Shown here piece by piece: positions 1-64,000 of a stretch of DNA of 64,000 nt. The notes beneath the pieces are model-generated. The model worked only from the letters and a program-made list of their open reading frames with translations, ran no database searches and was not told the origin of the DNA. The position numbers were made by a program, and so were the translations under genes. How positions within the stretch are numbered: position 1 is the first letter of the stretch; every line of letters starts with the position of its first letter. The stretch lies in contig NZ_CM001165.1 of the NCBI RefSeq assembly GCF_000213055.1, positions 5,602,945 through 5,666,944 on the forward strand, written 5' to 3'. The stretch comes from Streptomyces sp. Tu6071. Lineage in GTDB: Bacteria > Actinomycetota > Actinomycetes > Streptomycetales > Streptomycetaceae.

Positions 1-1586
1 GAGAACGGCTCGCCCTCCGTGTCCGCGAGCGAGGCGAGCACCGCGAGCTCCACCGGGCGCAGCCCCTCGGTCGCGGAGCGCAGGACCCGGGCGACGTCCA
101 TGTCCCCGAAGGAGAGCTCGGCGAGCCTGCGCTCCGGAGCGGCGAGCCGCGCGGCGAGCCTGGCGGCGCCCCAGTGCGGCCGTGCGGCGAGCCGGGCGCC
201 CGCCACGGCGAGCGCGAGCGGCAGCCCGTCGCAGTACGCGATGACGTCGTCGGTCGCGTCCGGGTCGTCGAGCAGCCGGGCGCGGCCCGCCCGCGCGGCG
301 AGCATCTCGAAGCTCGCCTCGTGGCCGAGCGCACCGAGCGCGAACGTCTCCCGCGCGCCGACCCTGGCGAGCCGCCGCCTGCTCGTGACGAGCACGGCCG
401 AAGGCCCGGACGGCAGGAGCGGCGCCAACTGCCGGTCGTCCGCCGCGTCGTCGAGCACGAGCAGGAGCCTGCGTCCCGCCGTGCTCTCGCGGTAGCGCCG
501 GACCAGCTCGTCCAGGTCGCCCGCGGCCGGTACGGGTTCGCTCTCGCCGAGCGCGCGCAGGAGCTGCGCGAGCACCGCGCGCGGGGCGCGGGGCGTGCCG
601 TCGAAGCCGCACAGCTCGGCGAAGAGGAGACCGTCGGGGAAGGAGGCGGCGTTCTCGGCCGCCGCCCGCACGGCGAGCGCCGTCTTGCCGATGCCCGCCA
701 TCCCGGTCACGAGGACGCGGCGCGGTACGGGCGAGGCGTCGGTCAGGCGCCGCGCCAGTCCCGCCAGTTCCGCGTGCCGTCCGACGAGGTCGCCCTCGGG
801 CGCGGGCAGCGTCGACGGCACGGTGTGCGTCTCCGCCTGCCTGCCCCGCCCGAGGTCGAGGGCGCCGCCGAGCACCGCCTGGTACGTCGAGCCGAGCGCC
901 TCGCCCGGGTCGACGCCGAGTTGTTCGGCGAGGACGGAGCGGCCCTCGTAGTACGTCTGGAGCGCGTCGGCCTGCCTGCCGCCCCGGTACAGCGCCGTCA
1001 TGAGCTGCGCCCGTACGCGCTCGCGCACCGGGTACTCGGCGACGAGCCCGGTCAGTTCGGCGGTCACGAGGTCGTGCCTGCCGAGTTCGAGGTCCGCGTC
1101 GATGCGCGCCTCCAGGGCGAGCAGGCGTTCCTCCTCCAGCGGGGCGAGTTCCGCCTCGCGCAGCTCCTCCGTCGTGTTGGCGAGCGCGGGTCCGCGCCAC
1201 AGCCCGAGCGCGTCGCCGAGCAGCCCGGCGGCCTCCTCGTGCCGCTGCTCGCCGAGCGCGGCGCGCCCCGCGCGCACCAGCGCACGGAAGTCGACGAGGT
1301 CGATACGGGCGTGCGGGGCGCGCAGCGTGTAGCCGGGCGGCTGCCGCACGATCTCGGCCTCGTCCCCGAGCTGCTTGCGCAGCCGCGACATGTACGTGTA
1401 GATCTGCGCGCTCGCGGTGGCCGGCGGATGCCAGCCCCACAACAGCGCGCTCAGCCGGGTGTCGGAGACGACCCGGCCCTGGTCGAGCAGCATCGCGGCG
1501 AGCACCGTGTGAATCTTCGACCCGGACAGGGCCACCCGTTCGCCCGCTCGCACGGCCTCGACCGGCCCCAGGACCCTGAACTCCAT
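1..1586 (-). CDS. AfsR/SARP-family transcriptional regulator, C-terminus cut off
   Basis: This is the N-terminal 528 residues of a SARP-type activator read off the left edge. It starts MEFRVLGPVEA, the usual opening of the OmpR-like winged-helix DNA-binding domain (about residues 1-95). A bacterial transcriptional activation domain with TPR-like helices follows (about 95-245). Next is an NB-ARC/STAND ATPase with a P-loop GMAGIGKT near residue 295, a Walker B LLLVLDD and a GLPLALA motif. AfsR-like proteins normally continue into TPR repeats, which lie outside the window. Such regulators activate secondary-metabolite clusters or act globally like AfsR; no biosynthetic cluster is visible here, so the target is unknown. 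Translation starts at the ATG at 1586. Confidence 0.88.
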   Translation of the reverse strand, partial: MEFRVLGPVEAVRAGERVALSGSKIHTVLAAMLLDQGRVVSDTRLSALLWGWHPPATASAQIYTYMSRLRKQLGDEAEIVRQPPGYTLRAPHARIDLVDFRALVRAGRAALGEQRHEEAAGLLGDALGLWRGPALANTTEELREAELAPLEEERLLALEARIDADLELGRHDLVTAELTGLVAEYPVRERVRAQLMTALYRGGRQADALQTYYEGRSVLAEQLGVDPGEALGSTYQAVLGGALDLGRGRQAETHTVPSTLPAPEGDLVGRHAELAGLARRLTDASPVPRRVLVTGMAGIGKTALAVRAAAENAASFPDGLLFAELCGFDGTPRAPRAVLAQLLRALGESEPVPAAGDLDELVRRYRESTAGRRLLLVLDDAADDRQLAPLLPSGPSAVLVTSRRRLARVGARETFALGALGHEASFEMLAARAGRARLLDDPDATDDVIAYCDGLPLALAVAGARLAARPHWGAARLAARLAAPERRLAELSFGDMDVARVLRSATEGLRPVELAVLASLADTEGEPF

Positions 1587-1988
1587 GCGACACCCCCATC
1601 TGGCGCGGTTCAGCTCCACGGTCCAGAAGGTAGGAGACGCAGTTATCCATGGGTTATCGCTTCCCTCCGCTCCCTCCGCGCGGGACCGGGGGCGCGTACC
1701 GGCGGGGACCGGACGCGCGCTCACGGCCTGAAGGGCCCGGCCGCCTCCCTCCCGGTGGAGGTGGGGCGGGTGGGGTGGTGGTCCCCGAGTACGCGATTCC
1801 TGCTCGCTCGCCCCACTTCAGGGGGCTTTGTTCGTACGCCCGTGCGGGGTGTCGCCCGGATCGCTGAAGACCGGGTTCCGGCTGGAGTGCCCCGGGCGGA
1901 CGTGGGCAGGCTAAGCAGTCCGGCGGGCGACTCCGAGGGCCGCCCGCCGGGCCCACCGGAGAGCGGGCCCGCGACAGGGAGAGTACGC
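1587..1988. other. intergenic region between the SARP gene and the GH25 gene
   Basis: This 402-base divergent region should hold the promoters of both flanking genes. I see no convincing -35/-10 pair, hairpin or short gene. The only clear signal is a Shine-Dalgarno-like GGGAGAG just before the ATG at 1989. Apparent reading frames here are GC-bias shadows. Confidence 0.4.
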
Positions 1989-2549
1989 ATGGCCGTCAAA
2001 GGGATCGATGTCAGCAGCCACCAGGAGTCGTTCGACGCGGACGGCATGGCCTTCGTCTTCGTGAAGGCCACCGAGGGGCGCACCTACACCAGCTCGCGTC
2101 AGCGGGCCCAGGCGAAGCGGGCGAGGGACGCGGGTGCCGTCGTCGGCTTCTACCACTTCCTGTGGCCGGGCAACATCCAGGCGCAGGCCGAGTACTTCGT
2201 CGAGCAGTGCGCGAGCGTCCCGTACGACCTGCTCGCCTGCGACTGGGAGTACACGGGCGACGGGACGGCGGCGAGCAACAAGGAGAAGGACCAGTTCCTC
2301 AAGGCGGTGCAGAAGCTGCGCGGGTCCAACCACCGCGTACTGCTCTACTGCAACCGCGACTTCTGGCTCAACAGGGACACGACGTCCTTCGCGGCGGACG
2401 GCCTGTGGATCGCCGACTACAACGGCAAGCCCGGCAAGCCGGGGATCAAGGCCCCCTGGCGCATCCACCAGTACACCTCCGAGCCCATCGACACGAACAT
2501 CGGCAACTGGGAGGACAGGGCCGCCCTCAAGAAGTGGGCGAAGGACTGA
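1989..2549 (+). CDS. GH25 lysozyme-like domain protein (stand-alone muramidase)
   Basis: This 186-residue protein consists of a single GH25 (Chalaropsis lysozyme) fold that would cleave the glycan strand of peptidoglycan. It opens with KGIDVSSHQ, the first catalytic-aspartate strand. It has the CDWE strand with the second acidic pair near residue 86, and ends with the IHQYTSEPIDTN segment typical of the family. There is no signal peptide, wall-binding repeat or transmembrane segment, so it looks like a phage endolysin catalytic domain without its LysM anchor. It shares long near-identical stretches with the prophage endolysin at 54999-55934, for example RVLLYCNRDFW and NRDTTSFAADGLWIA. It is probably a domesticated or exchanged endolysin. 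The start is chosen for the GGGAGAG site just upstream. Confidence 0.85.
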   Translation: MAVKGIDVSSHQESFDADGMAFVFVKATEGRTYTSSRQRAQAKRARDAGAVVGFYHFLWPGNIQAQAEYFVEQCASVPYDLLACDWEYTGDGTAASNKEKDQFLKAVQKLRGSNHRVLLYCNRDFWLNRDTTSFAADGLWIADYNGKPGKPGIKAPWRIHQYTSEPIDTNIGNWEDRAALKKWAKD

Positions 2550-2569
2550 CCCGGCGGACGGACCGTCAG

Positions 2570-2607
2570 CCGGTCCGCCGACCCCCCCGGCCGCCCGGCC
2601 GGACCGG
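2570..2607. terminator. inverted repeat between convergent genes
   Basis: The arms CCGGTCCG (2570-2577) and CGGACCGG (2600-2607) are perfect complements. They lie between the convergent GH25 and GNAT genes, the position expected for a bidirectional terminator. No U tract follows, as is usual in Streptomyces. Confidence 0.45.
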
Positions 2608-2719
2608 TGGTCGTCGGCGGATCGGCGCCCATGACGGCCCGTACGACGGACGGTGACCGCGCGCGGCCGGACGCCTCGCCGGGCCGCACCCGGTGTGCCG
2701 TTCCCGGGGTGCCGTCGCC

Positions 2720-3226
2720 TCAGATGCCGAATGCCGCCGCGTAGCGGACCGTGCCCGCGGGAAGCGGGACCGCCGGGTCGAGGCTCAGGGCCATGAGGGA
2801 GTCGTCGGGGACGTCGATGCCGAGCCGGATGCCGTGCGCGGAGGCGCGCGTGAAGCCGAAGCGGGGGTAGTACGAGGCGTGCCCGAGGACCACCACGTGT
2901 TTCTCGCCGCGCGCCGCGGCGGCCGTGAGGACGGCCCGGATCGCGGCCGAGCCCGCGCCCTCCCGCTGCCGGTCGGGGCGTACGGCGCAGGGCGCGAGGC
3001 ACAGCGCCGGTGTGCCGCCGATGTGGCAGCGGGTCAGCAGCGCGTACCCGGTGGGCCGCCCGTCCGCATCGCAGGACACGTACGAGAGCCCGTCGAGCCA
3101 CGCGCCGGGGTCGGCCCGCAGCGCGTCGACGAGATCGGCCTCGGCGGGGGTCGGGAAGGCGGCGGCGTTCAGCGCGTGCACGGCGGCGACGTCGGCGGGG
3201 GTCTCGGGGCGGGTGGACCAGGTCAT
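2720..3226 (-). CDS. GNAT-family N-acetyltransferase
   Basis: This 168-residue protein opens MTWSTRPETPADVAAVHALN, the usual N-terminal beta1-alpha1 of GCN5-related acetyltransferases. The acetyl-CoA-binding region is visible as LAPCAVRPDRQREGAGSAAI (motif A, Q/RxxGxG/A-like), followed by VVVLGHASYYPRFGF. That YYPRFGF signature is typical of the YhbS-like subgroup of predicted N-acetyltransferases. The substrate cannot be read from sequence. I chose the ATG at 3226, preceded by GGAG, rather than an in-frame extension of 41 residues that lacks conserved sequence. Its upstream neighbour on the same strand is the MreB-like gene, 156 bases away. Confidence 0.85.
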   Translation of the reverse strand: MTWSTRPETPADVAAVHALNAAAFPTPAEADLVDALRADPGAWLDGLSYVSCDADGRPTGYALLTRCHIGGTPALCLAPCAVRPDRQREGAGSAAIRAVLTAAAARGEKHVVVLGHASYYPRFGFTRASAHGIRLGIDVPDDSLMALSLDPAVPLPAGTVRYAAAFGI

Positions 3227-3382
3227 GGCGGGCTCCGGGCGGGGGACGGGCGGTCGCACGCCGTTGTACCGCGTCCACCGGGGGGCTGACCAGCGGTTTT
3301 CGGCAGCCCGGGAACGGTCGGCGCCCCGCCGGGCTCCCGCTACGACCATCCCGCGCCCCCGCGCCCCCGCCCCCGCGCCCGC

Positions 3383-4414
3383 TCAGCGTGCCGGGAGCGG
3401 GCTCAGCGTCATCGGGCCCACGCGGCCCTCCAGCATCGCGCCGAGCCCTTGGACCGCGCACATGCCGGGGTTCTCCGCGATGCGGATCGGCATGCCCGTG
3501 GCCTCCTTGAGCATCCGGTCGAGTCCGGGCAGGAGCGCGCTGCCGCCGACCGCCGTGAGGCCGCCCTCGGCGAGGTCGGCGACGAGGTCGGGCGGGCAGG
3601 TGCGCAGGACGCGGCCGATGCCGTCGAGGATCGTCGTGAACGGGGCGCTGATCGCCTCGCGCAGCGCCGCCGTGTCCACCGTGACCGAGCGGGCCAGGCC
3701 CGTCGCCGCGTCGCGGCCGTGGATCTCCGTGGTCCCGGTGCGCGGGTCGGCGGCGTCCACGGCGAGTTGCAGCGGCCGTACCGACTGCGCGGGCAGCAGC
3801 AGGTCGTGACGGTGGCGCAGGTGCGAGACGATCGCGTGGTCGATCGCGTCGCCGCCGACGGGGAGCCGCTGCGCCGTGACGATCGCGCCCAGCGAGAGCA
3901 CGGCGATCTGCGTCGTCGCGGCGCCGCACGCCATGATCATCGTCGCCTCGGGCCGCTCCACGGGCAGCCCGCAGCCGACCGCCGCCGCGATGAGCGTGTC
4001 CACGAGCTCGACGCGCCGCGCGCCGAGCCCGACCAGCGTCTCGACGGTCGCGCGGCGCGCGAGCGGGTCGGACTCGTGCGGGGTGCATGCGGCGGCACGC
4101 AGCCGCGGCTTGCGGCGCAGCGCCCGGCGCAGCTTGTCGCCGAGCAGGTGCCGCAGCATCCGCTGCGCCATGTCGACGTCGACGACCGTGCCGCCCGACA
4201 CGGGCCGCACGACGCGGATGTACTCGGGGGTGCGGCCCGTCATCTGCTGGGCGAAGGCGCCGACCGCGATGAGCCCCCCGGTCCGCGTGTTGACGGCCGC
4301 GACGCTCGGCTCGTCGACCACGACGCCCTGGCCCTTCACGAACACCCTCGTCCGGGCGGCGCCCAGATCGACGGCGATGTGGCAGCGGCGCAATTGCTCC
4401 AGGCTGACGGTCAC
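3383..4414 (-). CDS. MreB/Mbl-like actin-family protein
   Basis: This 343-residue actin-fold ATPase is of the MreB/Mbl class. The phosphate-1 loop is AVDLGAARTRVFVKGQG with DEPSVAAVN just after it. The phosphate-2 loop appears as MACGAATTQIAVLSLG, and the adenosine motif as LTAVGGSALLPGLDRM. In streptomycetes MreB and Mbl act in spore-wall synthesis rather than rod elongation. No mreC or mreD follows, so this is a second, stand-alone paralogue, more likely Mbl-like than the mreBCD-cluster MreB. That is inference. The GTG start at 4414 has GGGAGG six bases upstream; the longer in-frame extension is unconserved GC-rich sequence. Confidence 0.85.
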   Translation of the reverse strand: MTVSLEQLRRCHIAVDLGAARTRVFVKGQGVVVDEPSVAAVNTRTGGLIAVGAFAQQMTGRTPEYIRVVRPVSGGTVVDVDMAQRMLRHLLGDKLRRALRRKPRLRAAACTPHESDPLARRATVETLVGLGARRVELVDTLIAAAVGCGLPVERPEATMIMACGAATTQIAVLSLGAIVTAQRLPVGGDAIDHAIVSHLRHRHDLLLPAQSVRPLQLAVDAADPRTGTTEIHGRDAATGLARSVTVDTAALREAISAPFTTILDGIGRVLRTCPPDLVADLAEGGLTAVGGSALLPGLDRMLKEATGMPIRIAENPGMCAVQGLGAMLEGRVGPMTLSPLPAR

Positions 4415-4974
4415 GGCCTTGCCTCCCGAGGTACGGACCGGAAGGAGCCACCGGTCGGCGCCCCTGTGCACGAGGGTGGCCGCCCCCCGCCCCGGCTGCC
4501 CGCCGGACTGCGCCGATCGGGTCGCGACGGAAGGGGTGAAGCGGGCCGGCTTGCGCCGGACGAGGGGCCCGGTAACGGGCCCGTACCGTGACCGGGCATT
4601 ACCTGCCGGTCCCGGGGCGGCTGTCAAGATCGCGTCGGCGGTACGGGACGCGGGTGGCCTGATCTTTTCGGTCCCGTCCGGGCCGGGCCTCCGCGCCCGC
4701 CGGGCCGTCCCGGACCCGTACGCACCGGGGAAGCCGCCCGCGCACGCCGCCACGACCGGCCCCGTACGGCGCCACGCGCGTCCCCGTACCCCGCGACGAG
4801 CGCCCCCGCGCGATATGGCCGAAAGTCCCGTACCGCCGCTGACCTGCCCGTTGGCGGCAATGTGCCATGGCCGCTTTCCGCCAGGGCTCGGCAACTCTCT
4901 CGCAACACAGTGCACTTCACACTCTTCGGCAGTGCGTCCCACCCCCTGGCCGCGCTGATGAAGAGAGGGCTTTC
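4415..4974. other. divergent intergenic region between the MreB-like gene and the subtilase
   Basis: These 560 bases separate two divergently read genes and should carry both promoters. A candidate minus-strand promoter is listed separately at 4598-4627. Just before the subtilase the composition falls in GC (about 4,870-4,930), as promoter regions often do, but I cannot fix a -10 box. No short gene is convincing. Confidence 0.4.
4598..4627 (-). promoter_or_regulatory. candidate sigma-70-type promoter for the MreB-like gene
   Basis: On the minus strand a perfect -35 hexamer TTGACA (4627-4622) is followed after 18 bases by GGTAAT (4603-4598) as a possible -10. It lies about 190 bases before the GTG start. 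The -35 is exact; the -10 is weak. Confidence 0.4.
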
Positions 4975-7900
4975 ATGACCAGATCCGCTCCCCTGTGGCG
5001 CAGAGCCGGGCTGCTGCCGGCCGGGCTCGCGCTCGCCCTGCTCCCCGGCACCGCGCTCGCCCACGCCACCGGCCCGGCGACGGCGGACACCACCCCGCCT
5101 GCCGCCGCCCGGACCCGCACCGCTCAGGCCACCGCGACCGTCACCCTCGTGACCGGCGACCGGGTGACCCTCACCGCGCTCCCCGGCGGCAAGCAGACCG
5201 TGACCGTGGACCGCGCCCCCGGCGCGACCGGCACCGTCCGCACCGAGGAGGTCAACGGGCACGTCAGGGTCGTCCCGGCCGAGGCGGAACCGTACCTCGC
5301 GCAGGGGAAGCTCGACCCCCGGCTCTTCGACGTCACCGAGCTGGTCGCCCAGGGGCTCGCGGGCAAGGGCGGCAAGGCGCCCGCGCCGCTGCCGCTCATC
5401 GTCACGGGGACGGCCGCGAAGGCCCGGTCCCGTACCGCGCCGACGACTCCGGCCGGTACCAGCCGCGTCCGCGCGCTGCCGAGCATCGGCGCGACCGCCG
5501 TGACCGCGCGGAAGCCCGCGGCCTTCTGGGAGAGCCTCACCGGGCACGCGCGGACGAGCGGCACCACGCGTTCCTTCTCCGCGAGCACCGGCGTCGGCAA
5601 GGTCTGGCTCGACGCGAGGGTCGAGGCCGACATGGCCGAGTCCAACGAGCAGATAGGCACCCCGCGGGCGTGGGAGGCCGGGCTCACGGGCAAGGGCGTC
5701 AAGGTCGCCGTGCTCGACACGGGCATCGACCCCGACCACCCCGACCTCAAGGGCCGTGTCGTCGCGAGCAAGAGCTTCATCGAGGGCCAGGAGGTCGCCG
5801 ACCGCAACGGCCACGGCACGCACACCGCCTCGACCGTCGGCGGCAGCGGCGCGGCCTCGGACGGCAAGGAGAAGGGCGTCGCCCCGGACGCGGACCTCGC
5901 CGTCGGCAAGGTGCTCAGCGACGAGGGCGAGGGCAGCGAGTCGCAGATCATCGCGGGCATGGAGTGGGCCGCGAAGGACATCGACGCCAAGGTCGTCTCG
6001 ATGAGCCTCGGCTCGCAGGAGCCCAGCGACGGCACCGACCCCATGGCGCAGGCCGTCAACACCCTCACCGAGGAGACCGGCGCGCTCTTCGTCATCGCCG
6101 CCGGGAACTACGGCTCCCCGGGTTCGATCGGCTCGCCGGGCGCCGCCGACGACGCCCTCACCGTCGGCGCCGTCGACTCCTCCGACCAGGCCGCGTACTT
6201 CACGAGCAAGGGCCCGCGCTACCTCGACAACGGGCTCAAGCCCGACATCTCCGCGCCCGGCGTCGACATCCTCGCGGCCCGCTCCTCGCTCGTCGCCGGC
6301 GAGGGCGCGTACACGACGATGAGCGGCACGTCGATGGCGACGCCGCACGTCGCGGGCGTCGCGGCCCTGCTCGCCCAGGAGCACCCCGACTGGGACGCCG
6401 CGCGGCTCAAGAACGCGCTCATGTCCACGTCGAAGACCCTCGACGCCTCCGCGTACGACCTCGGCGCCGGCCGCGTCAGCGTCCCCGACGCGACGACGAG
6501 CCCGCTCACCGCGACCGGGAGCGCCGACCTCGGCTTCTACTCCTGGCCGTACGAGGACAACAAGCCGGTCACGAAGACCCTCACGTACACGAACGACTCC
6601 GGCAGCCCCCTCACCGTCCGCCTCTCCACGAGCGACGTGCCCGCCGGAACCGTCACGCTCGCGGACACCGAACTGACCGTCCCCGCGCACGGCAGCGCGC
6701 GGACGACCGTCACGGGCGACGGCACGGACGCCCCCGTGGGGCAGCTCTCCGGGCAGGTCCTCGCGAAGGACGCGGACGGCACGCTCCTCGCCCACACCGC
6801 CTTCGGCCTCGTCAAGGAGGAGGAGCGCTACACGCTCACGGTCCACGTCAAGGACCGCGACGGAGCGGCGACGCCCGCGAACCTCGCCCTCCAGACGCTC
6901 AGCAAGGGCGCCGACACCGTGCCGGAGACGGTCGGCGCGTCCGGCACCGTCGAGCTGCGCCTCAAGCCGGGCAGTTACGCGCTGAGCACCTTCCTCGACG
7001 TGCGCGGCTCGCACGGCAAGGACTCGCTCGGCCTCGGCTACCTCACCGCGCCCGAGATCACCCTCGACCGCGACCGCGAGGTCACCCTCGACGGCCGCGC
7101 GCTGCGCGAGATCAGCACGAAGCTCCCGCGCGCCGCGGAGACCCGGCAGCTCCTCATGGAGGCCACGCGCACCGCGAACGGCTCGACGTACTCCGCCGCG
7201 CTCCAGGTCCCGCTCACGTACGACAGCGTCTTCGCCGCGCCCACCGCGAAGCCGAGGAGCGGCACCTTCGAGTACCGCACGGTGTGGCGGCTCGGCACGC
7301 CGCCGCTCACCGGCAAGGCGGACGGCAAGAAGATCTCGGAGCTGACCCTCCAGCCCGGCTCCGGCCGCCTCGACGGCAAGCTGAGCGCGAAGCTCCTCGA
7401 CGTGGGCGACGGCTCGGCCGCCGCGTACGAGGGCAAGGACGCCAAGGGCCGCGCGGTCCTCGTCCACGCGGACAAGACCGTCGCCCCCGCGGATCTCGCG
7501 CGGTACGCGGAGGACGCGGGCGCCGCCGCGCTGCTCGTGACCGACGACGCACCGGGCCGGCTCATGGCCTCCTTCGGCACCGAGGACGGCACCGACCGTT
7601 CTTTCCCGGTCGCGACCGTGAACGCCGCCGACGGCAAGGTGCTCGCGCGGGCGGCGAAGAGCGGCGGGAAGCTGAAGCTCACGGGCACGCCGCAGGCCCC
7701 GTACGTCTACGACCTCTCGGCCGGACACCCCGGCGCGATCCCCGACAAGGACCTCACGATCGCCCCGCGCGCCAAGGACCTCGCGACGGTCGACACGACG
7801 TACTACGGCGCGAAGGCCCTCACCGGCGGCGAGTTCCGCTACTCGATCGCCGACGCCTTCCCGATCGGCGTGGGCTTCCTGGAGCGGGCCTCCTTCCCCG

Positions 7901-8721
7901 GGACGCGGACCGACTACGTCTCGACGGGCAAGGACCTGCGCTGGCACGAGACCGTGCAGGCCGGGCCCGAACTGACCCTGGAGGAGCGCGGCGGACTCGC
8001 CGACTACCCGGCGGGCAGGAAGACGGAGCTGAACTGGTTCAAGCCGGTCCTGCACCCCTACCTCGGCACGGGGCTCGGCTGGGGCCAGACCCGCAGGGGC
8101 AACGACCTCGCCTTCAACACACCCGGCTGGGGCGACTCGGGCCCCGACCACACGGGCTTCGGCGACGTGTGGAACGACGACTCGCAGACCCAGACCACGC
8201 AGGTCCAGGTCGACGGCGAGACCGTCACGAAGGCGACCAGCTCCGGCGCCTACGTCTGGGACGCCGATCCCGCCGAGCACACCTACAAGGTCATCACCGA
8301 CACGACCCTCGACCCGAAGGTGTGGGGCACGGGCGTCAAGGGCCACTCCGCCTGGGAGGTCCGCTCCGCCGAGACGCCCGCCGACACCGAGACGACCCTG
8401 CCGATGATCAACCTGAACTACGACGTCGACACCGCGCTCGACGGCTCGGTGCGGGCCGGCAAGGCGCTGCCGATCGCGCTCACGGCCGCGTACGTGGCGG
8501 GCGCGAGCGGCACCGGGAGGCTCACGACCGGCGCGCTCTCCGTCTCGTACGACGCCGGGAAGACGTGGCAGCAGGTCGACCTCGCGAAGAAGGGCGACAC
8601 CTGGAAGGGCCGGCTGAGCGTGCCGCGTGCCGCGAAGACCGTCTCGCTGCGGGCCTCGGTCCGCGACGACAAGGGCGGCTCGGCGACGCAGGTCCTCACG
8701 GACGCCCTGAACGTGAAGTGA
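4975..8721 (+). CDS. secreted subtilisin-like serine protease (S8), 1,248 residues
   Basis: This is a large exported protease. It has a signal peptide (MTRSAPLWRR, then a hydrophobic stretch ending GTALA) and a long propeptide region. The S8 catalytic domain follows: Asp248 in VLDTGIDPDHPDLKG, His280 in NGHGTHTAS and Ser453 in SGTSMATPHVAG. About 750 residues of C-terminal extension follow. This includes beta-sandwich-like stretches and a segment around residues 810-870 that resembles a protease-associated insert (ILV-rich, KAVLVHADK-like). The length matches the large Streptomyces extracellular subtilases (about 1,100-1,250 residues). A hairpin follows the stop codon closely, so it is monocistronic. 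The ATG at 4975 has AGAGAGGG upstream; an in-frame ATG 36 codons earlier would spoil the signal peptide. Confidence 0.93.
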   Translation: MTRSAPLWRRAGLLPAGLALALLPGTALAHATGPATADTTPPAAARTRTAQATATVTLVTGDRVTLTALPGGKQTVTVDRAPGATGTVRTEEVNGHVRVVPAEAEPYLAQGKLDPRLFDVTELVAQGLAGKGGKAPAPLPLIVTGTAAKARSRTAPTTPAGTSRVRALPSIGATAVTARKPAAFWESLTGHARTSGTTRSFSASTGVGKVWLDARVEADMAESNEQIGTPRAWEAGLTGKGVKVAVLDTGIDPDHPDLKGRVVASKSFIEGQEVADRNGHGTHTASTVGGSGAASDGKEKGVAPDADLAVGKVLSDEGEGSESQIIAGMEWAAKDIDAKVVSMSLGSQEPSDGTDPMAQAVNTLTEETGALFVIAAGNYGSPGSIGSPGAADDALTVGAVDSSDQAAYFTSKGPRYLDNGLKPDISAPGVDILAARSSLVAGEGAYTTMSGTSMATPHVAGVAALLAQEHPDWDAARLKNALMSTSKTLDASAYDLGAGRVSVPDATTSPLTATGSADLGFYSWPYEDNKPVTKTLTYTNDSGSPLTVRLSTSDVPAGTVTLADTELTVPAHGSARTTVTGDGTDAPVGQLSGQVLAKDADGTLLAHTAFGLVKEEERYTLTVHVKDRDGAATPANLALQTLSKGADTVPETVGASGTVELRLKPGSYALSTFLDVRGSHGKDSLGLGYLTAPEITLDRDREVTLDGRALREISTKLPRAAETRQLLMEATRTANGSTYSAALQVPLTYDSVFAAPTAKPRSGTFEYRTVWRLGTPPLTGKADGKKISELTLQPGSGRLDGKLSAKLLDVGDGSAAAYEGKDAKGRAVLVHADKTVAPADLARYAEDAGAAALLVTDDAPGRLMASFGTEDGTDRSFPVATVNAADGKVLARAAKSGGKLKLTGTPQAPYVYDLSAGHPGAIPDKDLTIAPRAKDLATVDTTYYGAKALTGGEFRYSIADAFPIGVGFLERASFPGTRTDYVSTGKDLRWHETVQAGPELTLEERGGLADYPAGRKTELNWFKPVLHPYLGTGLGWGQTRRGNDLAFNTPGWGDSGPDHTGFGDVWNDDSQTQTTQVQVDGETVTKATSSGAYVWDADPAEHTYKVITDTTLDPKVWGTGVKGHSAWEVRSAETPADTETTLPMINLNYDVDTALDGSVRAGKALPIALTAAYVAGASGTGRLTTGALSVSYDAGKTWQQVDLAKKGDTWKGRLSVPRAAKTVSLRASVRDDKGGSATQVLTDALNVK

Positions 8722-8724
8722 GAC

Positions 8725-8759
8725 CCCCGGGGGTGGGCGCGCGGCGGCCACCCCCGGGG
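8725..8759 (+). terminator. terminator hairpin after the subtilase gene
   Basis: A 12-base perfect stem, CCCCGGGGGTGG (8725-8736) with CCACCCCCGGGG (8748-8759), begins four bases after the subtilase stop codon. The position and stem strength fit a Streptomyces terminator lacking a U tract. Confidence 0.7.
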
Positions 8760-8765
8760 CGCAAC

Positions 8766-8810
8766 GCGGCGGCGCCGCCTCCCCGTGGGACCGGGGGAGA
8801 CGGCGCCGCG
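8766..8810 (-). terminator. terminator hairpin for the 19-residue peptide gene
   Basis: A long stem is formed by GCGGCGCCGCCTCCCC-like and GGGGAGACGGCGCCGC-like arms. It starts 20 bases beyond the stop codon of the peptide gene read on the minus strand. Together with the subtilase terminator just to its left, it isolates the short gene as its own transcription unit. Confidence 0.6.
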
Positions 8811-8829
8811 CTGTGCCTGGTGGCCGACG

Positions 8830-8889
8830 TCAGACGAGCCAGCCCACGACGTGGACGAGGCCGGCGAGGATGTCGGTGAGGAAGTTCAT
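8830..8889 (-). CDS. 19-residue hydrophobic peptide
   Basis: This short frame encodes MNFLTDILAGLVHVVGWLV and then stops with TGA. Apart from Asp6 and His13 it is uncharged, and it is long enough for one membrane-lying or membrane-spanning helix. Support for it being real is threefold. A GAGAAGG Shine-Dalgarno-like site lies about ten bases before the ATG. A strong dedicated hairpin terminator follows the stop. About 200 bases of non-coding leader lie upstream, before the next gene. I recall similar hydrophobic micro-ORFs in other streptomycetes but no assigned function. It could also be a leader peptide or a decayed fragment. Confidence 0.6.
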   Translation of the reverse strand: MNFLTDILAGLVHVVGWLV

Positions 8890-9097
8890 CGTGTTACTGC
8901 CTTCTCTTTCGGTACTGCCTTGGGACTGTCGGACCCCTGTGGATCAGGGGCCCTTGGGACACGAACTCCCCGGTGCGCAAAGGGACATGTCCGCCGGGGA
9001 CTTCGGCGCTCGCTCACGGTATGCATCCCGTCGCTCGCGCCCCGTAAGCATCCGACGTACCGGTAGCCCGAGGCAACTTGAACGGGATTGATCACCT

Positions 9098-9715
9098 TTA
9101 CGGGCGAGTGTCCGGCCCCGCGTTCGAATCGGTCCGACCTGGGCCCCCTAGGCCCCGGCGCGTGGCGGTCTGGAGCAGGCCCCACGTGAAGTCGACGAGG
9201 TACGGGACCGGGCCGCCGTCCTCGGGGACCTCGACCAGGAGCCGCGTCCGCGTCGGCGCCGTGCCCTCCAGCGGGCGCGCGGGCGGGAACGCGGCGGCGA
9301 CCTCGTCCACCGTCGCGGCCCACGGGACGAGGTCGGCGGCGGTGCGCAGGACGGGCGCGGGGTGCCCCGGGGCCCGTACGAGCCACGCGTTCCAGGCCCG
9401 GCCGTCCGGGCCGAGCAGCACCTCGAAGCGCAGTCCGGGCCAGAGCGGGAGCGGCCAGCGCAGCGCCTCGCACTCCAGGTCGCCGAGGCGCACGCGGGCA
9501 CGCGTCGCGGGCTCGCCGAGCGCGGCGCGGTAGCGGGCCGCCTCGCCCCGCCCGTACCGCCCGTGCGCGCTCGCCTGCCAGAGCCGGTTCGCCTCGCGCA
9601 TCCGCGCGGCGTCCGCGCCCAGCTCGCGCCGCGCGCGCTCGACGAGCGCGGGGTGGAAGTCCTGCATCCGGCGCAGCAGGACGAGGGTGAGGTCGAGGGG
9701 GGTGAAGGACGCCAT
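9098..9715 (-). CDS. conserved hypothetical protein, second gene of a MarR operon
   Basis: This 205-residue cytoplasmic protein starts MASFTPLDLTLVLLRRMQDF. No signal peptide or membrane segment is visible. The N-terminal half is helical and basic (about residues 1-80). The C-terminal half has the alternating hydrophobic pattern of a beta-rich domain, with LRFEVLLGPDGRAWNAWLVR and PYLVDFTWGLLQTA. I do not recognise the family. It starts five bases after the stop codon of the MarR regulator, so the two are very probably co-transcribed. The final ten or so residues past LLQTATRRG are low complexity. Confidence 0.7.
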   Translation of the reverse strand: MASFTPLDLTLVLLRRMQDFHPALVERARRELGADAARMREANRLWQASAHGRYGRGEAARYRAALGEPATRARVRLGDLECEALRWPLPLWPGLRFEVLLGPDGRAWNAWLVRAPGHPAPVLRTAADLVPWAATVDEVAAAFPPARPLEGTAPTRTRLLVEVPEDGGPVPYLVDFTWGLLQTATRRGLGGPGRTDSNAGPDTRP

Positions 9716-9720
9716 GGGTC

Positions 9721-10173
9721 TCAGTCCTCCCGCGCGGCGTCCTCGCCGAGCATCCGGCGCAACAGCCCCCGCAGCACGAGCCGCTCCTCGCGGCTCAGGT
9801 CCGCGAGCGGCTCGCGGGCGAAGTCGAGGCCGTCGCGCAGGCTGCGCGCGAGGCGCAGGCCCTCGTCCGTCGACGCGGCGAGCTTGACGCGGCGGTCGTC
9901 GGGGTCGGCGCGGCGCTCGACGAGGCCGCGCGTCTCCAGGCGGTCGATGATCCCCGTCACGTTCGACGGCTCGCACTTCAGCGTCCTCGCGAGGCGGCGC
10001 ATGGGGAGCGGTCCGAGGGACAGGAGACTCAGCACGCGGGCCTGCGCCCCCGTGAGCGCGTGCGCCGCGGCGGCCCGCTCGTACTCCGCGTGGTAGCGCC
10101 CGACGACCGCGCCGATGAGCTGGACGACCTCCAGCGTGAGGGGGTCGCGCGGGGCGGTGGCGGGGGGTGTCAT
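9721..10173 (-). CDS. MarR-family transcriptional regulator
   Basis: This 150-residue winged-helix repressor has the family's alpha-helix/HTH core: TGAQARVLSLLSLGPLPMRR, the recognition segment CEPSNVTGIIDRLETRGLVER, and the wing DPDDRRVKLAASTDEG. It is divergently transcribed from an NADP-dependent oxidoreductase gene. The region between them carries a perfect inverted repeat (10223-10245) that looks like its operator. The likely arrangement is repression of both directions, relieved by a small phenolic or electrophilic ligand. The ATG at 10173 gives MTPPATAPRD; an upstream in-frame ATG at 10221 would place the start inside the operator region. Confidence 0.88.
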   Translation of the reverse strand: MTPPATAPRDPLTLEVVQLIGAVVGRYHAEYERAAAAHALTGAQARVLSLLSLGPLPMRRLARTLKCEPSNVTGIIDRLETRGLVERRADPDDRRVKLAASTDEGLRLARSLRDGLDFAREPLADLSREERLVLRGLLRRMLGEDAARED

Positions 10174-10194
10174 GCCTTCATCGTACCGAGGTGC

Positions 10195-10245
10195 TTGACA
10201 TGCTGAAATGTTCATGCGCATGTTTGTTTCAGCTCATGAAACAAA
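10195..10245. promoter_or_regulatory. divergent promoter with MarR-type operator
   Basis: A perfect 9-base inverted repeat, TTTGTTTCA-N5-TGAAACAAA, occupies 10223-10245. Next to it is the palindrome CATGCGCATG (10213-10222). A consensus -35 TTGACA (10195-10200) points toward the oxidoreductase gene and places a weak -10 (CATGTT, 10219-10224) at the edge of the repeat. Such AT-rich palindromes in a GC-rich genome are typical MarR sites. Confidence 0.7.
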
Positions 10246-10267
10246 TCCCCCGCAGGAGGCACCCCGC

Positions 10268-11284
10268 ATGACCACCCTTCCCGAGTCCGGCCGCGCCTGG
10301 CACCTCGTCCGCCGCCCGCAGGGCTGGCCGGTGCCCGAGGACTTCGCGCTGCGCGAGGCCCCCGTACCGGCTCCCGCCGAGGGCCGGGTGCTCGTGCGCA
10401 ACCTGTACTTCTCGGTCGACCCGTACATGCGCGGGCGCATGAACGACGTGAAGTCCTACACGCCGCCCTTCGCGCTCGACGAGCCCATGACCGGCGGCGC
10501 GATCGGCCAGGTCGTCGCCTCGGAGGCGGAGGGCTTCGCCGAGGGCGACTACGTGCTGCACTTCGCCGGCTGGCGCGAGTACGCCTCCGTCCCGGCCCAG
10601 CACGCCACGAAGGTCGACCCGGACGCCGCGCCGCTCTCCGCGTACCTCGGCGTCCTCGGCATGACGGGCCTGACGGCCTACGCCGGGCTCCTGCGCGTCG
10701 CCGCCTTCAAGGAGGGCGACGCGGTCTTCGTCTCCGGCGCGGCGGGCGCGGTCGGCAGCGAGGTCGGGCAGATCGCGAAGCTCAAGGGGGCCTCGCGCGT
10801 CATCGGCTCGGCGGGCTCGGACGAGAAGGTCGCCTGGCTCGTCGACGAACTCGGCTTCGACGCCGCCTTCAACTACAAGAACGGCCCCGTCGCCGAACAG
10901 CTCAAGCAGGCGGCCCCCGACGGCATCGACGTCTACTTCGACAACGTCGGCGCCGAGCACCTCGAAGCGGCGATCAGCCGCGCCAACGTGCACGCGCGCT
11001 TCGCGATCTGCGGCATGATCGCGCAGTACAACGTCACCGAGCCCCCGGCGGCCCCGCGCAACCTCGCGCAGGTCATCGGCAAGCGCATCCGCCTGGAGGG
11101 CATGCTCGTGCAGGACCACGCCGATCTCCAGGGCGAGTTCGTCAAGGAGGTCTCCGCCTGGGTCCGTGACGGCAGCCTCACGTACCGCGAGACCTTCGCC
11201 GACGGCATCGACAACGGCGTCGAGGCGTTCCTCGGCCTGCTGCGCGGCGAGAACACGGGGAAGATGATCGTCGACCTGACGTGA
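10268..11284 (+). CDS. NADP-dependent medium-chain oxidoreductase (CurA/PTGR-like)
   Basis: This 338-residue zinc-independent MDR-family reductase resembles CurA, leukotriene B4 12-hydroxydehydrogenase and prostaglandin reductase. These reduce the C=C bond of alpha,beta-unsaturated carbonyls with NADPH. The N-terminal GroES-like half includes SVDPYMRGRMND and GGAIGQVVAS. The Rossmann half has the nucleotide loop VSGAAGAVGSEVGQIAK, an NYKNG segment, and the late FDNVGAEHLEAAI motif typical of this subfamily. Zinc ligands are absent, as expected. AGGAGG precedes the ATG at 10268. Its divergent MarR regulator suggests induction by reactive electrophiles or quinones. Confidence 0.9.
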   Translation: MTTLPESGRAWHLVRRPQGWPVPEDFALREAPVPAPAEGRVLVRNLYFSVDPYMRGRMNDVKSYTPPFALDEPMTGGAIGQVVASEAEGFAEGDYVLHFAGWREYASVPAQHATKVDPDAAPLSAYLGVLGMTGLTAYAGLLRVAAFKEGDAVFVSGAAGAVGSEVGQIAKLKGASRVIGSAGSDEKVAWLVDELGFDAAFNYKNGPVAEQLKQAAPDGIDVYFDNVGAEHLEAAISRANVHARFAICGMIAQYNVTEPPAAPRNLAQVIGKRIRLEGMLVQDHADLQGEFVKEVSAWVRDGSLTYRETFADGIDNGVEAFLGLLRGENTGKMIVDLT

Positions 11285-11420
11285 GGCGCCCCCGGTGCCG
11301 AGCACCGGGCGGGGACGGGTGCCGGGCGGGGCGGGCGCCCGGCCGGGCGGGGGCGGGTGAGCGATCGCCCGCCCCCGCCTCGCTTGCGGCTGACGTGCTC
11401 ACGCCCGGTAGGGTCCGTCC

Positions 11421-12206
11421 ATGCGTGAACTCGCCCTCGGATTCCGGTATCTGCTCGAAGGCCAGCGCTGGGTCGGCCGGCACGGCAAGCGGTACGGCGT
11501 GGCCCTGCTCCCCGGGCTCATCACGCTCGTCCTGTACGCGGCCGTGCTCGTCGCGCTCGCGTTGTGGGGCGGTGATCTCGTCGCGTGGGCCACGTCGTTC
11601 GCCGACGACTGGGAATCCCCGTGGCAGGGACTGTTCCGGGGCGCGCTCACCGTCGTGCTCTTCGCGCTCGTGCTCCTCGGCTGCGTGCTGAGCTTCACCG
11701 CCGTCACGCTCGTCGTCGGGCAGCCGTTCTACGACGCGCTCTCCGAGGAGGTCGACCGCGAGATCGACGGCTTCCCGACCGAGTCCGGGCTCTCCCTGGG
11801 GCGCGAGATCTGGATCTCCGTGCGGGACGGCGTCCGCGTCCTCGTGCGCGCCGCGATCTGGGGCGTGTGCCTCTTCGCCGCCGGGTTCCTGCCCTTCGTC
11901 GGGCAGACGGTCGTCCCCGTGATCGGCTTCTTCGTCACCGGGTTCTTCCTCGCCGAGGAACTCGCCTCGATCGCGCTCGCCCGCCGCCGCGTCGACCTGC
12001 GCGAACGGCTCGCACTGCTCCGCGACCGCAAGCGGCTGACCTGGGGCTTCGGTGTCCCGCTCGGTCTCGCCTTCCTCGTTCCCGTCGTCGCCGTCTTCCT
12101 CATGCCGGGGGCCGTCGCGGGCGCCACGCTGCTCGCGCGGGACCTGCGCGGGGAACCCCTGGAGGCGGCCCCGCGCGAGGAGAGCCCCGCCGTCGAGCCG
12201 CACTGA
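11421..12206 (+). CDS. EI24/CysZ-like integral membrane protein
   Basis: This 261-residue protein begins MRELALGFRYLLEGQRWV, characteristic of the EI24 domain that includes bacterial CysZ sulfate transporters. About four to five hydrophobic helices are visible: ALLPGLITLVLYAAVLVALAL, ALTVVLFALVLLGCVLSF, AAIWGVCLFAAGFLPFVGQ, VVPVIGFFVTGFFL, and GLAFLVPVVAVFLMPGAVAG. The conserved FYDALSEEVDREI segment follows the second helix. In other bacteria CysZ imports sulfate; whether this actinobacterial form does so is unproven, and no cysteine genes are nearby. The C-terminal 20 residues are acidic and cytoplasmic. Confidence 0.82.
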   Translation: MRELALGFRYLLEGQRWVGRHGKRYGVALLPGLITLVLYAAVLVALALWGGDLVAWATSFADDWESPWQGLFRGALTVVLFALVLLGCVLSFTAVTLVVGQPFYDALSEEVDREIDGFPTESGLSLGREIWISVRDGVRVLVRAAIWGVCLFAAGFLPFVGQTVVPVIGFFVTGFFLAEELASIALARRRVDLRERLALLRDRKRLTWGFGVPLGLAFLVPVVAVFLMPGAVAGATLLARDLRGEPLEAAPREESPAVEPH

Positions 12207-12361
12207 TACAACTCCCCGGAGCGCCGCCGGGTTCCCGCTCCCGCTGTGATCCTTCCCCCGCCGCGCCAACTATCCGGAGGCCCCTCCGGTCGCGCATACT
12301 CCATGCTTGCCGCCCGGTACGGAACGCGGGCGGCCGGCACAGCGAAGGGCGGACACCCAGC

Positions 12362-13246
12362 ATGACCACCACCACGGCGGCGGAATCCGGCACCTGGGCA
12401 CTCGGCGGCGACCTCCCCGTTCACCGCATGGGCTTCGGCGCGATGCGGCTCACCGGCACCGCGCCCTTCCACCAAGGCGTCCCGCGCGACCGCGAGCAGT
12501 CGATCCGCGTCCTGCGCCGCGCCGTCGAACTCGGCGTCGACCACATCGACACGGCCGCCTTCTACTTCTCGCGGACCCGCTCCGCGAACGAGCTGATCAA
12601 CGCCGCGCTCTCGCCCTACGCGGACCACCTCGTGATCGCGACGAAGGTCGGCCCCGTACGGAACGTGCGGGGCGAGTTCGCGGAGCCCGCGCGCCCCGAC
12701 GAGCTGCGCGGCCACGTCGAGGAGAACCTGCGCCAGCTCGGGCGCGACCACATGGACCTCGTCTACCTGCGGCTCATGGGCCAGGACTCGCTCGCCGAGC
12801 ACTTCGGCGCCCTCGCCGAACTGCGCGAGGCGGGTCTCGTGCGTCACCTCGGGATCTCGAACATCCAGCCCGCGCACCTGGAGGAGGCGCTGGGGATCGC
12901 GCCCGTGGCGGCCGTGCAGAACCCGTACGCGATCGACCGGCGCGACGACGAGACGCTCGCGCTCTGCGGGGAGCACGGGATCGCCTTCGTGCCGTTCTTC
13001 GCGGCGGCGAAACCCGGCCGCGAGGCGCAGGGCGGCGGCGAGGAGCACGCGGCGGTCCTCGACGTGGCGCGGGCGCACGGCGTCTCGGCGACGCAGGTGC
13101 GGCACGCGTGGGTGCTCGGGCGCGGCGACCATGTGCTCGCCATCGCGGGGACCGGGGACGTGGGGCACCTGGAGGAGAACGTGGCGGCCGGGGCACTGCG
13201 GCTGACGGAGGACGAGGTGCGGAGGCTCGACGCGGTGGCGGGCTGA
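12362..13246 (+). CDS. aldo/keto reductase
   Basis: This 294-residue TIM-barrel NADPH-dependent reductase has three of the four catalytic-tetrad residues in recognisable context: Asp in DHIDTAAFY, Tyr in the same segment and Lys in VIATKVGP. The fourth, usually a His after the DLVYL strand, is replaced: the sequence reads HMDLVYLRLMG. Cofactor-binding residues appear late in AIAGTGDVGHLEEN. Loss of the His is known in some AKR subgroups with changed activity, so a non-standard substrate is possible. It converges with a TetR regulator, the stop codons only four bases apart. The start is the ATG at 12362. Confidence 0.88.
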   Translation: MTTTTAAESGTWALGGDLPVHRMGFGAMRLTGTAPFHQGVPRDREQSIRVLRRAVELGVDHIDTAAFYFSRTRSANELINAALSPYADHLVIATKVGPVRNVRGEFAEPARPDELRGHVEENLRQLGRDHMDLVYLRLMGQDSLAEHFGALAELREAGLVRHLGISNIQPAHLEEALGIAPVAAVQNPYAIDRRDDETLALCGEHGIAFVPFFAAAKPGREAQGGGEEHAAVLDVARAHGVSATQVRHAWVLGRGDHVLAIAGTGDVGHLEENVAAGALRLTEDEVRRLDAVAG

Positions 13247-13250
13247 GGAC

Positions 13251-13826
13251 TCAGGTCTTCGGGCGCTCCGCGACCGCCCCCTCCAGCAGGTGCAGGAAGT
13301 CGCGGAACGCCGCGCTCATGTCGACGGCCTCCGGGTCCAGGAGCCACTGGTACTGGAGGCCGTCCATGACCGCGACCATGAGGGTCCCGGCCTGCTCCGG
13401 CGTCAGGCCGCTCGGCAGCCGCTCGCCGTAGGCCGTGCGCAGCACCGAGGCCATGTTGCCCCGCACCACCACGTAGCGCCGCGTGAAGAAGTCCCGCGCC
13501 GGGTGCGCCTCCGTCACGCTCTCGCCGAGCAGCGCGCTGAAGGTCTGCACGACCCCGGGGCGCATCGCGTTGTAGTCCACGAGCGAGGAGAGCAGGTCCA
13601 GGCGCCAGGAGTCGCCCGGGATCGCGTCCCACTGGTCCCGCTCCGCGAGCAGCGCCACGAGCAGCGCCTCCTTCGTCGGGAAGTAGTGCAGCAGCCCCTG
13701 CTGCGTCAGCCCCACGCGCTCCGCGACCGCGCCCAGCGTCGCGCCCCGGTAGCCGCGTTCCGCGATCACCTCCAGCGTCGCCCGCAGGATCTCCGCGCGC
13801 CGCTCCTCGCCCTTGGCCCTGACCAT
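13251..13826 (-). CDS. TetR-family transcriptional regulator
   Basis: This 191-residue repressor has the N-terminal TetR DNA-binding domain: RRAEILRATLEVIAERGYRG, the HTH GATLGAVAERVGLTQQGLLH and YFPTKEALLVALL. A helical ligand-binding domain follows (about residues 70-190), of the class annotated TetR_C with a GLQYQWLLDPEAVDM segment. It is divergent from the GH3 glucosidase gene at 14063. That arrangement makes control of the glucosidase and of itself the natural guess, by analogy with sugar-responsive TetR/LacI pairs. The convergent aldo/keto reductase is the other possible partner. Confidence 0.88.
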   Translation of the reverse strand: MVRAKGEERRAEILRATLEVIAERGYRGATLGAVAERVGLTQQGLLHYFPTKEALLVALLAERDQWDAIPGDSWRLDLLSSLVDYNAMRPGVVQTFSALLGESVTEAHPARDFFTRRYVVVRGNMASVLRTAYGERLPSGLTPEQAGTLMVAVMDGLQYQWLLDPEAVDMSAAFRDFLHLLEGAVAERPKT

Positions 13827-14062
13827 CCGCCGTGCACCCCTCTCGCCCGCCGCGCCGCTCCGGCCGGCCCGGGAACCCCGCCCGGCCCGTGACCGGCCCG
13901 GGAACCCCCGCTCCAGCAGGACCGTACGGCATCGCTATGTCACGTAAAAATAACGTCCCCTACCGGACTACAGGTCGGCGGGTGCAAGATGAGTGCGCGC
14001 TCCCACCCAGCCGGGGGCGTGGCCCCCGCAGCCGGCAGACAGCGACCACGAGGAGTACGGCC

Positions 14063-16579
14063 GTGACAGGTGCGTCCACCCCACCCGAGCCCCAGGTCAC
14101 CCCTGAGCGGCACGCCGCCCACGAGGCCGCGGTCGAGACCGCCCTCGCGCGGCTCGACCTCGACACGAAGACCCGGCTGCTCGCCGGGCAGGACTTCTGG
14201 TCGCTGCCCGCGATCCCGGAGATCGGCCTCGACTCGCTCGTCGTCTCGGACGGCCCCATCGGCGTGCGCGGTGTGCGCTCCACGAGCGAGGACCCCTCGC
14301 TCGCGCTGCCGTCCCCGACCGCGCTCGGCGCCACCTGGTCGCCCGAGATCGCCGTCCGCGCCGGGCAGGTGCTCGCGCAGGAGGCCCGCCGCAAGGGCGT
14401 CCACGTCCTGCTCGCGCCCACGGTCAACCTGCACCGCTCCCCGCTCGGGGGCCGCCACTTCGAGGCGTACAGCGAGGACCCGTACCTCACCGGCGCGATC
14501 GGCACCGGCTACGTGCGCGGCGTGCAGTCCGGCGGCGTCGGCACGACCACCAAGCACTTCGTCGGCAACGACGCGGAGACCGACCGCTTCACCGTCGACA
14601 ACCGCATCGCCCCGCGCCCCCTGCGCGAGCTGTACCTCGCCCCCTTCGAGGCCATCGTCGCGCACGCCCGCCCCTGGGGCATCATGACCGCGTACAACAC
14701 GGTCAACGGCACGACGATGACCGCGCACCACCACCTCGTCAACGAGATCCTGCGCGGCGAGTGGGGCTTCGACGGCGTCAACGTCTCCGACTGGACCGCC
14801 GCGCGCGACACCGTCGCCGACGCCAACGGCGGACTCGACCTCGCGATGCCGGGCCCGAAGACCGTCTACGGCGAGAACCTGGCCGCCGCCGTGCGCGCGG
14901 GCGACGTCGAGGAGAGCGTCGTCGACGCCGCCGTGCGCCGCGTCCTCCTCCTCGCCGCGCGTACGGGCGCGCTCAAGACCACCGAGCCCGTCGTCCCCGC
15001 CGCCGCGCTCCCCGCGGAGATCGACGGCGAGGCGTTCGCCCGCGAACTCGCGACGCGCTCCTTCGTCCTCGTCCGCAACGACGTGCGCGAGGGCGCCCCC
15101 GCGCTCCCGCTCGCCCCCGGCACCCGCGTCGCCCTCAGCGGCGCCGCGGCCCGCGAGGCCCGCGTCCTCGGCGGCGGCTCCGCGACGGTCTTCCCCGCCC
15201 ACGTCGTCGCGCCGCTCGACGGGCTGCGCGCCGCGCTCCCCGAGGGCACCCTCTCGTACGAGGTCGGGGCCGACCCGAACAACGAACTCGACGTCGCCGG
15301 CCAGGGCTTCGCGCTGCGCGCCGTGTGCCGCGACGAAGCGGGCGAGATCCTCGCGAGCGTCCCGCTCGCGGGCGGGCACATCCAGTGGATGGGCAGCGAC
15401 CTCCCGGACGGCGTCACGTACGACACCCTGCACTCCATCGAGGTCACCGGCACCTTCACGCCGCGCGAGAGCGGCGAGCACGTCTTCGGCACGCGCGGCA
15501 TCGGCGGCTTCAAGGTCGTCATCGCCGGTCGCGAACTCTTCGAGGGCTCCGTCGAGATGGGCGCGGCCACCGACCCCTTCGAGGCGTTCTTCGGCCAGCC
15601 CACCGAGCGCGGGCGCCTGGAGCTGACCGCGGACGAGCCCGTCGAGCTGAGCGTCTTCCACACCGTCGCCAAGCCCGAGGGCCTGCCCATCCAGGCGGTC
15701 GGCTTCACCGTCCTGCACCAGAACCCCGTGCACGACCCCGACGAGCTGATCGCCCGCGCCGCCGAGGCCGCGCGCGGGGCCGAGACCGCCGTCGTGGTCG
15801 TCGCGACGACCGAGCGCGTCGAGTCCGAGGGCTTCGACCGCGCCGATCTCAAGCTGCCGGGCCGTCAGGACGACCTCGTCCGCGCGGTCGCCGCCGCCAA
15901 CCCGCGCACCGTCGTCGTCGTCAACGCGGGCTCGCCCGTCGAGATGCCGTGGCGCGACGACGTCGCCGCCGTGCTCCTGAGCTGGTTCCCCGGTCAGGAG
16001 GGCGGCGCCGCGCTCGCCGACGTCCTCACCGGTGCCGCCGAGCCCGGCGGGCGCCTGCCCACCACGTGGCCGGCCGTCCTGGAGGACGCCCCCGTCGTCA
16101 ACACGACCCCGACGGACGGGAAGCTGGAGTACACCGAGGGCGTGCTCATCGGCTACCGCGCCTGGGAGCAGGCGGGCCGCACCCCCGCGTACCCCTTCGG
16201 GCACGGTCTCGGCTACACCGACTGGACGTACGAGTCCGTCACCGTCGAGCCCGCCGCCGAGGACGGACTCACCGTCACCGTCCGCGTCCGCAACAGCGGC
16301 AGCCGCGCGGGCCGCGAGACCGTGCAGGTCTACCTCGCCCCCGCCGAGCCCGGCACGACGCCGGGGACCGAGCGCCCCGCGCGCTGGCTCGCGGGCTTCG
16401 CGCAGGTCGAGGCGGCCCCCGGCGAGAGCGCCGAGGCCGTTGTGCGGGTCGCGCGCCGCGCCTTCGAGATCTGGGACGAGGCGCGGGACGCGTGGCACCT
16501 CGTACCGGGGGACTACGGCGTCGAGGCCGGACGGAGCGTGCGGGACCTGCGGGTCGCCGCGGCCGTACGGAAGGGCTGA
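14063..16579 (+). CDS. GH3 beta-glucosidase with PA14 insert
   Basis: This 838-residue glycoside hydrolase family 3 enzyme removes terminal beta-glucosyl (or related) residues. The order is: an N-terminal TIM barrel with SDGPIGVRG and KHFVGND motifs; the catalytic nucleophile Asp243 in NVSDWTA; the alpha/beta sandwich domain; a PA14-like insert around residues 450-550 (VTGTFTPRESGEHVFGTRG); the sandwich completed with GSPVEMPW and WFPGQEGG; and a C-terminal fibronectin III-like domain with NSGSRAGRETVQVYLAP. No signal peptide is seen, so it probably acts on imported oligosaccharides. The GTG start at 14063 follows GAGGAG. A strong terminator follows the gene, and it diverges from a TetR gene that may control it. 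Confidence 0.93.
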   Translation: MTGASTPPEPQVTPERHAAHEAAVETALARLDLDTKTRLLAGQDFWSLPAIPEIGLDSLVVSDGPIGVRGVRSTSEDPSLALPSPTALGATWSPEIAVRAGQVLAQEARRKGVHVLLAPTVNLHRSPLGGRHFEAYSEDPYLTGAIGTGYVRGVQSGGVGTTTKHFVGNDAETDRFTVDNRIAPRPLRELYLAPFEAIVAHARPWGIMTAYNTVNGTTMTAHHHLVNEILRGEWGFDGVNVSDWTAARDTVADANGGLDLAMPGPKTVYGENLAAAVRAGDVEESVVDAAVRRVLLLAARTGALKTTEPVVPAAALPAEIDGEAFARELATRSFVLVRNDVREGAPALPLAPGTRVALSGAAAREARVLGGGSATVFPAHVVAPLDGLRAALPEGTLSYEVGADPNNELDVAGQGFALRAVCRDEAGEILASVPLAGGHIQWMGSDLPDGVTYDTLHSIEVTGTFTPRESGEHVFGTRGIGGFKVVIAGRELFEGSVEMGAATDPFEAFFGQPTERGRLELTADEPVELSVFHTVAKPEGLPIQAVGFTVLHQNPVHDPDELIARAAEAARGAETAVVVVATTERVESEGFDRADLKLPGRQDDLVRAVAAANPRTVVVVNAGSPVEMPWRDDVAAVLLSWFPGQEGGAALADVLTGAAEPGGRLPTTWPAVLEDAPVVNTTPTDGKLEYTEGVLIGYRAWEQAGRTPAYPFGHGLGYTDWTYESVTVEPAAEDGLTVTVRVRNSGSRAGRETVQVYLAPAEPGTTPGTERPARWLAGFAQVEAAPGESAEAVVRVARRAFEIWDEARDAWHLVPGDYGVEAGRSVRDLRVAAAVRKG

Positions 16580-16601
16580 CGCGCGGGGCCGGACACGGAC
16601 C

Positions 16602-16641
16602 GGCCGCCCCCGGGAGTGCCTGACCACTCCCGGGGGCGGCC
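16602..16641 (+). terminator. terminator hairpin after the GH3 gene
   Basis: A perfect 17-base stem, with arms at 16602-16618 and 16625-16641 and a six-base loop, lies 22 bases beyond the glucosidase stop codon. This is the strongest terminator-like hairpin in the left half of the window. Confidence 0.75.
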
Positions 16642-16712
16642 CCCTGTCGCGCTTCGCGAGGGGCCCTCCGTCGCCGGACGGGCCGAATTTCCACGGACGG
16701 CAGGAAGATTCC

Positions 16713-16754
16713 AGCCTCTCCGGAGACGGAGGAGCGGGGTCCGGGGCGGAGCCC
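16713..16754. repeat. single copy of a dispersed GC-rich intergenic repeat
   Basis: This segment ends with the block GAGGAGCGGGGTCCGGGGCG followed by GAGCCCC. It matches related intergenic copies at 18,600-18,885, 34,791-34,927 (an inverted pair) and 39,827-39,869. All copies seen are outside genes, near 3' ends. It behaves like a Streptomyces REP-type element. Confidence 0.55.
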
Positions 16755-16782
16755 CGTTCCTGTGGACGGCGTGCGCGCGGCG

Positions 16783-17769
16783 CTACCGCTTCGCCGAGAT
16801 CCGCTCGTACGCGATCCGCGCGAGCGTCGCCTGGCCCTCGCGGCTCGGGTGGAACCAGTCCCAGCGGCTCAGCTGGCCCGCCGTGAAACGGGTCGCGTTC
16901 GCCGCGCCGCCGTCGTCCCGGCACAGCTTGTCCTTCGCGCAGATCTCCCGGACGGCCTTGTTGTACTCGGTGACGCGCTGCTCGACCTTGTCCCTGCGCT
17001 CCGTCGCCGCCTTGTCCAGCGCGTCCGGGTCGCTCAGCATCGACGGGCAGATGCCGAGCTTCCACACCTCCTTGCCGAGGTCGCTCGTGCGCCCCAGCTC
17101 CCACAGCCGCTTGAGGTCCGGGATGCTGGAGAAGTACACCCGGGCCCCCGGCGCCTGCTCGCGCAGCACGTCGAGCGCCTTCTCGACGTCCTCGCGGTAC
17201 TCCTTCACGGGAGTCATCGCGTCCACGCTGGAGCGGCACGCGTCGTTCGCGCCGATCAGGACCGTCACCAGGTCGGGATCGTGCGCCGCCGCCGCCTTCA
17301 TCTGCTCGGGCAGCGCCTCGACCCGCGCCCCCGACTTCGCGAGGTTCCACGCGTGGTCCTCGACGTCCTTCCCGCCGAGCAGCCGCCGCGCCAGCGAGTC
17401 GACGTCCTTCTCGGTCCCCGTCGACCAGGACACGGCGGGGCAGTCGGCGAGCACGGAGCAGGCGTCGAAACCACGGGTGATCGAGTCGCCCACGGCCGCC
17501 ACCGACGAGGGCGTACGGTCCCAGCCCGTCGCCGCCGGGGTGCTCGCGACCTCGCCGGGCGGCCCCGGCCGACCCGAGGAACCCGAGCAGGCGGGCAGCA
17601 GGGCGAGCAGGGCGGCCGTGCCCGCGCCCGCGAGGACGCGGCCCGTGCGGCGGCCGGTACGGGGGAGCGCCGTACGCGGACCGGGGAGCGCCCCACCCGC
17701 GTGGGGGAGCGCGCGGCGTGCGCGGGGGAGCGCGCGCAGGACTCGTACCGCCGTGACCACCTGCCGCAT
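16783..17769 (-). CDS. SGNH/GDSL hydrolase, predicted lipoprotein
   Basis: This 328-residue exported esterase or lipase has block I as VAAVGDSITRG with the nucleophile Ser. Block III is VTVLIGANDACRSS, and the late block V is WDWFHPSREGQATLA with the catalytic His. The lipobox LLALLPAC precedes a Ser/Gly/Pro linker, so the mature protein is probably a membrane-anchored lipoprotein on the outer face. The N-terminal region before the hydrophobic core is unusually long (about 45 residues) and built of repeated ALPR/ALPH/ALPG units, encoded by four copies of GGGGAGCGC. The ATG at 17769, behind GGAAGGAG, gives this long form; a later start may be used. Confidence 0.85.
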   Translation of the reverse strand: MRQVVTAVRVLRALPRARRALPHAGGALPGPRTALPRTGRRTGRVLAGAGTAALLALLPACSGSSGRPGPPGEVASTPAATGWDRTPSSVAAVGDSITRGFDACSVLADCPAVSWSTGTEKDVDSLARRLLGGKDVEDHAWNLAKSGARVEALPEQMKAAAAHDPDLVTVLIGANDACRSSVDAMTPVKEYREDVEKALDVLREQAPGARVYFSSIPDLKRLWELGRTSDLGKEVWKLGICPSMLSDPDALDKAATERRDKVEQRVTEYNKAVREICAKDKLCRDDGGAANATRFTAGQLSRWDWFHPSREGQATLARIAYERISAKR

Positions 17770-18100
17770 ACGCGGGCTCCTTCCTTCGGCACACCGGACC
17801 CGGGGGCGTGCGCCCCGGCGCCTCGCGGGGCGCCCTGGCGGGTGAAAGCCGGGTGCTCGTAGCGCTGAGGTCGACGGTACGTCACACCGGGGGCGTTCCC
17901 GCAGGGTAGTTTTGCCCGAGGCGGCGCATGTCACGCCCCGACGGGTTCCGGCGGGGCCGACACGGCGACCGCCCCGGCCCGGTGACGGCCCGCTGTCCCC
18001 GGTCGGCTACATTGCATCACGTCACTTCTGTCCCATTTGGGAAGAATGCTCGGCACGGGCGCGAGGGGTCCTGGCACCTCGTCCCCCACAGGAGGTACCG
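17770..18100. other. divergent intergenic region upstream of DUF3145
   Basis: This 331-base region lies between the GDSL hydrolase and DUF3145 starts. It is GC-rich for its first two thirds. From about 18,005 to 18,060 it becomes locally AT-richer, with CTACATTGCATCACG and CCCATTTGGG, a plausible promoter area for DUF3145. I see no gene in it. Confidence 0.35.
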
Positions 18101-18598
18101 GTGACGACGACACGTGGAGTCCTGTACGTGCACTCCGCACCGCGCGCGCTGTGCCCGCACGTCGAATGGGCCGTGGCGAACGTGCTCGGGGTGCGGGTCA
18201 GTCTGGACTGGATCAGACAGCCCGCCGCGCCCGGCACCTGGCGCGCCGAGTTCTCCTGGCAGGCCGAGACCGGCACCGCCTCCAAACTCGCCTCCGCGCT
18301 GCGGGGCTGGCAGCTCCTGCGCTTCGAGGTGACCTCCGAGCCCACCCCGGGCGTCGAGGGCGAGCGGTACAGCGCGACGCCCGAACTCGGGATCTTCCAC
18401 GCGGTCACCGGCGTGCACGGGGACATCCTCATCCCGGAGGACCGGTTGCGGGCCGCCGTGGCGCGGGCGGGGGCCGGGGAGAGCGTGCTCGCCGACGAGG
18501 TCCACAAGCTGCTCGGGAAGCCGTGGGACGACGAGCTGGAACCCTTCCGCTACGCGGGGGAGGGGGCTCCCGTGCGGTGGCTCCACCAGGTCGTGTGA
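18101..18598 (+). CDS. DUF3145 family protein
   Basis: This 165-residue actinobacterial protein of unknown function opens with TTTRGVLYVHSAPRALCPHV, the family signature. Conserved segments continue with ASALRGWQLLRFEVTSEP and GIFHAVTGVHGDILIPEDRL, and it ends near WLHQVV. It is soluble, without signal or membrane segments. In streptomycetes DUF3145 sits next to the fatty-acid synthase operon, as here, where it converges with fabF. That conserved position hints at a lipid-related role but does not prove it. The GTG start at 18101 follows AGGAGG. Confidence 0.88.
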   Translation: MTTTRGVLYVHSAPRALCPHVEWAVANVLGVRVSLDWIRQPAAPGTWRAEFSWQAETGTASKLASALRGWQLLRFEVTSEPTPGVEGERYSATPELGIFHAVTGVHGDILIPEDRLRAAVARAGAGESVLADEVHKLLGKPWDDELEPFRYAGEGAPVRWLHQVV

Positions 18599-18599
18599 C

Positions 18600-18885
18600 C
18601 CCGGGCCGGGGGCTCTCCGCGGGGCTCCGCCCCGCACCCCGGTGACGGGGCTCCGCCCCGCGCCCCGCTCCTCAAGCGCCGGAGGGGCTTGATTTTCACG
18701 CTGAGGGGGCTGCCGTGTGGTGGCTTTGTCAGGTGGTGTGGTTGCGCCTCGTGCCCGGCTCCTCAAGCGCCGGAGGGGCTTGGTTTTTACGGCGCCGGAG
18801 GGGCTTGGGTTTCGCGCTGAGGGGGCTGCCGTGTGGTGGCTTCGCCCCGTGCCCCGCTCCTCAAGCGGCGTAAGGCTTGATTTTC
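18600..18885. repeat. degenerate array of GC-rich intergenic repeats
   Basis: This 3' intergenic stretch is made of repeated blocks. CTCCTCAAGCGCCGGAGGGG or close variants start near 18668 and 18759, with partial copies near 18792 and 18857. A second shared block, CGCTGAGGGGGCTGCCGTGT, occurs near 18699 and 18815. The two longer units (about 18,660-18,727 and 18,751-18,845) look like a duplication. The same core occurs at 16713, 34791, 34885 and 39827. There is no open gene in the region; the 339 bases between DUF3145 and fabF are this array plus a terminator. Confidence 0.65.
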
Positions 18886-18895
18886 ACGCATGCGA

Positions 18896-18925
18896 GGGGG
18901 CCCGCACCTTCCGGTGCGGGCCCCC
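18896..18925. terminator. bidirectional terminator between DUF3145 and fabF
   Basis: A perfect 13-base stem, GGGGGCCCGCACC (18896-18908) with GGTGCGGGCCCCC (18913-18925), has a four-base loop and is followed by TTTT on the plus strand. It lies 12 bases past the fabF stop on the other strand, so it can serve both genes. Confidence 0.75.
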
Positions 18926-18937
18926 TTTTCACGCGTG

Positions 18938-20203
18938 TCACACGCTCCGGAACGCCAGGACCACGTTGTGGCCGCCGAAGCCGAAGGAGTCGTTGAGGGC
19001 CACGATGGGGCCCTCCGCCGGGAGGGCGCGGGGCTCGTCGCGGATGATGTCCGCGCCGATCTCCGGGTCCAGCTCGGTGACGTTGATCGTCGGCGGGGCC
19101 GTCCGGTTCTTCACCGTGAGGATCGTCGCGACGGACTCGACGCCGCCCGCGCCCCCGAGGAGGTGGCCGGTCATCGACTTGGTCGAGGAGATCGCGACGT
19201 GGTCCAGCTCGGGGCCGAAGACCTTCGAGAGGGCCTTGATCTCGCCGACGTCGCCCAGCGGCGTCGACGTCGCGTGCGCGTTGGCGTACACGATCTCGGC
19301 GGGGTCGAGCCCGGTCGATGCGAGCAGGTTCTCCAGGGCGCGGGAGATGCCCTCGCCGGAGGGCTCCGGGGCCGTGATGTGGTGGCTGTCGGCCGAGACG
19401 CCCTGGCCCAGCGCCTCCGCGTAGACCGTGGCACCGCGCTTCGCGGCGTGCTCGGCGGACTCCAGGACCACGACACCGGCACCCTCGCCGAGCACGAAGC
19501 CGTCACGGGCCGTGTCGAAGGGGCGCGAGGCGCCCTCGGGGTCCTCGTTGTTCTTGGACATCGCCATCATGTTGGCGAAGGCGGCGATGGGCAGCGGGTG
19601 GATCGCCGCCTCGGTGCCGCCCGCGACGACGACGTCGGCACGGCCCGTACGGATCATCTCGATCCCGTAGCCGATCGCCTCGGCGCCCGAGGCACAGGCG
19701 GAGACGGGGGTGTGGACCCCGGCGCGGGCGTTGATGGCGAGACCCACGTTGGCGGCGGGCCCGTTGGGCATGAGCATCGGCACGGTGTGCGGGGAGACGC
19801 GGCGTACGCCCTTCTCCTTCAGCACGTCGTACTGGTCCAGGAGGGTCGTCACGCCGCCGATGCCGGAGGCGATCACGGCGCCGAGGCGGTCGGGGTCGAC
19901 AGAGGCGTCCTCACCGGCCTTGGCGGTGAAACCGGCGTCCTTCCACGCCTCGTCGGCCGCGATCAGCGCGAACTGGGCCGAGCGGTCCAGTTTCCGCGCC
20001 TGCGGGCGCGGCAGGATCTCGCCGGGCTCGACGAGGATGCGGGCGGCGATCTTGACCGGCAGCTGCTCGGCCCACTCCTCGGTGAGGGCGCGGACGCCGG
20101 AGCGGCCGGCGAGCAGGCCGTCCCAGGTCGACTTCGCGTCGCCACCCAGCGGTGTGGTTGCGCCGATACCGGTGACGACCACGGTGCGATTGGTCGGGCT
20201 CAC
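18938..20203 (-). CDS. fabF: 3-oxoacyl-ACP synthase II (KAS II)
   Basis: This 421-residue elongation condensing enzyme of type II fatty-acid synthesis joins malonyl-ACP to a growing acyl-ACP. The thiolase-fold triad is present: Cys170 in VSACASGAEA, His near residue 310 in NAHATSTPLGD, and His in STKSMTGHLLGGAGG, which also supplies the conserved Lys. The C-terminus ends NDSFGFGGHNVVLAF as in all KAS II. It is the last gene of the fasR-fabD-fabH-acpP-fabF run. A 174-base gap with a strong hairpin separates it from acpP. The GTG start at 20203 has GGAGAAGGAA upstream. Confidence 0.97.
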   Translation of the reverse strand: MSPTNRTVVVTGIGATTPLGGDAKSTWDGLLAGRSGVRALTEEWAEQLPVKIAARILVEPGEILPRPQARKLDRSAQFALIAADEAWKDAGFTAKAGEDASVDPDRLGAVIASGIGGVTTLLDQYDVLKEKGVRRVSPHTVPMLMPNGPAANVGLAINARAGVHTPVSACASGAEAIGYGIEMIRTGRADVVVAGGTEAAIHPLPIAAFANMMAMSKNNEDPEGASRPFDTARDGFVLGEGAGVVVLESAEHAAKRGATVYAEALGQGVSADSHHITAPEPSGEGISRALENLLASTGLDPAEIVYANAHATSTPLGDVGEIKALSKVFGPELDHVAISSTKSMTGHLLGGAGGVESVATILTVKNRTAPPTINVTELDPEIGADIIRDEPRALPAEGPIVALNDSFGFGGHNVVLAFRSV

Positions 20204-20328
20204 AGGAATTCCTTCTCCACGGATACGAGGGATTGCGGCGCCACCGCCGGGCGGCGGCAGTCACACAGGGCGGGCCAGCGCGGCACGAGGGTGCGTGGCG
20301 CGATGCCCCGGGCGCCGAGCGACCGGCC

Positions 20329-20368
20329 CCGGTCCCGGCCCGCGCCGGGGGGCGCGGGCCGGGACCGG
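20329..20368 (-). terminator. 18-bp hairpin between acpP and fabF (attenuator or RNA processing site)
   Basis: Arms at 20329-20346 and 20351-20368 are perfect complements with a four-base loop, starting about 10 bases after the acpP stop codon. Both flanking genes are in the same direction, so this is probably a partial terminator or a 3' stabilising structure for the acpP message. Confidence 0.65.
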
Positions 20369-20377
20369 AGCACAGGA

Positions 20378-20626
20378 TCAGCTCTGGTGCTTGAGGATGT
20401 AATCGGCGGCGTCGCCGACGGTCTTGAGGTTCTTGACGTCGTCGTCGGGGATCTTGACGTCGAAGCGCTCCTCGGCGGCGACGACGACCTCGACCATGGA
20501 CAGCGAGTCGACGTCCAGGTCATCGGTGAAGGACTTGTCCAGCTGGACGTCCTCGACCGGGATACCGGCGATCTCGTTCACGATCTCGGCGAGACCGGCG
20601 ACGATCTCTTCCTGAGTGGCGGCCAT
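20378..20626 (-). CDS. acpP: acyl carrier protein
   Basis: This 82-residue acidic four-helix protein carries acyl chains on a phosphopantetheine arm attached to Ser41 in the DLDVDSLSMVE motif. The start MAATQEEIVAGLAEIVNEI and the end GDAADYILKHQ are canonical. It is the shared substrate carrier for FabD, FabH and FabF, encoded beside it. It lies 133 bases after fabH and 175 bases before fabF. A hairpin directly behind it may raise its level over fabF. Confidence 0.97.
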   Translation of the reverse strand: MAATQEEIVAGLAEIVNEIAGIPVEDVQLDKSFTDDLDVDSLSMVEVVVAAEERFDVKIPDDDVKNLKTVGDAADYILKHQS

Positions 20627-20758
20627 GTCGGCGCTCCATTCGTTGAGGGGAATTGTTACGGGGATTCCAGCGGTGGCGCCCCTCCGGCCGGCCCGTGTCG
20701 CGCTCCGTCGCCCTGGTTGAGCAGCGGGAACACGCGCGGACGCGGCCGGACGAGGTGC

Positions 20759-21760
20759 CTAGGGGAGGGTAACGACCGTCGCGGCGAACACGAGACCCGC
20801 CCCGAAGCCGATGAGAAGCGCGGTGTCGCCGCTCTTCGCCTGGCCGGTCGCCAGCATCCGCTCCATCGCGAGCGGAATGGAGGCGGCCGAGGTGTTGCCG
20901 GTGGTCGCGACATCGCGTGCGACCTGGACGTGCTCCGGCAGCTTCAGGGTCTTCACCATCGAGTCGATGATCCGCATATTGGCCTGGTGCGGGATGAAGA
21001 CGTCCAGGTCCTCCGGGGTGATCCCGGCGGCGTCCAGCGCCTGCTGGGCGACCTTCGCCATCTCGAAGACGGCCCAGCGGAAGACCGCCTGACCCTCCTG
21101 GGTGATGGCCGGGAACCGCGCGACCTCGCCGGAACGGTAGTCCGTCCACGGCACGGTCTGCTTGATGACCTCGGCCTTGTCGCCCTCGGAGCCCCAGACG
21201 GTCGGGCCTATCGCGACCTCCTGCGAGGGCCCCACGACGACCGCGCCCGCACCGTCGCCGAAGAGGAAGGCCGTCGCGCGGTCCTCCAGGTCGGTGAGGT
21301 CCGAGAGCCGCTCCACGCCGAGGACGAGCACGTACTCCGCGCTGCCCTCGACGACCATGCCCTTGGCCAGCGTGAGCCCGTAGCCGAAACCGGCGCAGCC
21401 CGCCGAGATGTCGAAGGCGGCGGGCTTGCCGCAGCCGAGCTTGTCGGCGATCTCCGTGGCGACGGCCGGGGTCTGCTTGAAGTGCGAGACGGTCGAGACG
21501 ACGACCGCGCCGATCTGCTCGGGCGCGATACCGGCGTCGGCGAGGGCCTTGCCGCCCGCCTCCACCGACATCGCGGTCACCGTCTCGTCGGGGCCCGCCC
21601 AGTGCCGGCTCTCGATGCCCGAGCGCGAACGAATCCACTCGTCCGAGGAGTCGATCGTCTCCAGGATGACGTCATTGGGGACGACGCGGTCGGGCCGGTA
21701 GCCGCCGACGCCCAGGATGCGCGCGTACGGGGCACCCTTGGCGGGCTTTATCTTCGACAT
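20759..21760 (-). CDS. fabH: 3-oxoacyl-ACP synthase III (KAS III)
   Basis: This 333-residue priming condensing enzyme joins a short acyl-CoA to malonyl-ACP. In streptomycetes it accepts branched starters, giving iso and anteiso fatty acids. The catalytic Cys122 lies in DISAGCAGFGYG, His in FIPHQANMRII and Asn in ATTGNTSAASIPLA, so the triad is complete. The N-terminal GVGGYRPDRVVPN and SGIESRHWA segments are typical. The ATG at 21760 is preceded by GAGGAG. It sits 77 bases after fabD in the fab operon. Confidence 0.96.
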   Translation of the reverse strand: MSKIKPAKGAPYARILGVGGYRPDRVVPNDVILETIDSSDEWIRSRSGIESRHWAGPDETVTAMSVEAGGKALADAGIAPEQIGAVVVSTVSHFKQTPAVATEIADKLGCGKPAAFDISAGCAGFGYGLTLAKGMVVEGSAEYVLVLGVERLSDLTDLEDRATAFLFGDGAGAVVVGPSQEVAIGPTVWGSEGDKAEVIKQTVPWTDYRSGEVARFPAITQEGQAVFRWAVFEMAKVAQQALDAAGITPEDLDVFIPHQANMRIIDSMVKTLKLPEHVQVARDVATTGNTSAASIPLAMERMLATGQAKSGDTALLIGFGAGLVFAATVVTLP

Positions 21761-21837
21761 CTGACGGGGCTCCTCGTCGTCCGGGCGGTGCGGGGCGGGC
21801 GGTGCGGGGTTCGGGCCGCGGGGGCGGGCTTCGGGGG

Positions 21838-22788
21838 TCAGGCGGAGTGCTCCGCGACGAGCGCGCGGGCCGCATCGAGGTCCTCGGGGGACTTCAGTGC
21901 GAGCGTCGCGACACCCGGCAGGGCGCGCTTGGCGAGACCGGTGAGCGTGCCACCGGGGCAGACCTCGATCAGGGCGCTCGCGCCCTGCTCCTTGAACGTC
22001 TCCATGCACAGGTCCCAGCGGACCGGGTTGGCGACCTGGCCCACGAGCCGGTCGAGCACCTCGCCGCCGGTCGCGACGACGGCGCCGTCCTTGTTCGACA
22101 CGTACGCGTACGCCGGGTCCGACGGGCTCAGTCCGGCCGCGGCCTTCGCGAGCACGCCGACCGCCGGGGCCATGTGCGCGGTGTGGAAGGCGCCCGCGAC
22201 CTGGAGCGGCACGACACGGCGTACGCCCTCGGGCTTGTCCTCGGCGAGCGCCGCGAGCTGCGCGGCCGTCCCCGCGGCGACGACCTGGCCGCCGCCGTTG
22301 ACGTTCGCCGGGGTCAGGCCCAGCTTCTCCAGGTGCGGCGCGACCGTGGCGAGGTCCCCGCCGAGCAGCGCGGCCATGCCCGTCTCGGTGACGGCGGCGG
22401 CCTCGGCCATCGCGAGCCCCCGGGTCCGTACGAGCGCGAGCGCCGCCTCGGAGTCGAGGACCCCGGCGAAGGCGGCGGCCGTCAGCTCACCGACGCTGTG
22501 CCCGGCGACGGCGCCGGGGCGCAGCGCGCCGAGCACGGGGGCTCCCCGGTCCTCCAGGGTGCCGGCGAGCGCGGCGGCCGAGAGCAGCCCGGCGGCCACC
22601 AGCAGCGGCTGGGCGACCGCGGTGTCCCGGATCGCGTCGGCGTCGGCCCGCGTCCCGTAGTGGACGAGGTCGAGTCCGATCGTCTCGGACCAGCCCGCGA
22701 GCCGCTCGGACGCGCCGGGCAGTTCGAGCCAAGGGGTCAGGAAGCCGGGCGTCTGGGCGCCCTGGCCGGGAGCGACAAGTACAAGCAC
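21838..22788 (-). CDS. fabD: malonyl-CoA:ACP transacylase
   Basis: This roughly 316-residue enzyme transfers malonyl from CoA to AcpP, and in streptomycetes also to polyketide ACPs. The nucleophile Ser is in AVAGHSVGELTAAA. The conserved VAPGQGAQTPGFL opening, the Arg in LVRTRGLAMAEAA and the His in VAGAFHTAHM are present. The start could be GTG at 22794 (two residues longer) or GTG at 22788. I prefer 22788 because the GAGAG site is then about seven bases away and the protein begins MLVLVAPGQG, as I remember for the S. coelicolor enzyme. It is the first fab gene after fasR. Confidence 0.95.
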   Translation of the reverse strand: MLVLVAPGQGAQTPGFLTPWLELPGASERLAGWSETIGLDLVHYGTRADADAIRDTAVAQPLLVAAGLLSAAALAGTLEDRGAPVLGALRPGAVAGHSVGELTAAAFAGVLDSEAALALVRTRGLAMAEAAAVTETGMAALLGGDLATVAPHLEKLGLTPANVNGGGQVVAAGTAAQLAALAEDKPEGVRRVVPLQVAGAFHTAHMAPAVGVLAKAAAGLSPSDPAYAYVSNKDGAVVATGGEVLDRLVGQVANPVRWDLCMETFKEQGASALIEVCPGGTLTGLAKRALPGVATLALKSPEDLDAARALVAEHSA

Positions 22789-22844
22789 GCTCACACTCTC
22801 TCTTGTGAAGGGGCCGGTCCACCGGTGGGGACAGGGACGAATAA

Positions 22845-22863
22845 CCGACAGGGTAATTGTCGG
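22845..22863 (-). promoter_or_regulatory. inverted repeat in the fabD promoter, possible FasR site
   Basis: CCGACA-N7-TGTCGG is a perfect 6-base inverted repeat in the 83-base gap between fasR and fabD. It lies in the lowest-GC stretch of the region, with AT-rich flanks that could hold the promoter. FasR is known in S. coelicolor to act directly on the fab promoter. Assigning this repeat to it is inference. Confidence 0.45.
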
Positions 22864-22877
22864 GATCGTACAAAAGC

Positions 22878-24089
22878 CTAGGATCGCTGCTCGGCCGCGG
22901 CCAGGCGCCCCAGGATCAGCGCGATGCGCAGCGTGAACGCGGAGCGTACATCCGAGGGTGACCAGCCGGTGACGTCAGTCACACGTCGGAGCCGGTAGCG
23001 CACGGTGTTCGGGTGCACGAAGAGCATCCGCGCGGCCCCCTCCAGGCTGCTCGCCTGCTCCAGGTAGACGCTCAGCGTCTCCAGGAGCGCCGAGCCCGCC
23101 TCCTGAAGTGGTCTGTAGATCTCCTCCACCAGCTGGTCGCGCGCGGCGGGGTCCGAGGCCATCGCGCGCTCGGGGAGCAGGTCGTCCGCGAGCACCGGGC
23201 GCGGGGCGTCCTGCCACGCCGCCGAGGCGCGCAGCCCGGCCGCGGCGGCCGCCGCCGAGCGGGTCGCGGCGAGCAGGTCGGGGACCACGGGCCCGGCGAC
23301 GACGGGACCCGCCGCGTACGGGCCGATCAGGGATTTCGCGACCGCGAGCGGGTTGTCGCTGCCGCCCGCGATGACGACGAGGCGGCTGCCGAGCACCCCG
23401 GTGAGGACCTGGAGCTTCGCGTGCCTGGCGGCGCGCCGGATCGCCTCGACGGTCAGTTCGCTGTCCCCGTCGGGCGCGGTGCCGAGCAGGACGCACACGT
23501 ACTCGGGCGCGTTCCAGCCGAGCGCGGCGGCCCGCGACACGGTGCCCTCGTCGGCCTCGCCGGAGAGCACCGCGTTGACGACCAGGGACTCCAGGCGCGC
23601 GTCCCAGGCGCCCCGTGCCTCGGCGGCCTGCGCGTAGACCTGCGCGGTCGCGAAGGCGATCTCGCGGGCGTAGCGCAGCAGCGCCTCGCGCAGGACCGCC
23701 TCGTCGCCCGGCGCGGCCACGTCGTCGATCGCGCTCTCCATGACCTCGATCGTCGTGCGGACCATCTCGACGGTCTGCCGCAGCGTGACCGCCCGGGTCA
23801 GCTCGCGCGGCGCGGTCCCGAAGACGTCCGTGGAGATCGCCTGCGGGGCCTCCGGGTGCCGGAACCACTCCGTGAAGGCCGCGATCCCCGCCTGCGCCAC
23901 GAGCCCGATCCACGAGCGGTGCTCGGGGGGCATCGCCCGGTACCAGGGCAGCGTCTCGTCCATCCGCTGGATGGCGCGGGCGGCGAGCCGTCCCGAGGAG
24001 TGCTCCAGCCGCTTGAGGGTCGCCGCGTGCGGGTGCGCGGGGGCCGGGGAGGCGGGCGAGGCGGCGGGGCGGGATACGGAGTCGGGCAC
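22878..24089 (-). CDS. fasR: PucR-family regulator of fatty-acid synthesis
   Basis: This 403-residue protein has a central ligand-sensing or GGDEF-like region (about residues 150-290). Its C-terminal PucR-type HTH reads YLEQASSLEGAARMLFVHPN followed by TVRYRLRRV (about 350-385). It lies directly upstream of fabD in the same direction. This is the position of FasR, the activator of the fab operon in S. coelicolor, so the name rests on family plus synteny. Such a factor couples fatty-acid supply to growth. The start is taken as the GTG at 24089; the first 25 residues are Ala/Pro/Ser-rich and poorly conserved, so the exact start is uncertain. Confidence 0.88.
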   Translation of the reverse strand: MPDSVSRPAASPASPAPAHPHAATLKRLEHSSGRLAARAIQRMDETLPWYRAMPPEHRSWIGLVAQAGIAAFTEWFRHPEAPQAISTDVFGTAPRELTRAVTLRQTVEMVRTTIEVMESAIDDVAAPGDEAVLREALLRYAREIAFATAQVYAQAAEARGAWDARLESLVVNAVLSGEADEGTVSRAAALGWNAPEYVCVLLGTAPDGDSELTVEAIRRAARHAKLQVLTGVLGSRLVVIAGGSDNPLAVAKSLIGPYAAGPVVAGPVVPDLLAATRSAAAAAAGLRASAAWQDAPRPVLADDLLPERAMASDPAARDQLVEEIYRPLQEAGSALLETLSVYLEQASSLEGAARMLFVHPNTVRYRLRRVTDVTGWSPSDVRSAFTLRIALILGRLAAAEQRS

Positions 24090-24191
24090 GGGTCCAAGAC
24101 TGCCTTATCGCGTCGCCGAACGGGGCGGCCGGGGTCCGTCACGTGCCGCACGCGCCACGTCACGCTGTGTGCCGCCGCTACGGTGGGCGCC

Positions 24192-24863
24192 GTGATCGAC
24201 GTACGACGCGGCGCTGACCGCTACCCGGGCGGGGAACCCGATGCGGGCATCACGACCCGGCACGCCTTCTCCTTCGGCCCGCACTACGACCCGGACAACC
24301 TGCGCCTCGGCCCGCTCACCGCCTGCAACGAGGAGCACCTCGCACCGGGCGCGGGCTTCGCCGAGCACCGCCACAGCGACACCGAACTCCTCACCTGGGT
24401 GGTCTCCGGGGAGCTGCGCCACCGCGACGCGGAGGGCCGCTCCACCGTCGTGCGCCCCGGCGATCTCCAGCACCTCGGCGCGGGCTCCGGCGTCCACCAC
24501 GTCGAGCGCAACGACGGCGCGGAACCCCTCGTCTTCCTGCAGTTCTGGCTCGCCGCCCGCACCCCCGCCCTCACCCCCCGCTACACCCTCGTCCGCTCCC
24601 TCGCGGGCCCGTACGAGGTCCCCGAGGCGGGCGCGGTGCTGCGCCTCGCCCGCCCGGCCCCGGGCGCCACGCTGCCGCTGCCCGCCGGGCCGTACGGGTA
24701 CGTCCATGTCGTGCGCGGGGAGGCCGAGTTGGCGGGCGGGGAACGGCTCGCGGCGGGCGATGCGGTACGGGTGCGGGCCGGGGCGGACGTGCGGGGGGCC
24801 GTGCTGCGGGCGCGGACGGCGTGCGAGGTGCTGCTCCTCGCCCTGGCCGACCCCTTCGGGTAG
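24192..24863 (+). CDS. pirin-like cupin protein
   Basis: This 223-residue bicupin belongs to the pirin family, whose members are metal-binding and some act as quercetinases. The pirin signature is visible as TTRHAFSFGPHYDPDNLRLG. The metal-binding cupin motif follows as GFAEHRHSDTELLTWVVSGE, with its two His and one Glu, and then LQHLGAGSGVHHVERN. The second cupin half (about residues 130-223) has lost obvious ligands. It diverges from fasR with about 100 bases between, and its stop lies six bases from the convergent serine hydrolase. The start is the GTG at 24192, giving MIDVRRGADRYPGG. Confidence 0.85.
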   Translation: MIDVRRGADRYPGGEPDAGITTRHAFSFGPHYDPDNLRLGPLTACNEEHLAPGAGFAEHRHSDTELLTWVVSGELRHRDAEGRSTVVRPGDLQHLGAGSGVHHVERNDGAEPLVFLQFWLAARTPALTPRYTLVRSLAGPYEVPEAGAVLRLARPAPGATLPLPAGPYGYVHVVRGEAELAGGERLAAGDAVRVRAGADVRGAVLRARTACEVLLLALADPFG

Positions 24864-24869
24864 GCCCGC

Positions 24870-25697
24870 TCAGGCGTCCCGCAGCTCCGCGAGCACCGCG
24901 TCCGTCAGCGGCGGCCACGCCTCGACCGCCCACGGGCCGAAGGCGCGGTCGGCGAGCGCGACGCACGCCGCGCCCGCCTCCGGGTCGACCCACAGGAAGG
25001 TCCCCGACTGCCCGAAGTGGCCGAAAGTGCGCGGTGAGGAGTGGGCGCCGGTCCAGTGCGGGGACTTGCCGTCGCGGATCTCGAAGCCGAGGCCCCAGTC
25101 GTTCGGCTTCTGCTGCCCGTAGCCGGGCAGGACGCCGTTGAGGCCGGGGAAGGCGACGCGCGTCGCCTCCGCGACGGTGCCCGCGTCGAGGAGGCGCGGG
25201 GCCTGGAGTTCGGCGGCGAACAGGAGCAGGTCGTCCACGGTCGAGTGGCCGTCCTTGGCGGGCGAGCCCTCCAGTGCCGTCGCGCGCATCCCGAGCGGCG
25301 CGAAGACGCCCTCGCGCAGGTACGCGGCGAAGGGGATGCCCGTCGCCCGCGCGACGTGCGCGCCGAGCGCCTCGAAACCGGCGTTGGAGTAGATGCGGCG
25401 CGTCCCGGGCGCGGCCTGGACGCGGTCCTCGTCGAACGCGAGGCCGCTCGTGTGGGCGAGGAGGTGGCGCACGGTCGCGCCCTCGGGCCCGGCGGGCTCG
25501 TCCAGCTCGATCGCCCCCTCCTCGTACGCGAGCAGGAAGCCGTACGCGGCGAGCGGCTTGGTCACGGACGCGAGCCAGAAGCGTTGGTCCGTGGGGCCGT
25601 GCCGCCCCACGACGGTTCCGTCGCCGCGGACGACTCCGGCGGCGGCGGCCGGGACGGGCCAGGCTTCGATCGACTTCAGGCTCTCCAGGCTCTCCAT
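24870..25697 (-). CDS. class C beta-lactamase-fold serine hydrolase
   Basis: This 275-residue protein has the penicillin-binding-protein/class C fold. Ser44 and Lys47 are in WLASVTKP (SxxK), Tyr103 in IYSNAG (YxN), and the third motif is HFGQSGT. No signal peptide is visible, so it is cytosolic and more likely an esterase or peptidase than a periplasmic-type lactamase. It diverges from a MerR regulator across a 108-base gap holding a MerR-type promoter, which may link the two. It converges with the pirin-like gene. Confidence 0.85.
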   Translation of the reverse strand: MESLESLKSIEAWPVPAAAAGVVRGDGTVVGRHGPTDQRFWLASVTKPLAAYGFLLAYEEGAIELDEPAGPEGATVRHLLAHTSGLAFDEDRVQAAPGTRRIYSNAGFEALGAHVARATGIPFAAYLREGVFAPLGMRATALEGSPAKDGHSTVDDLLLFAAELQAPRLLDAGTVAEATRVAFPGLNGVLPGYGQQKPNDWGLGFEIRDGKSPHWTGAHSSPRTFGHFGQSGTFLWVDPEAGAACVALADRAFGPWAVEAWPPLTDAVLAELRDA

Positions 25698-25742
25698 GCG
25701 GGCGAGTCTAGGCGGCGTTCCCAGGCCGTCGGCGAGCGCGTA

Positions 25743-25773
25743 TTGCCTGGAGTGCGCTCAAGGGTTTTACGGT
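25743..25773 (+). promoter_or_regulatory. MerR-type promoter with 19-bp spacer
   Basis: TTGCCT (25743-25748) and TACGGT (25768-25773) are separated by exactly 19 bases, the lengthened spacer that MerR activators twist into shape. The spacer contains GGAGTGCGCTC, which has GAG/CTC symmetry. The promoter reads into the MerR gene 33 bases downstream, so autoregulation is likely. Confidence 0.65.
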
Positions 25774-25805
25774 GGGTGCGGTCCGCCTCACCCGAAGGGA
25801 CACCC

Positions 25806-26258
25806 ATGACCCTCGCCCACCCCGTCGCCCCCTCAGGCCCGGTCAACGGCCGCGACCTGTGCCTCGCGAAGCTCGCCGACTACCCGCGCCCGGACGGCAG
25901 GGACCACTACACGATCAGCGAGGTCGTCACGCTCACCGGGCTCAGCGCCCACACCCTGCGCTGGTACGAGCGCATCGGCCTGCTCGAAGAGGTGGACCGC
26001 TCGCACACCGGGCAGCGCCGGTACAACAACCGCGACCTCGAATGGCTCTCGTTCGTCAACAAGCTGCGGCTGACGGGCATGTCGGTGGCGGACATGGTGC
26101 GGTACGGGGAACTGTCGCGGGCCGGGGAGCACACGGTCGCCGAGCGCAGGGAACTCCTGGAGGCGACGCGCGAGGAGGTCCGCTCGCGGATCGCGGCGCT
26201 CCAGGACACGCTCGGGGTTCTCGACCACAAGATCGGGATCTACTCCGCGAAGTCGTGA
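25806..26258 (+). CDS. MerR-family transcriptional regulator
   Basis: This 150-residue regulator has an N-terminal winged HTH: YTISEVVTLTGLSAHTLRWY then ERIGLLEEV, and the second half QRRYNNRDLEWL. A coiled-coil dimerisation helix follows (about residues 105-145). It lacks C-terminal cysteines, so it is not a metal sensor of the usual kind. It resembles the group of MerR proteins that control reductases. A promoter with the characteristic 19-base spacer lies just upstream. The divergent serine hydrolase is the only neighbour that could share control. Confidence 0.88.
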   Translation: MTLAHPVAPSGPVNGRDLCLAKLADYPRPDGRDHYTISEVVTLTGLSAHTLRWYERIGLLEEVDRSHTGQRRYNNRDLEWLSFVNKLRLTGMSVADMVRYGELSRAGEHTVAERRELLEATREEVRSRIAALQDTLGVLDHKIGIYSAKS

Positions 26259-26271
26259 CCGGCGTGGGCTC

Positions 26272-27150
26272 TCACAACTGCGCCAGCAGTTCCTTCTTCT
26301 TCGTCGTGAACTCCTCGTCCGTGAGCAGCCCCGCGAGGTGCAGTTCGCCGAGGTGGCGGATGCGTTCGGCGATGTCCGCCGGGTCGGAGCGGAGCGCGGC
26401 GACCGCTGACGCCGCCTCGCCCGTACCGCTCCTCGCCGCGCTGCTCCTGGTGGCGGCGAGGACGGCGGCGGCGAAGGGCAGGGACTCGTGCACGGGCCCG
26501 TACCCGAGGCCGAAGACGACGGCCGCCGGGTCGTGGTCGGCGGCGGGCCCCGTCCCGGTGCCGGGCGCCGGATGGCGGGGGAGCAGGCGCAGGTAGCCGT
26601 CGAGTATCTCGGGCGAGCGCCACTCGACGCCGCTCAGCGCGGCGACGGGGAAGGACTGATCGCCCGCCTTCCACTTCGCGCTCGTCGCCCCCGTGCGCGA
26701 CCAGCGGAAGGAGACCACCGAGCCGTTGAAGCTCGCCTTGCCGTCGTACGCCTTGAACTGCTGCGGCCCCTCGGGCGCGTCGACGAGGAAGCTCTCGGCG
26801 GGCTCGGCGACGCCGGGGCCGAGGCGGTCGCGGATCTGCGCCGCGTGGAACTCGGCCAGTTCCTCGCGCTCGGCGGGCAGCACGAGGCGGTACGGGTCGC
26901 AGTTCTCCTTGAGCTGACCCGCCGCCGCCTCCATCAGCGGGTCGGCGCCCGCGCGCGGCACGGCGCGCAGCACGACGGTGCCGCGCCGCCCGGGGGCAAG
27001 CGTCACCGTGTCGATCGCCGCGAGCGGCACCCGGCGCTCCCCGAGTGCCTGGAGCAGCTTCGGCGTCCGGATGCCCCGTTCGTAGCGGATGAGCACGGAG
27101 TCCTCCGCGAACTCCCAGGTGGCATGGAAACCGGCCAATACATCACCCAT
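26272..27150 (-). CDS. DUF4429/SHOCT domain protein
   Basis: This 292-residue cytoplasmic actinobacterial protein has two DUF4429-type PH-like halves: VLAGFHATWEFAEDSVLIRY at the start, then AYDGKASFNGSVVSFRW near residue 140. The C-terminal SHOCT motif reads IRHLGELHLAGLLTDEEFTT followed by KKKELLAQL. SHOCT segments mediate oligomerisation. The molecular role of DUF4429 is unknown. I chose the ATG at 27150 (MGDVLAGFHATWEF), since the seven residues before it are unconserved. Its stop lies 13 bases from that of the convergent MerR gene. Confidence 0.83.
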   Translation of the reverse strand: MGDVLAGFHATWEFAEDSVLIRYERGIRTPKLLQALGERRVPLAAIDTVTLAPGRRGTVVLRAVPRAGADPLMEAAAGQLKENCDPYRLVLPAEREELAEFHAAQIRDRLGPGVAEPAESFLVDAPEGPQQFKAYDGKASFNGSVVSFRWSRTGATSAKWKAGDQSFPVAALSGVEWRSPEILDGYLRLLPRHPAPGTGTGPAADHDPAAVVFGLGYGPVHESLPFAAAVLAATRSSAARSGTGEAASAVAALRSDPADIAERIRHLGELHLAGLLTDEEFTTKKKELLAQL

Positions 27151-27354
27151 ACGGCTCATCGTATGCGGCACGCGCGTCTCCGTCCCCTCTCCTGCGGCCC
27201 ACCGGTCCGCTTGACCGGCGCTTTTCTCCCGGGCCCCGACCTCTTGCTTCTCTCCCGTCCCGCCCGGTGTACGCGGTGGCGGGTACGGACGTTCCGTCTC
27301 CGCTCCGCCTTCCGGGCGGTGTGCCGCCGGTACGGGTACGGACGGGTCCGCCGC

Positions 27355-28572
27355 TCAGGCGCGGCTCGTACCCCGCTCGGGCACCCCCGTCCTGCACCCC
27401 GCGCCGCCCGGCGCGCAGCCGACGTCCCCGAAGTCCGCCGTGCCGATGTGCGCGAGATTGCGCAGGCTCGCCGTACCGGGCACGAAGTAGCCACCGTGCC
27501 CCACCGCGCCCGTCGAGGAGAAGACCCGCGCGCCGAAGTCCTTGCCGACGGGGTCGGCGCCGTGCCCGAGCGAGCCGAGCTCGACGTGCGGCACGTCCCT
27601 GATCCAGTCGCCCGCGTCCCGCGTCGCCCACACCCGCGCCCTCGTGCCGAGCCCGGCCGCGCTCGCGCTGCGCATCCCGGGGCTCCCGGCGACGGCGATG
27701 TCGGTGACCGTACGCGGCAGCCGGTCGGCCGCGACCCCGCACACCACGGAGCCGTAGCTGTGGCACACGAGCGCGATCTTCAGCCCGCCCGGCAGCCCCC
27801 GCACGAAGGCGTCGAGCCGCTCCGCGCCCTCCTGCGCGCGGCTCGCCGTCGCCGCCTCGATGCCGATCCCGCCGGGCGCCGTGTAGTCGGCCCAGGCGAT
27901 CACGGCGGTACGGGCCCGGGGCGCCGCCGCCTGTTCGGCGGCGTAGAGCGAGCGGCCCATCCCGGAGGGCGCGGTGAAGGGCCGGTTGCCGCGCTCGAAG
28001 GTCATGAGCGCGGTGTCGACGCCCGGGACGACGACGGAGACGCGCCGCGCGTGCGCGAGGTCGCCGAAGACCTCCGCGGCGCGGCCCGAGCCGTTCGGGT
28101 CGAAGGCGAGGAAATCGCGGTCCGGGCGGAGCATCGACGTGTAGCGCGCCGCGCGGTCCGCGGCCTCCTCGCGGCCGTCCGGCGACAGGCGCGGGTCACG
28201 CGTGCGGCGCTCCTCGTGGTCGCGGGCCTGGGTGAGCGCGAGCCGGTTCGCGGCGTAGCGCAGCGTGAGGGGGGCGCCGTTCATGTTGCCCACGGCGAGC
28301 GGGTAGCGGTGCACGAGGTGCCGGCGCTGGGCGGGGCGCAGCGCGGCGAAGAACTCGCGCAGGCGCTCCGGCGGCGAGGCGGCGTCCGGCAGCGCGCGGT
28401 GGTCGACGCGCGCGTGGTTCCAGGCCCGTACCGACAACTGGAGCGGGCCGCCCGGGTCGTGCCGGGCCCTGACCGCGGTCCAGCCGGTCGTGGCGAGCAT
28501 GACGAAGACGACCGCCACCGCGAGCAGCGCTCGCCAGGCGTTGAGTTGGGGGGACGAGTCGAAGGAAGTCAC
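27355..28572 (-). CDS. secreted or membrane-anchored DUF1023 alpha/beta hydrolase
   Basis: This 405-residue protein has an N-terminal uncleaved signal-anchor (WRALLAVAVVFVMLATTGWT). A DUF1023 alpha/beta-hydrolase domain follows, with nucleophile Ser272 in LVCHSYGSVVCG, an upstream FLAFDPNGSGRAAEVFGD segment and the late HGGYFVPGTASLRNLA segment that should carry the catalytic His. Proteins of this family are common Streptomyces extracytoplasmic hydrolases of unknown substrate. The GTG start at 28572 is chosen because it puts the hydrophobic anchor near the N-terminus. A much longer in-frame extension overlaps the TetR gene antisense frame and is spurious. Confidence 0.82.
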   Translation of the reverse strand: MTSFDSSPQLNAWRALLAVAVVFVMLATTGWTAVRARHDPGGPLQLSVRAWNHARVDHRALPDAASPPERLREFFAALRPAQRRHLVHRYPLAVGNMNGAPLTLRYAANRLALTQARDHEERRTRDPRLSPDGREEAADRAARYTSMLRPDRDFLAFDPNGSGRAAEVFGDLAHARRVSVVVPGVDTALMTFERGNRPFTAPSGMGRSLYAAEQAAAPRARTAVIAWADYTAPGGIGIEAATASRAQEGAERLDAFVRGLPGGLKIALVCHSYGSVVCGVAADRLPRTVTDIAVAGSPGMRSASAAGLGTRARVWATRDAGDWIRDVPHVELGSLGHGADPVGKDFGARVFSSTGAVGHGGYFVPGTASLRNLAHIGTADFGDVGCAPGGAGCRTGVPERGTSRA

Positions 28573-28748
28573 TGCGCCACACCCTAGGAGACGGCAAGTG
28601 CCGGAGGCCAAACCGGTGAGCCACATCACCCTGGCGCCCCCGGATGGGAGCCGATCGGCCCGCACCCGTCCGGGAAAGGGGCGCCGACCGGCCCTTTCGC
28701 CTTCCCGCCCGCCCCTCCCGGGTCCGGGCTGCCCCGTCCCCTCCCGGC

Positions 28749-29561
28749 TCAGGAGGGGACGGCCTCCCCGTCGGCGGGGCTGGTGCGGGCGGTGCCGGTG
28801 GCCGGCTCGGCTGTCGCGGACTGGCGCGGTACGAGCCCCGTGCGGTCGTCCGGCTCCGCGCACGTACCCGCCCCGCACACCCCGCCCGTGCCGCCGTCCT
28901 CCCCGCCCCACTGCCGGACCAGCGAGGGGGCCAGGTGGTCGAGGTGCTGGACGGCGAGGGCGCGCAGCGCCTCGGCGCTGCCGTCCTGGCCCGCGCCCCA
29001 GCGGTGCTCGGTGAGCCGCATCACGCCGCCGAAGGCCGCGACCACGACGCGGGGCCGCAGGTCCACCTCCGGGTCGACGCCCTCGCGCGCGGCGATCACG
29101 CGCGCCATCTCCTCCTCGCTCTCGCTCGCCCTGCGCAGCCGCGCGGCGAGCAGCGCGGGCGTCCTCGCCACGAGCCGGCAGGTCCGCAGATGCAGGTCCA
29201 CGGGGACGGAGAGCCCGGCCACCTCCGGCAGCTCGCCCCAGGACTCCAGGACCGCGCGGCGCAGCGCGAGCACCGGCGACTCGCTTGCCGGGCGGGCGCG
29301 CAGGGCCTGGAGGAACCAGCGCTCGATGAGTTCCTGCGTCGCGAGGGCCACGTCCTCCTTGGTGGCGAAGTAGCGGAAGAAGGTACGGGTCGAGACCTCG
29401 GCGCGGGCGGCGATCTCGTCGACCGTCGTCCTCTCGTAGCCGCGTGCGGCGAAGAGTTCCAGCGCCGTGCGCAGGAGTCGTTCCCGGGTGCGCGTCTTCT
29501 TGCGCTCGCGCAGGCCGCCCCGCGCGCCACCCGCCCCGGGGCCCTGCCGCTGCTCCGTCAC
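28749..29561 (-). CDS. TetR-family regulator of the adjacent exporter
   Basis: This roughly 270-residue repressor has its TetR HTH at residues about 25-70: RERLLRTALELFAARGYERT, TVDEIAARAEVSTRTFFRYF and ATKEDVALA. The ligand domain follows. The last 50 residues, rich in Gly, Thr and Pro, are probably disordered. It is divergent from a DHA2-type drug exporter, and a perfect inverted repeat with a candidate promoter lies in the gap. This is the standard layout of a drug-responsive TetR/MFS pair. The GTG at 29561 behind GAGGAG is preferred; an ATG 12 codons earlier is also possible. Confidence 0.88.
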   Translation of the reverse strand: MTEQRQGPGAGGARGGLRERKKTRTRERLLRTALELFAARGYERTTVDEIAARAEVSTRTFFRYFATKEDVALATQELIERWFLQALRARPASESPVLALRRAVLESWGELPEVAGLSVPVDLHLRTCRLVARTPALLAARLRRASESEEEMARVIAAREGVDPEVDLRPRVVVAAFGGVMRLTEHRWGAGQDGSAEALRALAVQHLDHLAPSLVRQWGGEDGGTGGVCGAGTCAEPDDRTGLVPRQSATAEPATGTARTSPADGEAVPS

Positions 29562-29649
29562 CTTGCTCCTCGCTCCCTCGCCCGGACCCCCGTACATGAG
29601 CTGGCGCTTTGTCCCCGGGCGGGGTCCTGTCAGTTACCGGCATATGAAA

Positions 29650-29678
29650 TTGATTGTCAACTGTCATGCGGTGACAGT
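29650..29678 (+). promoter_or_regulatory. exporter promoter overlapped by TetR operator
   Basis: ACTGTCA-N5-TGACAGT (29660-29678) is a perfect 7-base inverted repeat. A candidate promoter overlaps it: TTGATT (29650-29655) with GACAGT (29673-29678) after 17 bases. A repressor bound here would block RNA polymerase for the exporter 13 bases downstream. Confidence 0.65.
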
Positions 29679-29690
29679 AATTTGACGCCC

Positions 29691-31304
29691 ATGACTAGTC
29701 AGACCACCGTCGGACCGGAGGACGGGACGCCGCTCGCGCCCGTCGGCAAGGGAGCACGCGGCAGCCTGCGGGGCCGTCCTTGGCTGACCCTCTTCGGAGT
29801 TGCTATCGGCGTCATGATGGTCGCCCTTGACGGCACCATCGTGGCGATCGCCAACCCGGCCATCGCGGACGACCTGAACACGAGCCTCGCCGGGGTGCAG
29901 TGGATCACCAACGGCTACCTCCTGGCCCTCGCGGTGGCGCTCATCACGGCGGGCAAGCTCGGCGACCGCTTCGGCCACCGCCAGACCTTCCTGATAGGCG
30001 TGGCGGGCTTCGCGCTCGCCTCCGGGATCATCGGGCTCTCCTCCAGCGTCTCGCTCGTCGTCGCCTTCCGCGTCCTGCAGGGGCTCTTCGGCGCGCTCCT
30101 GATGCCGGCCGCGCTCGGCCTGCTCCGCGCGACCTTCCCCGCCGAGAAGCTGAACATGGCGATCGGCATCTGGGGCATGGTCATCGGCGCGTCCACGGCG
30201 GGCGGGCCCATCGTCGGCGGGCTGCTCGTCGAGCACGTCTCCTGGCAGTCCGTGTTCTTCGTCAACGTGCCGGTCGGCGTCGCCGCCCTCGTCCTCGGCC
30301 TCTTCATCCTCAAGGACCACCGCGCCGAGAACGCCCCGCGCTCCTTCGACGTCCCGGGCATCGTGCTGCTCTCCGGAGCCATGTGCTCCCTGATCTTCGC
30401 GATCATCAAAACGGGTGACGGCTGGAGCTGGAGCGACGGGCGCACGTGGGGGCTCCTCGGCCTCGCGGTCGTGTGCTTCGCCGCCTTCGCCTACTGGCAG
30501 ACGCGGGCGAAGGAACCGCTCGTGCCGCTCGCCATGTTCCGCTCGGTCGCGCTCTCGGCGGGCACCGTGCTCATGGTGCTCATGGCGATCGCCTTCCTCG
30601 GCGGCATCTTCTTCGTCACCTTCTACCTCCAGGGCGTGCACCGGCTCAGCGCCGTCGACAGCGGCCTGCACCTGCTCCCGCTCACCGCCATGATGATCAT
30701 CGCCTCGCCGATCGCCGGGGTGCTCATCACGCGCTTCGGGCCGCGCGTCCCGCTCGTCGGCGGGATGCTCGCCACGGCGGCCTCGATGTTCGGGCTCTCG
30801 ACGCTGGAGGCGGACACGGGGACGGTCACGATGTCGCTGTGGTTCGCGCTCCTCGGCCTCGGCCTCGCCCCCGTCATGGTCGGCGCCACGGAGGTCATCG
30901 TCGGCAACGCGCCGCTCGAACTCTCCGGCGTCGCGGGCGGCCTCCAGCAGTCGGCGATGCAGGTCGGCGGCGCGCTCGGCACGGCCGTGCTCGGCGCGGT
31001 GATGGCCGCGCGCGTCAACAAGGACCTCCCGGGCAACTGGACGGACGCGGGCCTGCCGAAGCTCCGGGGCGCGCAGCTCGACCAGGCGTCCCAGGCCGTC
31101 CAGCTCGGCGTCCCGCCCGTGCCGCCGCACACCCCGAAGGAGGTCGCGGCGCAGATCACGACGGTCGCCCACGACACCTTCATGTCCGGCATGGGCCTCG
31201 CCTGCACCGTCGCCGGGATCGTCGCCCTCGTCGCGGCGGCCGTCGCGACGCTCACGAAGCGCGGCGACAACGCGGCGGAGGGCGCGGGCGCCGCGCACAT
31301 CTGA
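29691..31304 (+). CDS. DHA2-family MFS multidrug exporter (14 TM)
   Basis: This 537-residue proton-coupled exporter is of the EmrB/QacA type. Motif A is GKLGDRFGHRQTF and the antiporter motif C is IGASTAGGPIVGGLL. Motif D1-like LDGTIVAIANPAI is in the first helix, and WITNGYLLALA is in the second. About fourteen hydrophobic helices can be counted. The loop near residues 440-490 carries a Pro-rich insert. Exported compounds are probably hydrophobic drugs or a host metabolite. The adjacent divergent TetR gene and its operator indicate inducible expression. A perfect terminator follows the stop. Confidence 0.93.
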   Translation: MTSQTTVGPEDGTPLAPVGKGARGSLRGRPWLTLFGVAIGVMMVALDGTIVAIANPAIADDLNTSLAGVQWITNGYLLALAVALITAGKLGDRFGHRQTFLIGVAGFALASGIIGLSSSVSLVVAFRVLQGLFGALLMPAALGLLRATFPAEKLNMAIGIWGMVIGASTAGGPIVGGLLVEHVSWQSVFFVNVPVGVAALVLGLFILKDHRAENAPRSFDVPGIVLLSGAMCSLIFAIIKTGDGWSWSDGRTWGLLGLAVVCFAAFAYWQTRAKEPLVPLAMFRSVALSAGTVLMVLMAIAFLGGIFFVTFYLQGVHRLSAVDSGLHLLPLTAMMIIASPIAGVLITRFGPRVPLVGGMLATAASMFGLSTLEADTGTVTMSLWFALLGLGLAPVMVGATEVIVGNAPLELSGVAGGLQQSAMQVGGALGTAVLGAVMAARVNKDLPGNWTDAGLPKLRGAQLDQASQAVQLGVPPVPPHTPKEVAAQITTVAHDTFMSGMGLACTVAGIVALVAAAVATLTKRGDNAAEGAGAAHI

Positions 31305-31322
31305 CCCGCCCGCCACGTCAAC

Positions 31323-31357
31323 GAAGGGCCCCACCGACTCACTCGGTGGGGCCCTTC
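31323..31357 (+). terminator. terminator after the MFS exporter
   Basis: A perfect 15-base stem with arms GAAGGGCCCCACCGA and TCGGTGGGGCCCTTC begins 19 bases after the exporter stop codon. Confidence 0.8.
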
Positions 31358-31478
31358 GCGCTGTCCCGGGACCTTTTCCCCTATCAGTGCGGTCCCGCTC
31401 GTGGCGGCTTCCGCGGCGGCGGCGAGGCGGCCCAGAGTGCGCGTCAGAACCGGCGCCCATTGAAAGGACCGCGCCCCC

Positions 31479-31862
31479 ATGCGTACGACCCTCACCACGC
31501 TCGCCTGCGCCCTCGCCCTCGGCGCGACCCTCCTCACCCCGGCCGAGGCGGCTGCCCCGGCACGCACGGGGGCCGGCTCCTCCGGCGCGTGCGGCCGGGG
31601 CGAGCTGTGCCTGTGGCCCGGCACGGGGTACGGGGGCCGCCGCACCGTCCACGAACTCTCCGGCACCGACATCGAGAGCTGCGTCCCGCTGAGCGGCAGA
31701 GCGGGAGCCCTCTCCCTGGCCAACCGCACGGGGCGGCCGGTCACGACGTACCAGTCCGCGGAGTGCGGCGAGACGGGGGAGTTCGAGACGTACCCCGGCG
31801 GCGGCACGTGGCTCCCCGAATCCCCTTACAAGGTGCGGGCATTCAAGATCTGGGAGAGGTGA
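31479..31862 (+). CDS. secreted peptidase-inhibitor-I36-like protein
   Basis: This 127-residue exported protein has a signal peptide (MRTTLTTLACALALGATLL, cut after AEA) and a compact beta-gamma-crystallin-like domain of the inhibitor I36 (SMI) family. It has four cysteines, in GACGRGELCLW, ESCVPL and AECGETG, suiting two disulfides. The ends YKVRAFKIW and RTVHELSGTDIESC match the family pattern. SMI inhibits a metalloprotease in another streptomycete; the target here is unknown. The secreted subtilase at 4975 is far away, so the two are not obviously paired. Confidence 0.8.
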   Translation: MRTTLTTLACALALGATLLTPAEAAAPARTGAGSSGACGRGELCLWPGTGYGGRRTVHELSGTDIESCVPLSGRAGALSLANRTGRPVTTYQSAECGETGEFETYPGGGTWLPESPYKVRAFKIWER

Positions 31863-31959
31863 CCGGGTCATCAATGGAGCCCTCCGGGGGTTCCCCCGGC
31901 CGCGAAGGCCGGGGGAGTTCGAGGGGCGGAGCCCCGGGAGGCCGGCCCCGCCGGAGAAG

Positions 31960-34686
31960 CTACGCGTCGCCCCCGGCAGCACCGGGGTCCGCCGCCGCCA
32001 CGTCGAGCAACTGGTACCGGTCGATCGCCCGCCGCAGCACCCCGTGTTCGAGGGCGCCGTCCCGCACCAGCTCCGTCAGCACCCCCAGCACGATCGACGG
32101 CGCGTCGATGTGGAAGAACCGCCGCGCGGCGCCCCGCGTGTCGGCGAAGCCGAACCCGTCGGCCCCCAGCGAGCCGTACCGGCCCGGCACCCACCGCGCG
32201 ATCTGGTCGGGGACGCTCCGCATCCAGTCGGAGACGGCCACGTACGGGCCCCCCGCGTCCGCCAGCTTCCGCGTCACGTACGGCACCCGCGTCTCCTCCT
32301 CCGGGTGGAGGAGGTTGTGCTCCTCGGCCGCGACCGCCTCGCGCCGCAGCTCGTTCCACGACGTCGCCGACCACACGTCCGCGCGCACGTCCCAGTCCTC
32401 GGCGAGCAGCCGCTGCGCCTCCAGCGCCCACGGCACCGCCACGCCGGAGGCGAGGATCTGCGCGCGCTGGCTCCCGGCGTCGCCGCCGCGCAGCAGGTGC
32501 AGGCCCTTGACGATGCCCTCGACGTCCACGTCCTCGGGCTCGGCCGGGTGCTGGATCGGCTCGTTGTAGACCGTCAGGTAGTAGAAGACGTCCTCCGCCT
32601 CCGGCCCGTACATGCGCCGCAGGCCCTCGCGGACGATGTGCGCGATCTCGTAGCCGTACGCGGGGTCGTAGGCGACGCACGCCGGGTTCGTCGAGGCGAG
32701 GAGCTGCGACTGCCCGTCCGCGTGCTGAAGCCCCTCACCGGTCAGCGTCGTGCGCCCGGCGGTCGCGCCGAGGACGAAACCGCGCGCCATCTGGTCGCCC
32801 ATCTGCCAGAACTGGTCGCCGGTGCGCTGGAAACCGAACATCGAGTAGAAGACGTAGACCGGGATGAGCGGCTCGCCGTGCGTCGCGTACGCGGACCCCG
32901 CCGCGATGAGCGAGGCGACGCAGCCCGCCTCCGAGATGCCGTCGTGGAGCATCTGACCGGTCGGTGACTCCTTGTAGGCGAGCAGGAGTTCACGGTCGAC
33001 CGACTCGTACTGCTGGCCGAGCGGGTTGTAGATCTTCGCGCTCGGGAAGAACGAGTCCATCCCGAAGGTGCGGTACTCGTCGGGCGCGATGAGCACGAAG
33101 CGCCGCCCGATCTCCTTGTCCCGCATGAGGTCCTTGAGCAGCCGCACGAACGCCATCGTCGTGGCGATCGACTGCTGGCCCGTGCCCTTCTTCACCGTCG
33201 CGTACGTCTTGTCCCCCGGCAGTTCGAGGGGCTTCGCGCGCACGACCCGCGTCGGCACGTACCCACCGAGCGCCTGCCGCCGCTCGTGCATGTACTGGAT
33301 CTCCTCCGAGTCCCTGCCGGGGTGGAAGTACGGCGGCAGGCCGCCCTCCAGGTCCTTGTCGGGGATCGGCAGGTGGAGGCGGTCGCGGAAGCCCTTGAGG
33401 TCGTCGACCGTGAGCTTCTTCATCTGGTGGGTCGCGTTGCGGCCCTCGAAGTTCGGCCCGAGCGTCCAGCCCTTGACGGTCTGCGCGAGGATCACCGTGG
33501 GCTGGCCCTTGTGCTCCTTGGCGGCCGAGAACGCCGCGTACACCTTGCGGTGGTCGTGGCCGCCGCGCCCGAGGTGCAGGATCTGGTCGTCGCTCATGTT
33601 CTCGACCATGGAGCGCAGCCGCTGGTCCCCGCCGAAGAAGTGCTCCCTGATGTACGCGCCCGTCTCCGTCGCGTACGTCTGGAACTGCCCGTCCGGCGTC
33701 GTGTTCAGCTTGTTCACGAGCAGGCCGTCGCGGTCCTGCGCGAGCAGCGGGTCCCACGTGCGGTCCCAGATCAGCTTGATCACGTTCCAGCCCGCGCCCC
33801 GGAACTGCGACTCCAGCTCCTGGATGATCTTGCCGTTGCCGCGCACCGGGCCGTCGAGGCGCTGGAGGTTGCAGTTGACGACGAAGGTCAGGTTGTCGAG
33901 GTTCTCGCGCGCGGCGATCGAGAGCTGGCCGAGCGACTCGACCTCGTCCATCTCGCCGTCGCCGAGGAAGGCCCACACGTGCGAGTGCGAGGTGTCGGCG
34001 ATCCCGCGCGCCTCCATGTAGCGGTTCATCCGCGCCTGGTAGATCGCGGAGAGCGGGCCGAGGCCCATCGAGACGGTCGGGAACTCCCAGAAGTCCGGCA
34101 TCGAGCGCGGGTGCGGGTAGCTCGGCAGCCCGTTCGGGGCCTTCGACTTCTCCTGCCGGAATCCGTCGAGCTGCGCCTCCGTGAGGCGGTCCAGGAGGAA
34201 GGCGCGGGCGTAGATGCCGGGCGAGGCATGGCCCTGGAAGAAGATCTGGTCGCCGCCGTCGCCCTCGTCCTTGCCCCGGAAGAAGTGGTTGAAGCCGACG
34301 TCGTAGAGGCTCGCCGAGGACGCGAACGTCGCGATGTGCCCGCCGACCCCGATCCCGGGGCGCTGCGCGCGCGAGACCATGACGGCCGCGTTCCAGCGCG
34401 TGGCGTTCAGTACCTTGCGCTCGACCTCCTCGTTGCCGGGGAAGTAGGGCTCGTCCCTCGTCGCGATCGTGTTGACGTAGTCGGTGCTGCGCATCTCCGG
34501 GACGGCGACGCGCTTCTCGCGGGCCCGCTCGATGAGGCGGAGCATCAGGTAGCGGGCGCGCTCGCTGCCGCGCTCGTCGACGGCGGCGTCGAGCGAGTCG
34601 AGCCACTCCTGGGTCTCCTCGGGATCGAAGTCGGGCACCTGGCTGGGGAGGCCGCCGATGATGATCGGGGTGGGGTCCTGGGGCAC
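31960..34686 (-). CDS. aceE: pyruvate dehydrogenase E1 component, homodimeric type
   Basis: This 908-residue thiamine-diphosphate enzyme decarboxylates pyruvate and passes the acetyl group to E2 lipoyl domains. The ThDP/Mg site is visible as [12 protein letters not shown] to VVNCN (the GDG-NN motif, near residue 245). Family segments include [40 protein letters not shown] and [15 protein letters not shown], and the length is normal for homodimeric AceE. The GTG start at 34686 sits behind GAAGGGA; a longer in-frame form of 20 residues is less likely. E2 and E3 genes are not in the window. A large inverted repeat lies upstream. Confidence 0.94.
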
Positions 34687-35160
34687 GGGGTTCCCTTCGG
34701 GGGCGGCGGTGGGGTTGACACGATATGTGCGGGTACGGGTGCGCACGGTGAACCGGGCGCGTCGGGTTCGCCCCCTGTGCGGCTTCCCTCGGGGCTCCGC
34801 CCCGAACCCCGCTCCTCAAACGCCGGAGGGGCTGGATCAGCGAGGACCGGAGGGGCTTGAGGGCTGGGGCGGGACGTGACACTCAGCCCCTCCGGCGATT
34901 GAGGAGCGGGGTCCGGGGCGGAGCCCCGGAAGGGGCCGGGGTGCCGGGCGGGAGATTTGGGGAACAATGGGAGGCGTGGGCGGCTGCACGAAGCGGAGCG
35001 CAAAGGTGTCCGAAGTTGGAGGACACCGCCCGGAAAGTCACCGTTTCGGCGGTCTCGGCTGCCGGGTACTTGCGCGATCGGTCCCGCCCGTGTGGACTAC
35101 GCCCCATGCCCCCGCGCCCGCGGGGGCGCAGCACATCCCGAAACGATCAGGAGGCAATCC
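34687..35160. other. divergent intergenic region between aceE and DUF3052
   Basis: This 474-base region carries the promoters of two divergent genes plus a 137-base inverted repeat element (listed separately). Nearer to DUF3052 there is GGTGTCC-N9-GGACACC (35005-35011 and 35021-35027), an operator-like inverted repeat of unknown factor. An AGGAGG site sits just before the GTG at 35161. No gene is supported. Confidence 0.5.
34791..34927. repeat. near-perfect 43-bp inverted repeat (paired REP elements)
   Basis: The left arm 34791-34833 and right arm 34885-34927 are complementary over 43 bases with only two mismatches, separated by 51 bases. Each arm is one copy of the dispersed intergenic element found singly at 16713 and 39827. 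The pair could fold into a long hairpin and lies between divergent promoters, not at a 3' end. It resembles a miniature transposable unit or a BIME-like pair. Confidence 0.75.
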
Positions 35161-35601
35161 GTGAGCGCGACCGCGGACCACGCGGAGGAGCGGACCAGCC
35201 CTGCCGTACGGCTGGGTTTCCAGCCCGAGCAGGTGGTCCAGGAGATCGGCTACGACGAGGACGTCGACCAGGAGCTCCGCGAGGCCATCGAAGAAGCCAC
35301 CGGCACGGAGCTGGTGGACGAGGACTACGAGGACCTCGTCGACGCCGTGGTCCTCTGGTTCCGCGACGAGGACGGCGACCTGACGGACGCGCTGGTCGAC
35401 GCCTCGCAGCTGGTCGACGACGGTGACCTCGTCCTGCTCCTGACCCCGAAAACGGGCCGGGACGGGTACGTCGAGCCGAGCGACATCAACGACGCGGCGC
35501 GGACCGCCGGATTCACCCAGACCAAGAGCACGAGTGTCGGCAAGGACTGGATCGGCACCCGTCTGGTCACCCCGAAGGCCAGCTCGAAGACCAAGCGCTG
35601 A
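35161..35601 (+). CDS. DUF3052 family protein
   Basis: This 146-residue acidic actinobacterial protein of unknown function has a conserved core: AVRLGFQPEQVVQEIGYDED, EDYEDLVDAVVLWFRDEDGD and LTDALVDASQLVDDGDLVLL. The final third, ending with a basic KASSKTKR tail, is variable. It has no membrane or signal segment. In streptomycetes it lies next to aceE and the peroxiredoxin, as here. The GTG start at 35161 has AGGAGG seven bases upstream. Confidence 0.88.
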   Translation: MSATADHAEERTSPAVRLGFQPEQVVQEIGYDEDVDQELREAIEEATGTELVDEDYEDLVDAVVLWFRDEDGDLTDALVDASQLVDDGDLVLLLTPKTGRDGYVEPSDINDAARTAGFTQTKSTSVGKDWIGTRLVTPKASSKTKR

Positions 35602-35745
35602 ACCGTGCGGCGCCCACCGGGCCCCCCTCGCTCCACAGACTCCTCTGGGGCGGCGGGGGCCCGGTGCGTAGGGTGGGGTCGGCGCCGGGCCCGTACGGCC
35701 CAGGACGCCGTTTCCCGTACGCATCACCGCAAAGGATCGGTACCC

Positions 35746-36204
35746 ATGGCGATCGAGGCCGGCACCAAGGCCCCCGAGTTCGAGCTCAAGGACAACCACG
35801 GCCGCACCGTGCGCCTCTCGGACTTCCGCGGCGAGAAGAACGTGGTGCTCCTCTTCTTCCCGTTCGCCTTCACCGGGGTCTGCACCGGCGAGCTGTGCGC
35901 CCTGCGCGACGAGCTGCCGAAGTTCGAGAACGACGACACCCAGCTGCTCGCCGTCTCCAACGACTCCGTCCACAGCCTGCGCGTCTTCGCCGAGCAGGAG
36001 GGCCTGGAGTACCCGCTGCTCTCCGACTTCTGGCCGCACGGCGAGGTCTCGCGCGCCTACGGCGTCTTCGCCGAGGACAAGGGCTGCGCGGTGCGCGGCA
36101 CGTTCATCATCGACAAGGAGGGCGTCGTGCGCTGGACGGTCGTCAACGACCTCCCGGACGCGCGCGACCTCGGCGAGTACCTCAAGGCGCTCGACACGCT
36201 CTGA
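35746..36204 (+). CDS. ahpE: peroxiredoxin, AhpE type
   Basis: This 152-residue thiol peroxidase reduces hydroperoxides and peroxynitrite. The peroxidatic Cys46 is in the FTGVCTGELC segment, with a second Cys51 five residues on. That arrangement, the short length and the LSDFWPHGEVSRAYGVF signature fit the actinobacterial AhpE group. It lacks the C-terminal cysteine of typical 2-Cys peroxiredoxins. It lies between DUF3052 and the terD genes, consistent with a stress-response neighbourhood. The gene name is by family resemblance. Confidence 0.88.
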   Translation: MAIEAGTKAPEFELKDNHGRTVRLSDFRGEKNVVLLFFPFAFTGVCTGELCALRDELPKFENDDTQLLAVSNDSVHSLRVFAEQEGLEYPLLSDFWPHGEVSRAYGVFAEDKGCAVRGTFIIDKEGVVRWTVVNDLPDARDLGEYLKALDTL

Positions 36205-36272
36205 TCCGGCCCGCCCCGGGGCCCCGACACGCACTGCGGAGCCCCGGGCGAAAGAGCCCGTTTCCGGCGGGA

Positions 36273-36290
36273 ACCGGTCACTACTATCCG
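36273..36290 (+). promoter_or_regulatory. Ter-cluster promoter motif, copy 1
   Basis: ACCGGTCACTACTATCCG lies 77 bases before the first terD gene. Fifteen of 18 bases match ACCGGTCACTTCTACTCG before the aldolase operon at 40826. The embedded TACTAT resembles a -10 box. A CGTACG repeat (36289-36294 and 36311-36316) follows. A shared sigma factor or regulator is inferred. Confidence 0.5.
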
Positions 36291-36366
36291 TACGTTGTCC
36301 CGGATAACGACGTACGAAGGTGGCGACCGGCACTCGCCACCCACCCCCGACATCATTGGAGGACCC

Positions 36367-36942
36367 GTGGGAGTCAGCCTCAGCAAGGGCGGCAACGTAT
36401 CCCTGACCAAGGAGGCCCCCGGCCTCACCGCCGTGACCGTGGGTCTCGGCTGGGACGTGCGCACGACGACCGGCACCGACTTCGACCTCGACGCCAGCGC
36501 GATCCTCACCAACGCCGAGGGCAAGGTCTCCGGCGACGGGGACTTCGTCTTCTTCAACAACCTCAAGAGCTCCGACGGCTCCGTCGAGCACACCGGTGAC
36601 AACACCACCGGTGAGGGCGAGGGCGACGACGAGCAGATCAAGGTCAACCTCGCCGCCGTCCCCGCGACCGTCGACAAGATCGTCTTCCCGGTCTCGATCT
36701 ACGACGCCGAGAACCGCCAGCAGTCCTTCGGCCAGGTCCGCAACGCCTTCATCCGCGTCGTGAACCAGGCCGGCGGCACCGAGATCGCCCGCTACGACCT
36801 CTCCGAGGACGCCTCGACCGAGACCGCCATGGTCTTCGGCGAGCTGTACCGCAACGGGGCGGAGTGGAAGTTCCGCGCCATCGGCCAGGGCTACGCCTCG
36901 GGCCTGCGCGGGATCGCCCAGGACTTCGGCGTCAACGTCTGA
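36367..36942 (+). CDS. terD: TerD-family tellurium-resistance/stress protein
   Basis: This 191-residue calcium-binding beta-sandwich protein begins [20 protein letters not shown], the TerD signature. The double calcium-binding motif is visible in [19 protein letters not shown] and in the acidic [14 protein letters not shown]. The closing [19 protein letters not shown] and [11 protein letters not shown] blocks are complete. TerD proteins mark a membrane-associated stress system linked to tellurite, phage and general stress; in streptomycetes they affect differentiation. It is followed by a second, very similar copy after a terminator-like hairpin. The GTG start at 36367 has TGGAGG upstream. 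Confidence 0.94.
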
Positions 36943-36980
36943 GCCGCACGAGGCTCTGAGCCGTACCAGGCAGGCACCGG

Positions 36981-37017
36981 CCGCGCGCCCCTCCGTCCAC
37001 CGGACGGCGGCGCGCGG
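36981..37017 (+). terminator. hairpin between the two terD genes
   Basis: CCGCGCGCCCCTCCGTCC and GGACGGCGGCGCGCGG pair almost fully around a short loop, about 40 bases after the first terD stop. It may uncouple the two terD genes. Confidence 0.55.
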
Positions 37018-37068
37018 CCCGTTCCGTACCGCCTCCGCTCTTCAGCGGTCCACCAGGGGAGGAAACAC

Positions 37069-37644
37069 ATGGGTGTCACGCTCGCCAAGGGAGGCAATGT
37101 CTCCCTCTCCAAAGCCGCGCCGAACCTGAGCAACGTCCTGGTCGGCCTCGGCTGGGACGCCCGCTCGACCACCGGCGCCCCCTTCGACCTCGACGCCAGC
37201 GCCCTGCTGTGCGCGAACGGGCGCGTGCTCGGCGACGAGTGGTTCGTCTTCTACAACCAGCTCACGAGCCCCGACGGCTCCGTCGAGCACACCGGGGACA
37301 ACCTCACGGGCGAGGGCGAGGGCGACGACGAATCGCTTCTCGTGGACCTCGACAAGGTCCCCGCGCACTGCGACAAGATCGTCTTCGCCGTCTCCATCCA
37401 CGAGGCCGAGGCCCGCAGGCAGAGCTTCGGGCAGGTGTCCAACGCCTTCATCCGCGTGGTCAATCAGGCGGACGGGCAGGAACTCGCCCGGTACGACCTC
37501 TCCGAGGACGCCTCCACCGAGACGGCGATGATCTTCGGCGAGGTCTACCGCTACGGACAGGAATGGAAGTTCCGGGCGGTCGGTCAGGGGTACGCGTCCG
37601 GCCTGAGGGGCATCGCTCTAGACTTCGGGGTCAACGTTTCGTAA
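37069..37644 (+). CDS. terD: TerD-family protein, second copy
   Basis: This 191-residue paralogue is the same length as the gene before it and similar throughout. It starts [20 protein letters not shown], has the calcium site [17 protein letters not shown] and the acidic [14 protein letters not shown] loop, and ends [13 protein letters not shown]. Both calcium-binding blocks are intact. Unlike the first copy it has two cysteines (in LLCANG and AHCDK). It lies 74 bases before the DUF475 membrane gene, and the two may be read together. Tandem terD copies usually reflect subunits of one membrane-associated complex. Confidence 0.93.
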
Positions 37645-37717
37645 AGCCGGACACGGCGCGGAGGGAGTGCTCCTCCAGACAGGTCCGGAGGGGCCCTCCA
37701 ACGATGGGGAATACGCA

Positions 37718-38845
37718 GTGCTGTTGAAAACCTTCGGCTGGTCCTTCGGGATCACCGTGCTCGGGCTCGTCGCCGCCGCCTTCTACGGCGGCTGGACCGC
37801 CTTCGGTGTCGTGGCGATCCTCGCGGTCCTGGAGATCTCGCTCTCCTTCGACAACGCGGTGATCAACGCCGGAATCCTGAAGAAGATGAACGCCTTCTGG
37901 CAGAAGATCTTCCTCACCGTCGGCGTCCTGATCGCCGTCTTCGGCATGCGGCTCGTCTTCCCGGTCCTGATCGTGGCGGTCACCGCCAAGATCAACCCGG
38001 TCGACGCCGTGGACCTCGCGATCAACAACAAGGACCACTACCAGGCGCTCGTCACCGACGCCCACCCGGCCATCGCGGCCTTCGGCGGGATGTTCCTGAT
38101 GATGATCTTCCTCGACTTCATCTTCGAGGACCACGACATCAAGTGGCTGGGCTGGCTGGAGCGCCCGCTCGCCAAGCTCGGCAAGGTCGACATGCTGTCG
38201 GTCTGCGTCGCCCTGATCCTGCTGCTCATCGCCTCCATGACGGTCGCCACGCACGCGCACGTGCACGGCGGCGGCCACGTCGACAAGGCCGAGACGGTCC
38301 TGCTCTCCGGGATCGCCGGGCTCATCACGTATCTCATCGTCGGCGGGCTCTCCGGGTTCTTCGAGAACAAACTCGAAGAGGAGGAGGAACGCGAGGAGGA
38401 GCGCGAGGAGGAGGCCGTCAAGGGCGGCACGTCCCGCTCCGCCGTCGCGCTCGCCGGCAAGGGCGCCTTCTTCATGTTCCTCTACCTCGAAGTCATCGAC
38501 GCATCCTTCTCCTTCGACGGCGTCATCGGCGCCTTCGCGATCACGAACGACATCATCCTGATGGCGCTGGGCCTCGGCATCGGCGCGATGTACATCCGTT
38601 CGCTCACGGTCTACCTCGTCCGCCAGGGCACCCTGGACGACTACGTCTACCTGGAACACGGCGCGCACTACGCGATCGGCGCCCTCTCCGTCCTCCTCCT
38701 CGTCACCATCCGGTACGAGATCCCCGAGGTCGTCACCGGCCTCATCGGCGTCGTGCTGATCGCCGCCTCCTTCTGGTCCTCGGTACGGCGCAACAAGCGC
38801 ATCGCGGCGGAGGAGGGACACGAGGCCGAGAAGGTCGCCGTCTGA
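37718..38845 (+). CDS. DUF475/TerC-like integral membrane protein
   Basis: This 375-residue protein has about nine hydrophobic helices. It carries two inverted FDNA/FDGV motifs typical of the TerC/DUF475 superfamily: LEISLSFDNAVINAGIL (first half) and DASFSFDGVIGAFAIT (second half), with conserved acidic residues inside the membrane that probably bind metal. A highly charged cytoplasmic loop of EEEEEREEEREEEAV lies near residue 225, and a His-rich loop (HAHVHGGGHVD) near 180. TerC relatives export Mn2+ or partner with TerD in a membrane complex. Its place right behind two terD genes supports the second role. The GTG start at 37718 is behind GGGGA. Confidence 0.88.
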   Translation: MLLKTFGWSFGITVLGLVAAAFYGGWTAFGVVAILAVLEISLSFDNAVINAGILKKMNAFWQKIFLTVGVLIAVFGMRLVFPVLIVAVTAKINPVDAVDLAINNKDHYQALVTDAHPAIAAFGGMFLMMIFLDFIFEDHDIKWLGWLERPLAKLGKVDMLSVCVALILLLIASMTVATHAHVHGGGHVDKAETVLLSGIAGLITYLIVGGLSGFFENKLEEEEEREEEREEEAVKGGTSRSAVALAGKGAFFMFLYLEVIDASFSFDGVIGAFAITNDIILMALGLGIGAMYIRSLTVYLVRQGTLDDYVYLEHGAHYAIGALSVLLLVTIRYEIPEVVTGLIGVVLIAASFWSSVRRNKRIAAEEGHEAEKVAV

Positions 38846-38950
38846 GCCCTCGCGGGACCCGGGAGACAGCCGGGCCGCGCGCTTTCGGCCAGGTCACGGC
38901 CGAAGCGCGGGCCCTGGTGTAACGGGCCCCGCGCGCTGGGCACCCTCTTC

Positions 38951-38987
38951 GTGGGGGCGGTCCGAGGACACCTCGGACCGCCCCCAC
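38951..38987 (+). terminator. perfect 17-bp hairpin after DUF475
   Basis: Arms 38951-38967 and 38971-38987 are exactly complementary with a three-base loop. The hairpin lies 105 bases after DUF475 and 39 bases before the next ter gene. It is a likely terminator or processing site. Confidence 0.7.
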
Positions 38988-39025
38988 GCGCGTTGGTCAC
39001 GACGGGACGACAGAGGTGTGTGGGC

Positions 39026-39781
39026 ATGGCCTTCCTGGACGGGCTGCGGGGCGGAGCCGCCGCCTTCGACAGCGGAAACACGAGCGGCAGCGCGATCGAA
39101 CTGACCAAACGGCACCCCACGGTCTCCCTCTCCAAGGAGGGCGCCGTCTCGGGGAACCTGCGGGTCAACCTCTCCTGGCGGATGCGGACGAGCGACTTCG
39201 GCGAGCGGCGCCCCGGTGGGGGGCTGCGGGGGCTGCGGAGCGGCTGGCGCAACCCGCTCAAGTTCTTCCAGCCCGACGTCGTCCAGGCGCACACGCAGTC
39301 CATGGTCAACGTCGACCTCGACCTCGGCTGCCTCTACGAGCTGAAGGACGGCACCAAGGGCGTCGTGCAGCCGCTCGGCGGCTTCCTCGGCGACCTCAAC
39401 GAGCCGCCCTACCTCAAGCTCAGCGGCGACGACCGCTTCGGCGCCCCGTCCGGCGAGACGATGTACCTCAACCTCGACCAGAAGGACGAGTTCAAGCGGC
39501 TCCTCGTCTTCGTCTACATCTACGACCAGACGCCCGCCTTCGACCGCACGCAGGCGCAGGTCACCCTCTACCCCAGCAGCGGCCGGCAGATCGTCATCGA
39601 CCTCGACGAGCGGGCCCCGGAGGCGCGCTCGTGCGCCGTGCTGAGGATCGAGAACGTGAAGGGCGAGCTGATCGTGCACCGGGAGGTGCGGTTCGTGTAC
39701 GGCTTCCAGGCGGAGCTGGACCGGCTCTACGGGTGGGGCCTGCAGTGGGGGCGCGGGTTCAAGTCGAAGGCGGGGCGCTGA
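39026..39781 (+). CDS. TerA-like tellurium-resistance family protein
   Basis: This 251-residue TerD-superfamily protein differs from the canonical pair. It opens MAFLDGLRGG and has KRHPTVSLSKEGAVSGNLRV, a TerA-like N-terminal beta-strand. Then come NVDLDLGCLYELKDGTKGVV and DLNEPPYLKLSGDDRFGAPS, which replace the usual calcium motif. It ends VRFVYGFQAELDRLYGWGLQ. TerA proteins are components of the membrane-linked Ter complex. No calcium-binding GEGEGDDE loop is present, so it probably has a structural role. It follows DUF475 after a strong hairpin and may have its own promoter. Confidence 0.8.
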   Translation: MAFLDGLRGGAAAFDSGNTSGSAIELTKRHPTVSLSKEGAVSGNLRVNLSWRMRTSDFGERRPGGGLRGLRSGWRNPLKFFQPDVVQAHTQSMVNVDLDLGCLYELKDGTKGVVQPLGGFLGDLNEPPYLKLSGDDRFGAPSGETMYLNLDQKDEFKRLLVFVYIYDQTPAFDRTQAQVTLYPSSGRQIVIDLDERAPEARSCAVLRIENVKGELIVHREVRFVYGFQAELDRLYGWGLQWGRGFKSKAGR

Positions 39782-39826
39782 CGCGGGTCGCGGGGGCGGG
39801 CGTCGGGTGCGGGCCCGCCTGGTTTC

Positions 39827-39869
39827 CGGGCTCCGCCCCGGACGCCGCTCCTCGATCGCCGGAGGGGAT
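39827..39869. repeat. dispersed GC-rich intergenic repeat, single copy
   Basis: This copy contains GGGCTCCGCCCC, then GCTCCTCGATCGCCGGAGGGG. It is the same element as the arms at 34791-34927 and the copy at 16713, here between convergent genes. Confidence 0.55.
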
Positions 39870-39923
39870 GGCCCCTCGCGGCGCGGGCTGCCCGTTCTTC
39901 GCGCGCGGGCTGCCCGGGACCGC

Positions 39924-40673
39924 TCACCTGAGGAACTGCGGGCCCATCAGCGGCAGGCCCTCGTCCGGCTCGTACTGCGGGTGGCCGTACGGGTCGGGGG
40001 CGGGCTGCTGCGGGTAGCCGTACGGGGCCGGGGGCGCCGTCGGGGGCTGCGGGTAGCCGTAGGCCGGGACGGGCGCGGGGGCGGGGACGGGGGCCGGTTC
40101 CGGGGTCGGGGCCGGGTCGGGGGCCGCTGACTCGTCGACCGTGATGCCGAAGTCCGTCGCCAGGCCGATCAGGCCGTTGCTGTAGCCCTCGCCGAGCGCG
40201 CGGAACTTCCACTCGCCGCCCCTGCGGTACAGCTCCCCGCAGATCAGCGCCGTCTCCGCGCCCGTCTCCGGGCGGATCTCGAAGGACGCGTACGGCTCGG
40301 CGTTCTCCCCGGCCGCAGCGTCGAGCAGCAGCAGGCGCAGGTCCCGTACGCCCTCGAAGGGCAGGCTCTCGGCCGAGGCGACGAGCAGGACCCGTTCCAC
40401 CTCCGTGTCCACGCGCGCCAGATCGGCCTGAATCGTGTCCCGCATGCTGCTGCCCAGGCGCCGCTTCCCGAGGCTCCACACCGTCCCCGAAGGGTGCCGG
40501 GGCTGGTTGTAGAAGACGAAGTCGTCGTCGGAGCGCACGCGTCCGTCCGCCGCGAGCAGCAGCGCCGAGGCGTCGACCACCGAGACCTCGGGGCTGGGCG
40601 ACCAGCACACGACGGCGCGGACCGCCGCCGCCTCGACCGGGACGTTCGAGCCTTTCAGCATGGCGTGCGTCAT
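39924..40673 (-). CDS. TerD-family protein with Pro/Tyr-rich C-terminal tail
   Basis: This 249-residue protein has residues 1-175 as a TerD-like sandwich: MLKGSNVPV, VSVVDASALLLAADGRVRSD, ALICGELYRRGGEWKFRALG and GLIGLATDFGITV. The acidic calcium loop GEGEGDDE of classical TerD is missing; the equivalent stretch reads SSMRDTIQADL. Residues about 180-240 form a low-complexity tail of PAP repeats and YGYPQ/YGHPQ units, probably disordered and suited to binding. It is transcribed divergently from the aldolase operon across 196 bases, so the two may share control. I start it at the ATG at 40673 (MTHAMLKGSN), 12 residues inside the longest frame. Confidence 0.85.
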   Translation of the reverse strand: MTHAMLKGSNVPVEAAAVRAVVCWSPSPEVSVVDASALLLAADGRVRSDDDFVFYNQPRHPSGTVWSLGKRRLGSSMRDTIQADLARVDTEVERVLLVASAESLPFEGVRDLRLLLLDAAAGENAEPYASFEIRPETGAETALICGELYRRGGEWKFRALGEGYSNGLIGLATDFGITVDESAAPDPAPTPEPAPVPAPAPVPAYGYPQPPTAPPAPYGYPQQPAPDPYGHPQYEPDEGLPLMGPQFLR

Positions 40674-40825
40674 ACCTTCATCCTGCCTTCCCGGGGTACC
40701 CGGGGACAACGCGGGTGCTCCCGCGCCGCACGGGTGAGCGCCCCTTCCGTATCGATCCGCCCACCCCCGGTTACCAGAAGTTCACGGGCCGAGGGAACCA
40801 CTCCGGTCAGCTCGTACGTACTATT

Positions 40826-40843
40826 ACCGGTCACTTCTACTCG
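40826..40843 (+). promoter_or_regulatory. Ter-cluster promoter motif, copy 2
   Basis: ACCGGTCACTTCTACTCG lies 27 bases before the start of the aldolase gene. It matches 15 of 18 bases of the copy before terD at 36273. Just upstream is GTACGTACTATTA, a possible -10 region. Confidence 0.5.
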
Positions 40844-40869
40844 AACATTTCTTCCACTTGAGGGGTCAG

Positions 40870-42045
40870 ATGCAGCACTTCGGGCACATCGCCCCGGCGG
40901 AGCGCGCCCGGCTCTTCCACCGGGAACCGCGCGCCTTCGCCGCGGACTCGCCGCCGGAGTTCCTCGCGACCGCGCTCGGCGCGACCCTGTACACGCCGGC
41001 GACGCGCCCCCGGCTCGCCGACGACGTGCGCAAGCAGGCCGCGCGCGGGACGGTCTCCATGGTGCTGTGCCTGGAGGACTCCATCAGCGACGAGGACGTG
41101 CCCGCCGCCGAGCGGAACCTCGTCCACCAGCTCGGCGTCCTCGCCGCCGGGCCCGCCGACGCGCTCCCGCTGCTCTTCGTACGCGTCCGCACGCCCGAGC
41201 AGCTCAGCGATCTCGCCCGCCGCCTCGGCCCCTCGCTCCGCGTCCTCAGCGGCTTCGTCCTGCCCAAGTTCACCGAGAAGTGCGGACTCGCCTTCCTGGA
41301 CGCCCTCGCCGCCGCCGAGAGCGCGGCCGGGCACCGTCTCTACGCGATGCCCGTCCTCGAATCGCCCGAACTGCTCCACGTGGAGACCCGCCACGAGGCA
41401 CTGGCCGGAATCGCGCGCACCGTGCGCGCCCACCGCGACCGCGTCCTCGCCCTGCGCCTCGGCGTCACCGACTTCTGCTCCGCCTACGGACTGCGCAGAC
41501 CCGCCGACCTCACCGCCTACGACGTCCGCATCGTCGCCTCCGTCATCGCCGACGTCGTCAACGTCCTCGGCCGCGCGGACGGCACCGGCTTCACCATCAC
41601 CGGACCCGTCTGGGAGTACTTCCCCGTCGCCGAGCGGATGTTCAAGCCGCAACTGCGCCGCACGCCCTTCGTCGGCGGCGAGGCCGACGAGCTGCGCGAC
41701 GCGCTCATCGAGCGCGACATGGACGGACTGCTGCGCGAGATCGCCCTCGACCGCGCCAACGGCCTGCTCGGCAAGACCTGCATCCACCCCAGCCACGTCG
41801 CCCCCGTGCACGCCCTCTCCGTCGTCACGCACGAGGAGTACAGCGACGCCGAGGACATCCTGCGGCCCGAGCGGGGCGGCGGCGGCGTGCTCCGCTCCGC
41901 GTACACGAACAAGATGAACGAGGTGAAGCCGCACCGCGCCTGGGCCGAGCGCATCCTGCGCCGCGCGGACGCCTTCGGTGTCGCCCGCGAGGACGTCGGC
42001 TTCGTCGACCTCCTCGCCGCCGTCACCCCGCAGGACGCCCTGTGA
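40870..42045 (+). CDS. HpcH/HpaI (CitE-like) aldolase of the Ter biosynthetic operon
   Basis: This 391-residue TIM-barrel lyase belongs to the citrate lyase beta/HpcH family. Magnesium-binding and substrate residues are visible: the acidic pair in SMVLCLEDSISDEDV, FVLPKF, the Glu in MPVLESPELLH, and LRLGVTDFCSAYGLRR. GKTCIHPSHV is the family's C-terminal signature. It is the first of three genes joined by 4-base overlaps, with the PRTase fusion and the HAD gene. The same trio is known from comparative genomics of ter loci, where it is proposed to make a nucleoside-like metabolite. Substrate is not established. The ATG at 40870 follows GAGGGG. Confidence 0.9.
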   Translation: MQHFGHIAPAERARLFHREPRAFAADSPPEFLATALGATLYTPATRPRLADDVRKQAARGTVSMVLCLEDSISDEDVPAAERNLVHQLGVLAAGPADALPLLFVRVRTPEQLSDLARRLGPSLRVLSGFVLPKFTEKCGLAFLDALAAAESAAGHRLYAMPVLESPELLHVETRHEALAGIARTVRAHRDRVLALRLGVTDFCSAYGLRRPADLTAYDVRIVASVIADVVNVLGRADGTGFTITGPVWEYFPVAERMFKPQLRRTPFVGGEADELRDALIERDMDGLLREIALDRANGLLGKTCIHPSHVAPVHALSVVTHEEYSDAEDILRPERGGGGVLRSAYTNKMNEVKPHRAWAERILRRADAFGVAREDVGFVDLLAAVTPQDAL

Positions 42046-44525
42046 GCCCCGCGCGCAGCCCCCTGCGACCGAGCGAAAGAGACGAACACGTGGTGTGGAC
42101 AGGAAGCTGGGTCGCCGAGCGCCTCGGCGTGCGGCTGAGCGGCGCCCCCGGCATCGAGGACCTGCTCGGCCTCGCGCTGCGCCGCAACCCCAAGCGCGCC
42201 CACCTCCTCGTCTCGCACGTCCTCGGCAAGCACGTGCCGCGCTCCCCGCGCGTCGTCGCCGAGACCGGCCGCGCGCTCGGCCGCGAGGTCCGGGTGCTCC
42301 TCGGCCCGGCGGCGGACGAGGCCGTCGTCCTCGGCTACGCCGAGACGGCCACCGGGCTCGGGCAGTGCGTCGCCGACGGCATCGGCACCGCCGCCTACCT
42401 GCACTCCACGCGCCGCCCCGTCCCCGGCGTCACCCCCGTCGGCGGCTTCGAGGAGGCGCACTCGCACGCCACCTCGCACCTCCTGCTCCCCGCCGATCCG
42501 GCGCTGCTCACCGCGCCCGGGCCGCTCGTCCTCGTCGACGACGAGTTCTCGACCGGGTCCACCGTCATCAACACGCTGCGCGAGCTGCACGCCCTGCGCC
42601 CCCGCACCCGCTACGTCGTCGTCGCCCTCACCGACATGCGCGGCCCCGCCGACCGCGCCCGCCTCGACGCCCTCGCCACCGAGCTGGACGCCCGCGTCGA
42701 CCTCGTCGCCGCCGTCGCCGGACACGTCGAGCTGCCCCCGGACGTACTGGACCGGGGACTCGCGCTCGTGGCCGCCGAGGAGGCACGACAGGCCGACCGG
42801 GAGCGCACCGCCGAGGCCGTACGGTCGCGGGCGACGCCCCTGCGCCTGGAGCTGGACTGGCCCGCCGGGCTCCCCGAAGGCGGTCGGCACGGCTTCGCGC
42901 CCACCGACAGGGACCGGCTCGACGCCGCGCTGCCCGCCCTCGCCGAGCACGTGCGCGCGGCGCTCCCCGAAGGCGGCGGGCGGCTGCTCGTCCTCGGCAC
43001 CGAGGAGCTGATGTACGCCCCGCTGCGCCTCGCCGAGGCGGTCGAGACGGCCGCGCCCGAGTGGGACGTGTGCTTCTCGACCACGACCCGCTCCCCGGTC
43101 CTCGCCGTCGACGACCCCGGCTACGCGATCCGCACCGCCCTCACCTTCCCCGCCCACGACGACCCGGCGGACGGCCCGGGGCCGCGCTACACGTACAACG
43201 TCGCGGGCGCGGGCTTCGACGCGCTCCTCCTCGTCACCGACGCCGCCGGCGACACCCCCGCACTGCGCGCGCCGGGCGGCCTCCTCGACACCCTCGCCGG
43301 GCACACCCCCCGCCTCCTGTACGCGGCGCTCCCGCACCACGCGCCCCGCGTGCCCCACCCCCGTACCGCACCGGAGGACACCCTGCTCCCCGAACCGCTC
43401 CGCGGTCCCGCCTTCTCCAGCTACCCCGCCGACGACGTCGGCTGGCTGCTCCAGGACCTCTCGGACACCCCGCTCGAAGCCCCCACCGAGGAGCGCGAGG
43501 AGGCGATCCAGAGCGGCGGCGCGCACTACGCCGAGTCGCTGCCCGTCGAGTACCAGCCCACCCCCGCCTACCAGCGGCTCTACCACGACGCGCTCGACGC
43601 CTCCGCCGCGCGCGTCGCGACCGCCGTCGGCACCGTCACCGAGACCGTGCTCGCCGAGCGCTCCCCGCGCCCCGTCCTCGTCTCGCTCGCCCGCGCCGGG
43701 ACCCCCGTCGGGGTGCTCATGCGGCGCTGGGCGCGCGAACGGCACGGCATCGACGTACCGCACTACGCCGTCTCGATCGTGCGCGGGCGCGGCATCGACG
43801 CCAACGCGCTGCGCTGGCTCGCCGCCCACCACGACCCGCGCGACGTCGTCTTCGTCGACGGCTGGACGGGCAAGGGCGCCATCACACGCGAACTCGCCGA
43901 AGCCCTCCAGGACTTCCCCGATTTCGACCCCGGGATCGCCGTCCTCGCCGACCCCGGCTCCTGCGTGCGCACCTACGGCACGCGCGAGGACTTCCTCATC
44001 CCGTCCGCGTGCCTCAACTCCACCGTCTCCGGGCTCATATCCCGGACGGTGCTGCGCGCCGACCTCGTCGGCCCCGACGACTTCCACGGCGCGAAGTTCT
44101 ACCGCGAACTCGCCGGTGCGGACGTCTCGAACGCCTTCGTCGACACGGTCGCCGACCGCTTCGGCGAGGTCGCCGACGCCGTCGGGCAGCGCGTCAAGGA
44201 ACTCGCCGCCGGCGACCGCGCGCCGACGTGGGAGGGCTGGCGGGCGGTGGAACGCCTCAGCGAGGAGTACGGGATCAACGACGTCAACCTCGTCAAGCCG
44301 GGCGTCGGCGAGACCACGCGCGTACTGCTGCGCCGCGTGCCGTGGCGCATCGTCGCGCGCCGCGACGCGGGCGCCGACCTCGACCACATCAGGCTCCTCG
44401 CCGAGCAGCGCGGCGTCCCCGTCGAGGAGACGGACGACCTCCCGTACACGTGCGTCGGGCTCATCCACCCCCGCTACACACGCGGCGCCACGGGCGCGGA
44501 CGGCAAGGCGGTGAACCTCGCATGA
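42042..44525 (+). CDS. fused PRTase_2-TRSP-StiP/PRTase_1-PELOTA Ter-operon protein
   Basis: This 827-residue multidomain enzyme has four regions. Residues about 15-250 are a phosphoribosyltransferase (PRTase_2) with the PRPP loop LVLVDDEFSTGST near 162-174. Residues about 290-450 are the TRSP domain, whose namesake motif is visible in CFSTTTRSPVLA near 348. Residues about 458-690 are the second PRTase, formerly called cysteine protease StiP: FSSYPADDVGWLLQDLS, IQSGGAHYAESLPVEYQP, and the PRPP-like VVFVDGWTGKGAITREL near 602. Residues about 748-820 are a PELOTA/L7Ae RNA-binding-like domain. To my knowledge PRTase_2-TRSP and StiP-PELOTA are often separate genes. The GTG start at 42042 overlaps the aldolase stop (GTGA); GTG at 42090 is an alternative. 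The product is inferred to be a nucleoside-like compound. Confidence 0.87.
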   Translation: MSPARSPLRPSERDEHVVWTGSWVAERLGVRLSGAPGIEDLLGLALRRNPKRAHLLVSHVLGKHVPRSPRVVAETGRALGREVRVLLGPAADEAVVLGYAETATGLGQCVADGIGTAAYLHSTRRPVPGVTPVGGFEEAHSHATSHLLLPADPALLTAPGPLVLVDDEFSTGSTVINTLRELHALRPRTRYVVVALTDMRGPADRARLDALATELDARVDLVAAVAGHVELPPDVLDRGLALVAAEEARQADRERTAEAVRSRATPLRLELDWPAGLPEGGRHGFAPTDRDRLDAALPALAEHVRAALPEGGGRLLVLGTEELMYAPLRLAEAVETAAPEWDVCFSTTTRSPVLAVDDPGYAIRTALTFPAHDDPADGPGPRYTYNVAGAGFDALLLVTDAAGDTPALRAPGGLLDTLAGHTPRLLYAALPHHAPRVPHPRTAPEDTLLPEPLRGPAFSSYPADDVGWLLQDLSDTPLEAPTEEREEAIQSGGAHYAESLPVEYQPTPAYQRLYHDALDASAARVATAVGTVTETVLAERSPRPVLVSLARAGTPVGVLMRRWARERHGIDVPHYAVSIVRGRGIDANALRWLAAHHDPRDVVFVDGWTGKGAITRELAEALQDFPDFDPGIAVLADPGSCVRTYGTREDFLIPSACLNSTVSGLISRTVLRADLVGPDDFHGAKFYRELAGADVSNAFVDTVADRFGEVADAVGQRVKELAAGDRAPTWEGWRAVERLSEEYGINDVNLVKPGVGETTRVLLRRVPWRIVARRDAGADLDHIRLLAEQRGVPVEETDDLPYTCVGLIHPRYTRGATGADGKAVNLA

Positions 44526-45331
44526 GCCGTGTCCTCGTCGCGAGCGACCTCGACCGCACCCTCATCTACTCCGCGCGCGCGCTCGCCCTCACGGGCCCCG
44601 ACGAACAGGCCCCGCGGCTGCTGTGCGTCGAGGTCTACCAGGGCCTGCCGCTCTCGTACGTCACCGAGACCGCCGCCGCGCTGCTCGCCGAACTCGCCGC
44701 GCGCACCGTGTTCGTCCCGGTCACGACCCGCACCCCCGCGCAGTACGCGCGCGTCCACCTCCCCGGACCCCCGCCCCGCTTCGCGATCTGCGCCAACGGT
44801 GGCCGCATCCTCGTCGACGGCGAGAACGACGCCGCCTGGAGCCGCCGCGTGGAGCGCGCCGTCGCCGACTCCGCCCCGCTCGCCGCGATGCGCGAGCGTC
44901 TGCTCGACGGCGCGGAGCCCACGTGGCTCCTCAAGGAACGCGTCGCTGAGGACCTCTTCGCCTACCTCGTCGTCGACCGCGCGCTCCTCCCGGCCGACTG
45001 GCTCGACGAGACGGCCGCCTGGGCGCACGAGCACGGCTGGACGCTCTCGCTCCAGGGCCGCAAGCTCTACGCGGTCCCGCGCGCCCTCACCAAGAGCGCG
45101 GCCCTCCACGAGGTCGCCGCGCGCACGGGCGCGGGCCTCACCCTCGCGGCGGGCGACTCGCTCCTCGACGCCGACCTCCTCGCCGCCGCCGACCGCGCCT
45201 GGCGTCCGGGCCACGGCGAACTCGCCGACCAGGACTGGCGGCACGAGGGCGTGACGGCGCTGGAGGAGGTGGGGGCCGCGGCGGGCGAGGAGCTCGTCCG
45301 CCGGTTCCTGAAGGCGGCGGCGGGGGAGTAG
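44522..45331 (+). CDS. HAD-superfamily hydrolase of the Ter biosynthetic operon
   Basis: This 269-residue HAD phosphatase has the catalytic Asp9 and Asp11 in VASDLDRTLIYS. The Thr motif is in VPVTTRTPAQY, with ICANGGRIL (a Cof/SPP-type cap motif). The Lys is in LTKSAAL, and the last acidic motif is AAGDSLLDADLL. It starts within the stop codon of the fused PRTase gene (ATGA), so it is translationally coupled. Ter-linked HADs are thought to remove a phosphate in the last step of the metabolite pathway. An ATP-grasp gene often found with this set is not here. A terminator follows. Confidence 0.9.
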   Translation: MSRVLVASDLDRTLIYSARALALTGPDEQAPRLLCVEVYQGLPLSYVTETAAALLAELAARTVFVPVTTRTPAQYARVHLPGPPPRFAICANGGRILVDGENDAAWSRRVERAVADSAPLAAMRERLLDGAEPTWLLKERVAEDLFAYLVVDRALLPADWLDETAAWAHEHGWTLSLQGRKLYAVPRALTKSAALHEVAARTGAGLTLAAGDSLLDADLLAAADRAWRPGHGELADQDWRHEGVTALEEVGAAAGEELVRRFLKAAAGE

Positions 45332-45336
45332 CGGGG

Positions 45337-45371
45337 CGCCGGGGGCCGCTCGGCCGACGCGGCCCCCGGCG
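45337..45371 (+). terminator. terminator of the Ter enzyme operon
   Basis: A perfect 13-base stem, CGCCGGGGGCCGC (45337-45349) with GCGGCCCCCGGCG (45359-45371), lies five bases past the HAD stop codon. Confidence 0.75.
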
Positions 45372-45443
45372 GGGGGCTCGGCGGGGTGCTCGCCGGGCTC
45401 GGGGCCCGGTGGCCGCTCGGCGGGGCCGTTCCCGGCGGGCCGC

Positions 45444-45662
45444 TCAGCCGCAGCAGCCGCCCCCGCAGCAGCCGCCGCCCCCGCCCTGCGGCGCGGGCGC
45501 GGCACCGCCCGCGGTCCGGCCGCCCACGGCCACGGTCGAGAGCAGCTTGACGGTGTCCGGGTGCCCCGCCGGACAGCTCGCGGGAGCGCCCGACTCGGCC
45601 ATGGGACGGTTCAGTTCGAAGGTGTCGCCGCAGGCGCGGCAGCGGTACTCGTATCGAGGCAT
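45444..45662 (-). CDS. FmdB-type zinc-ribbon protein
   Basis: This 72-residue protein begins MPRYEYRCRACGDTFEL, the FmdB/CxxC_CXXC_SSSS regulatory zinc-ribbon signature. The metal site is formed by YRCRACG and a second half, ASCPAGHPD, in which His may replace the fourth cysteine. The tail is a run of Gly and paired cysteines (GGGGGCCGGGCCG), an unusual extra metal-binding candidate. FmdB-like proteins were first linked to formamidase regulation, but most have unknown roles. It converges with the Ter operon. Confidence 0.85.
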   Translation of the reverse strand: MPRYEYRCRACGDTFELNRPMAESGAPASCPAGHPDTVKLLSTVAVGGRTAGGAAPAPQGGGGGCCGGGCCG

Positions 45663-45703
45663 GCGCACAGGGTACGGGCGGAGGCGGAGAGGGAGGGAGA
45701 CCG

Positions 45704-45793
45704 CGCGGGCGGCCCCGAACCCGTGACCGCCGTGCGCGCCGCCCTGAACCCGTGACCGCCGCGCGGGCCGCGCCGAACCTGTGATCGCGGTGC
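45704..45793. repeat. three direct repeats of 29 bp
   Basis: The block GAACCCGTGACCGCC recurs at a spacing of exactly 29 bases (starting near 45717, 45746 and 45775), with variable G/C bases between and small changes in the third copy (GAACCTGTGATCGCG). It lies in the non-coding gap between FmdB and the coiled-coil gene, just upstream of fmdB on its strand. Whether it is an iteron-like binding site or a chance expansion is open. Confidence 0.6.
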
Positions 45794-45894
45794 GAGCGGT
45801 CCCATGCCCGTCCCGCCGCGCGGCCATCGCGCTCGGACCGCCGCGAGGCCCCCGCCGCCGTACCGCCCCCGAGGGCCCCCGACCCCGTCCCGCC

Positions 45895-47340
45895 TCAGCT
45901 CCCGCCGCGCTCCTCGCGGATCAGCTCCACGACTCGCGCGGCCGTCCCGCGCACCGCCTCCGTCTCGCGCAGGAACTGCCAGTAGTCCGGGTGGTGGCCC
46001 TCCAGGGCCGTCACCGCCCGGTCCAGGCGCGCCACCGCGTCGTCGAGCGGGCGGGCGTGGCGCGGGTCCGGGGTCTGGCGGCCCGTCATCGCGAGCCGCT
46101 GCGCGTCCCGTACCGCGAACCGCGTCCGCTCGATCTCGCGCTGCGGGTCCTTCGCGACCTCGTTGAGCTGCCGCAGCCGGTCCCCGGCGGCCGAGACCGC
46201 CTCGTCCGTCTCGTCGAGCAGCGCCCGTACGGTGGCGAGCAGCGCGGTCGCGTCGGCCCAGCGCTGCGCCTCGCGGGCCTGCCGCGCCTCCGCGAGCTTC
46301 GTGCCCGCCTGCGCCACGTGCTTCGCCGCCTCCTCCGGGATGTGCTGGAGGTCCTGCCAGCACGGCGCGGTGAACCTGCGCCGCAGCTCGCTGAGGACCG
46401 GCTCGACCTGCGCGCTCCGCGTCGTCAGCGCCTCCGCCCTGGTCCGCAGCGAGACGAGCCGCCGGTCGATCTCCCCGGCCCGCTCGGGCAGCCGCTCCGC
46501 CTCCGCGCGCAGCGCCTCCGCCTCGCGCCGCACCCGGTCCGCGCGCTGGATCGTCTCCGCCACGCCGTGCCGCGCGGCGCCCTCGTTGAGCCGGGTCAGC
46601 TCCGGGGCGAGCGCCGCGAGCCGGGCCGCGAGGTCGTCGGCGCGCAGCCCCTGGGCCCGTACGGTGTCGAGCGCGCTCGTCGTGGCGAGCAGCGACTGCT
46701 TGGCGCGCTCGACGGCGGGCGCGAGCCGCGCGAGCTGCGTCTCGGCCTTGCCGAGCAGCGGCCCGAGGCTCTCCGCGAACCGGTCGAGGTCCGCCTTGAC
46801 CCGCGTCAGCTCGTCCTTCGCCCCGTCCAGCGCGCGCCGCGCCCGCGAGGCCGCCGCGCCGTCCAGCTCGTCGCGGTCGAGGTCCACGGCGTCGACGGCG
46901 GCGATGTACGTCCCGCTCGCCTCGTCGATCTTCCGGCCGAGCGCGGCGAAGTCGGAGACCGCGCGCCGCCCGGCGGGGGAGTCGTCGACGGCCGAGATCG
47001 TCTCGACCGAGATGCGCAGATCGCGCTGCGCGGTGTCCAGCTCGTAGAAGGCGTTAGCGGCGGCGTCCTTCGCGGCCTGCGCCTCCGCGCGTCTGCTCTC
47101 GCCGCGCCCGCCGCCCCCGAACCAGCGCCGCGAACCGCCCCCACCTCCGGTGAGGGCGCCGGGCAGCGTGAGGAGGAGGGGGAGAGGGAGCAGGCTCAGC
47201 GCCAGGAGCTCGCGCAGCGGCGACGGGGCCGGGCGGGCCTGGGGACGCGCGGGGCGGGCCCCGGACCGTGCCGGAGCGGCACCTGACCCGGGCCGCCGTG
47301 CCGCCCGTCCGGTGCACGACCGCCGAGGTGTCGCCGTCAC
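45895..47340 (-). CDS. membrane-anchored coiled-coil protein
   Basis: This 481-residue protein has a basic Arg/Ala/Pro-rich N-terminus, one hydrophobic segment (LLALSLLPLPLLLTLPGAL, about residues 48-66) and a Gly-rich linker with GGGGG. About 380 residues of almost continuous heptad helix follow, rich in Ala, Arg, Glu and Leu. I recognise no catalytic motif. It has one Cys after the signal region (APCWQDLQHIPEEAAKHV), in a segment that looks like the most conserved part. It resembles the helical C-terminal part of Streptomyces TPM-type proteins without the TPM domain. The GTG start at 47340 follows GGAGAGGG; an ATG 13 codons earlier is possible. Confidence 0.7.
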   Translation of the reverse strand: MTATPRRSCTGRAARRPGSGAAPARSGARPARPQARPAPSPLRELLALSLLPLPLLLTLPGALTGGGGGSRRWFGGGGRGESRRAEAQAAKDAAANAFYELDTAQRDLRISVETISAVDDSPAGRRAVSDFAALGRKIDEASGTYIAAVDAVDLDRDELDGAAASRARRALDGAKDELTRVKADLDRFAESLGPLLGKAETQLARLAPAVERAKQSLLATTSALDTVRAQGLRADDLAARLAALAPELTRLNEGAARHGVAETIQRADRVRREAEALRAEAERLPERAGEIDRRLVSLRTRAEALTTRSAQVEPVLSELRRRFTAPCWQDLQHIPEEAAKHVAQAGTKLAEARQAREAQRWADATALLATVRALLDETDEAVSAAGDRLRQLNEVAKDPQREIERTRFAVRDAQRLAMTGRQTPDPRHARPLDDAVARLDRAVTALEGHHPDYWQFLRETEAVRGTAARVVELIREERGGS

Positions 47341-47462
47341 AATCCCTCTCCCGTGCCGCGTCTCGCTTGCTCGTTTCATTCTCCCATCCAGGAGGACGAA
47401 CGCGCGGGCGGAAAAGTTCGCGGAAGCGGGTGCCGGTTGTGGCGCGTGGTGCGGCCCGGCCG

Positions 47463-48215
47463 TCAGCGCGCCTCGCGGATCGTGACGGAGCCGTCCGCGC
47501 TGTGCGCCCGTACCTTGTGCGCGCCGTCCTCCGTACGGTCCACCGAGACGCGCGTGCTCCCGTCCCCGACCTCGGTCCGCACGTCGTACGCGACCGAGCC
47601 CGGCAGCTCCAGGGTCGTCGAGCCGTCCCTGGAGTCCGTGTCGACGAGCGCGGGCGCGGTACGGGCCACGAGGTGGAGCGAGCCGTCCGCGCTCCGCATC
47701 CGCACCGTGCGCGAGCCGATCCCGCGCGCGTCGACGCTCCCGTCCGTGCTGCGCACGTCGAGCGGCCCCGAGACGTCCCGCACCCGCAGTGAGGCGTCCT
47801 CCACCCGCGCCTCGACCGCCGTCCGGAACCCGGAGACGCGCACCGCGCCGTCCTTGCCGCGCACCGAGAGCGCGAGCGCGCGCGGCACCTTCACCTCGTA
47901 CCGCGCGTCGCAGTCGGTGAGGAGCCCGGAGCACGAGGCCCGCAGGCGCAACCGGTCCCCGTCCAGCGCCCAGCTCGCCTTCGGCCCCTCGCCCAGCACG
48001 ACGTGCCCCGCGAGGCGCCGCGTGACCTCGATCTTCTCGACGTCCGCCGCGACGACGTCGAGCGCCGCGTCGTCCACGTCGACCGTGAGCCGCTTCCCCT
48101 CGAAGGCCCAGGCCCGGTGCTCCGCCTTCGCGCCGGAGGCGTCGGCACACCCCCCGAGCCCCGCCACGAGCCCCGCCCCCAGCACCACCGCCGCCACCGC
48201 ACGCACTCGCCGCAT
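47463..48215 (-). CDS. DUF4097-type beta-helix lipoprotein
   Basis: This 250-residue exported protein has the start MRRVRAVAAVVLGAGLVAGL, then the lipobox LGGC, so it is a predicted lipoprotein. The rest is a repetitive right-handed beta-helix of the DUF4097 (putative adhesin) type. It has a regular VRGKDGAVRVSGF, VRSTDGSVDARGI, MRSADGSLHLVA, HSADGSVTIREA pattern with one DGS per turn. A single disulfide is possible in SCSGLLTDC. These proteins often sit with stress-response or envelope genes. It lies just before the tRNA-Val gene on the other strand. The ATG at 48215 is chosen since it gives the lipoprotein signal. Confidence 0.85.
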   Translation of the reverse strand: MRRVRAVAAVVLGAGLVAGLGGCADASGAKAEHRAWAFEGKRLTVDVDDAALDVVAADVEKIEVTRRLAGHVVLGEGPKASWALDGDRLRLRASCSGLLTDCDARYEVKVPRALALSVRGKDGAVRVSGFRTAVEARVEDASLRVRDVSGPLDVRSTDGSVDARGIGSRTVRMRSADGSLHLVARTAPALVDTDSRDGSTTLELPGSVAYDVRTEVGDGSTRVSVDRTEDGAHKVRAHSADGSVTIREAR

Positions 48216-48371
48216 GATTCCGCCGCCCCCGTCCGCCGTCGTTACCCCCGACGGTACGAATCCGTGCCCCCTCCCCACGATGACGCGACCCCCCGTCCCC
48301 ACCCGGGGGTTTTCCCCACCGCACCCTGTCCCGGCCCCCGCCCGGGGCAAGGTAGGCTGTCGGCTCGACCC

Positions 48372-48443
48372 GGGCGCGTAGCTCAGGGGTAGAGCGTCGC
48401 CCTTACAAGGCGAATGTCGGCGGTTCGAAACCGTCCGCGCCCA
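48372..48443 (+). tRNA. tRNA-Val(TAC)
   Basis: This 72-nt cloverleaf has acceptor arms GGGCGCG (48372-48378) and CGCGCCC (48436-48442), a D arm with GCTC and GAGC, and anticodon loop CTTACAA with TAC. The T arm has GGTTCGAAACC in its core, and A is the discriminator. CCA is not encoded. It lies exactly at the boundary between host genes and the phage-like segment, so its 3' half is a natural integration site. Confidence 0.93.
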
Positions 48444-48693
48444 CTCGGGATAAACGGCAGGTCAGGCCCTGCTTTCGGCCCCTCAACTCACCAGGGTTGG
48501 GGGGCCTTCTCGTGCCCAGAATCCACATGGAGTCCACATCCCCACCCGCGTCACTCGTATGAGGGACTGGACCCAGGCGGCCGACCGCATAGAGTGAGCA
48601 CCGACGAGGGCTGGCGCGACTCCCCTCGCGCGCCAGACGCGTGCTCGTCATCGTCCTGCGGACCCGGGCGGGGAGGCCCGACCCGCAGGCGCC

Positions 48694-48724
48694 GGCCCCT
48701 CGCCGCGAGACTCGGCGAGGGGCC
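48694..48724. terminator. hairpin downstream of tRNA-Val
   Basis: GGCCCCTCGCCG (48694-48705) and CGGCGAGGGGCC (48713-48724) form a perfect 12-base stem with a seven-base loop. Confidence 0.6.
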
Positions 48725-48740
48725 TGGCGACAAATGTAGA

Positions 48741-48770
48741 CCGCCCCACCCCAAGCCCGGGGTGGGGCGG
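48741..48770. terminator. second hairpin downstream of tRNA-Val
   Basis: CCGCCCCACCCC (48741-48752) and GGGGTGGGGCGG (48759-48770) form a perfect 12-base stem with a six-base loop, 16 bases after the previous hairpin. Together they resemble tandem terminators. Confidence 0.65.
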
Positions 48771-48949
48771 TTCGCTCTGACCGAAGCAGAGCGCAAGATG
48801 GCGCCTTTCGGCGGACGCGTGTACACCGCGGCGCCATCCCCGCCCGCGCGCGACCGACGCACAGCGGGCGAGCTTCCGGTACGACCGTCACACGATCTTG
48901 CACACCCGGCACGAATATGCCCCTGGTGTCACCCGATCGGATGGCAGAT

Positions 48950-48965
48950 GTACCACCGATGGTAC
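48950..48965 (+). promoter_or_regulatory. palindromic operator upstream of the XRE gene
   Basis: GTACCACCGATGGTAC has perfect 6-base arms and a 4-base centre, 34 bases before the GTG of the small XRE regulator. The position suggests self-regulation or control by another prophage repressor. Confidence 0.5.
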
Positions 48966-48999
48966 TGACATGCTGTGACCGGCGGCTGAGCGTGGCTGT

Positions 49000-49233
49000 G
49001 TGCCGCCAGAACCGCCCCCCGCCTGGGTCCTCGACCAGCGCCGCGCCGTCGGCGACCGCATCCGCACGGCCCGCCTGGAGGCGGCCATCACGCAGGAGAC
49101 CCTCGCGGAGCGCACCGGCCTCGACCGGAAGACGATCGTGCGAACCGAGGGCGGCACCCACAGCACGCTTCTGGACCACCTCCTCCTCATCGCCCGCGCG
49201 CTCGGTCGGCCGCTTGCGGACCTCGTGAGGTGA
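49000..49233 (+). CDS. small XRE-family HTH regulator
   Basis: This 77-residue protein is essentially one HTH_3 domain: GDRIRTARLEAAITQETLAE followed by RTGLDRKTIVRTEGG and LIARALGRPLADLV. The usual Cro/CI-type helix pattern is complete. There is no effector domain. No good Shine-Dalgarno site precedes the GTG at 49000, so the transcript may be leaderless. A palindrome GTACCA-N4-TGGTAC lies upstream. As the first plus-strand gene after the tRNA, it could be a prophage or cargo repressor, facing the nine-gene minus-strand operon end-on. Confidence 0.78.
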   Translation: MPPEPPPAWVLDQRRAVGDRIRTARLEAAITQETLAERTGLDRKTIVRTEGGTHSTLLDHLLLIARALGRPLADLVR

Positions 49234-49313
49234 AGCCCCGGCCGGGACCGATCCCGGCCGGGGCTCCGTCCCCGCCCTTGACGGGGCGTGGGGCGGGGAG
49301 TCAGGAGGTGTTT

Positions 49314-49478
49314 CTACAGGGCGGGCTGGTTGCTGCCCGGGCAGGTGCTGCGGTCGCCCGGGGGTTGGTGGATGGTGGTCGGCTCGCCGGTCTGGGAGCC
49401 CACGATCTGGCCGCAGACGGGGCAGGTGCCGTAGCAGCGTCCAGGATCGAAGTCGCGTCGTCGGGCACGTACAGGCAT
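49314..49478 (-). CDS. 54-residue CxxC microprotein
   Basis: This small basic protein opens MPVRARRRDFDPGRCYGTCP. Its metal-ligand candidates are Cys15, Cys19 and Cys22 (CYGTCPVCG), then a His in TTIHQPP and a last Cys in STCPGSN. AGGAGG lies four bases before the ATG, so translation is well supported. It is the last gene of the minus-strand cargo operon. I do not recognise a family. Similar zinc-ribbon-like microproteins are encoded by three other genes of the same operon. Confidence 0.7.
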   Translation of the reverse strand: MPVRARRRDFDPGRCYGTCPVCGQIVGSQTGEPTTIHQPPGDRSTCPGSNQPAL

Positions 49479-49561
49479 GCGTCCTCCTGAGAGGCTTGGT
49501 GTGCTTCCTGTGGTGGTGCGTTTCCCCGTCGCGCGGCCGGGCCCTGGCGGTGCGACGAAGC

Positions 49562-49963
49562 TCAGAGGGCGCGGATGAAGGTCTTCGCGCCGTTGTGGTA
49601 GTCGACGGTGAGGCCGTAGTTCCCGGGTCGTTCGCCCTCGCGGGTGGACCAGCGGGTGACGGAGGCGATCTCGGGATTTTCGGCGGCGAGGAGGATTCCG
49701 GCGAGCCACTCCTCAGCGCCCGCGTCCCCGGCTGGTGCGGGGCCGGAGGCCGGGGTGCCCTCGACGGGCGCGGCCGGGGAGTCGAATTTTTCGTTGGGGG
49801 CGAGCTGCCCGATGAACTGCCAGCGCTCCTCCTTGCCGCGGCTGACCGCGAGGCCGTAGGGGTGCTTGGTGTCTCCGGCCTCGGCGAGGGTCTGCACGCG
49901 GGTGACGCCGGGCGCGTTTTTCGCGAGGTCGAGGGCGTAGTCCTGGAGCTGCTCGGGGCGCAT
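49562..49963 (-). CDS. hypothetical cargo-operon protein, 133 residues
   Basis: This cytoplasmic protein starts MRPEQLQDYALDLAKNAPGV. It has a pattern of two similar halves: a helix followed by YGLAVSRGKEERWQFIGQLA near residue 35, and NYGLTVDYHNGAKTFIRAL at the end. A Pro/Ala linker sits between them (PAAPVEGTPASGPAPAG). No catalytic motif is evident. AGAGGA lies before the ATG. It stands 37 bases after the coupled microprotein chain and is probably in the same transcript. The function is unknown. Confidence 0.7.
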   Translation of the reverse strand: MRPEQLQDYALDLAKNAPGVTRVQTLAEAGDTKHPYGLAVSRGKEERWQFIGQLAPNEKFDSPAAPVEGTPASGPAPAGDAGAEEWLAGILLAAENPEIASVTRWSTREGERPGNYGLTVDYHNGAKTFIRAL

Positions 49964-50000
49964 GGTCGGGTCCTCTTCTCGGGGCGGGGCGTCGGCAACC

Positions 50001-50186
50001 CTACCCACGGCGGGGGGTGGCCGGGATGGTCGGGAGGCCGCGCGGCAGCCGCTCGTGTCGCGGCGGGCAGATCCGGTGCACATAGGCGTTCGGCCGTGCT
50101 CCGGAGATCGCGTCGCGGGGTATCGACTCGACCTCCTGGCCGGGCTCGAAAGGCCGGTCGCAGCGCTCGCAGGTGCGGGTTCTCAC
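50001..50186 (-). CDS. 61-residue CxxC microprotein
   Basis: This small protein begins with CERCDRPFEPGQEVESIP near residue 6 and contains VHRICPPRHERLP, giving a C-x2-C ... H-x2-C pattern. That pattern fits a treble-clef or zinc-ribbon metal site. The GTG start lies within the stop codon of the upstream gene (GTGA overlap, 4 bases), and GGGAGGA lies in range. No known family is recognised. It is the fourth member of the coupled chain 51002 to 50001. Confidence 0.7.
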   Translation of the reverse strand: MRTRTCERCDRPFEPGQEVESIPRDAISGARPNAYVHRICPPRHERLPRGLPTIPATPRRG

Positions 50187-50359
50187 GGTCGGTCCTCCCA
50201 GGGGGTGAGGCGGTACGTCTCGCGGCAGCGGCGGCAGGCGTAGAGGGCGCCGCCGGGGTCGGTGGCGGGTTCGGGTGCGGGCTGGATGAGGGCGACGTCG
50301 TTGGCGAGGTCGCGGTGCCACGCGCACCAGGCGATCGTGCGGCCGAGCTTGGCGGTCAT
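50183..50359 (-). CDS. 58-residue CxxC microprotein
   Basis: This protein begins MTAKLGRTIAWCAWHRDLAN. It has Cys and His ligands in WCAWHRD and a CRRC pair in LYACRRCRETYRL, so a single zinc knuckle is plausible. The ATG overlaps the previous stop (ATGA), and its own stop overlaps the next GTG, so it is coupled on both sides. The central part is low complexity (PAPEPATDPGG). The family is unknown to me. The translation coupling makes the reading frame credible. Confidence 0.7.
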   Translation of the reverse strand: MTAKLGRTIAWCAWHRDLANDVALIQPAPEPATDPGGALYACRRCRETYRLTPWEDRP

Positions 50360-50565
50360 CGGTCGTCCCTGCCGTAGCAGCAGCGGCGGCAGCCGCGGGG
50401 GAACCAGGCGGGGGCGTGCGCGGTGGCGTGGCGGGCGCCGAGGTCGACGTCGTCGATGCCGGGCTGGAGCGGGGTCTCGCACCACACGCAGGCGGCGCCG
50501 CGCCGCTGCTCCGCCGTGAGCGTCTCGACGGCCGGGAGGAGACCCTCGTCCACGTGGATGCTCAC
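50356..50565 (-). CDS. 69-residue CxxC microprotein
   Basis: This protein begins MSIHVDEGLLPAVETLTAEQ. Two cysteine pairs are seen, ACVWCETPLQPG near residue 26 and GCRRCCYGRD near the end, with His residues in ARHATAHAP. A zinc-ribbon-like fold is likely. The GTG start overlaps the stop codon of the 146-residue gene (GTGA), and its stop overlaps the next start (ATGA). Function unknown. Confidence 0.7.
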   Translation of the reverse strand: MSIHVDEGLLPAVETLTAEQRRGAACVWCETPLQPGIDDVDLGARHATAHAPAWFPRGCRRCCYGRDDR

Positions 50566-51002
50566 CGTGCCATCACCCCGGCCGGGCCGAACGCGGCGCC
50601 GAGCTGGGGCGCGGGCGTGAGCCGCCCGCTTCCGTCCGGGGGTTCGAGCCAGAGCCGCCCCTCACTCCCGATGCCCTCATGCGGGCAGTCGAGCACCCAC
50701 CCGCGCGGGCGCACGGTGAGCTGCCGAAGGTCCGCCAGGTCGTCCGCCTCGTCGGCCGGCACGAGCCACCACGCGAGCGGTTCGCGCACGGAGGCGAGGA
50801 CCGGACCGAGCGCGCCCGTGGGGCGGATGGCGCACATCGCGTCGATGCTCGAGTAGAGCGGGGCCTCAACGACACGCCACGCCCCTGTGGAGGGGACAGG
50901 AACGAGCTGGTCGTCGCGTTGCCATGTGCGCAGTGCTTGCTGGGGATTCGCCACGGTGTGCGTGAGCCACTGGCGCCCGATCTCACCTCGGATGACTGCC
51001 AT
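50562..51002 (-). CDS. hypothetical cargo-operon protein, 146 residues
   Basis: This cytoplasmic alpha/beta protein starts MAVIRGEIGRQWLTHTVANP. Notable segments are YSSIDAMCAIRPTGALGPVL, EPLAWWLVPADEADDLADLR and RGWVLDCPHEG. These suggest a compact mixed domain with one conserved-looking Cys-Pro-His. It is the first gene of the overlapping chain, 87 bases after the XRE-DUF5753 regulator in the same direction. I do not recognise the family and assign no function. Confidence 0.7.
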   Translation of the reverse strand: MAVIRGEIGRQWLTHTVANPQQALRTWQRDDQLVPVPSTGAWRVVEAPLYSSIDAMCAIRPTGALGPVLASVREPLAWWLVPADEADDLADLRQLTVRPRGWVLDCPHEGIGSEGRLWLEPPDGSGRLTPAPQLGAAFGPAGVMAR

Positions 51003-51089
51003 GACACGGACCGTAGGCGGCGGGGTTGCGCGCTCGCGCGGCGATTGCGCCGGATTGCGGACCGGGCGCGGGGGTTGTGCGGATTGCTG

Positions 51090-51932
51090 CTACGCGGGCC
51101 CCAGGGAGGCCCTGGCGCGCGCGATCAGGCGGTGTGCCTGCGTACCGCGAGCGGCGGTTTCGGAGAGCTGGTCCCAGACGCGCCCGTACAGGCTGAGGTC
51201 GTCGTCCGATTCCAGGGTCAGTTCGCTACTGATCGTCTCCACGATGACGCGGGCCTCGTCGTAGATCCAGAAGCCGTGTTTGAGAGCGAAGGGCATGGGG
51301 GCGCCCAGGGGCACGATGCCTAGGTCGATGCTGGGCAGGCCGATCAGGCTGACAAGCCGGTCAAGCTGTGCCGCCATGGCTTCTCGCTCGCAGATCAAGG
51401 CGTGGAGCGCGCCCTCCCAGATGAGGACGCGGAAGGTGCGGCCCGGCTCGTAGAGCACCGCCTGGCGGGCCATCCGGGAGTTGACCGCCGCCTCGGCGTC
51501 CGGCGGCGTTCGGTGGAGCTGCGAGTTGCACGCGAACAGGGCGCGTGCGTAGTCCGCGGTCTGGACGAGCCCCGGAATGACGGTTGCCTCATACCCGCGC
51601 ACGGCGCGCACTGCACGGTAGGTGGAGACGTAGCGGTCCTGGACGGCCCGGTGGCCAGCCGTGAGCTGACGGCGCCAGGACCGGTGCTGTGACTCCAGAC
51701 CCCGTAGGCGGCTCGTGAGGTCCGATGCTGCCGTCTCGTCTGTGGCTTGTGCCCAGGCGGCGAGGTCATCGGTGGTGGGGGTCTGCTTGCCGGTTTCCAG
51801 CCGGGAGACCTTCGACCTCTGCCAGCCGAGGAGGGCGGCAAGGTCTTTGCCCTGGAGGCCGGCCTCGGTGCGCAGCTCGCGCAGCCGCGCACCGAGGGCC
51901 TCACGCCCGGTTTGGAAGTCCGTCGCGCTCAC
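51090..51932 (-). CDS. XRE-family regulator with DUF5753 (Scr1/WhiJ type)
   Basis: This 280-residue protein belongs to the large Streptomyces family that includes WhiJ-type regulators. Its N-terminal HTH is ALGARLRELRTEAGLQGKDL then AALLGWQRSKVSRLETGKQ (about residues 10-50). DUF5753 follows (about 95-275), with YEATVIPGLVQTADYARALF, LIWEGALHALI and SSELTLESDDDLSLYGRVWD. Such genes typically sit next to small partner genes (DUF397 or DUF6879), as here. The GTG start at 51932 overlaps the DUF6879 stop (GTGA), so it depends on translation of that now-frameshifted gene. Confidence 0.9.
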   Translation of the reverse strand: MSATDFQTGREALGARLRELRTEAGLQGKDLAALLGWQRSKVSRLETGKQTPTTDDLAAWAQATDETAASDLTSRLRGLESQHRSWRRQLTAGHRAVQDRYVSTYRAVRAVRGYEATVIPGLVQTADYARALFACNSQLHRTPPDAEAAVNSRMARQAVLYEPGRTFRVLIWEGALHALICEREAMAAQLDRLVSLIGLPSIDLGIVPLGAPMPFALKHGFWIYDEARVIVETISSELTLESDDDLSLYGRVWDQLSETAARGTQAHRLIARARASLGPA

Positions 51933-52467
51933 GCGTCAGACGGTACCCGGCTCTGGTACTCGGCGGTGCGGACCGCGTGATGCCAGGCGGCATCGCGTAC
52001 CTGGCACGCCTGGAGCACGTCCTCGGCCGCCTCCGTCGTGGTGACGCCGAGCATCTCTCCCGCCTCCGTGAACGCGAAGCGGACAACGAGGCGGGAGTCG
52101 AAGACCCAGAAGTCCTCCGTGGGCAGGCGTAGCCGCGCGGCAGTGAGGCGGTCGAGGTTACGGATGTCCTCACCTGCCGCGACGTTGCCGAGACCGCTGG
52201 CGAGGAGGAACCGCTGCCCCTCGGTCGGAGGTGCGTCCAAGATGCGCACGCGCTCGAAGCGCTTCCCGAGGGCCACCTGTTTGGCGACGTTGAGCCGCCA
52301 CTCGTCGGCGGGTTCGGCTAGAAGGTCCTGCCCTGCCTTCCAGCGGGCCCATTTCGGGCTCTCTCCCGATCGGAGGCGTAGCCCTGCTGGGACTCCAGCC
52401 TCCAGGCGGTGTGCTCGAAGTCCTGGAAGAGGTGAGCGACCTCTGTGAACGGGAGGAGGTCGGCCAC
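51929..52467 (-). pseudogene. DUF6879 gene disrupted by a frameshift
   Basis: From the GTG at 52467 (AAGGAG upstream) the frame reads VADLLPFTEVAHLFQDFEHT, then AWRLESQQGYASDRE, and stops after an out-of-frame stretch. The rest of the family (WKAGQDLLAEPADEWRLNVA, KQVALGKRFERVRILDAPP, TEDFWVFDSRLVVRFAF) lies in another frame down to 51929. The break falls in a CTCTCT run at 52359-52365: removing one CT unit joins the two halves into SDRESPKWARWKAG. A real mutation, a phase-variable dinucleotide tract or a sequencing error are all possible. It sits between the 67-residue gene and the XRE regulator. Confidence 0.75.
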
Positions 52468-52468
52468 G

Positions 52469-52672
52469 TCACTCCTTCGGCGCGAAGCGGGTGAGCAGTT
52501 CGCGCGGGATCACGACGAAGGTCTCACTGTCCTTGACGTCGCGGAGCTGTGCGAGGTCCTTGGGGTCGGTGAGCTGATCGCCTTGGACCACGATGTCGCC
52601 GGTCTCCACGACTTCGTAGAGCGTGGGGCAACCGCCGTTGTCGCTGGTGGTGCCGATGAACCGCAGCGTCAT
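52469..52672 (-). CDS. 67-residue small protein paired with DUF6879
   Basis: This small acidic protein begins MTLRFIGTTSDNGGCPTLYE and continues VVETGDIVVQGDQLTDPKDL. It looks like a compact beta-sheet domain and ends EDxVVIPRELL-like (ETFVVIPRELLTRF). I recall proteins opening MTLRFIG upstream of DUF6879 or XRE pairs in other streptomycetes, but no function. AAGGAAG lies before the ATG. It is the first gene of the cargo operon, and its stop is one base from the DUF6879 GTG. Confidence 0.8.
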   Translation of the reverse strand: MTLRFIGTTSDNGGCPTLYEVVETGDIVVQGDQLTDPKDLAQLRDVKDSETFVVIPRELLTRFAPKE

Positions 52673-52700
52673 GTCTGCTTCCTTCGTGTCGGCTGAACGT

Positions 52701-52727
52701 CCGCTCAGGATGCTCCGAAATGAGCGG
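52701..52727. other. inverted repeat upstream of the cargo operon
   Basis: CCGCTCA (52701-52707) and TGAGCGG (52721-52727) are perfect 7-base arms 13 bases apart. They lie just upstream of the ATG at 52672 in the 297-base gap shared with the divergent DUF6233 gene. It may be an operator of the XRE regulator. The rest of that gap shows repeated GAGCAAC half-sites near 52,790. Confidence 0.4.
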
Positions 52728-52946
52728 CAGCGGGGGGCGATTGCTGAGAATTGCTCCTCTGCTCGGCGGAACGCTGAGCCCGAGCAACGCGCGAGCAACG
52801 GAAAGTTCCCCTTCCCGCGCATGGCAGGGAAGGCGGGTCAGATTGGCGTCGGCGGAGGCACGCGGACGTGGAGTGGCCCGCCGCGACGGGGGATGCGCGG
52901 CGAGCCAGTCTCAGTGTGGCGCCTCACCCGGCAGAAGCTCGGGTTC

Positions 52947-52968
52947 CGTTCGAACCTATTATCGAACG
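52947..52968 (+). promoter_or_regulatory. leaderless promoter with flanking inverted repeat
   Basis: A consensus-like -10 TATTAT (52957-52962) sits seven bases before the GTG at 52970, so transcription would begin at about the start codon. The perfect repeat CGTTCGA-N8-TCGAACG (52947-52953 and 52962-52968) brackets the -10 and should be a repressor site. It resembles, but does not match, the actinobacterial SOS box, whose half-sites are in the opposite order. Confidence 0.6.
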
Positions 52969-52969
52969 C

Positions 52970-53314
52970 GTGTCCGAACCCAGCCGTCTCGATCTCCTCC
53001 GCTTCGCGTACCGCGTCGTTGAGCAGCAGGCGCGCGCATCCCTCGCGCAGATCGCCGGATGGATCGCCGTCGAGGAGGAACGCGAGCGGGCGGTCGCCGC
53101 ACGCGAGGCGAGCCGCCCGACCCCACCCGAGTGGGTCGCCGAGCTGTCCATCGGCAAGGACCGGCGGCCGATCCTCGTGCACCTAGGGGGCTGCCACATG
53201 ATCGGGAAGCGCTCGCGCGGGATCACCCGCGACCAGACGTTGCGGGCGCTTGCCGAGGGTGTCGAGGCGTGCGATCACTGCCGGCCCGACGCCGCGCTGG
53301 GCTGGTTGGGGTGA
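52970..53314 (+). CDS. DUF6233 family protein
   Basis: This 114-residue protein of a Streptomyces family is of unknown function. It starts SEPSRLDLLRFAYRVVEQQA and has a charged helix (AGWIAVEEERERAVAAREAS). Then comes PPEWVAELSIGKDRRPILVH followed by LGGCHMIGKRSRGITRD, and it ends EACDHCRPDAALGWL. Cys and His residues in GGCHM and CDHCRPD could bind metal. The promoter places the transcript start at the GTG, so it is probably leaderless. The longer frame starting 34 codons earlier covers promoter DNA and is rejected. Confidence 0.8.
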   Translation: MSEPSRLDLLRFAYRVVEQQARASLAQIAGWIAVEEERERAVAAREASRPTPPEWVAELSIGKDRRPILVHLGGCHMIGKRSRGITRDQTLRALAEGVEACDHCRPDAALGWLG

Positions 53315-53649
53315 CTTGGCAATATTTTCTTGGGACCACATTGCCTCTCCCTTGACCATCCATTGAACATGAGTTGTTCCGCCCTTGGCACCGACTCACG
53401 TGAGTCAGTGGACCTAGACCGCAGGGTCGGCCGCGAACGGAGCGCCTAGCTGGACTGCGTACTGCGATAACAACTGGTGACCCATGGGTGCGATTGGGCC
53501 GCCACCATGGGTTTCTCGCAGCGAGGAGCGTGCAACGTTTTGCGCATCCCCTGAGCGATTTTCGTGCGCGACGAGGTTCTCCTGCGCGAGTGACTCACGC
53601 TGGTCTAGCCTCTAATCGGCCCCCTGGTGCAACCAGGGTGGGTAAAGAA
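53315..53649. other. lower-GC non-coding region with palindromes
   Basis: This 335-base stretch is distinctly lower in GC than its surroundings and carries no gene. It contains the perfect 14-base palindrome GACTCACGTGAGTC (53393-53406), a related GTGACTCAC at 53590-53598, two copies of CCATGGGT near 53482 and 53506, and the short hairpin CCCTGGT-GCA-ACCAGGG (53622-53638). It looks like a phage control region. Confidence 0.5.
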
Positions 53650-53678
53650 GCAGGGGGCGCGCTACGCGCACCCCCTGC
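53650..53678 (-). terminator. terminator of the 49-residue peptide gene
   Basis: GCAGGGGGCGCGC and GCGCACCCCCTGC pair with one mismatch around a three-base loop. The hairpin lies 38 bases past the peptide stop on the minus strand and is followed there by TTCTTTACCC, giving a partial U tract. Confidence 0.7.
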
Positions 53679-53715
53679 AGTGTGAGTTGGCTCCGGAGGT
53701 GGTCTCCGGTGCGGG

Positions 53716-53865
53716 TCAGCGCCTCAGCAGGTCGAGGACTAGTCGAACTGCTGACATCAGGAATGACCCGAGCACCAGGCCCCTCCGGGCCCAGCGCCGC
53801 CATGATGGCGCCAGCAGCATGCGCAGCAGGCGCTTCCAGCGCGACGGCTTATTTGTTCCTTTCAC
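53716..53865 (-). CDS. 49-residue cationic membrane peptide
   Basis: The peptide opens MKGTNKPSRWKRLLRMLLAP and contains WRRWARRGLVLGSFLMS, then a hydrophobic stretch ending LDLLRR. About a third of the residues are Lys or Arg, and one transmembrane helix fits. The GTG at 53865 has GGAGG five bases upstream. That site lies in one arm of a perfect 8-base inverted repeat, so the ribosome site would be hidden in a hairpin. A terminator follows. The size, charge, membrane helix and masked start recall type I toxins and phage small membrane proteins. No homologue is recalled; the toxin idea is inference. Confidence 0.65.
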   Translation of the reverse strand: MKGTNKPSRWKRLLRMLLAPSWRRWARRGLVLGSFLMSAVRLVLDLLRR

Positions 53866-53866
53866 A

Positions 53867-53907
53867 CATACCTCCGATTCGTGATCGTGTGTGCGATCAG
53901 AGGTATG
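53867..53907 (-). promoter_or_regulatory. hairpin masking the Shine-Dalgarno site of the 49-residue peptide
   Basis: On the minus strand CATACCTC (53907-53900) can pair with GAGGTATG (53874-53867), and inside it GATCG with CGATC around CACACA. Four bases of the GGAGG ribosome site (53875-53871) fall in the outer stem. Translation would need the stem to open. A second palindrome, GTGACAAGTCAC, lies at 53914-53925. Confidence 0.65.
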
Positions 53908-54014
53908 CATGCAGTGACAAGTCACCGCCTGAGGGTGAGCCTAGGGCGCAGGGTTCCTGCGTGTCCCAGGAACCGAGAGGAATCTCCTGCGGTCTCGGCT
54001 GAAAACGCGCCCAT

Positions 54015-54051
54015 GCCCCCGCACCCCCGCAGAAGGCGGGGATGCGGGGGC
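54015..54051 (-). terminator. terminator of the prophage lysis operon
   Basis: GCCCCCGCACCCCCGC and GCGGGGATGCGGGGGC pair with one mismatch around a five-base loop. The hairpin begins three bases after the last lysis-operon stop on the minus strand, with CGTTTTC following. Confidence 0.75.
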
Positions 54052-54054
54052 GAG

Positions 54055-54327
54055 TTACTGGCGCCAGGGAGTCAGGTCTAGGTCGGCGGGCGGGTCCGGA
54101 GGCGGGCCGGCCGGGGTGTCCGGGCCGACGCGCCCGCCCCAGCGCCACAGCTCGATCACGTAGCTCGTGAGGACGCGGCGCTGCGTGCGCTCGTCGCGCA
54201 GCTCGCGGTCCAACCTCTCGGTGATCGCGGTGAAATCCGACCGCCTGTTGGTCGCGCGGGACTGGCTCCAGGTGAGCAGGCCCACGACGAGCGCGACGAC
54301 TGCGGCGGCTACGGCGCCGATGTCCAC
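54055..54327 (-). CDS. phage small membrane protein after the holin
   Basis: This 90-residue protein has one N-terminal transmembrane helix (IGAVAAAVVALVVGLLTW), followed by a charged coiled-coil (RSDFTAITERLDRELRDERT) and a Pro-rich tail. This layout is common for accessory lysis or DUF2746-like proteins next to actinophage holins. It overlaps the upstream membrane-protein gene by 19 bases. The GTG at 54327 has GAGGAGGG upstream. It is the last gene of the late operon, followed by a terminator. Confidence 0.72.
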   Translation of the reverse strand: MDIGAVAAAVVALVVGLLTWSQSRATNRRSDFTAITERLDRELRDERTQRRVLTSYVIELWRWGGRVGPDTPAGPPPDPPADLDLTPWRQ

Positions 54328-54758
54328 GTGCCGCCCTCCTCTCTCTTCTCTGCCGGAGGCGGGTCGTCCATCCCGGCCGCCCAGACCACGCCGAGCGCGA
54401 AGGCGAGCCACCCGCACGCGGACCCGGCGGCTTGCCGGTACGTGGTGACCGCGGCGACGGTGAACGCGGCGCCCCACAGCGCGGCCGGCGCCGCGAGCGC
54501 CGCGAAGCCGAGGTCGTGCAGGCGGGCCCAGCACGGCCGGGCCGCGGCAACGAGCGCGAGCGCGCCGCAGCCCACCCACACCCAGCCGAGGACGCCCATG
54601 GGGACGTGCGCGGTGATCGCGGTGAGCCCGCGCGAGCGGGAGTACGACGGGTCGCCGAGCACGCCGATCGCCCCGTAGGCGGCCCAGCCGGTGCCGAGGG
54701 TCGCGAGGAAGGCGCGCCGCCGCCAGTGCTGGGGCGGCGGCGCGGCCGTGTCGGTCAC
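54309..54758 (-). CDS. phage membrane protein (four predicted helices)
   Basis: This 149-residue hydrophobic protein shows helices at about residues 20-37 (FLATLGTGWAAYGAIGVLG), 50-75 (MGVLGWVWVGCGALALVAAA), 80-105 (GFAALAAPAALWGAAFTVAA) and 115-132 (CGWLAFALGVVWAAGM). The GTG start overlaps the holin stop (GTGA). It could be a second holin-like or antiholin protein, or a superinfection-exclusion protein. No specific family is recognised. Confidence 0.7.
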   Translation of the reverse strand: MTDTAAPPPQHWRRRAFLATLGTGWAAYGAIGVLGDPSYSRSRGLTAITAHVPMGVLGWVWVGCGALALVAAARPCWARLHDLGFAALAAPAALWGAAFTVAAVTTYRQAAGSACGWLAFALGVVWAAGMDDPPPAEKREEGGTWTSAP

Positions 54759-54991
54759 CGGCTCGCCGGGGGGATGTCGTACCCGCGCGGGGTGTGGCGC
54801 GCGGCCCACCCGGCGACGCCGGTGATCGCGGTGGGCACGAGCGCGAGCACGAAGGGCTCCAGGGCGTCCGGAAGCCCGGCGACGAGCCCGGCGTGGTCCT
54901 GAACGGCGGTGAGTACGGCGAGGAGGCCGGTGCTCGCGAGGTACGCGGCGACGGTCGCGAACTTGACCTTCGTCTCTACGGGTTCAGCCAT
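54755..54991 (-). CDS. phage holin
   Basis: This 78-residue protein with two hydrophobic segments (AAYLASTGLLAVLTAVQ and FVLALVPTAITGVAGWAA) begins MAEPVETKVKFATVAAYLAS. That opening is shared, as far as I recall, by Streptomyces phage holins. It forms membrane holes that release the endolysin at lysis. It follows the endolysin stop by seven bases and is coupled to the next membrane gene, as expected for a lysis cassette. The short basic tail (ARHTPRGYDIPPASR) is typical. Confidence 0.85.
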   Translation of the reverse strand: MAEPVETKVKFATVAAYLASTGLLAVLTAVQDHAGLVAGLPDALEPFVLALVPTAITGVAGWAARHTPRGYDIPPASR

Positions 54992-54998
54992 GGGTTCC

Positions 54999-55934
54999 TC
55001 ACTTCACGATCTTGAGCGTCTGGCCGACGCGGATCACGTCGGGGTTCTTGATGCCGTTGGCCTTGGCGAGCTTGGCCACGGTGGTGCCATGCGCGGCGGC
55101 GATCCCGGAGAGGGTGTCCCCGGCGCGCACGCGGTACGTGGTGCTCTTCGCGGCCGGGGAGCCGGTGAGCTTGAGGACCTGGCCGACGCGGATCACGTTC
55201 GGGTTGGCGATGCCGTTGAGGGCGGCGAGCTTGGACACCGTCGTGCCGTGCTTCGAGGCGATGCCTGAGAGCGTGTCGCCCGCGCGTACCCGGTACGTGC
55301 TCGGCTTCGCGGCGGGCGCGGGCTTGGGCTTCGCCGGAGGCTTCGCGGCCTCGTGCTCCTGGCCGCCGTCGCCAGCGCCCTTGCGGGCCCACGCGCGCAG
55401 CTCGGCGCGGCTGCCGAAGTTGGCGACGTTCGTGTCGACGGGGCTGTCGGTGTACTGGTGGATGAGCCACGGCGCCTTGATCGACGGCTTGCCCGGACGG
55501 CCGTTGTACTCGGCGATCCACAGGCCATCGGCGGCGAACGACGTGGTGTCCCTGTTCACCCAGAAGTCGCGGTTGCAGTACAGGAGCACGCGGTGGTTCG
55601 AGCCCCGGAGCTTCTGCACGGCCTTGAGGAACTGGTCCTTCTCCGCGCAGGTGGGCGAGCCGTGCGCGCTCGACTCCCAGTCGCAGACGAGCATGTCGTA
55701 CTCCTGGCTCGCCGCCTGCCGGGCGAAGTACTCGGCCTGGGCCTGGACGTTGCCCGGGAGTAGGAAGTGGTAGAAGCCCACGACGAGACCGGCGCCGCGC
55801 GCAGTGGCGGCCTGCGAGGTCATGCGGGGGTTGGTGTAGGACGTGCCCTCGGTCGCCTTGATGATGGCGAAGTCGATGCCCTTCGTGGAGGGCGAGGAGG
55901 GCTGATAGCTCGCCCAGTCCTGGCCAGTGATCAT
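54999..55934 (-). CDS. phage endolysin: GH25 muramidase with two LysM repeats
   Basis: This 311-residue lysin has residues 1-190 as a GH25 domain: ITGQDWASYQ with the first catalytic Asp, VCDWESSAHG with the acidic pair, and LIHQYTDSPVDTNVANFG at the end. After an AKPPAKPKPAPAAKP linker, two LysM modules bind peptidoglycan (about 214-257 and 266-309), each with YRVRAGDTLSGIA. It cleaves host murein at lysis and is exported through the holin. The catalytic half shares long identical stretches with the stand-alone host protein at 1989-2549. The ATG at 55934 is used. Confidence 0.95.
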   Translation of the reverse strand: MITGQDWASYQPSSPSTKGIDFAIIKATEGTSYTNPRMTSQAATARGAGLVVGFYHFLLPGNVQAQAEYFARQAASQEYDMLVCDWESSAHGSPTCAEKDQFLKAVQKLRGSNHRVLLYCNRDFWVNRDTTSFAADGLWIAEYNGRPGKPSIKAPWLIHQYTDSPVDTNVANFGSRAELRAWARKGAGDGGQEHEAAKPPAKPKPAPAAKPSTYRVRAGDTLSGIASKHGTTVSKLAALNGIANPNVIRVGQVLKLTGSPAAKSTTYRVRAGDTLSGIAAAHGTTVAKLAKANGIKNPDVIRVGQTLKIVK

Positions 55935-56000
55935 GCGTGTCTCCAGACGTGACGAAGCCCCGCACGCGGGCGGGGCGGTGGTGGTGGAAGAGCAGCGCGG

Positions 56001-57635
56001 CTACTGGATGTCCGTGGCGACCGTCTGCGGCGACGTCGACTGATCGTCGATCCCGTTGGCCGTGGCCCACGTCCCGCGCATGTCGTTCCCGAACCGCTGG
56101 ATGCCCGTGTGCCCCGCCGCGATGTACAGGCCGTTCCTCGCAGGCTTCGACGCGCCTCCGGGCCTGCACTTGTTCGCCGTGATCGCACAGGCGTTGAGGG
56201 CCGTCGTGGACAGCCGGATCGCTGCCGGGACCGAGGAGGTGGCGCCGCCCTGGTTGGCCCCGTCCACGAAGTTGTCCCTGATCTGAATGTCGCTGCCGGG
56301 ACCGTTCACGAAGATCCCCGACTGCTGCGGGTCCCGCACCGAGTTCCCGATGATCTGCGAGTTGTCCGAGTTGTCCATCGTGATCCCGTACGCGCCCGCG
56401 CCCCAGATCACGTTGCCGCTGATCACGGTGTTGTTCTGGTACGACGTACTGATCCCGGTCCCCGAACTGTTCGCCACGACGTTGTCGCCGACGACCGCGC
56501 GCGACACCCGCTGGAGGCGGATCGCGGATTCCGTGCCGCCCGAACCGTCGATCGTGTTGCCGACGATCGTCACGTTGAGCACGGTGCCCGACGTCTCGCC
56601 GAGCGCCACGATCACGTTGTCGTACCCGGTGCCGCCCCGGAACGAGTTGCCGACGACAGCGAGGTTCCGCATCTGCTGCGAGGCGCCGGTCTGGTTGCCC
56701 GCAGTGTCCTTAGTGTCCTCGGTGTCCGTCAAGATCACCGTACGGAGCCTGACCCCGGAGCCGCAGCCCACGAACGTGTTGCCCGAGACGGTGGTGTCCT
56801 CGTAGTTGTAGGCGCTCACCGCGAACTGGAGGAGGCCCTCGAAGGAGTTGTCGGCGATGCGGATACGACGGTGCCACCGCCCGATCGTCGCCGAGTGCGA
56901 GCCCACTCCGCGCGGCCAGGCCGTCGTGCCGAACGTACCGCTCGCGCCGAAGTGACAGCCCGAGACCAAGATGTCCTCACAAGGCGTGTGGTCGTACGGG
57001 CCGAAGCCACCGAAGACCCCCACCGACTTCGCGAGGTCGAGCTGCACGGCCTCCGAGAAGCTCCGGCTCTGGTCCGCCGAGTTGTCGACGTAGCCGCGGA
57101 ACTTGCAGTTTTCGACGAGGCCGTGCGAGGTCGAGTTCAGCTCGATCGCGTGGTACCCGCTGACGTCCCGCACCTCCAGGTCGCGGATCGTGATGTCCGT
57201 GGCGTGCCCGATCGAGATGCACATGGCGTCGCCGGTCAAGCCCGCCGTCGTGCCCCTCATATTCCACAGGCCGCCCTCGATCGTGATGCGGCTCTCGCCG
57301 GTGTAGCCGCCCTTGTTCTGGTCGGCGTCCCCGTTGATGATCATCGTGTCGGCGACGTTCCGGCGGAACTCCGCGCCCGCCATGAGGGTCAGCCGGGTGT
57401 TCGAGTAGATCCGCAGCGTCGAGCCGATCATGTACGTGCCCGGCGGGACCAGCACCCACCCGCCACGTTGCGCGCGCGCCTGGTCCAACGCGGCCTGGAT
57501 GCCCGGCGCCGAGTCCGACGCACCGGACGAGTCCGCGCCGAGCTGCGTCACCACGATCATCTCGCCCGCCGCCATCGCCGCGAGACGGCCGGCGGTGATG
57601 TCCATGCCGGGCTGCCAGATCACAGGGTCCGCCAT
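56001..57635 (-). CDS. phage tail spike/fibre with right-handed beta-helix
   Basis: This 544-residue protein has an N-terminal adaptor (MADPVIWQPGMDITAGRLAA), then a Pectate_lyase_3-like start (TQLGADSSGASDSAPGIQAA, WVLVPPGTYMIGSTL). About 12 or more turns of parallel beta-helix follow, rich in the N-x-I/V-x-G-N pattern (SGNTFVGCGSG, VGNTIDGSGG, ISGNVIWGAG). Such proteins bind or cut surface glycans of the host. It lies between the minor tail protein and the endolysin, the normal place for a receptor-binding spike. No catalytic residues can be assigned. Confidence 0.85.
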   Translation of the reverse strand: MADPVIWQPGMDITAGRLAAMAAGEMIVVTQLGADSSGASDSAPGIQAALDQARAQRGGWVLVPPGTYMIGSTLRIYSNTRLTLMAGAEFRRNVADTMIINGDADQNKGGYTGESRITIEGGLWNMRGTTAGLTGDAMCISIGHATDITIRDLEVRDVSGYHAIELNSTSHGLVENCKFRGYVDNSADQSRSFSEAVQLDLAKSVGVFGGFGPYDHTPCEDILVSGCHFGASGTFGTTAWPRGVGSHSATIGRWHRRIRIADNSFEGLLQFAVSAYNYEDTTVSGNTFVGCGSGVRLRTVILTDTEDTKDTAGNQTGASQQMRNLAVVGNSFRGGTGYDNVIVALGETSGTVLNVTIVGNTIDGSGGTESAIRLQRVSRAVVGDNVVANSSGTGISTSYQNNTVISGNVIWGAGAYGITMDNSDNSQIIGNSVRDPQQSGIFVNGPGSDIQIRDNFVDGANQGGATSSVPAAIRLSTTALNACAITANKCRPGGASKPARNGLYIAAGHTGIQRFGNDMRGTWATANGIDDQSTSPQTVATDIQ

Positions 57636-57654
57636 GCGGAGCCCTCCTTCGAGG

Positions 57655-60348
57655 TCAGAGGGAGGCGATCGCCGGGTGAGCGAGCGCCACGGATGCCCCC
57701 GCGGCGTGCGTCTTCACGACGCCGTTGAGGGAGCGGGTCACGGTGAAGTCCTGCACGCCGCTCGCCGGTTCGCCGATCGCGGTGACGCGCATGGTCTCGC
57801 CGCCGATCGCGATGTCCACCGGCATCTCCGCCGGGTCCGTCGTCCACGGGGGCCCGTCCGTCGTACGGACCCGGACCGTGGTCGCCGTGGCGGTGAGCGC
57901 GGAGGCCAGCTCGGAGCCGTCCGTGCCGGCCTTCCCGTACGTCGGGTGGTCGGTGATCGCGGTCATCCAGGGACCGCCGGGCGAGCACACGAAGGTGATC
58001 TCCCACCGGCGCGGCAGCAAGGTCTCCGTCCAGCCCTCGACGATGAGGTCTACGGGCTCGCGGGAGATCCAGCCCGGCAAGTTTGCCAACCGGAGCAGGT
58101 CGCCCTCGCGCAGCCGCAGAACGGCGGGGATCAACCACGGGGCCTTGTGGAGCAGGACCCGTACGGCCGGGTAGCGAGCGCCGTCCCACGCCCCGAGGTG
58201 CAGCCTCCACGCCGCATGGTCCGCAGGCTGATCGTCGCGGTAGAGGGAGAGCGTGACCGACTCGTCGTACCGGCCGATCCCCGCCGGGGGGTCTTGCACG
58301 GACAGCGGACCCGTCTCCAGCACCGCGCGCGCCGAGCTGCCGCCCGCGCGCTGCACGGTGATGTCGTTGCGCACGTCCTGGTCGTCGTCCACCGGCTCCA
58401 GCGGCGGCGCCAGCCCCGGCGCCTGGTAGTCCAATGTGAGCGCGGGTTCCTGCGTGTACAGCGTCGCGCGCTCCCGGTACCGCAGCCCGATCCGGGCCGG
58501 GTCCTCGGTCAGCCGCCCGCCGTCCGTCTCGGCGCCGCTCTGGAGCAGCGTGAGGAGCGTGTCGGCGGTCTGCCCGCCCATCTGCGGCGTGCCGAAGCCG
58601 CGCTCGAAGGACAGCGGAATGTTCTCCTCGAGGGCGAGGCGCGTCATGCGGGTACGGACGCTCTCGCCCGCGTACGCCGAGTCGGCGCGGTCGTAGAGGC
58701 TGGTGTCAGCGGAGGGCAGCACGGCGAGGTGCCCGAGGCTGATACCCCCGGTATCGCCGACGTTTCCGCTCATGGCGACGCTGGTGACGTGCCCGGGCGC
58801 ACCGGTGACGAGGGCTTCGTTCCCGGTCCCCACTGCGTTCTCCACGGGAATCCATCCGTGGTGGTACTCGGTCTGCGCCCCCCGAAGTCGGGCGGTGATC
58901 TCCAAGCGGTTCCAGGTCTGGAAGAAATCAGCGTTGCGGATCGTGTGGTAGAGCTGGAAGAGCTGCTGCCCCAGTGCTCCGTGCCCCGTGAACCAGTACC
59001 GGTCGGACGCGACATCCAAGGTGAGCCGCCGGGCTACGCCTGTGGTCTGCACGTCCAGCGCCCGGAACTTCCCCGGGGGTGGGGTGTCCATGCGGTAGAC
59101 GTAGCTGACCATCCAGTCCCCATCAGGCCCACGCGGGACCTGCTGCCCGAAGGACGCGATGCCTGAGAAGGTCGGCACGGGCAGCGATCCGGCGAGGGTG
59201 TCGTCGGCCGCCATCGATGCGCCGGCCAGGATGAGGGGCTGCACGCGGGCGATCGGGCTGTACGCCTGCGTGGCCTCGCGCCCGTCCTCCATCGGCCAGT
59301 ACGCCACCGGGGAGCCGGACGGGATGCGGCGGCGAAGCGGGGAGTCCAGGGCTTTCACGCCCTGCCCGTACCGGCGTAGCACTCCGGCCGCCTCCACGCT
59401 CGTCCACACGTCGTGCTCGCCGGGGGTCCATCGCTGCGGCCACTCTGAGACCTCTCCCACGAACCGCGGCCAACGGTCCGTTACGGCGGTCGCCGTCGAG
59501 GCGGTCCAGGTGCGCCCGGTCTCGTCGGTGAGCGAAGTCGCGCCGGGCTGCGCCGTCGTGAGGTCGAGGTCCGCGAGGATCGGCCCGTCCTCGGAGGAGC
59601 GGACCTGCGCGCGGTAGATGGCGCCGGTGAGGCCGCGGCGGGCGATCGTGAGGGGGACCGCCGCCGCTCGGATCGGTGTGGGCCGGGAGAGGAGGACGTC
59701 GCGGCCGAACCTCGTCCAAGGGCCGTCCATCGAAGCTGACCAGTAGGTGCGGACGCGGCTCAGCCCGGTATCGGTCGTGTCGTGCGTGATGCGCAGAACT
59801 GCCCTCCGGGGTAGCTCCGCCGGCGGGGCCCACCCGTAGTTCCACACCGTGCCGTCCGTGGTGGTCCACACGAGGTAGAGGAACCCGGAGTAGAGGTACA
59901 TCTCCCACGCCCTCAGGGCGGGGTCCGTCTCGTCCCACATCGAGATGAGGTGCTGCTGCGTCGTCGTCGCGTCCCAGCCGTAGGGCTCCACATCGACCCG
60001 CACATCGAGGGCGTCCGTCGTGAGGTCGGCGGTATACGGGGTGGAGAGCCGGGTGTCCGGGGTGCCGTCCACGGCGAGGTGAACGGGCGCGCCGGGCACG
60101 GTGAGGCGCACGGGCGTGTTGCGGCCGATGAGCCCGTAGTACGGCGACATGGCGTTGCGCGGGCTGTACTTCCCCGCGCGGTTGTTGATCGTCAGCGGCA
60201 CGCTCGCGGGGTCCGCGCTCGTGCCCGCGTTGCGCAGGCCCCGGGTGTGGGTGATCGCGTCCCGGGTGTAGACGTCCTTCGTGATGTCCGTCCACGCGGT
60301 GCCGGTCTTCAGCTCGACGCGGACATCGAGCGGATCGTTCGGGAACAA
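57655..60348 (-). CDS. phage minor tail protein (tail tip)
   Basis: This 897-residue beta-rich structural protein opens MFPNDPLDVRVELKTGTAWT and DITKDVYTRDAITHTRG, the usual start of Streptomyces minor tail proteins. It includes a lectin-like jelly-roll segment around residues 300-450 (PVAYWPMEDGREAT, MVSYVYRMDTPPPGKFRALD) and ends with a KAGTDGSELASALTATATTV domain. It follows the tape measure immediately. The start is probably TTG at 60348, with GGAAGGGG six bases upstream; no ATG or GTG fits. It would form part of the tail tip or hub. Confidence 0.83.
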   Translation of the reverse strand: MFPNDPLDVRVELKTGTAWTDITKDVYTRDAITHTRGLRNAGTSADPASVPLTINNRAGKYSPRNAMSPYYGLIGRNTPVRLTVPGAPVHLAVDGTPDTRLSTPYTADLTTDALDVRVDVEPYGWDATTTQQHLISMWDETDPALRAWEMYLYSGFLYLVWTTTDGTVWNYGWAPPAELPRRAVLRITHDTTDTGLSRVRTYWSASMDGPWTRFGRDVLLSRPTPIRAAAVPLTIARRGLTGAIYRAQVRSSEDGPILADLDLTTAQPGATSLTDETGRTWTASTATAVTDRWPRFVGEVSEWPQRWTPGEHDVWTSVEAAGVLRRYGQGVKALDSPLRRRIPSGSPVAYWPMEDGREATQAYSPIARVQPLILAGASMAADDTLAGSLPVPTFSGIASFGQQVPRGPDGDWMVSYVYRMDTPPPGKFRALDVQTTGVARRLTLDVASDRYWFTGHGALGQQLFQLYHTIRNADFFQTWNRLEITARLRGAQTEYHHGWIPVENAVGTGNEALVTGAPGHVTSVAMSGNVGDTGGISLGHLAVLPSADTSLYDRADSAYAGESVRTRMTRLALEENIPLSFERGFGTPQMGGQTADTLLTLLQSGAETDGGRLTEDPARIGLRYRERATLYTQEPALTLDYQAPGLAPPLEPVDDDQDVRNDITVQRAGGSSARAVLETGPLSVQDPPAGIGRYDESVTLSLYRDDQPADHAAWRLHLGAWDGARYPAVRVLLHKAPWLIPAVLRLREGDLLRLANLPGWISREPVDLIVEGWTETLLPRRWEITFVCSPGGPWMTAITDHPTYGKAGTDGSELASALTATATTVRVRTTDGPPWTTDPAEMPVDIAIGGETMRVTAIGEPASGVQDFTVTRSLNGVVKTHAAGASVALAHPAIASL

Positions 60349-60350
60349 GG

Positions 60351-62954
60351 TCAGCCCCTTCCGAGGACGGTCTGCACGTTGCCACCGCGCACGGTCACGG
60401 ACTGCCGGAGAACCTCGACCAAGAGGTCCCCGATGCGGCTGCCATCGCTGCGGATCTGGATGACGGGCCCGGCCGATCCGGACGCCGATCCGGACCGTCC
60501 GGACATGCCTCCACCTGCGCTGGCACCGGGGGCTCCGGGGCGCGGGGTGGAGACGAGCCCGGCCATGGTCCGGTCGAGCGCGGGCTGTCCGGACTCGATG
60601 CCCTGCACGATCCCGGCCGGGATGAACCGCCCGACCGTGTCGGCCATCACGCGTGAGGGGCTGTGGATGCCGAGGGCCTTCGCGATCGGCCCCGGAATCG
60701 CGCTCTTCGCGAAGGAGACGAGCTGGCCGCGAAGCCACCCGCCCATGCTCTTGATCCCGTTCCAGAGCCCCTGGACGACCGCGCGCCCCTTCGAGACGAG
60801 GAGCGAGCCCATGTTGCCGAGTGCCCCGGAGATGCGTCCCGGCAGGCCCCGCATCCACGACACGAGCGCCTGCGCGCGGCTGATCGTGTTCGTTTTGATC
60901 GTGTTCCAGTGCTTGATCATCAGCCCGATGGGCGTGAAGTTGAGGAACGCCTGGTAGATCATGTTCGGCACGCCGCGCAGCCAGCCCACGATCGCGTTCC
61001 ACGCCGCCACGGCGCCGCTCCGGATCGAGTCCCAGTGCTTGATGATCAGGCCCGGAAGCGTGAAGTTCAGGAAGATCTGCACCAGCGCGTTCGCGGCCCA
61101 CTGGACCTTCGCCCAGATCCAGTTCCACGCCGCGAGTGTCGCCGCCTTGATCGTGTCCCACTTCGCGATGATCAGAACCACCAGCGCGATCACCGCCGCC
61201 GTGATCCAGCCCACCGGGCCCATCGCGATCAGCCACTGAGCGGCCATCACCGCAGCCCACGCGACCGCGCGCGCGGCCATGAGCACGAACTGCGCGACCG
61301 TCGTCGCCGCGACACGGAGGATCGAGACCAGCCACGTCGCCGTCATCCGCGCCGCCGAGGCCGCCCACACGGCGGCCGTACGGGCGGCCGACGCGACCGC
61401 GCCGACTGCCATCCGCGCGAAGGCCGCCGTGCCCCGGGCCGCCATGCCCAGCCACGCCACCGTCGTGCGCGCAGCCGCAGCGACCTGCGTTGCCGCACTC
61501 CGCGTCGCCGCCGCCCCGGATCGGACCCAGCCCGCAGCCGTACGCGCGCCGGACACCGTCGCGGTCACGCCCATGAGCACGAGCGCCGGCACGAGCACGC
61601 TCGCGACCACGCCGGCGACTACCTTGAAGACCGTGCTGTGCCGCTGGATGAAGCCGTACGCGCTCATGAACGCCGGGACGACCTCGCCGCCCAGGACGTC
61701 GACGAGCTTCTGCTTCAACCCCCGCTGGAACGCCATGAGCTGGGCCCCAGCGTTGTCCCGCAGGGTATTGCCCATCCGGTCCGCCGCGCCCCCGACCTGC
61801 CCAAGATCGGACACGGCCTTGGACGGGTCCAGCTCGAAAAGGGCCTTGCCCATGTCCTCGGCCTTGGTCCCGAAGAGGGCGACCGCCGCCGCGTTGCGGT
61901 CGACGGGGTCCTTCATGTTGCGGAGCTTGTCGAGGACGGTCTGGAGGCCGTCCGACGCGCCCTTGCCGCCCTTCGCGATCTGGGCCGTCATGTCCTTCGC
62001 GGACAGGCCGAGCGCCTTGAACCCGGCAGCCGACGTCGTCGAGCCGTCCGTGGCCCGGATCTGGAATTCCTTGATCGCGTCGGCGACCACATCGGTGTCC
62101 CGGGCGCCAGCCTTCATGCCCTGGCTGAGTAGCCCGGTGGCCTGCGAGGCGGACAAGCCCATCGCCCGGAAGATGGTGCTGTACTCGTTGAAGGTGTCGG
62201 CGATGTCGTCCGCGCGCGGGCCCATCTTCTGGAGCCCGGCGGTCAGCGCATCGAGGGCCTCGGCCCCGTTCCTCGCGAGACCGGTCTTGATCATCTGCCC
62301 GACCGCGTTCGCGGTCTGCCCAAGGTCCAGCTCGAAGGTCTGCGCGAGGTCGGCGACCTTCGTAGCGATCGATTCGAGCTGCGCGTTCGTCGCGCCGGGC
62401 GGAGCGATCCCCGCGCGCATCGTGGCGCTGATCGCGTCCGCCGCCGTCTGGAAGTCCTCGGTGACGCCCTTCGCGTAGAGCTGCCCGGCGATCCGCCCGT
62501 ACTGCTGCGCCACCGCCGGCGTCGTACCGAGCTGCGCGCCCAACCGCCCGGCGATCTGGCCCTGCTCCATCGCCTGCGAGAGCCCGGCCATCAGCGCGAC
62601 CCCGATCGCCCCGCCGATCACCAGCCCCTTCACACGGGACAGCGCGCCCGAGAGTGCCCCGGCCGCGCGGTCGCCGCCCTCCTCGGCGCCGTCCGCCGCG
62701 CCGTCGCCGACATCGGAGCCGATCCGGCGGCCGGCCGCGACGAACCGACCCCGCGCGTTGCGGAGCCGCCCGTCCGCGCCTTCGGTAACGCCGTCGCCGA
62801 GGGCCTGCCCCGCGTGCTGCCCGGCCTCGTCGGCGTCGCCCGCCATCTGCCGCCCGGTGGAGCGCATCGCGTTCTCGGTGCGGCGGAGGGCGGGCGCGAC
62901 GCCCCGGTCGTCGAGGCTGATCAAGCCGGTCAGCTCGCCGATCGTCAAGGCCAC
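60351..62954 (-). CDS. phage tail tape measure protein
   Basis: This 867-residue protein sets tail length and threads through the tail tube. The first 110 residues are helical (VALTIGELTGLISLDDRGVA). A TP901-type conserved region follows (YAKGVTEDFQTAADAISATM, AEALDALTAGLQKMGPRADD, ATGLLSQGMKAGARDTDVVA). Hydrophobic helices occupy the middle. Repeated W-N/I-K-HWDSIRSG/HWNTIKTN units follow near residues 640-700, then GIHSPSRVMADTVGRFIPAG near the end, a classic tape-measure motif. The GTG at 62954 follows AGGAGG. Confidence 0.93.
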   Translation of the reverse strand: MALTIGELTGLISLDDRGVAPALRRTENAMRSTGRQMAGDADEAGQHAGQALGDGVTEGADGRLRNARGRFVAAGRRIGSDVGDGAADGAEEGGDRAAGALSGALSRVKGLVIGGAIGVALMAGLSQAMEQGQIAGRLGAQLGTTPAVAQQYGRIAGQLYAKGVTEDFQTAADAISATMRAGIAPPGATNAQLESIATKVADLAQTFELDLGQTANAVGQMIKTGLARNGAEALDALTAGLQKMGPRADDIADTFNEYSTIFRAMGLSASQATGLLSQGMKAGARDTDVVADAIKEFQIRATDGSTTSAAGFKALGLSAKDMTAQIAKGGKGASDGLQTVLDKLRNMKDPVDRNAAAVALFGTKAEDMGKALFELDPSKAVSDLGQVGGAADRMGNTLRDNAGAQLMAFQRGLKQKLVDVLGGEVVPAFMSAYGFIQRHSTVFKVVAGVVASVLVPALVLMGVTATVSGARTAAGWVRSGAAATRSAATQVAAAARTTVAWLGMAARGTAAFARMAVGAVASAARTAAVWAASAARMTATWLVSILRVAATTVAQFVLMAARAVAWAAVMAAQWLIAMGPVGWITAAVIALVVLIIAKWDTIKAATLAAWNWIWAKVQWAANALVQIFLNFTLPGLIIKHWDSIRSGAVAAWNAIVGWLRGVPNMIYQAFLNFTPIGLMIKHWNTIKTNTISRAQALVSWMRGLPGRISGALGNMGSLLVSKGRAVVQGLWNGIKSMGGWLRGQLVSFAKSAIPGPIAKALGIHSPSRVMADTVGRFIPAGIVQGIESGQPALDRTMAGLVSTPRPGAPGASAGGGMSGRSGSASGSAGPVIQIRSDGSRIGDLLVEVLRQSVTVRGGNVQTVLGRG

Positions 62955-62959
62955 GGCGG

Positions 62960-63240
62960 TCACCTCCTGGCGGTACGCCCCCTCGCGGGAGGCTCGGGGG
63001 GTTGGAAGTGCCGTGCGATCCGTGACTCGGCGGAGAGAAGGCCCCACATGCGGACGCGGAGCCAGCGCCAGGAGCGGGCGCGGAGGAGGCCGGGCTCGGA
63101 GAGGTCGAGGCCGTACGTCTCCTGGAAGTCCGCCTCGACGAGCGGCCATTGCTCCAGGAGACCGTCGAGGGTTACTTGCGGGGCGCGGCCTTGGCCTTGC
63201 CGCTGCGGGGTGACGCCGCCCTCGTACCACTCGTAGAGCC
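62960..63240 (-). CDS. tail-assembly chaperone, second (frameshift) frame
   Basis: In the -1 frame relative to the preceding gene, the sequence reads YDPVTGLYEWYEGGV, then LDGLLEQWPLVEADFQETYG and RARSWRWLRVRMWGLLSAES, stopping at 62960 just before the tape measure. This is the usual C-terminal part of the long tail-assembly chaperone made by programmed -1 frameshifting. I cannot pinpoint a canonical slippery heptamer; the -1 frame is open from before 63,300. The left limit given is where the conserved part begins. Confidence 0.65.
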
Positions 63241-63693
63241 CCGTGACCGGGTCGTACTCGCCGCAGCCGACTCCGAGGAGCCTCGCGCTGCCTGGCGACG
63301 TGCCGCCCGGTTCGGGGCCAGTTGAGAAGGGTCGCCACCGCTGGCCCAGTACGTGCGGGCGGTGTCGAGATCGGCGGTCACCCAGAACATGACGGTGAGC
63401 GCGGTGTGCTTGAAGCGCGCCCAGTCCGTCGCGGCGAGCAGTTCGTCATGCACCGGGCCGAGGAGCATCCGGTACAGGTCCCGCTCCTCGTCGTCGGACA
63501 GGCTCTCCGCGTCGGGCTCGGTGCCGTCCTGGAGCATCCGTGCGGCGGCCCGGGTGATCTTCTCGACGCGGAGCCCGTCCTCGGCGGACGGCGACGGGAT
63601 GCGGTACGTGCGCTCCACGCCGTCCGTGCCGCGCACGGGCAGTTCCAGGGCGTCGTCAAGGAAGGTGTCGAGGGCCTCGAAGACCTGTGCCAC
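63172..63693 (-). CDS. tail-assembly chaperone, first frame
   Basis: This 173-residue protein begins MAQVFEALDTFLDDALELPV and contains RTYRIPSPSAEDGLRVEKIT and LYRMLLGPVHDELLAATDWA. This pattern is typical of Streptomyces phage G-type tail-assembly chaperones, encoded between the tail tube and tape-measure genes. Its last 40 residues (SSESAAASTTRSRGSTS and beyond) are low complexity, consistent with the -1 overlapping frame being the conserved one there. The GTG at 63693 follows AGGAGGG. Confidence 0.8.
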   Translation of the reverse strand: MAQVFEALDTFLDDALELPVRGTDGVERTYRIPSPSAEDGLRVEKITRAAARMLQDGTEPDAESLSDDEERDLYRMLLGPVHDELLAATDWARFKHTALTVMFWVTADLDTARTYWASGGDPSQLAPNRAARRQAARGSSESAAASTTRSRGSTSGTRAASPRSGKAKAAPRK

Positions 63694-63694
63694 G

Positions 63695-64000
63695 TCAGCC
63701 CTCCTCTTCGTCGGCGAGCGGGTTGTCGATGAGGAGCAGCGGACCGTCGCCGGTGAGGGTCACCTCGACCTGGTCAAGGTCGGTGGTCTCGCCCCCGGAC
63801 GGCGCCCACTCGACGAGCGCGCGGCCCTCGTACGCCTCGGGGAGCCCGTTGCGGTCGTAGTAGCGGACGTGCACGTACGAGGCGGACCCGAAAGCGAAGC
63901 TCGCCATGCGCAGCGCCTCGTGCGTCGGGTGGTACGTCTTCTGCAGGTCGTTGATCTTGCGGTTGATCGTGACGGACAGCTCCCAGCTCTGGCCCGTCTT
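63695..64000 (-). CDS. phage major tail (tube) protein, N-terminus cut off
   Basis: The final 101 residues of a phage structural protein run in from the right edge. They begin with TGQSWELSVTINRKINDLQK and continue HEALRMASFAFGSASYVHVR and GRALVEWAPSGGETTDLDQV, ending GPLLLIDNPLADEEEG. The beta-rich sequence, and its position directly before the tail-assembly chaperones, identify it as the tail tube protein. Its stop codon lies one base from the chaperone start. Most of the gene is outside the window. Confidence 0.75.
   Translation of the reverse strand, partial: KTGQSWELSVTINRKINDLQKTYHPTHEALRMASFAFGSASYVHVRYYDRNGLPEAYEGRALVEWAPSGGETTDLDQVEVTLTGDGPLLLIDNPLADEEEG

Follow-up and report, generated by a model that had tools for sequence, protein, structure and literature searches.

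Prophage morons, in the definition used here (taken from an excerpt of PMC8065619), are lysogenic conversion genes with their own promoter and terminator, and the type I mRNAs tisB and timP, as described in an excerpt of PMC11228461, encode short membrane-type peptides with the Shine-Dalgarno (SD) sequence held in a stable stem. According to an extract of a 2025 paper (PMC12390103), type I systems had previously been known only from Proteobacteria, Firmicutes and Tenericutes, before the cyanobacterial case that it reports. Among the papers listed by literature searches, in a collection that leaves many journals uncovered, no title or beginning of an abstract dealt with the present locus or with a Streptomyces type I system. 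One listed paper (PMC5775266) reportedly concerns antisense transcripts in Streptomyces.

The unit described here is encoded on the minus strand; the genome that carries it measures 7.5 Mb and came out closest to Streptomyces in our searches. With morons it shares a place in the late region of a prophage, a promoter-like sequence and a terminator, a deviating base composition, and presence or absence between relatives; unlike typical morons, it encodes an orphan micropeptide, and its promoter is putative. With tisB and timP, in the account excerpted above, it shares a short, putatively membrane-type peptide and an SD in a predicted stable stem, which 5′ trimming opens in silico, but no antisense RNA was found for it, its host is an actinomycete, and its peptide resembles no family detectably in four libraries. 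Like the holin of the Streptomyces phage mu1/6 type, its product would be a small membrane protein encoded in the same prophage region, but from a separate operon beyond a closing hairpin and with a different sequence. The features are collected in Table 1, in coordinates of the window, by which we mean the whole 64-kb stretch of DNA that was analysed.

Table 1. Features of the micropeptide unit and its immediate surroundings.
Feature	Position	Strand	Remark
Terminator-like hairpin CCCCCGCA..TGCGGGGG ending the lysis operon	54050-54016	minus	by eye
Inverted repeat GGTTCCTG-N7-CAGGAACC, spanning the −35 candidate	53974-53952	minus	possible operator
Promoter candidate GGGACA (53967-53962)-18 nt-TAGGCT (53943-53938)	53967-53938	minus	weak
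In-frame open extension from GTG at 53925 (69-aa alternative)	53925-53866	minus	also open in F-5630
Palindrome GTGAC-TT-GTCAC	53925-53914		as RNA, small hairpin GCGGUGA-CUUG-UCACUGC possible
SD-sequestering hairpin: 8-bp outer plus nested 6-bp stem, or 12-bp helix	53907-53867	minus	
Shine-Dalgarno GGAGG, 5 nt before GTG	53875-53871	minus	
49-codon ORF, GTG start, TGA stop	53865-53716	minus	cationic membrane-type peptide
Intrinsic terminator, 13-bp stem then TTCTTT	53678-53650	minus	28/29 bases identical in F-5630
Weakly conserved tail of the shared block	53649-53524		82/119 aligned bases

The prophage ends in a 46-nt repeat of the 3′ part of tRNA-Val, found at 48399-48444 and again 54.1 kb rightward, outside the window, and the gene beside attR carries a Pfam Phage_integrase domain (E 4e-14). 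Consistent with the original prediction of a stand-alone unit between cargo and lysis operon, the unit is set off by the lysis hairpin, its own promoter-like sequence and its terminator, and is flanked on one side by the lysis cassette (a GH25/LysM lysin and a mu1/6-type holin, the latter at 54991-54755 on the same strand) and on the other by cargo genes and the attachment site. The lysis genes have 72.6% GC and the cargo genes 70.7%, whereas the unit has 60.5%. The next closest related prophage locus, L045, matches the window at 88.9% over the lysis genes up to 54015 (holin 92% identical) and at 90.5% over 50897-49000; on the lysis side homology reaches no further than 54015, immediately past the lysis hairpin, and the genes between there and 50897 differ. 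L045 thus lacks the unit at a place whose flanks it shares with the window, and its slot holds a different small ORF of 88 aa from a TTG or 72 codons from an ATG. That slot gene (L045:6061-6279) lies behind the lysis operon with a hairpin of its own after it, as judged by eye, and the slot is an exchange hotspot worth cataloguing.

Several other features of the cargo side deserve mention in their own right. The 77-aa HTH gene at 49000-49233, just inside attL, has a near-copy just outside attR, and the cargo-like gene at 50356-50565 likewise has a look-alike there, which makes at least one more besides the HTH gene (both by eye); these look-alikes suggest a possible tandem element or remnant at the same tRNA. 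A DUF6879 gene (51929-52276) overlaps an XRE/DUF5753 regulator gene (51090-51932), and the two make up a pair of regulators within the cargo zone.

The searches turned up only four peptides of this kind: those of the window and of Streptomyces sp. NRRL F-5630, and two, P0001 and P0002, known as proteins without DNA, which were recovered by protein searches that gave P0001 and then P0001 together with P0002 (2 of 3 candidates at E ≤ 1). The sole DNA relative found is F-5630, the one locus among 239 candidate stretches in a scan of genome contigs; the piece used, L006, covers the initial 17 kb of a contig of 56 kb. Its block aligns to window positions 54213-53524 at 82% identity, distributed as 64/71 in the leader, 133/150 in the ORF, 28/29 in the terminator and 82/119 beyond it. 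The F-5630 unit sits in an apparent prophage remnant with its upstream gene cut off, and its neighbours differ on both sides (a HAD hydrolase, an NsdA-family regulator and CRISPR-like repeats). The CRISPR-like array adjoining this remnant, at L006:5400-9500, has a 61-nt period.

Elsewhere the unit is rare. In overlapping genome samples that cover part of Streptomyces, 3 of 295 genomes matched at E ≤ 0.001, of which only the own genome is real, the other two being 44% partial matches judged chance after inspection of the DNA; two further samples matched in 1 of 394 and 1 of 248, in each case the own genome, and a sample of 392 gave no match, which says little because the own genome was not part of it. 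In another sample 22 of 392 matched, the own genome at full length and the rest as pieces of about 25-60 nt, including another stretch of the own genome that spans the lysis hairpin. Searched at the DNA level with the 276-base unit, the own genome yielded, at E ≤ 0.001, only the unit itself. Phages gave no match to the peptide by tblastn and, by blastn, only a 31-nt stretch in two Rhizobium phages, and a blastn search of plasmids with the unit gave none. Among viral contigs the unit occurs only in UViG 651285011, which is identical to the window where compared, and so in 1 of 34 holin-bearing viral loci; a palindrome match in another contig (L078) proved to be unrelated DNA. Besides the window's own peptide (L044), one of these 34 loci, L059, has a short, SD-preceded ORF for an unrelated cationic product that includes a hydrophobic stretch, and weak tblastn matches just behind the holin (E 0.37 and above) were judged chance. 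The original prediction had looked to related phages for conservation of hairpin and peptide; both are kept in F-5630, but the unit is mostly absent from related phages.

That a hairpin masks the ribosome site was borne out in silico: in the 95-nt leader of the window the per-base probability that the SD is unpaired is only 0.00-0.04, and the GTG, like the SD, is predicted to be almost fully paired in the full leader. In its details the predicted architecture needs correction. The perfect 8-base repeat is there, but its arm, GAGGTATG, contains GAGG rather than the whole GGAGG, the first G being paired only in a 12-bp variant (CATACCTCTGAT/ATCGGAGGTATG); the nested stem also exists, with 6 bp (TGATCG/CGATCA) rather than 5. 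The 12-bp helix and the nested form compete at similar energy: the 41-nt element folds best, with the 12-bp helix included, at −16.9 kcal/mol, and the nested form has −15.5. Shuffling, in line with the folding check proposed beforehand, left no sequence as stable as the 91-nt leader of the window (z = −5.4, 0/200) and gave z = −7.6 for the 291-nt RNA of the whole unit; the same 91 nt in F-5630 gave z = −4.3 (1/200 equally stable), and a 96-nt F-5630 stretch offset upstream only z = −2.0 (8/200). In the F-5630 leader the SD is unpaired with probability 0.00-0.31, the upper value belonging to the first G only. Removal of the 5′ arm in silico raised these probabilities to 0.43-0.88 in the window and 0.90-1.00 in F-5630, with the start codon still predicted to be mostly paired after 5′ trimming.

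The 8-bp inverted repeat alone is unremarkable in the window, since 278 perfect repeats of this length with loops of 3-30 occur across its 64 kb, since 14 such hits, counted over both strands and partly overlapping, also carry GGAG or GAGG within one arm with a start codon following, and since among 46 GGAGG-N4-8-RTG sites the unit ranks 6th for SD occlusion and 23rd for folding energy. What counts is the near-total occlusion of the SD together with the conservation of the hairpin in F-5630. Five differences separate the two 41-nt hairpins, and all pairs survive them in both folds; when as many changes of like kind were placed at random, the outcome was as good with P 0.031 (nested) or 0.071 (12-bp). 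Two pairs of the nested fold are altered one-sidedly in F-5630 (A-U to G-U and G-C to G-U). Of the compensatory changes that had been proposed as a check, no two-sided one separates the window from F-5630, and the conservation of the hairpin therefore backs the fold only mildly, although every pair is left standing.

The promoter-like pair GGGACA-18-TAGGCT is the only one detected on the minus strand within 53480-54080. TAGGCT is the sole TANNNT on that strand between 53990 and 53640, GGGACA matches TTGACA at 4/6 positions, and both boxes and their spacing are identical in F-5630; because a stricter sigma-70 scan of 52700-54300 detected no promoter at all, we regard the pair as a candidate only. 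The RNA start predicted from it lies near 53930, upstream of the upper arm, and would place the whole hairpin inside the transcript; a 5′ end within or after that arm was the outcome against which the original prediction had staked itself. The further upstream palindrome that had been noticed, GTGAC-TT-GTCAC, is present (1 in the window vs 0.06 expected, its F-5630 copy having an altered centre), but there are two upstream inverted repeats rather than one: GGTTCCTG-N7-CAGGAACC is a single copy in the prophage and retains 6-bp arms in F-5630. The downstream terminator was found as predicted.

An antisense RNA from the region 53315-53650, by contrast, had been suggested but finds no backing. A consensus-based scan, by which other promoter types would be missed, detected no plus-strand promoter pair in 53480-54080 and no TANNNT −10 on that strand in 53640-53935. 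Behind the F-5630 terminator there is a weak antisense-strand pair, TTTAGC-16-TAAGTT (L006 10255-10228; 3/6), which is without counterpart in the window. The region 53315-53650 itself holds a terminator-like hairpin resembling one that follows a tRNA-like end elsewhere in the genome. This hairpin, GACTCACGTGAGTC at 53393-53406, has one other exact copy in the genome, directly after a tRNA-like 3′ end (by eye), and probably acts as a terminator downstream of the plus-strand DUF6233 gene; an operator was considered and dropped, the sole other copy being terminator-like. No SOS (LexA) box was found at the unit, the nearest match to the motif given in an excerpt of PMC9380542 being at 52963. No family scored above its gathering threshold in an Rfam 15 scan of 50000-58000, the sole match (53648-53564, E 0.6, 20.8 bits vs a gathering score of 77.3) lying outside the leader.

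The encoded peptide is as predicted, a 49-residue cationic product with a GTG start and one hydrophobic helix. Its net charge is +12, it is rich in Arg and Trp, and its hydrophobic stretch averages 1.6-2.0 on the Kyte-Doolittle scale, a value marginal for a membrane span. All four known peptides have 49 aa, a net charge of +11 to +12 and a peak hydrophobic stretch from residue 29, and their alignment has 27 invariant columns. An AlphaFold2 model gives a single helix over residues 9-48 (mean pLDDT 73, pTM 0.33); a search of solved structures gave one match, at E 0.41, judged chance. The window peptide has no match in Pfam, NCBIfam, PHROGs or PADLOC, and database searches gave a function for none of its relatives.

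The sequence of the micropeptide carries no sign of purifying selection. The ORFs of the window and F-5630 differ by 13 nonsynonymous and 4 synonymous changes (dN/dS 1.37), as compared to 0.20-0.53 for six nearby prophage genes against L045, five of them at 0.20-0.42 and one, 50562-51002, at 0.53. For the ORF a ratio of 0.25 is rejected (P 0.0014), one of 0.42 weakly so (P 0.027), and one of 1.0 is not rejected (P 0.42). Third-position GC comes to 0.76 for the window ORF and 0.80 for its F-5630 copy, which is low next to the other predicted genes, a set chosen partly by this same measure and mostly at 0.8-0.97. Because change without selection would keep the frame open, the charge at or above 11 and the hydrophobicity with a probability of 0.026-0.088, depending on the starting sequence, their retention is weak support for coding. 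With a dN/dS of 1.37 and yet a frame, charge and hydrophobicity that are kept, the evidence tips towards none of three readings: a membrane peptide constrained in composition, an RNA, or slow decay.

A type I toxin-like unit would have an inert primary mRNA, activated by cutting or refolding of the 5′ arm, a peptide that depolarises the host membrane, and an antisense partner encoded in trans or missing. We think this unlikely. The short cationic membrane-type peptide and an SD that is masked in the complete leader and, in silico, released by trimming do resemble the two-step control of type I toxins described in the excerpt of PMC11228461; however, the consensus scan detected no plus-strand antisense promoter over the window unit and only a weak one behind the F-5630 copy, the own-genome search at E ≤ 0.001 finds the unit alone, and both a LexA box and a match in the four libraries are lacking. 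A classical antisense-paired type I toxin is not supported. The unit could also be read as a structured non-coding RNA, with the terminated transcript of about 280 nt as the product and the 49-codon frame incidental: leader, ORF and terminator are similarly conserved, synonymous changes are not in excess, and the 291-nt fold has z = −7.6. Against this improbable reading stand the GGAGG placed 5 nt before a GTG, the failure to reach any Rfam family, and exactly 49 open codons in all four members, although the protein search behind two of them biases toward this. Decay, in which a remnant with no present function is carried along with the prophage, would accord with the lack of purifying selection on the ORF and with the apparent prophage remnant, its upstream gene truncated, in which the F-5630 copy sits, but hairpin, promoter boxes and terminator are intact in both copies, and when P0001 and P0002 are used to polarise the changes by eye, the window and F-5630 peptides each show derived residues. 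We consider decay quite unlikely.

Two further readings concern the extent of the product and its task. The frame is open across the hairpin from GTG 53925 in both genomes, and the predicted RNA start is 5 nt upstream of that GTG; one could thus envision a 69-residue product translated almost leaderless, with the 49-residue form as an internal second start controlled by the hairpin, which ribosomes on the first frame would open. In the extension, synonymous and nonsynonymous changes number 3 each (ratio 0.24), but six changes are too few to decide and constraint on the hairpin alone could explain the ratio, the two other relatives, P0001 and P0002, are catalogued in databases as 49 aa, and no clear SD precedes 53925 by eye. 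This is very unlikely in our estimation. A modulator of prophage lysis (an antiholin or second holin), which the original prediction had also entertained, is extremely unlikely: the lysin and holin genes do adjoin the unit on the same strand, but the terminator-like hairpin at the end of the lysis operon stands between, L045 has the same lysis cassette without the unit, and the only one of 34 holin-bearing viral loci that has it is identical to the window.

The earlier observation is thus confirmed as real, and its interpretation partly supported. We see about an even chance that the unit is a prophage moron making a tightly limited membrane peptide for exclusion or growth modulation. A moron fits because the L045 slot holds another gene, the flanks differ in F-5630 and the GC content deviates. 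From the observed anatomy, with its exchangeable slot, conserved hairpin, promoter-like boxes and terminator sequence, we infer transcription, translation, membrane action and role. The unit would be a module of a single gene, transcribed on its own and exchangeable, that occupies the slot from lysis operon to attachment site, its own promoter giving rise to a short mRNA with SD and GTG start inside a hairpin that, by the in silico folds, would strongly limit translation. The product would be a 49-residue membrane-associated helix, most likely a conversion peptide present at a low level in the lysogen whose target would be the host membrane, where it might, for instance, counter superinfecting phages or modulate growth; until the leader opens or is cleaved, the hairpin may hold down the amount of a peptide that could do harm. 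It is distinctly improbable that the unit represents type I toxins in actinobacterial prophages in a form without an antisense partner, its cationic membrane peptide silenced by the leader hairpin alone until the leader is cleaved or the in-frame 69-residue frame is translated.

In kind the unit is ordinary, most plausibly a moron, set apart by an SD that is hidden unusually well and by the orphan status of its peptide. It marks out a very small family of orphan peptides and, downstream of the Streptomyces prophage lysis operon, a site of gene exchange. If the peptide is not membrane-active, it would be an ordinary moron; if it is, the unit would allow type I-like toxins or exclusion peptides to be put to the test in actinomycetes.
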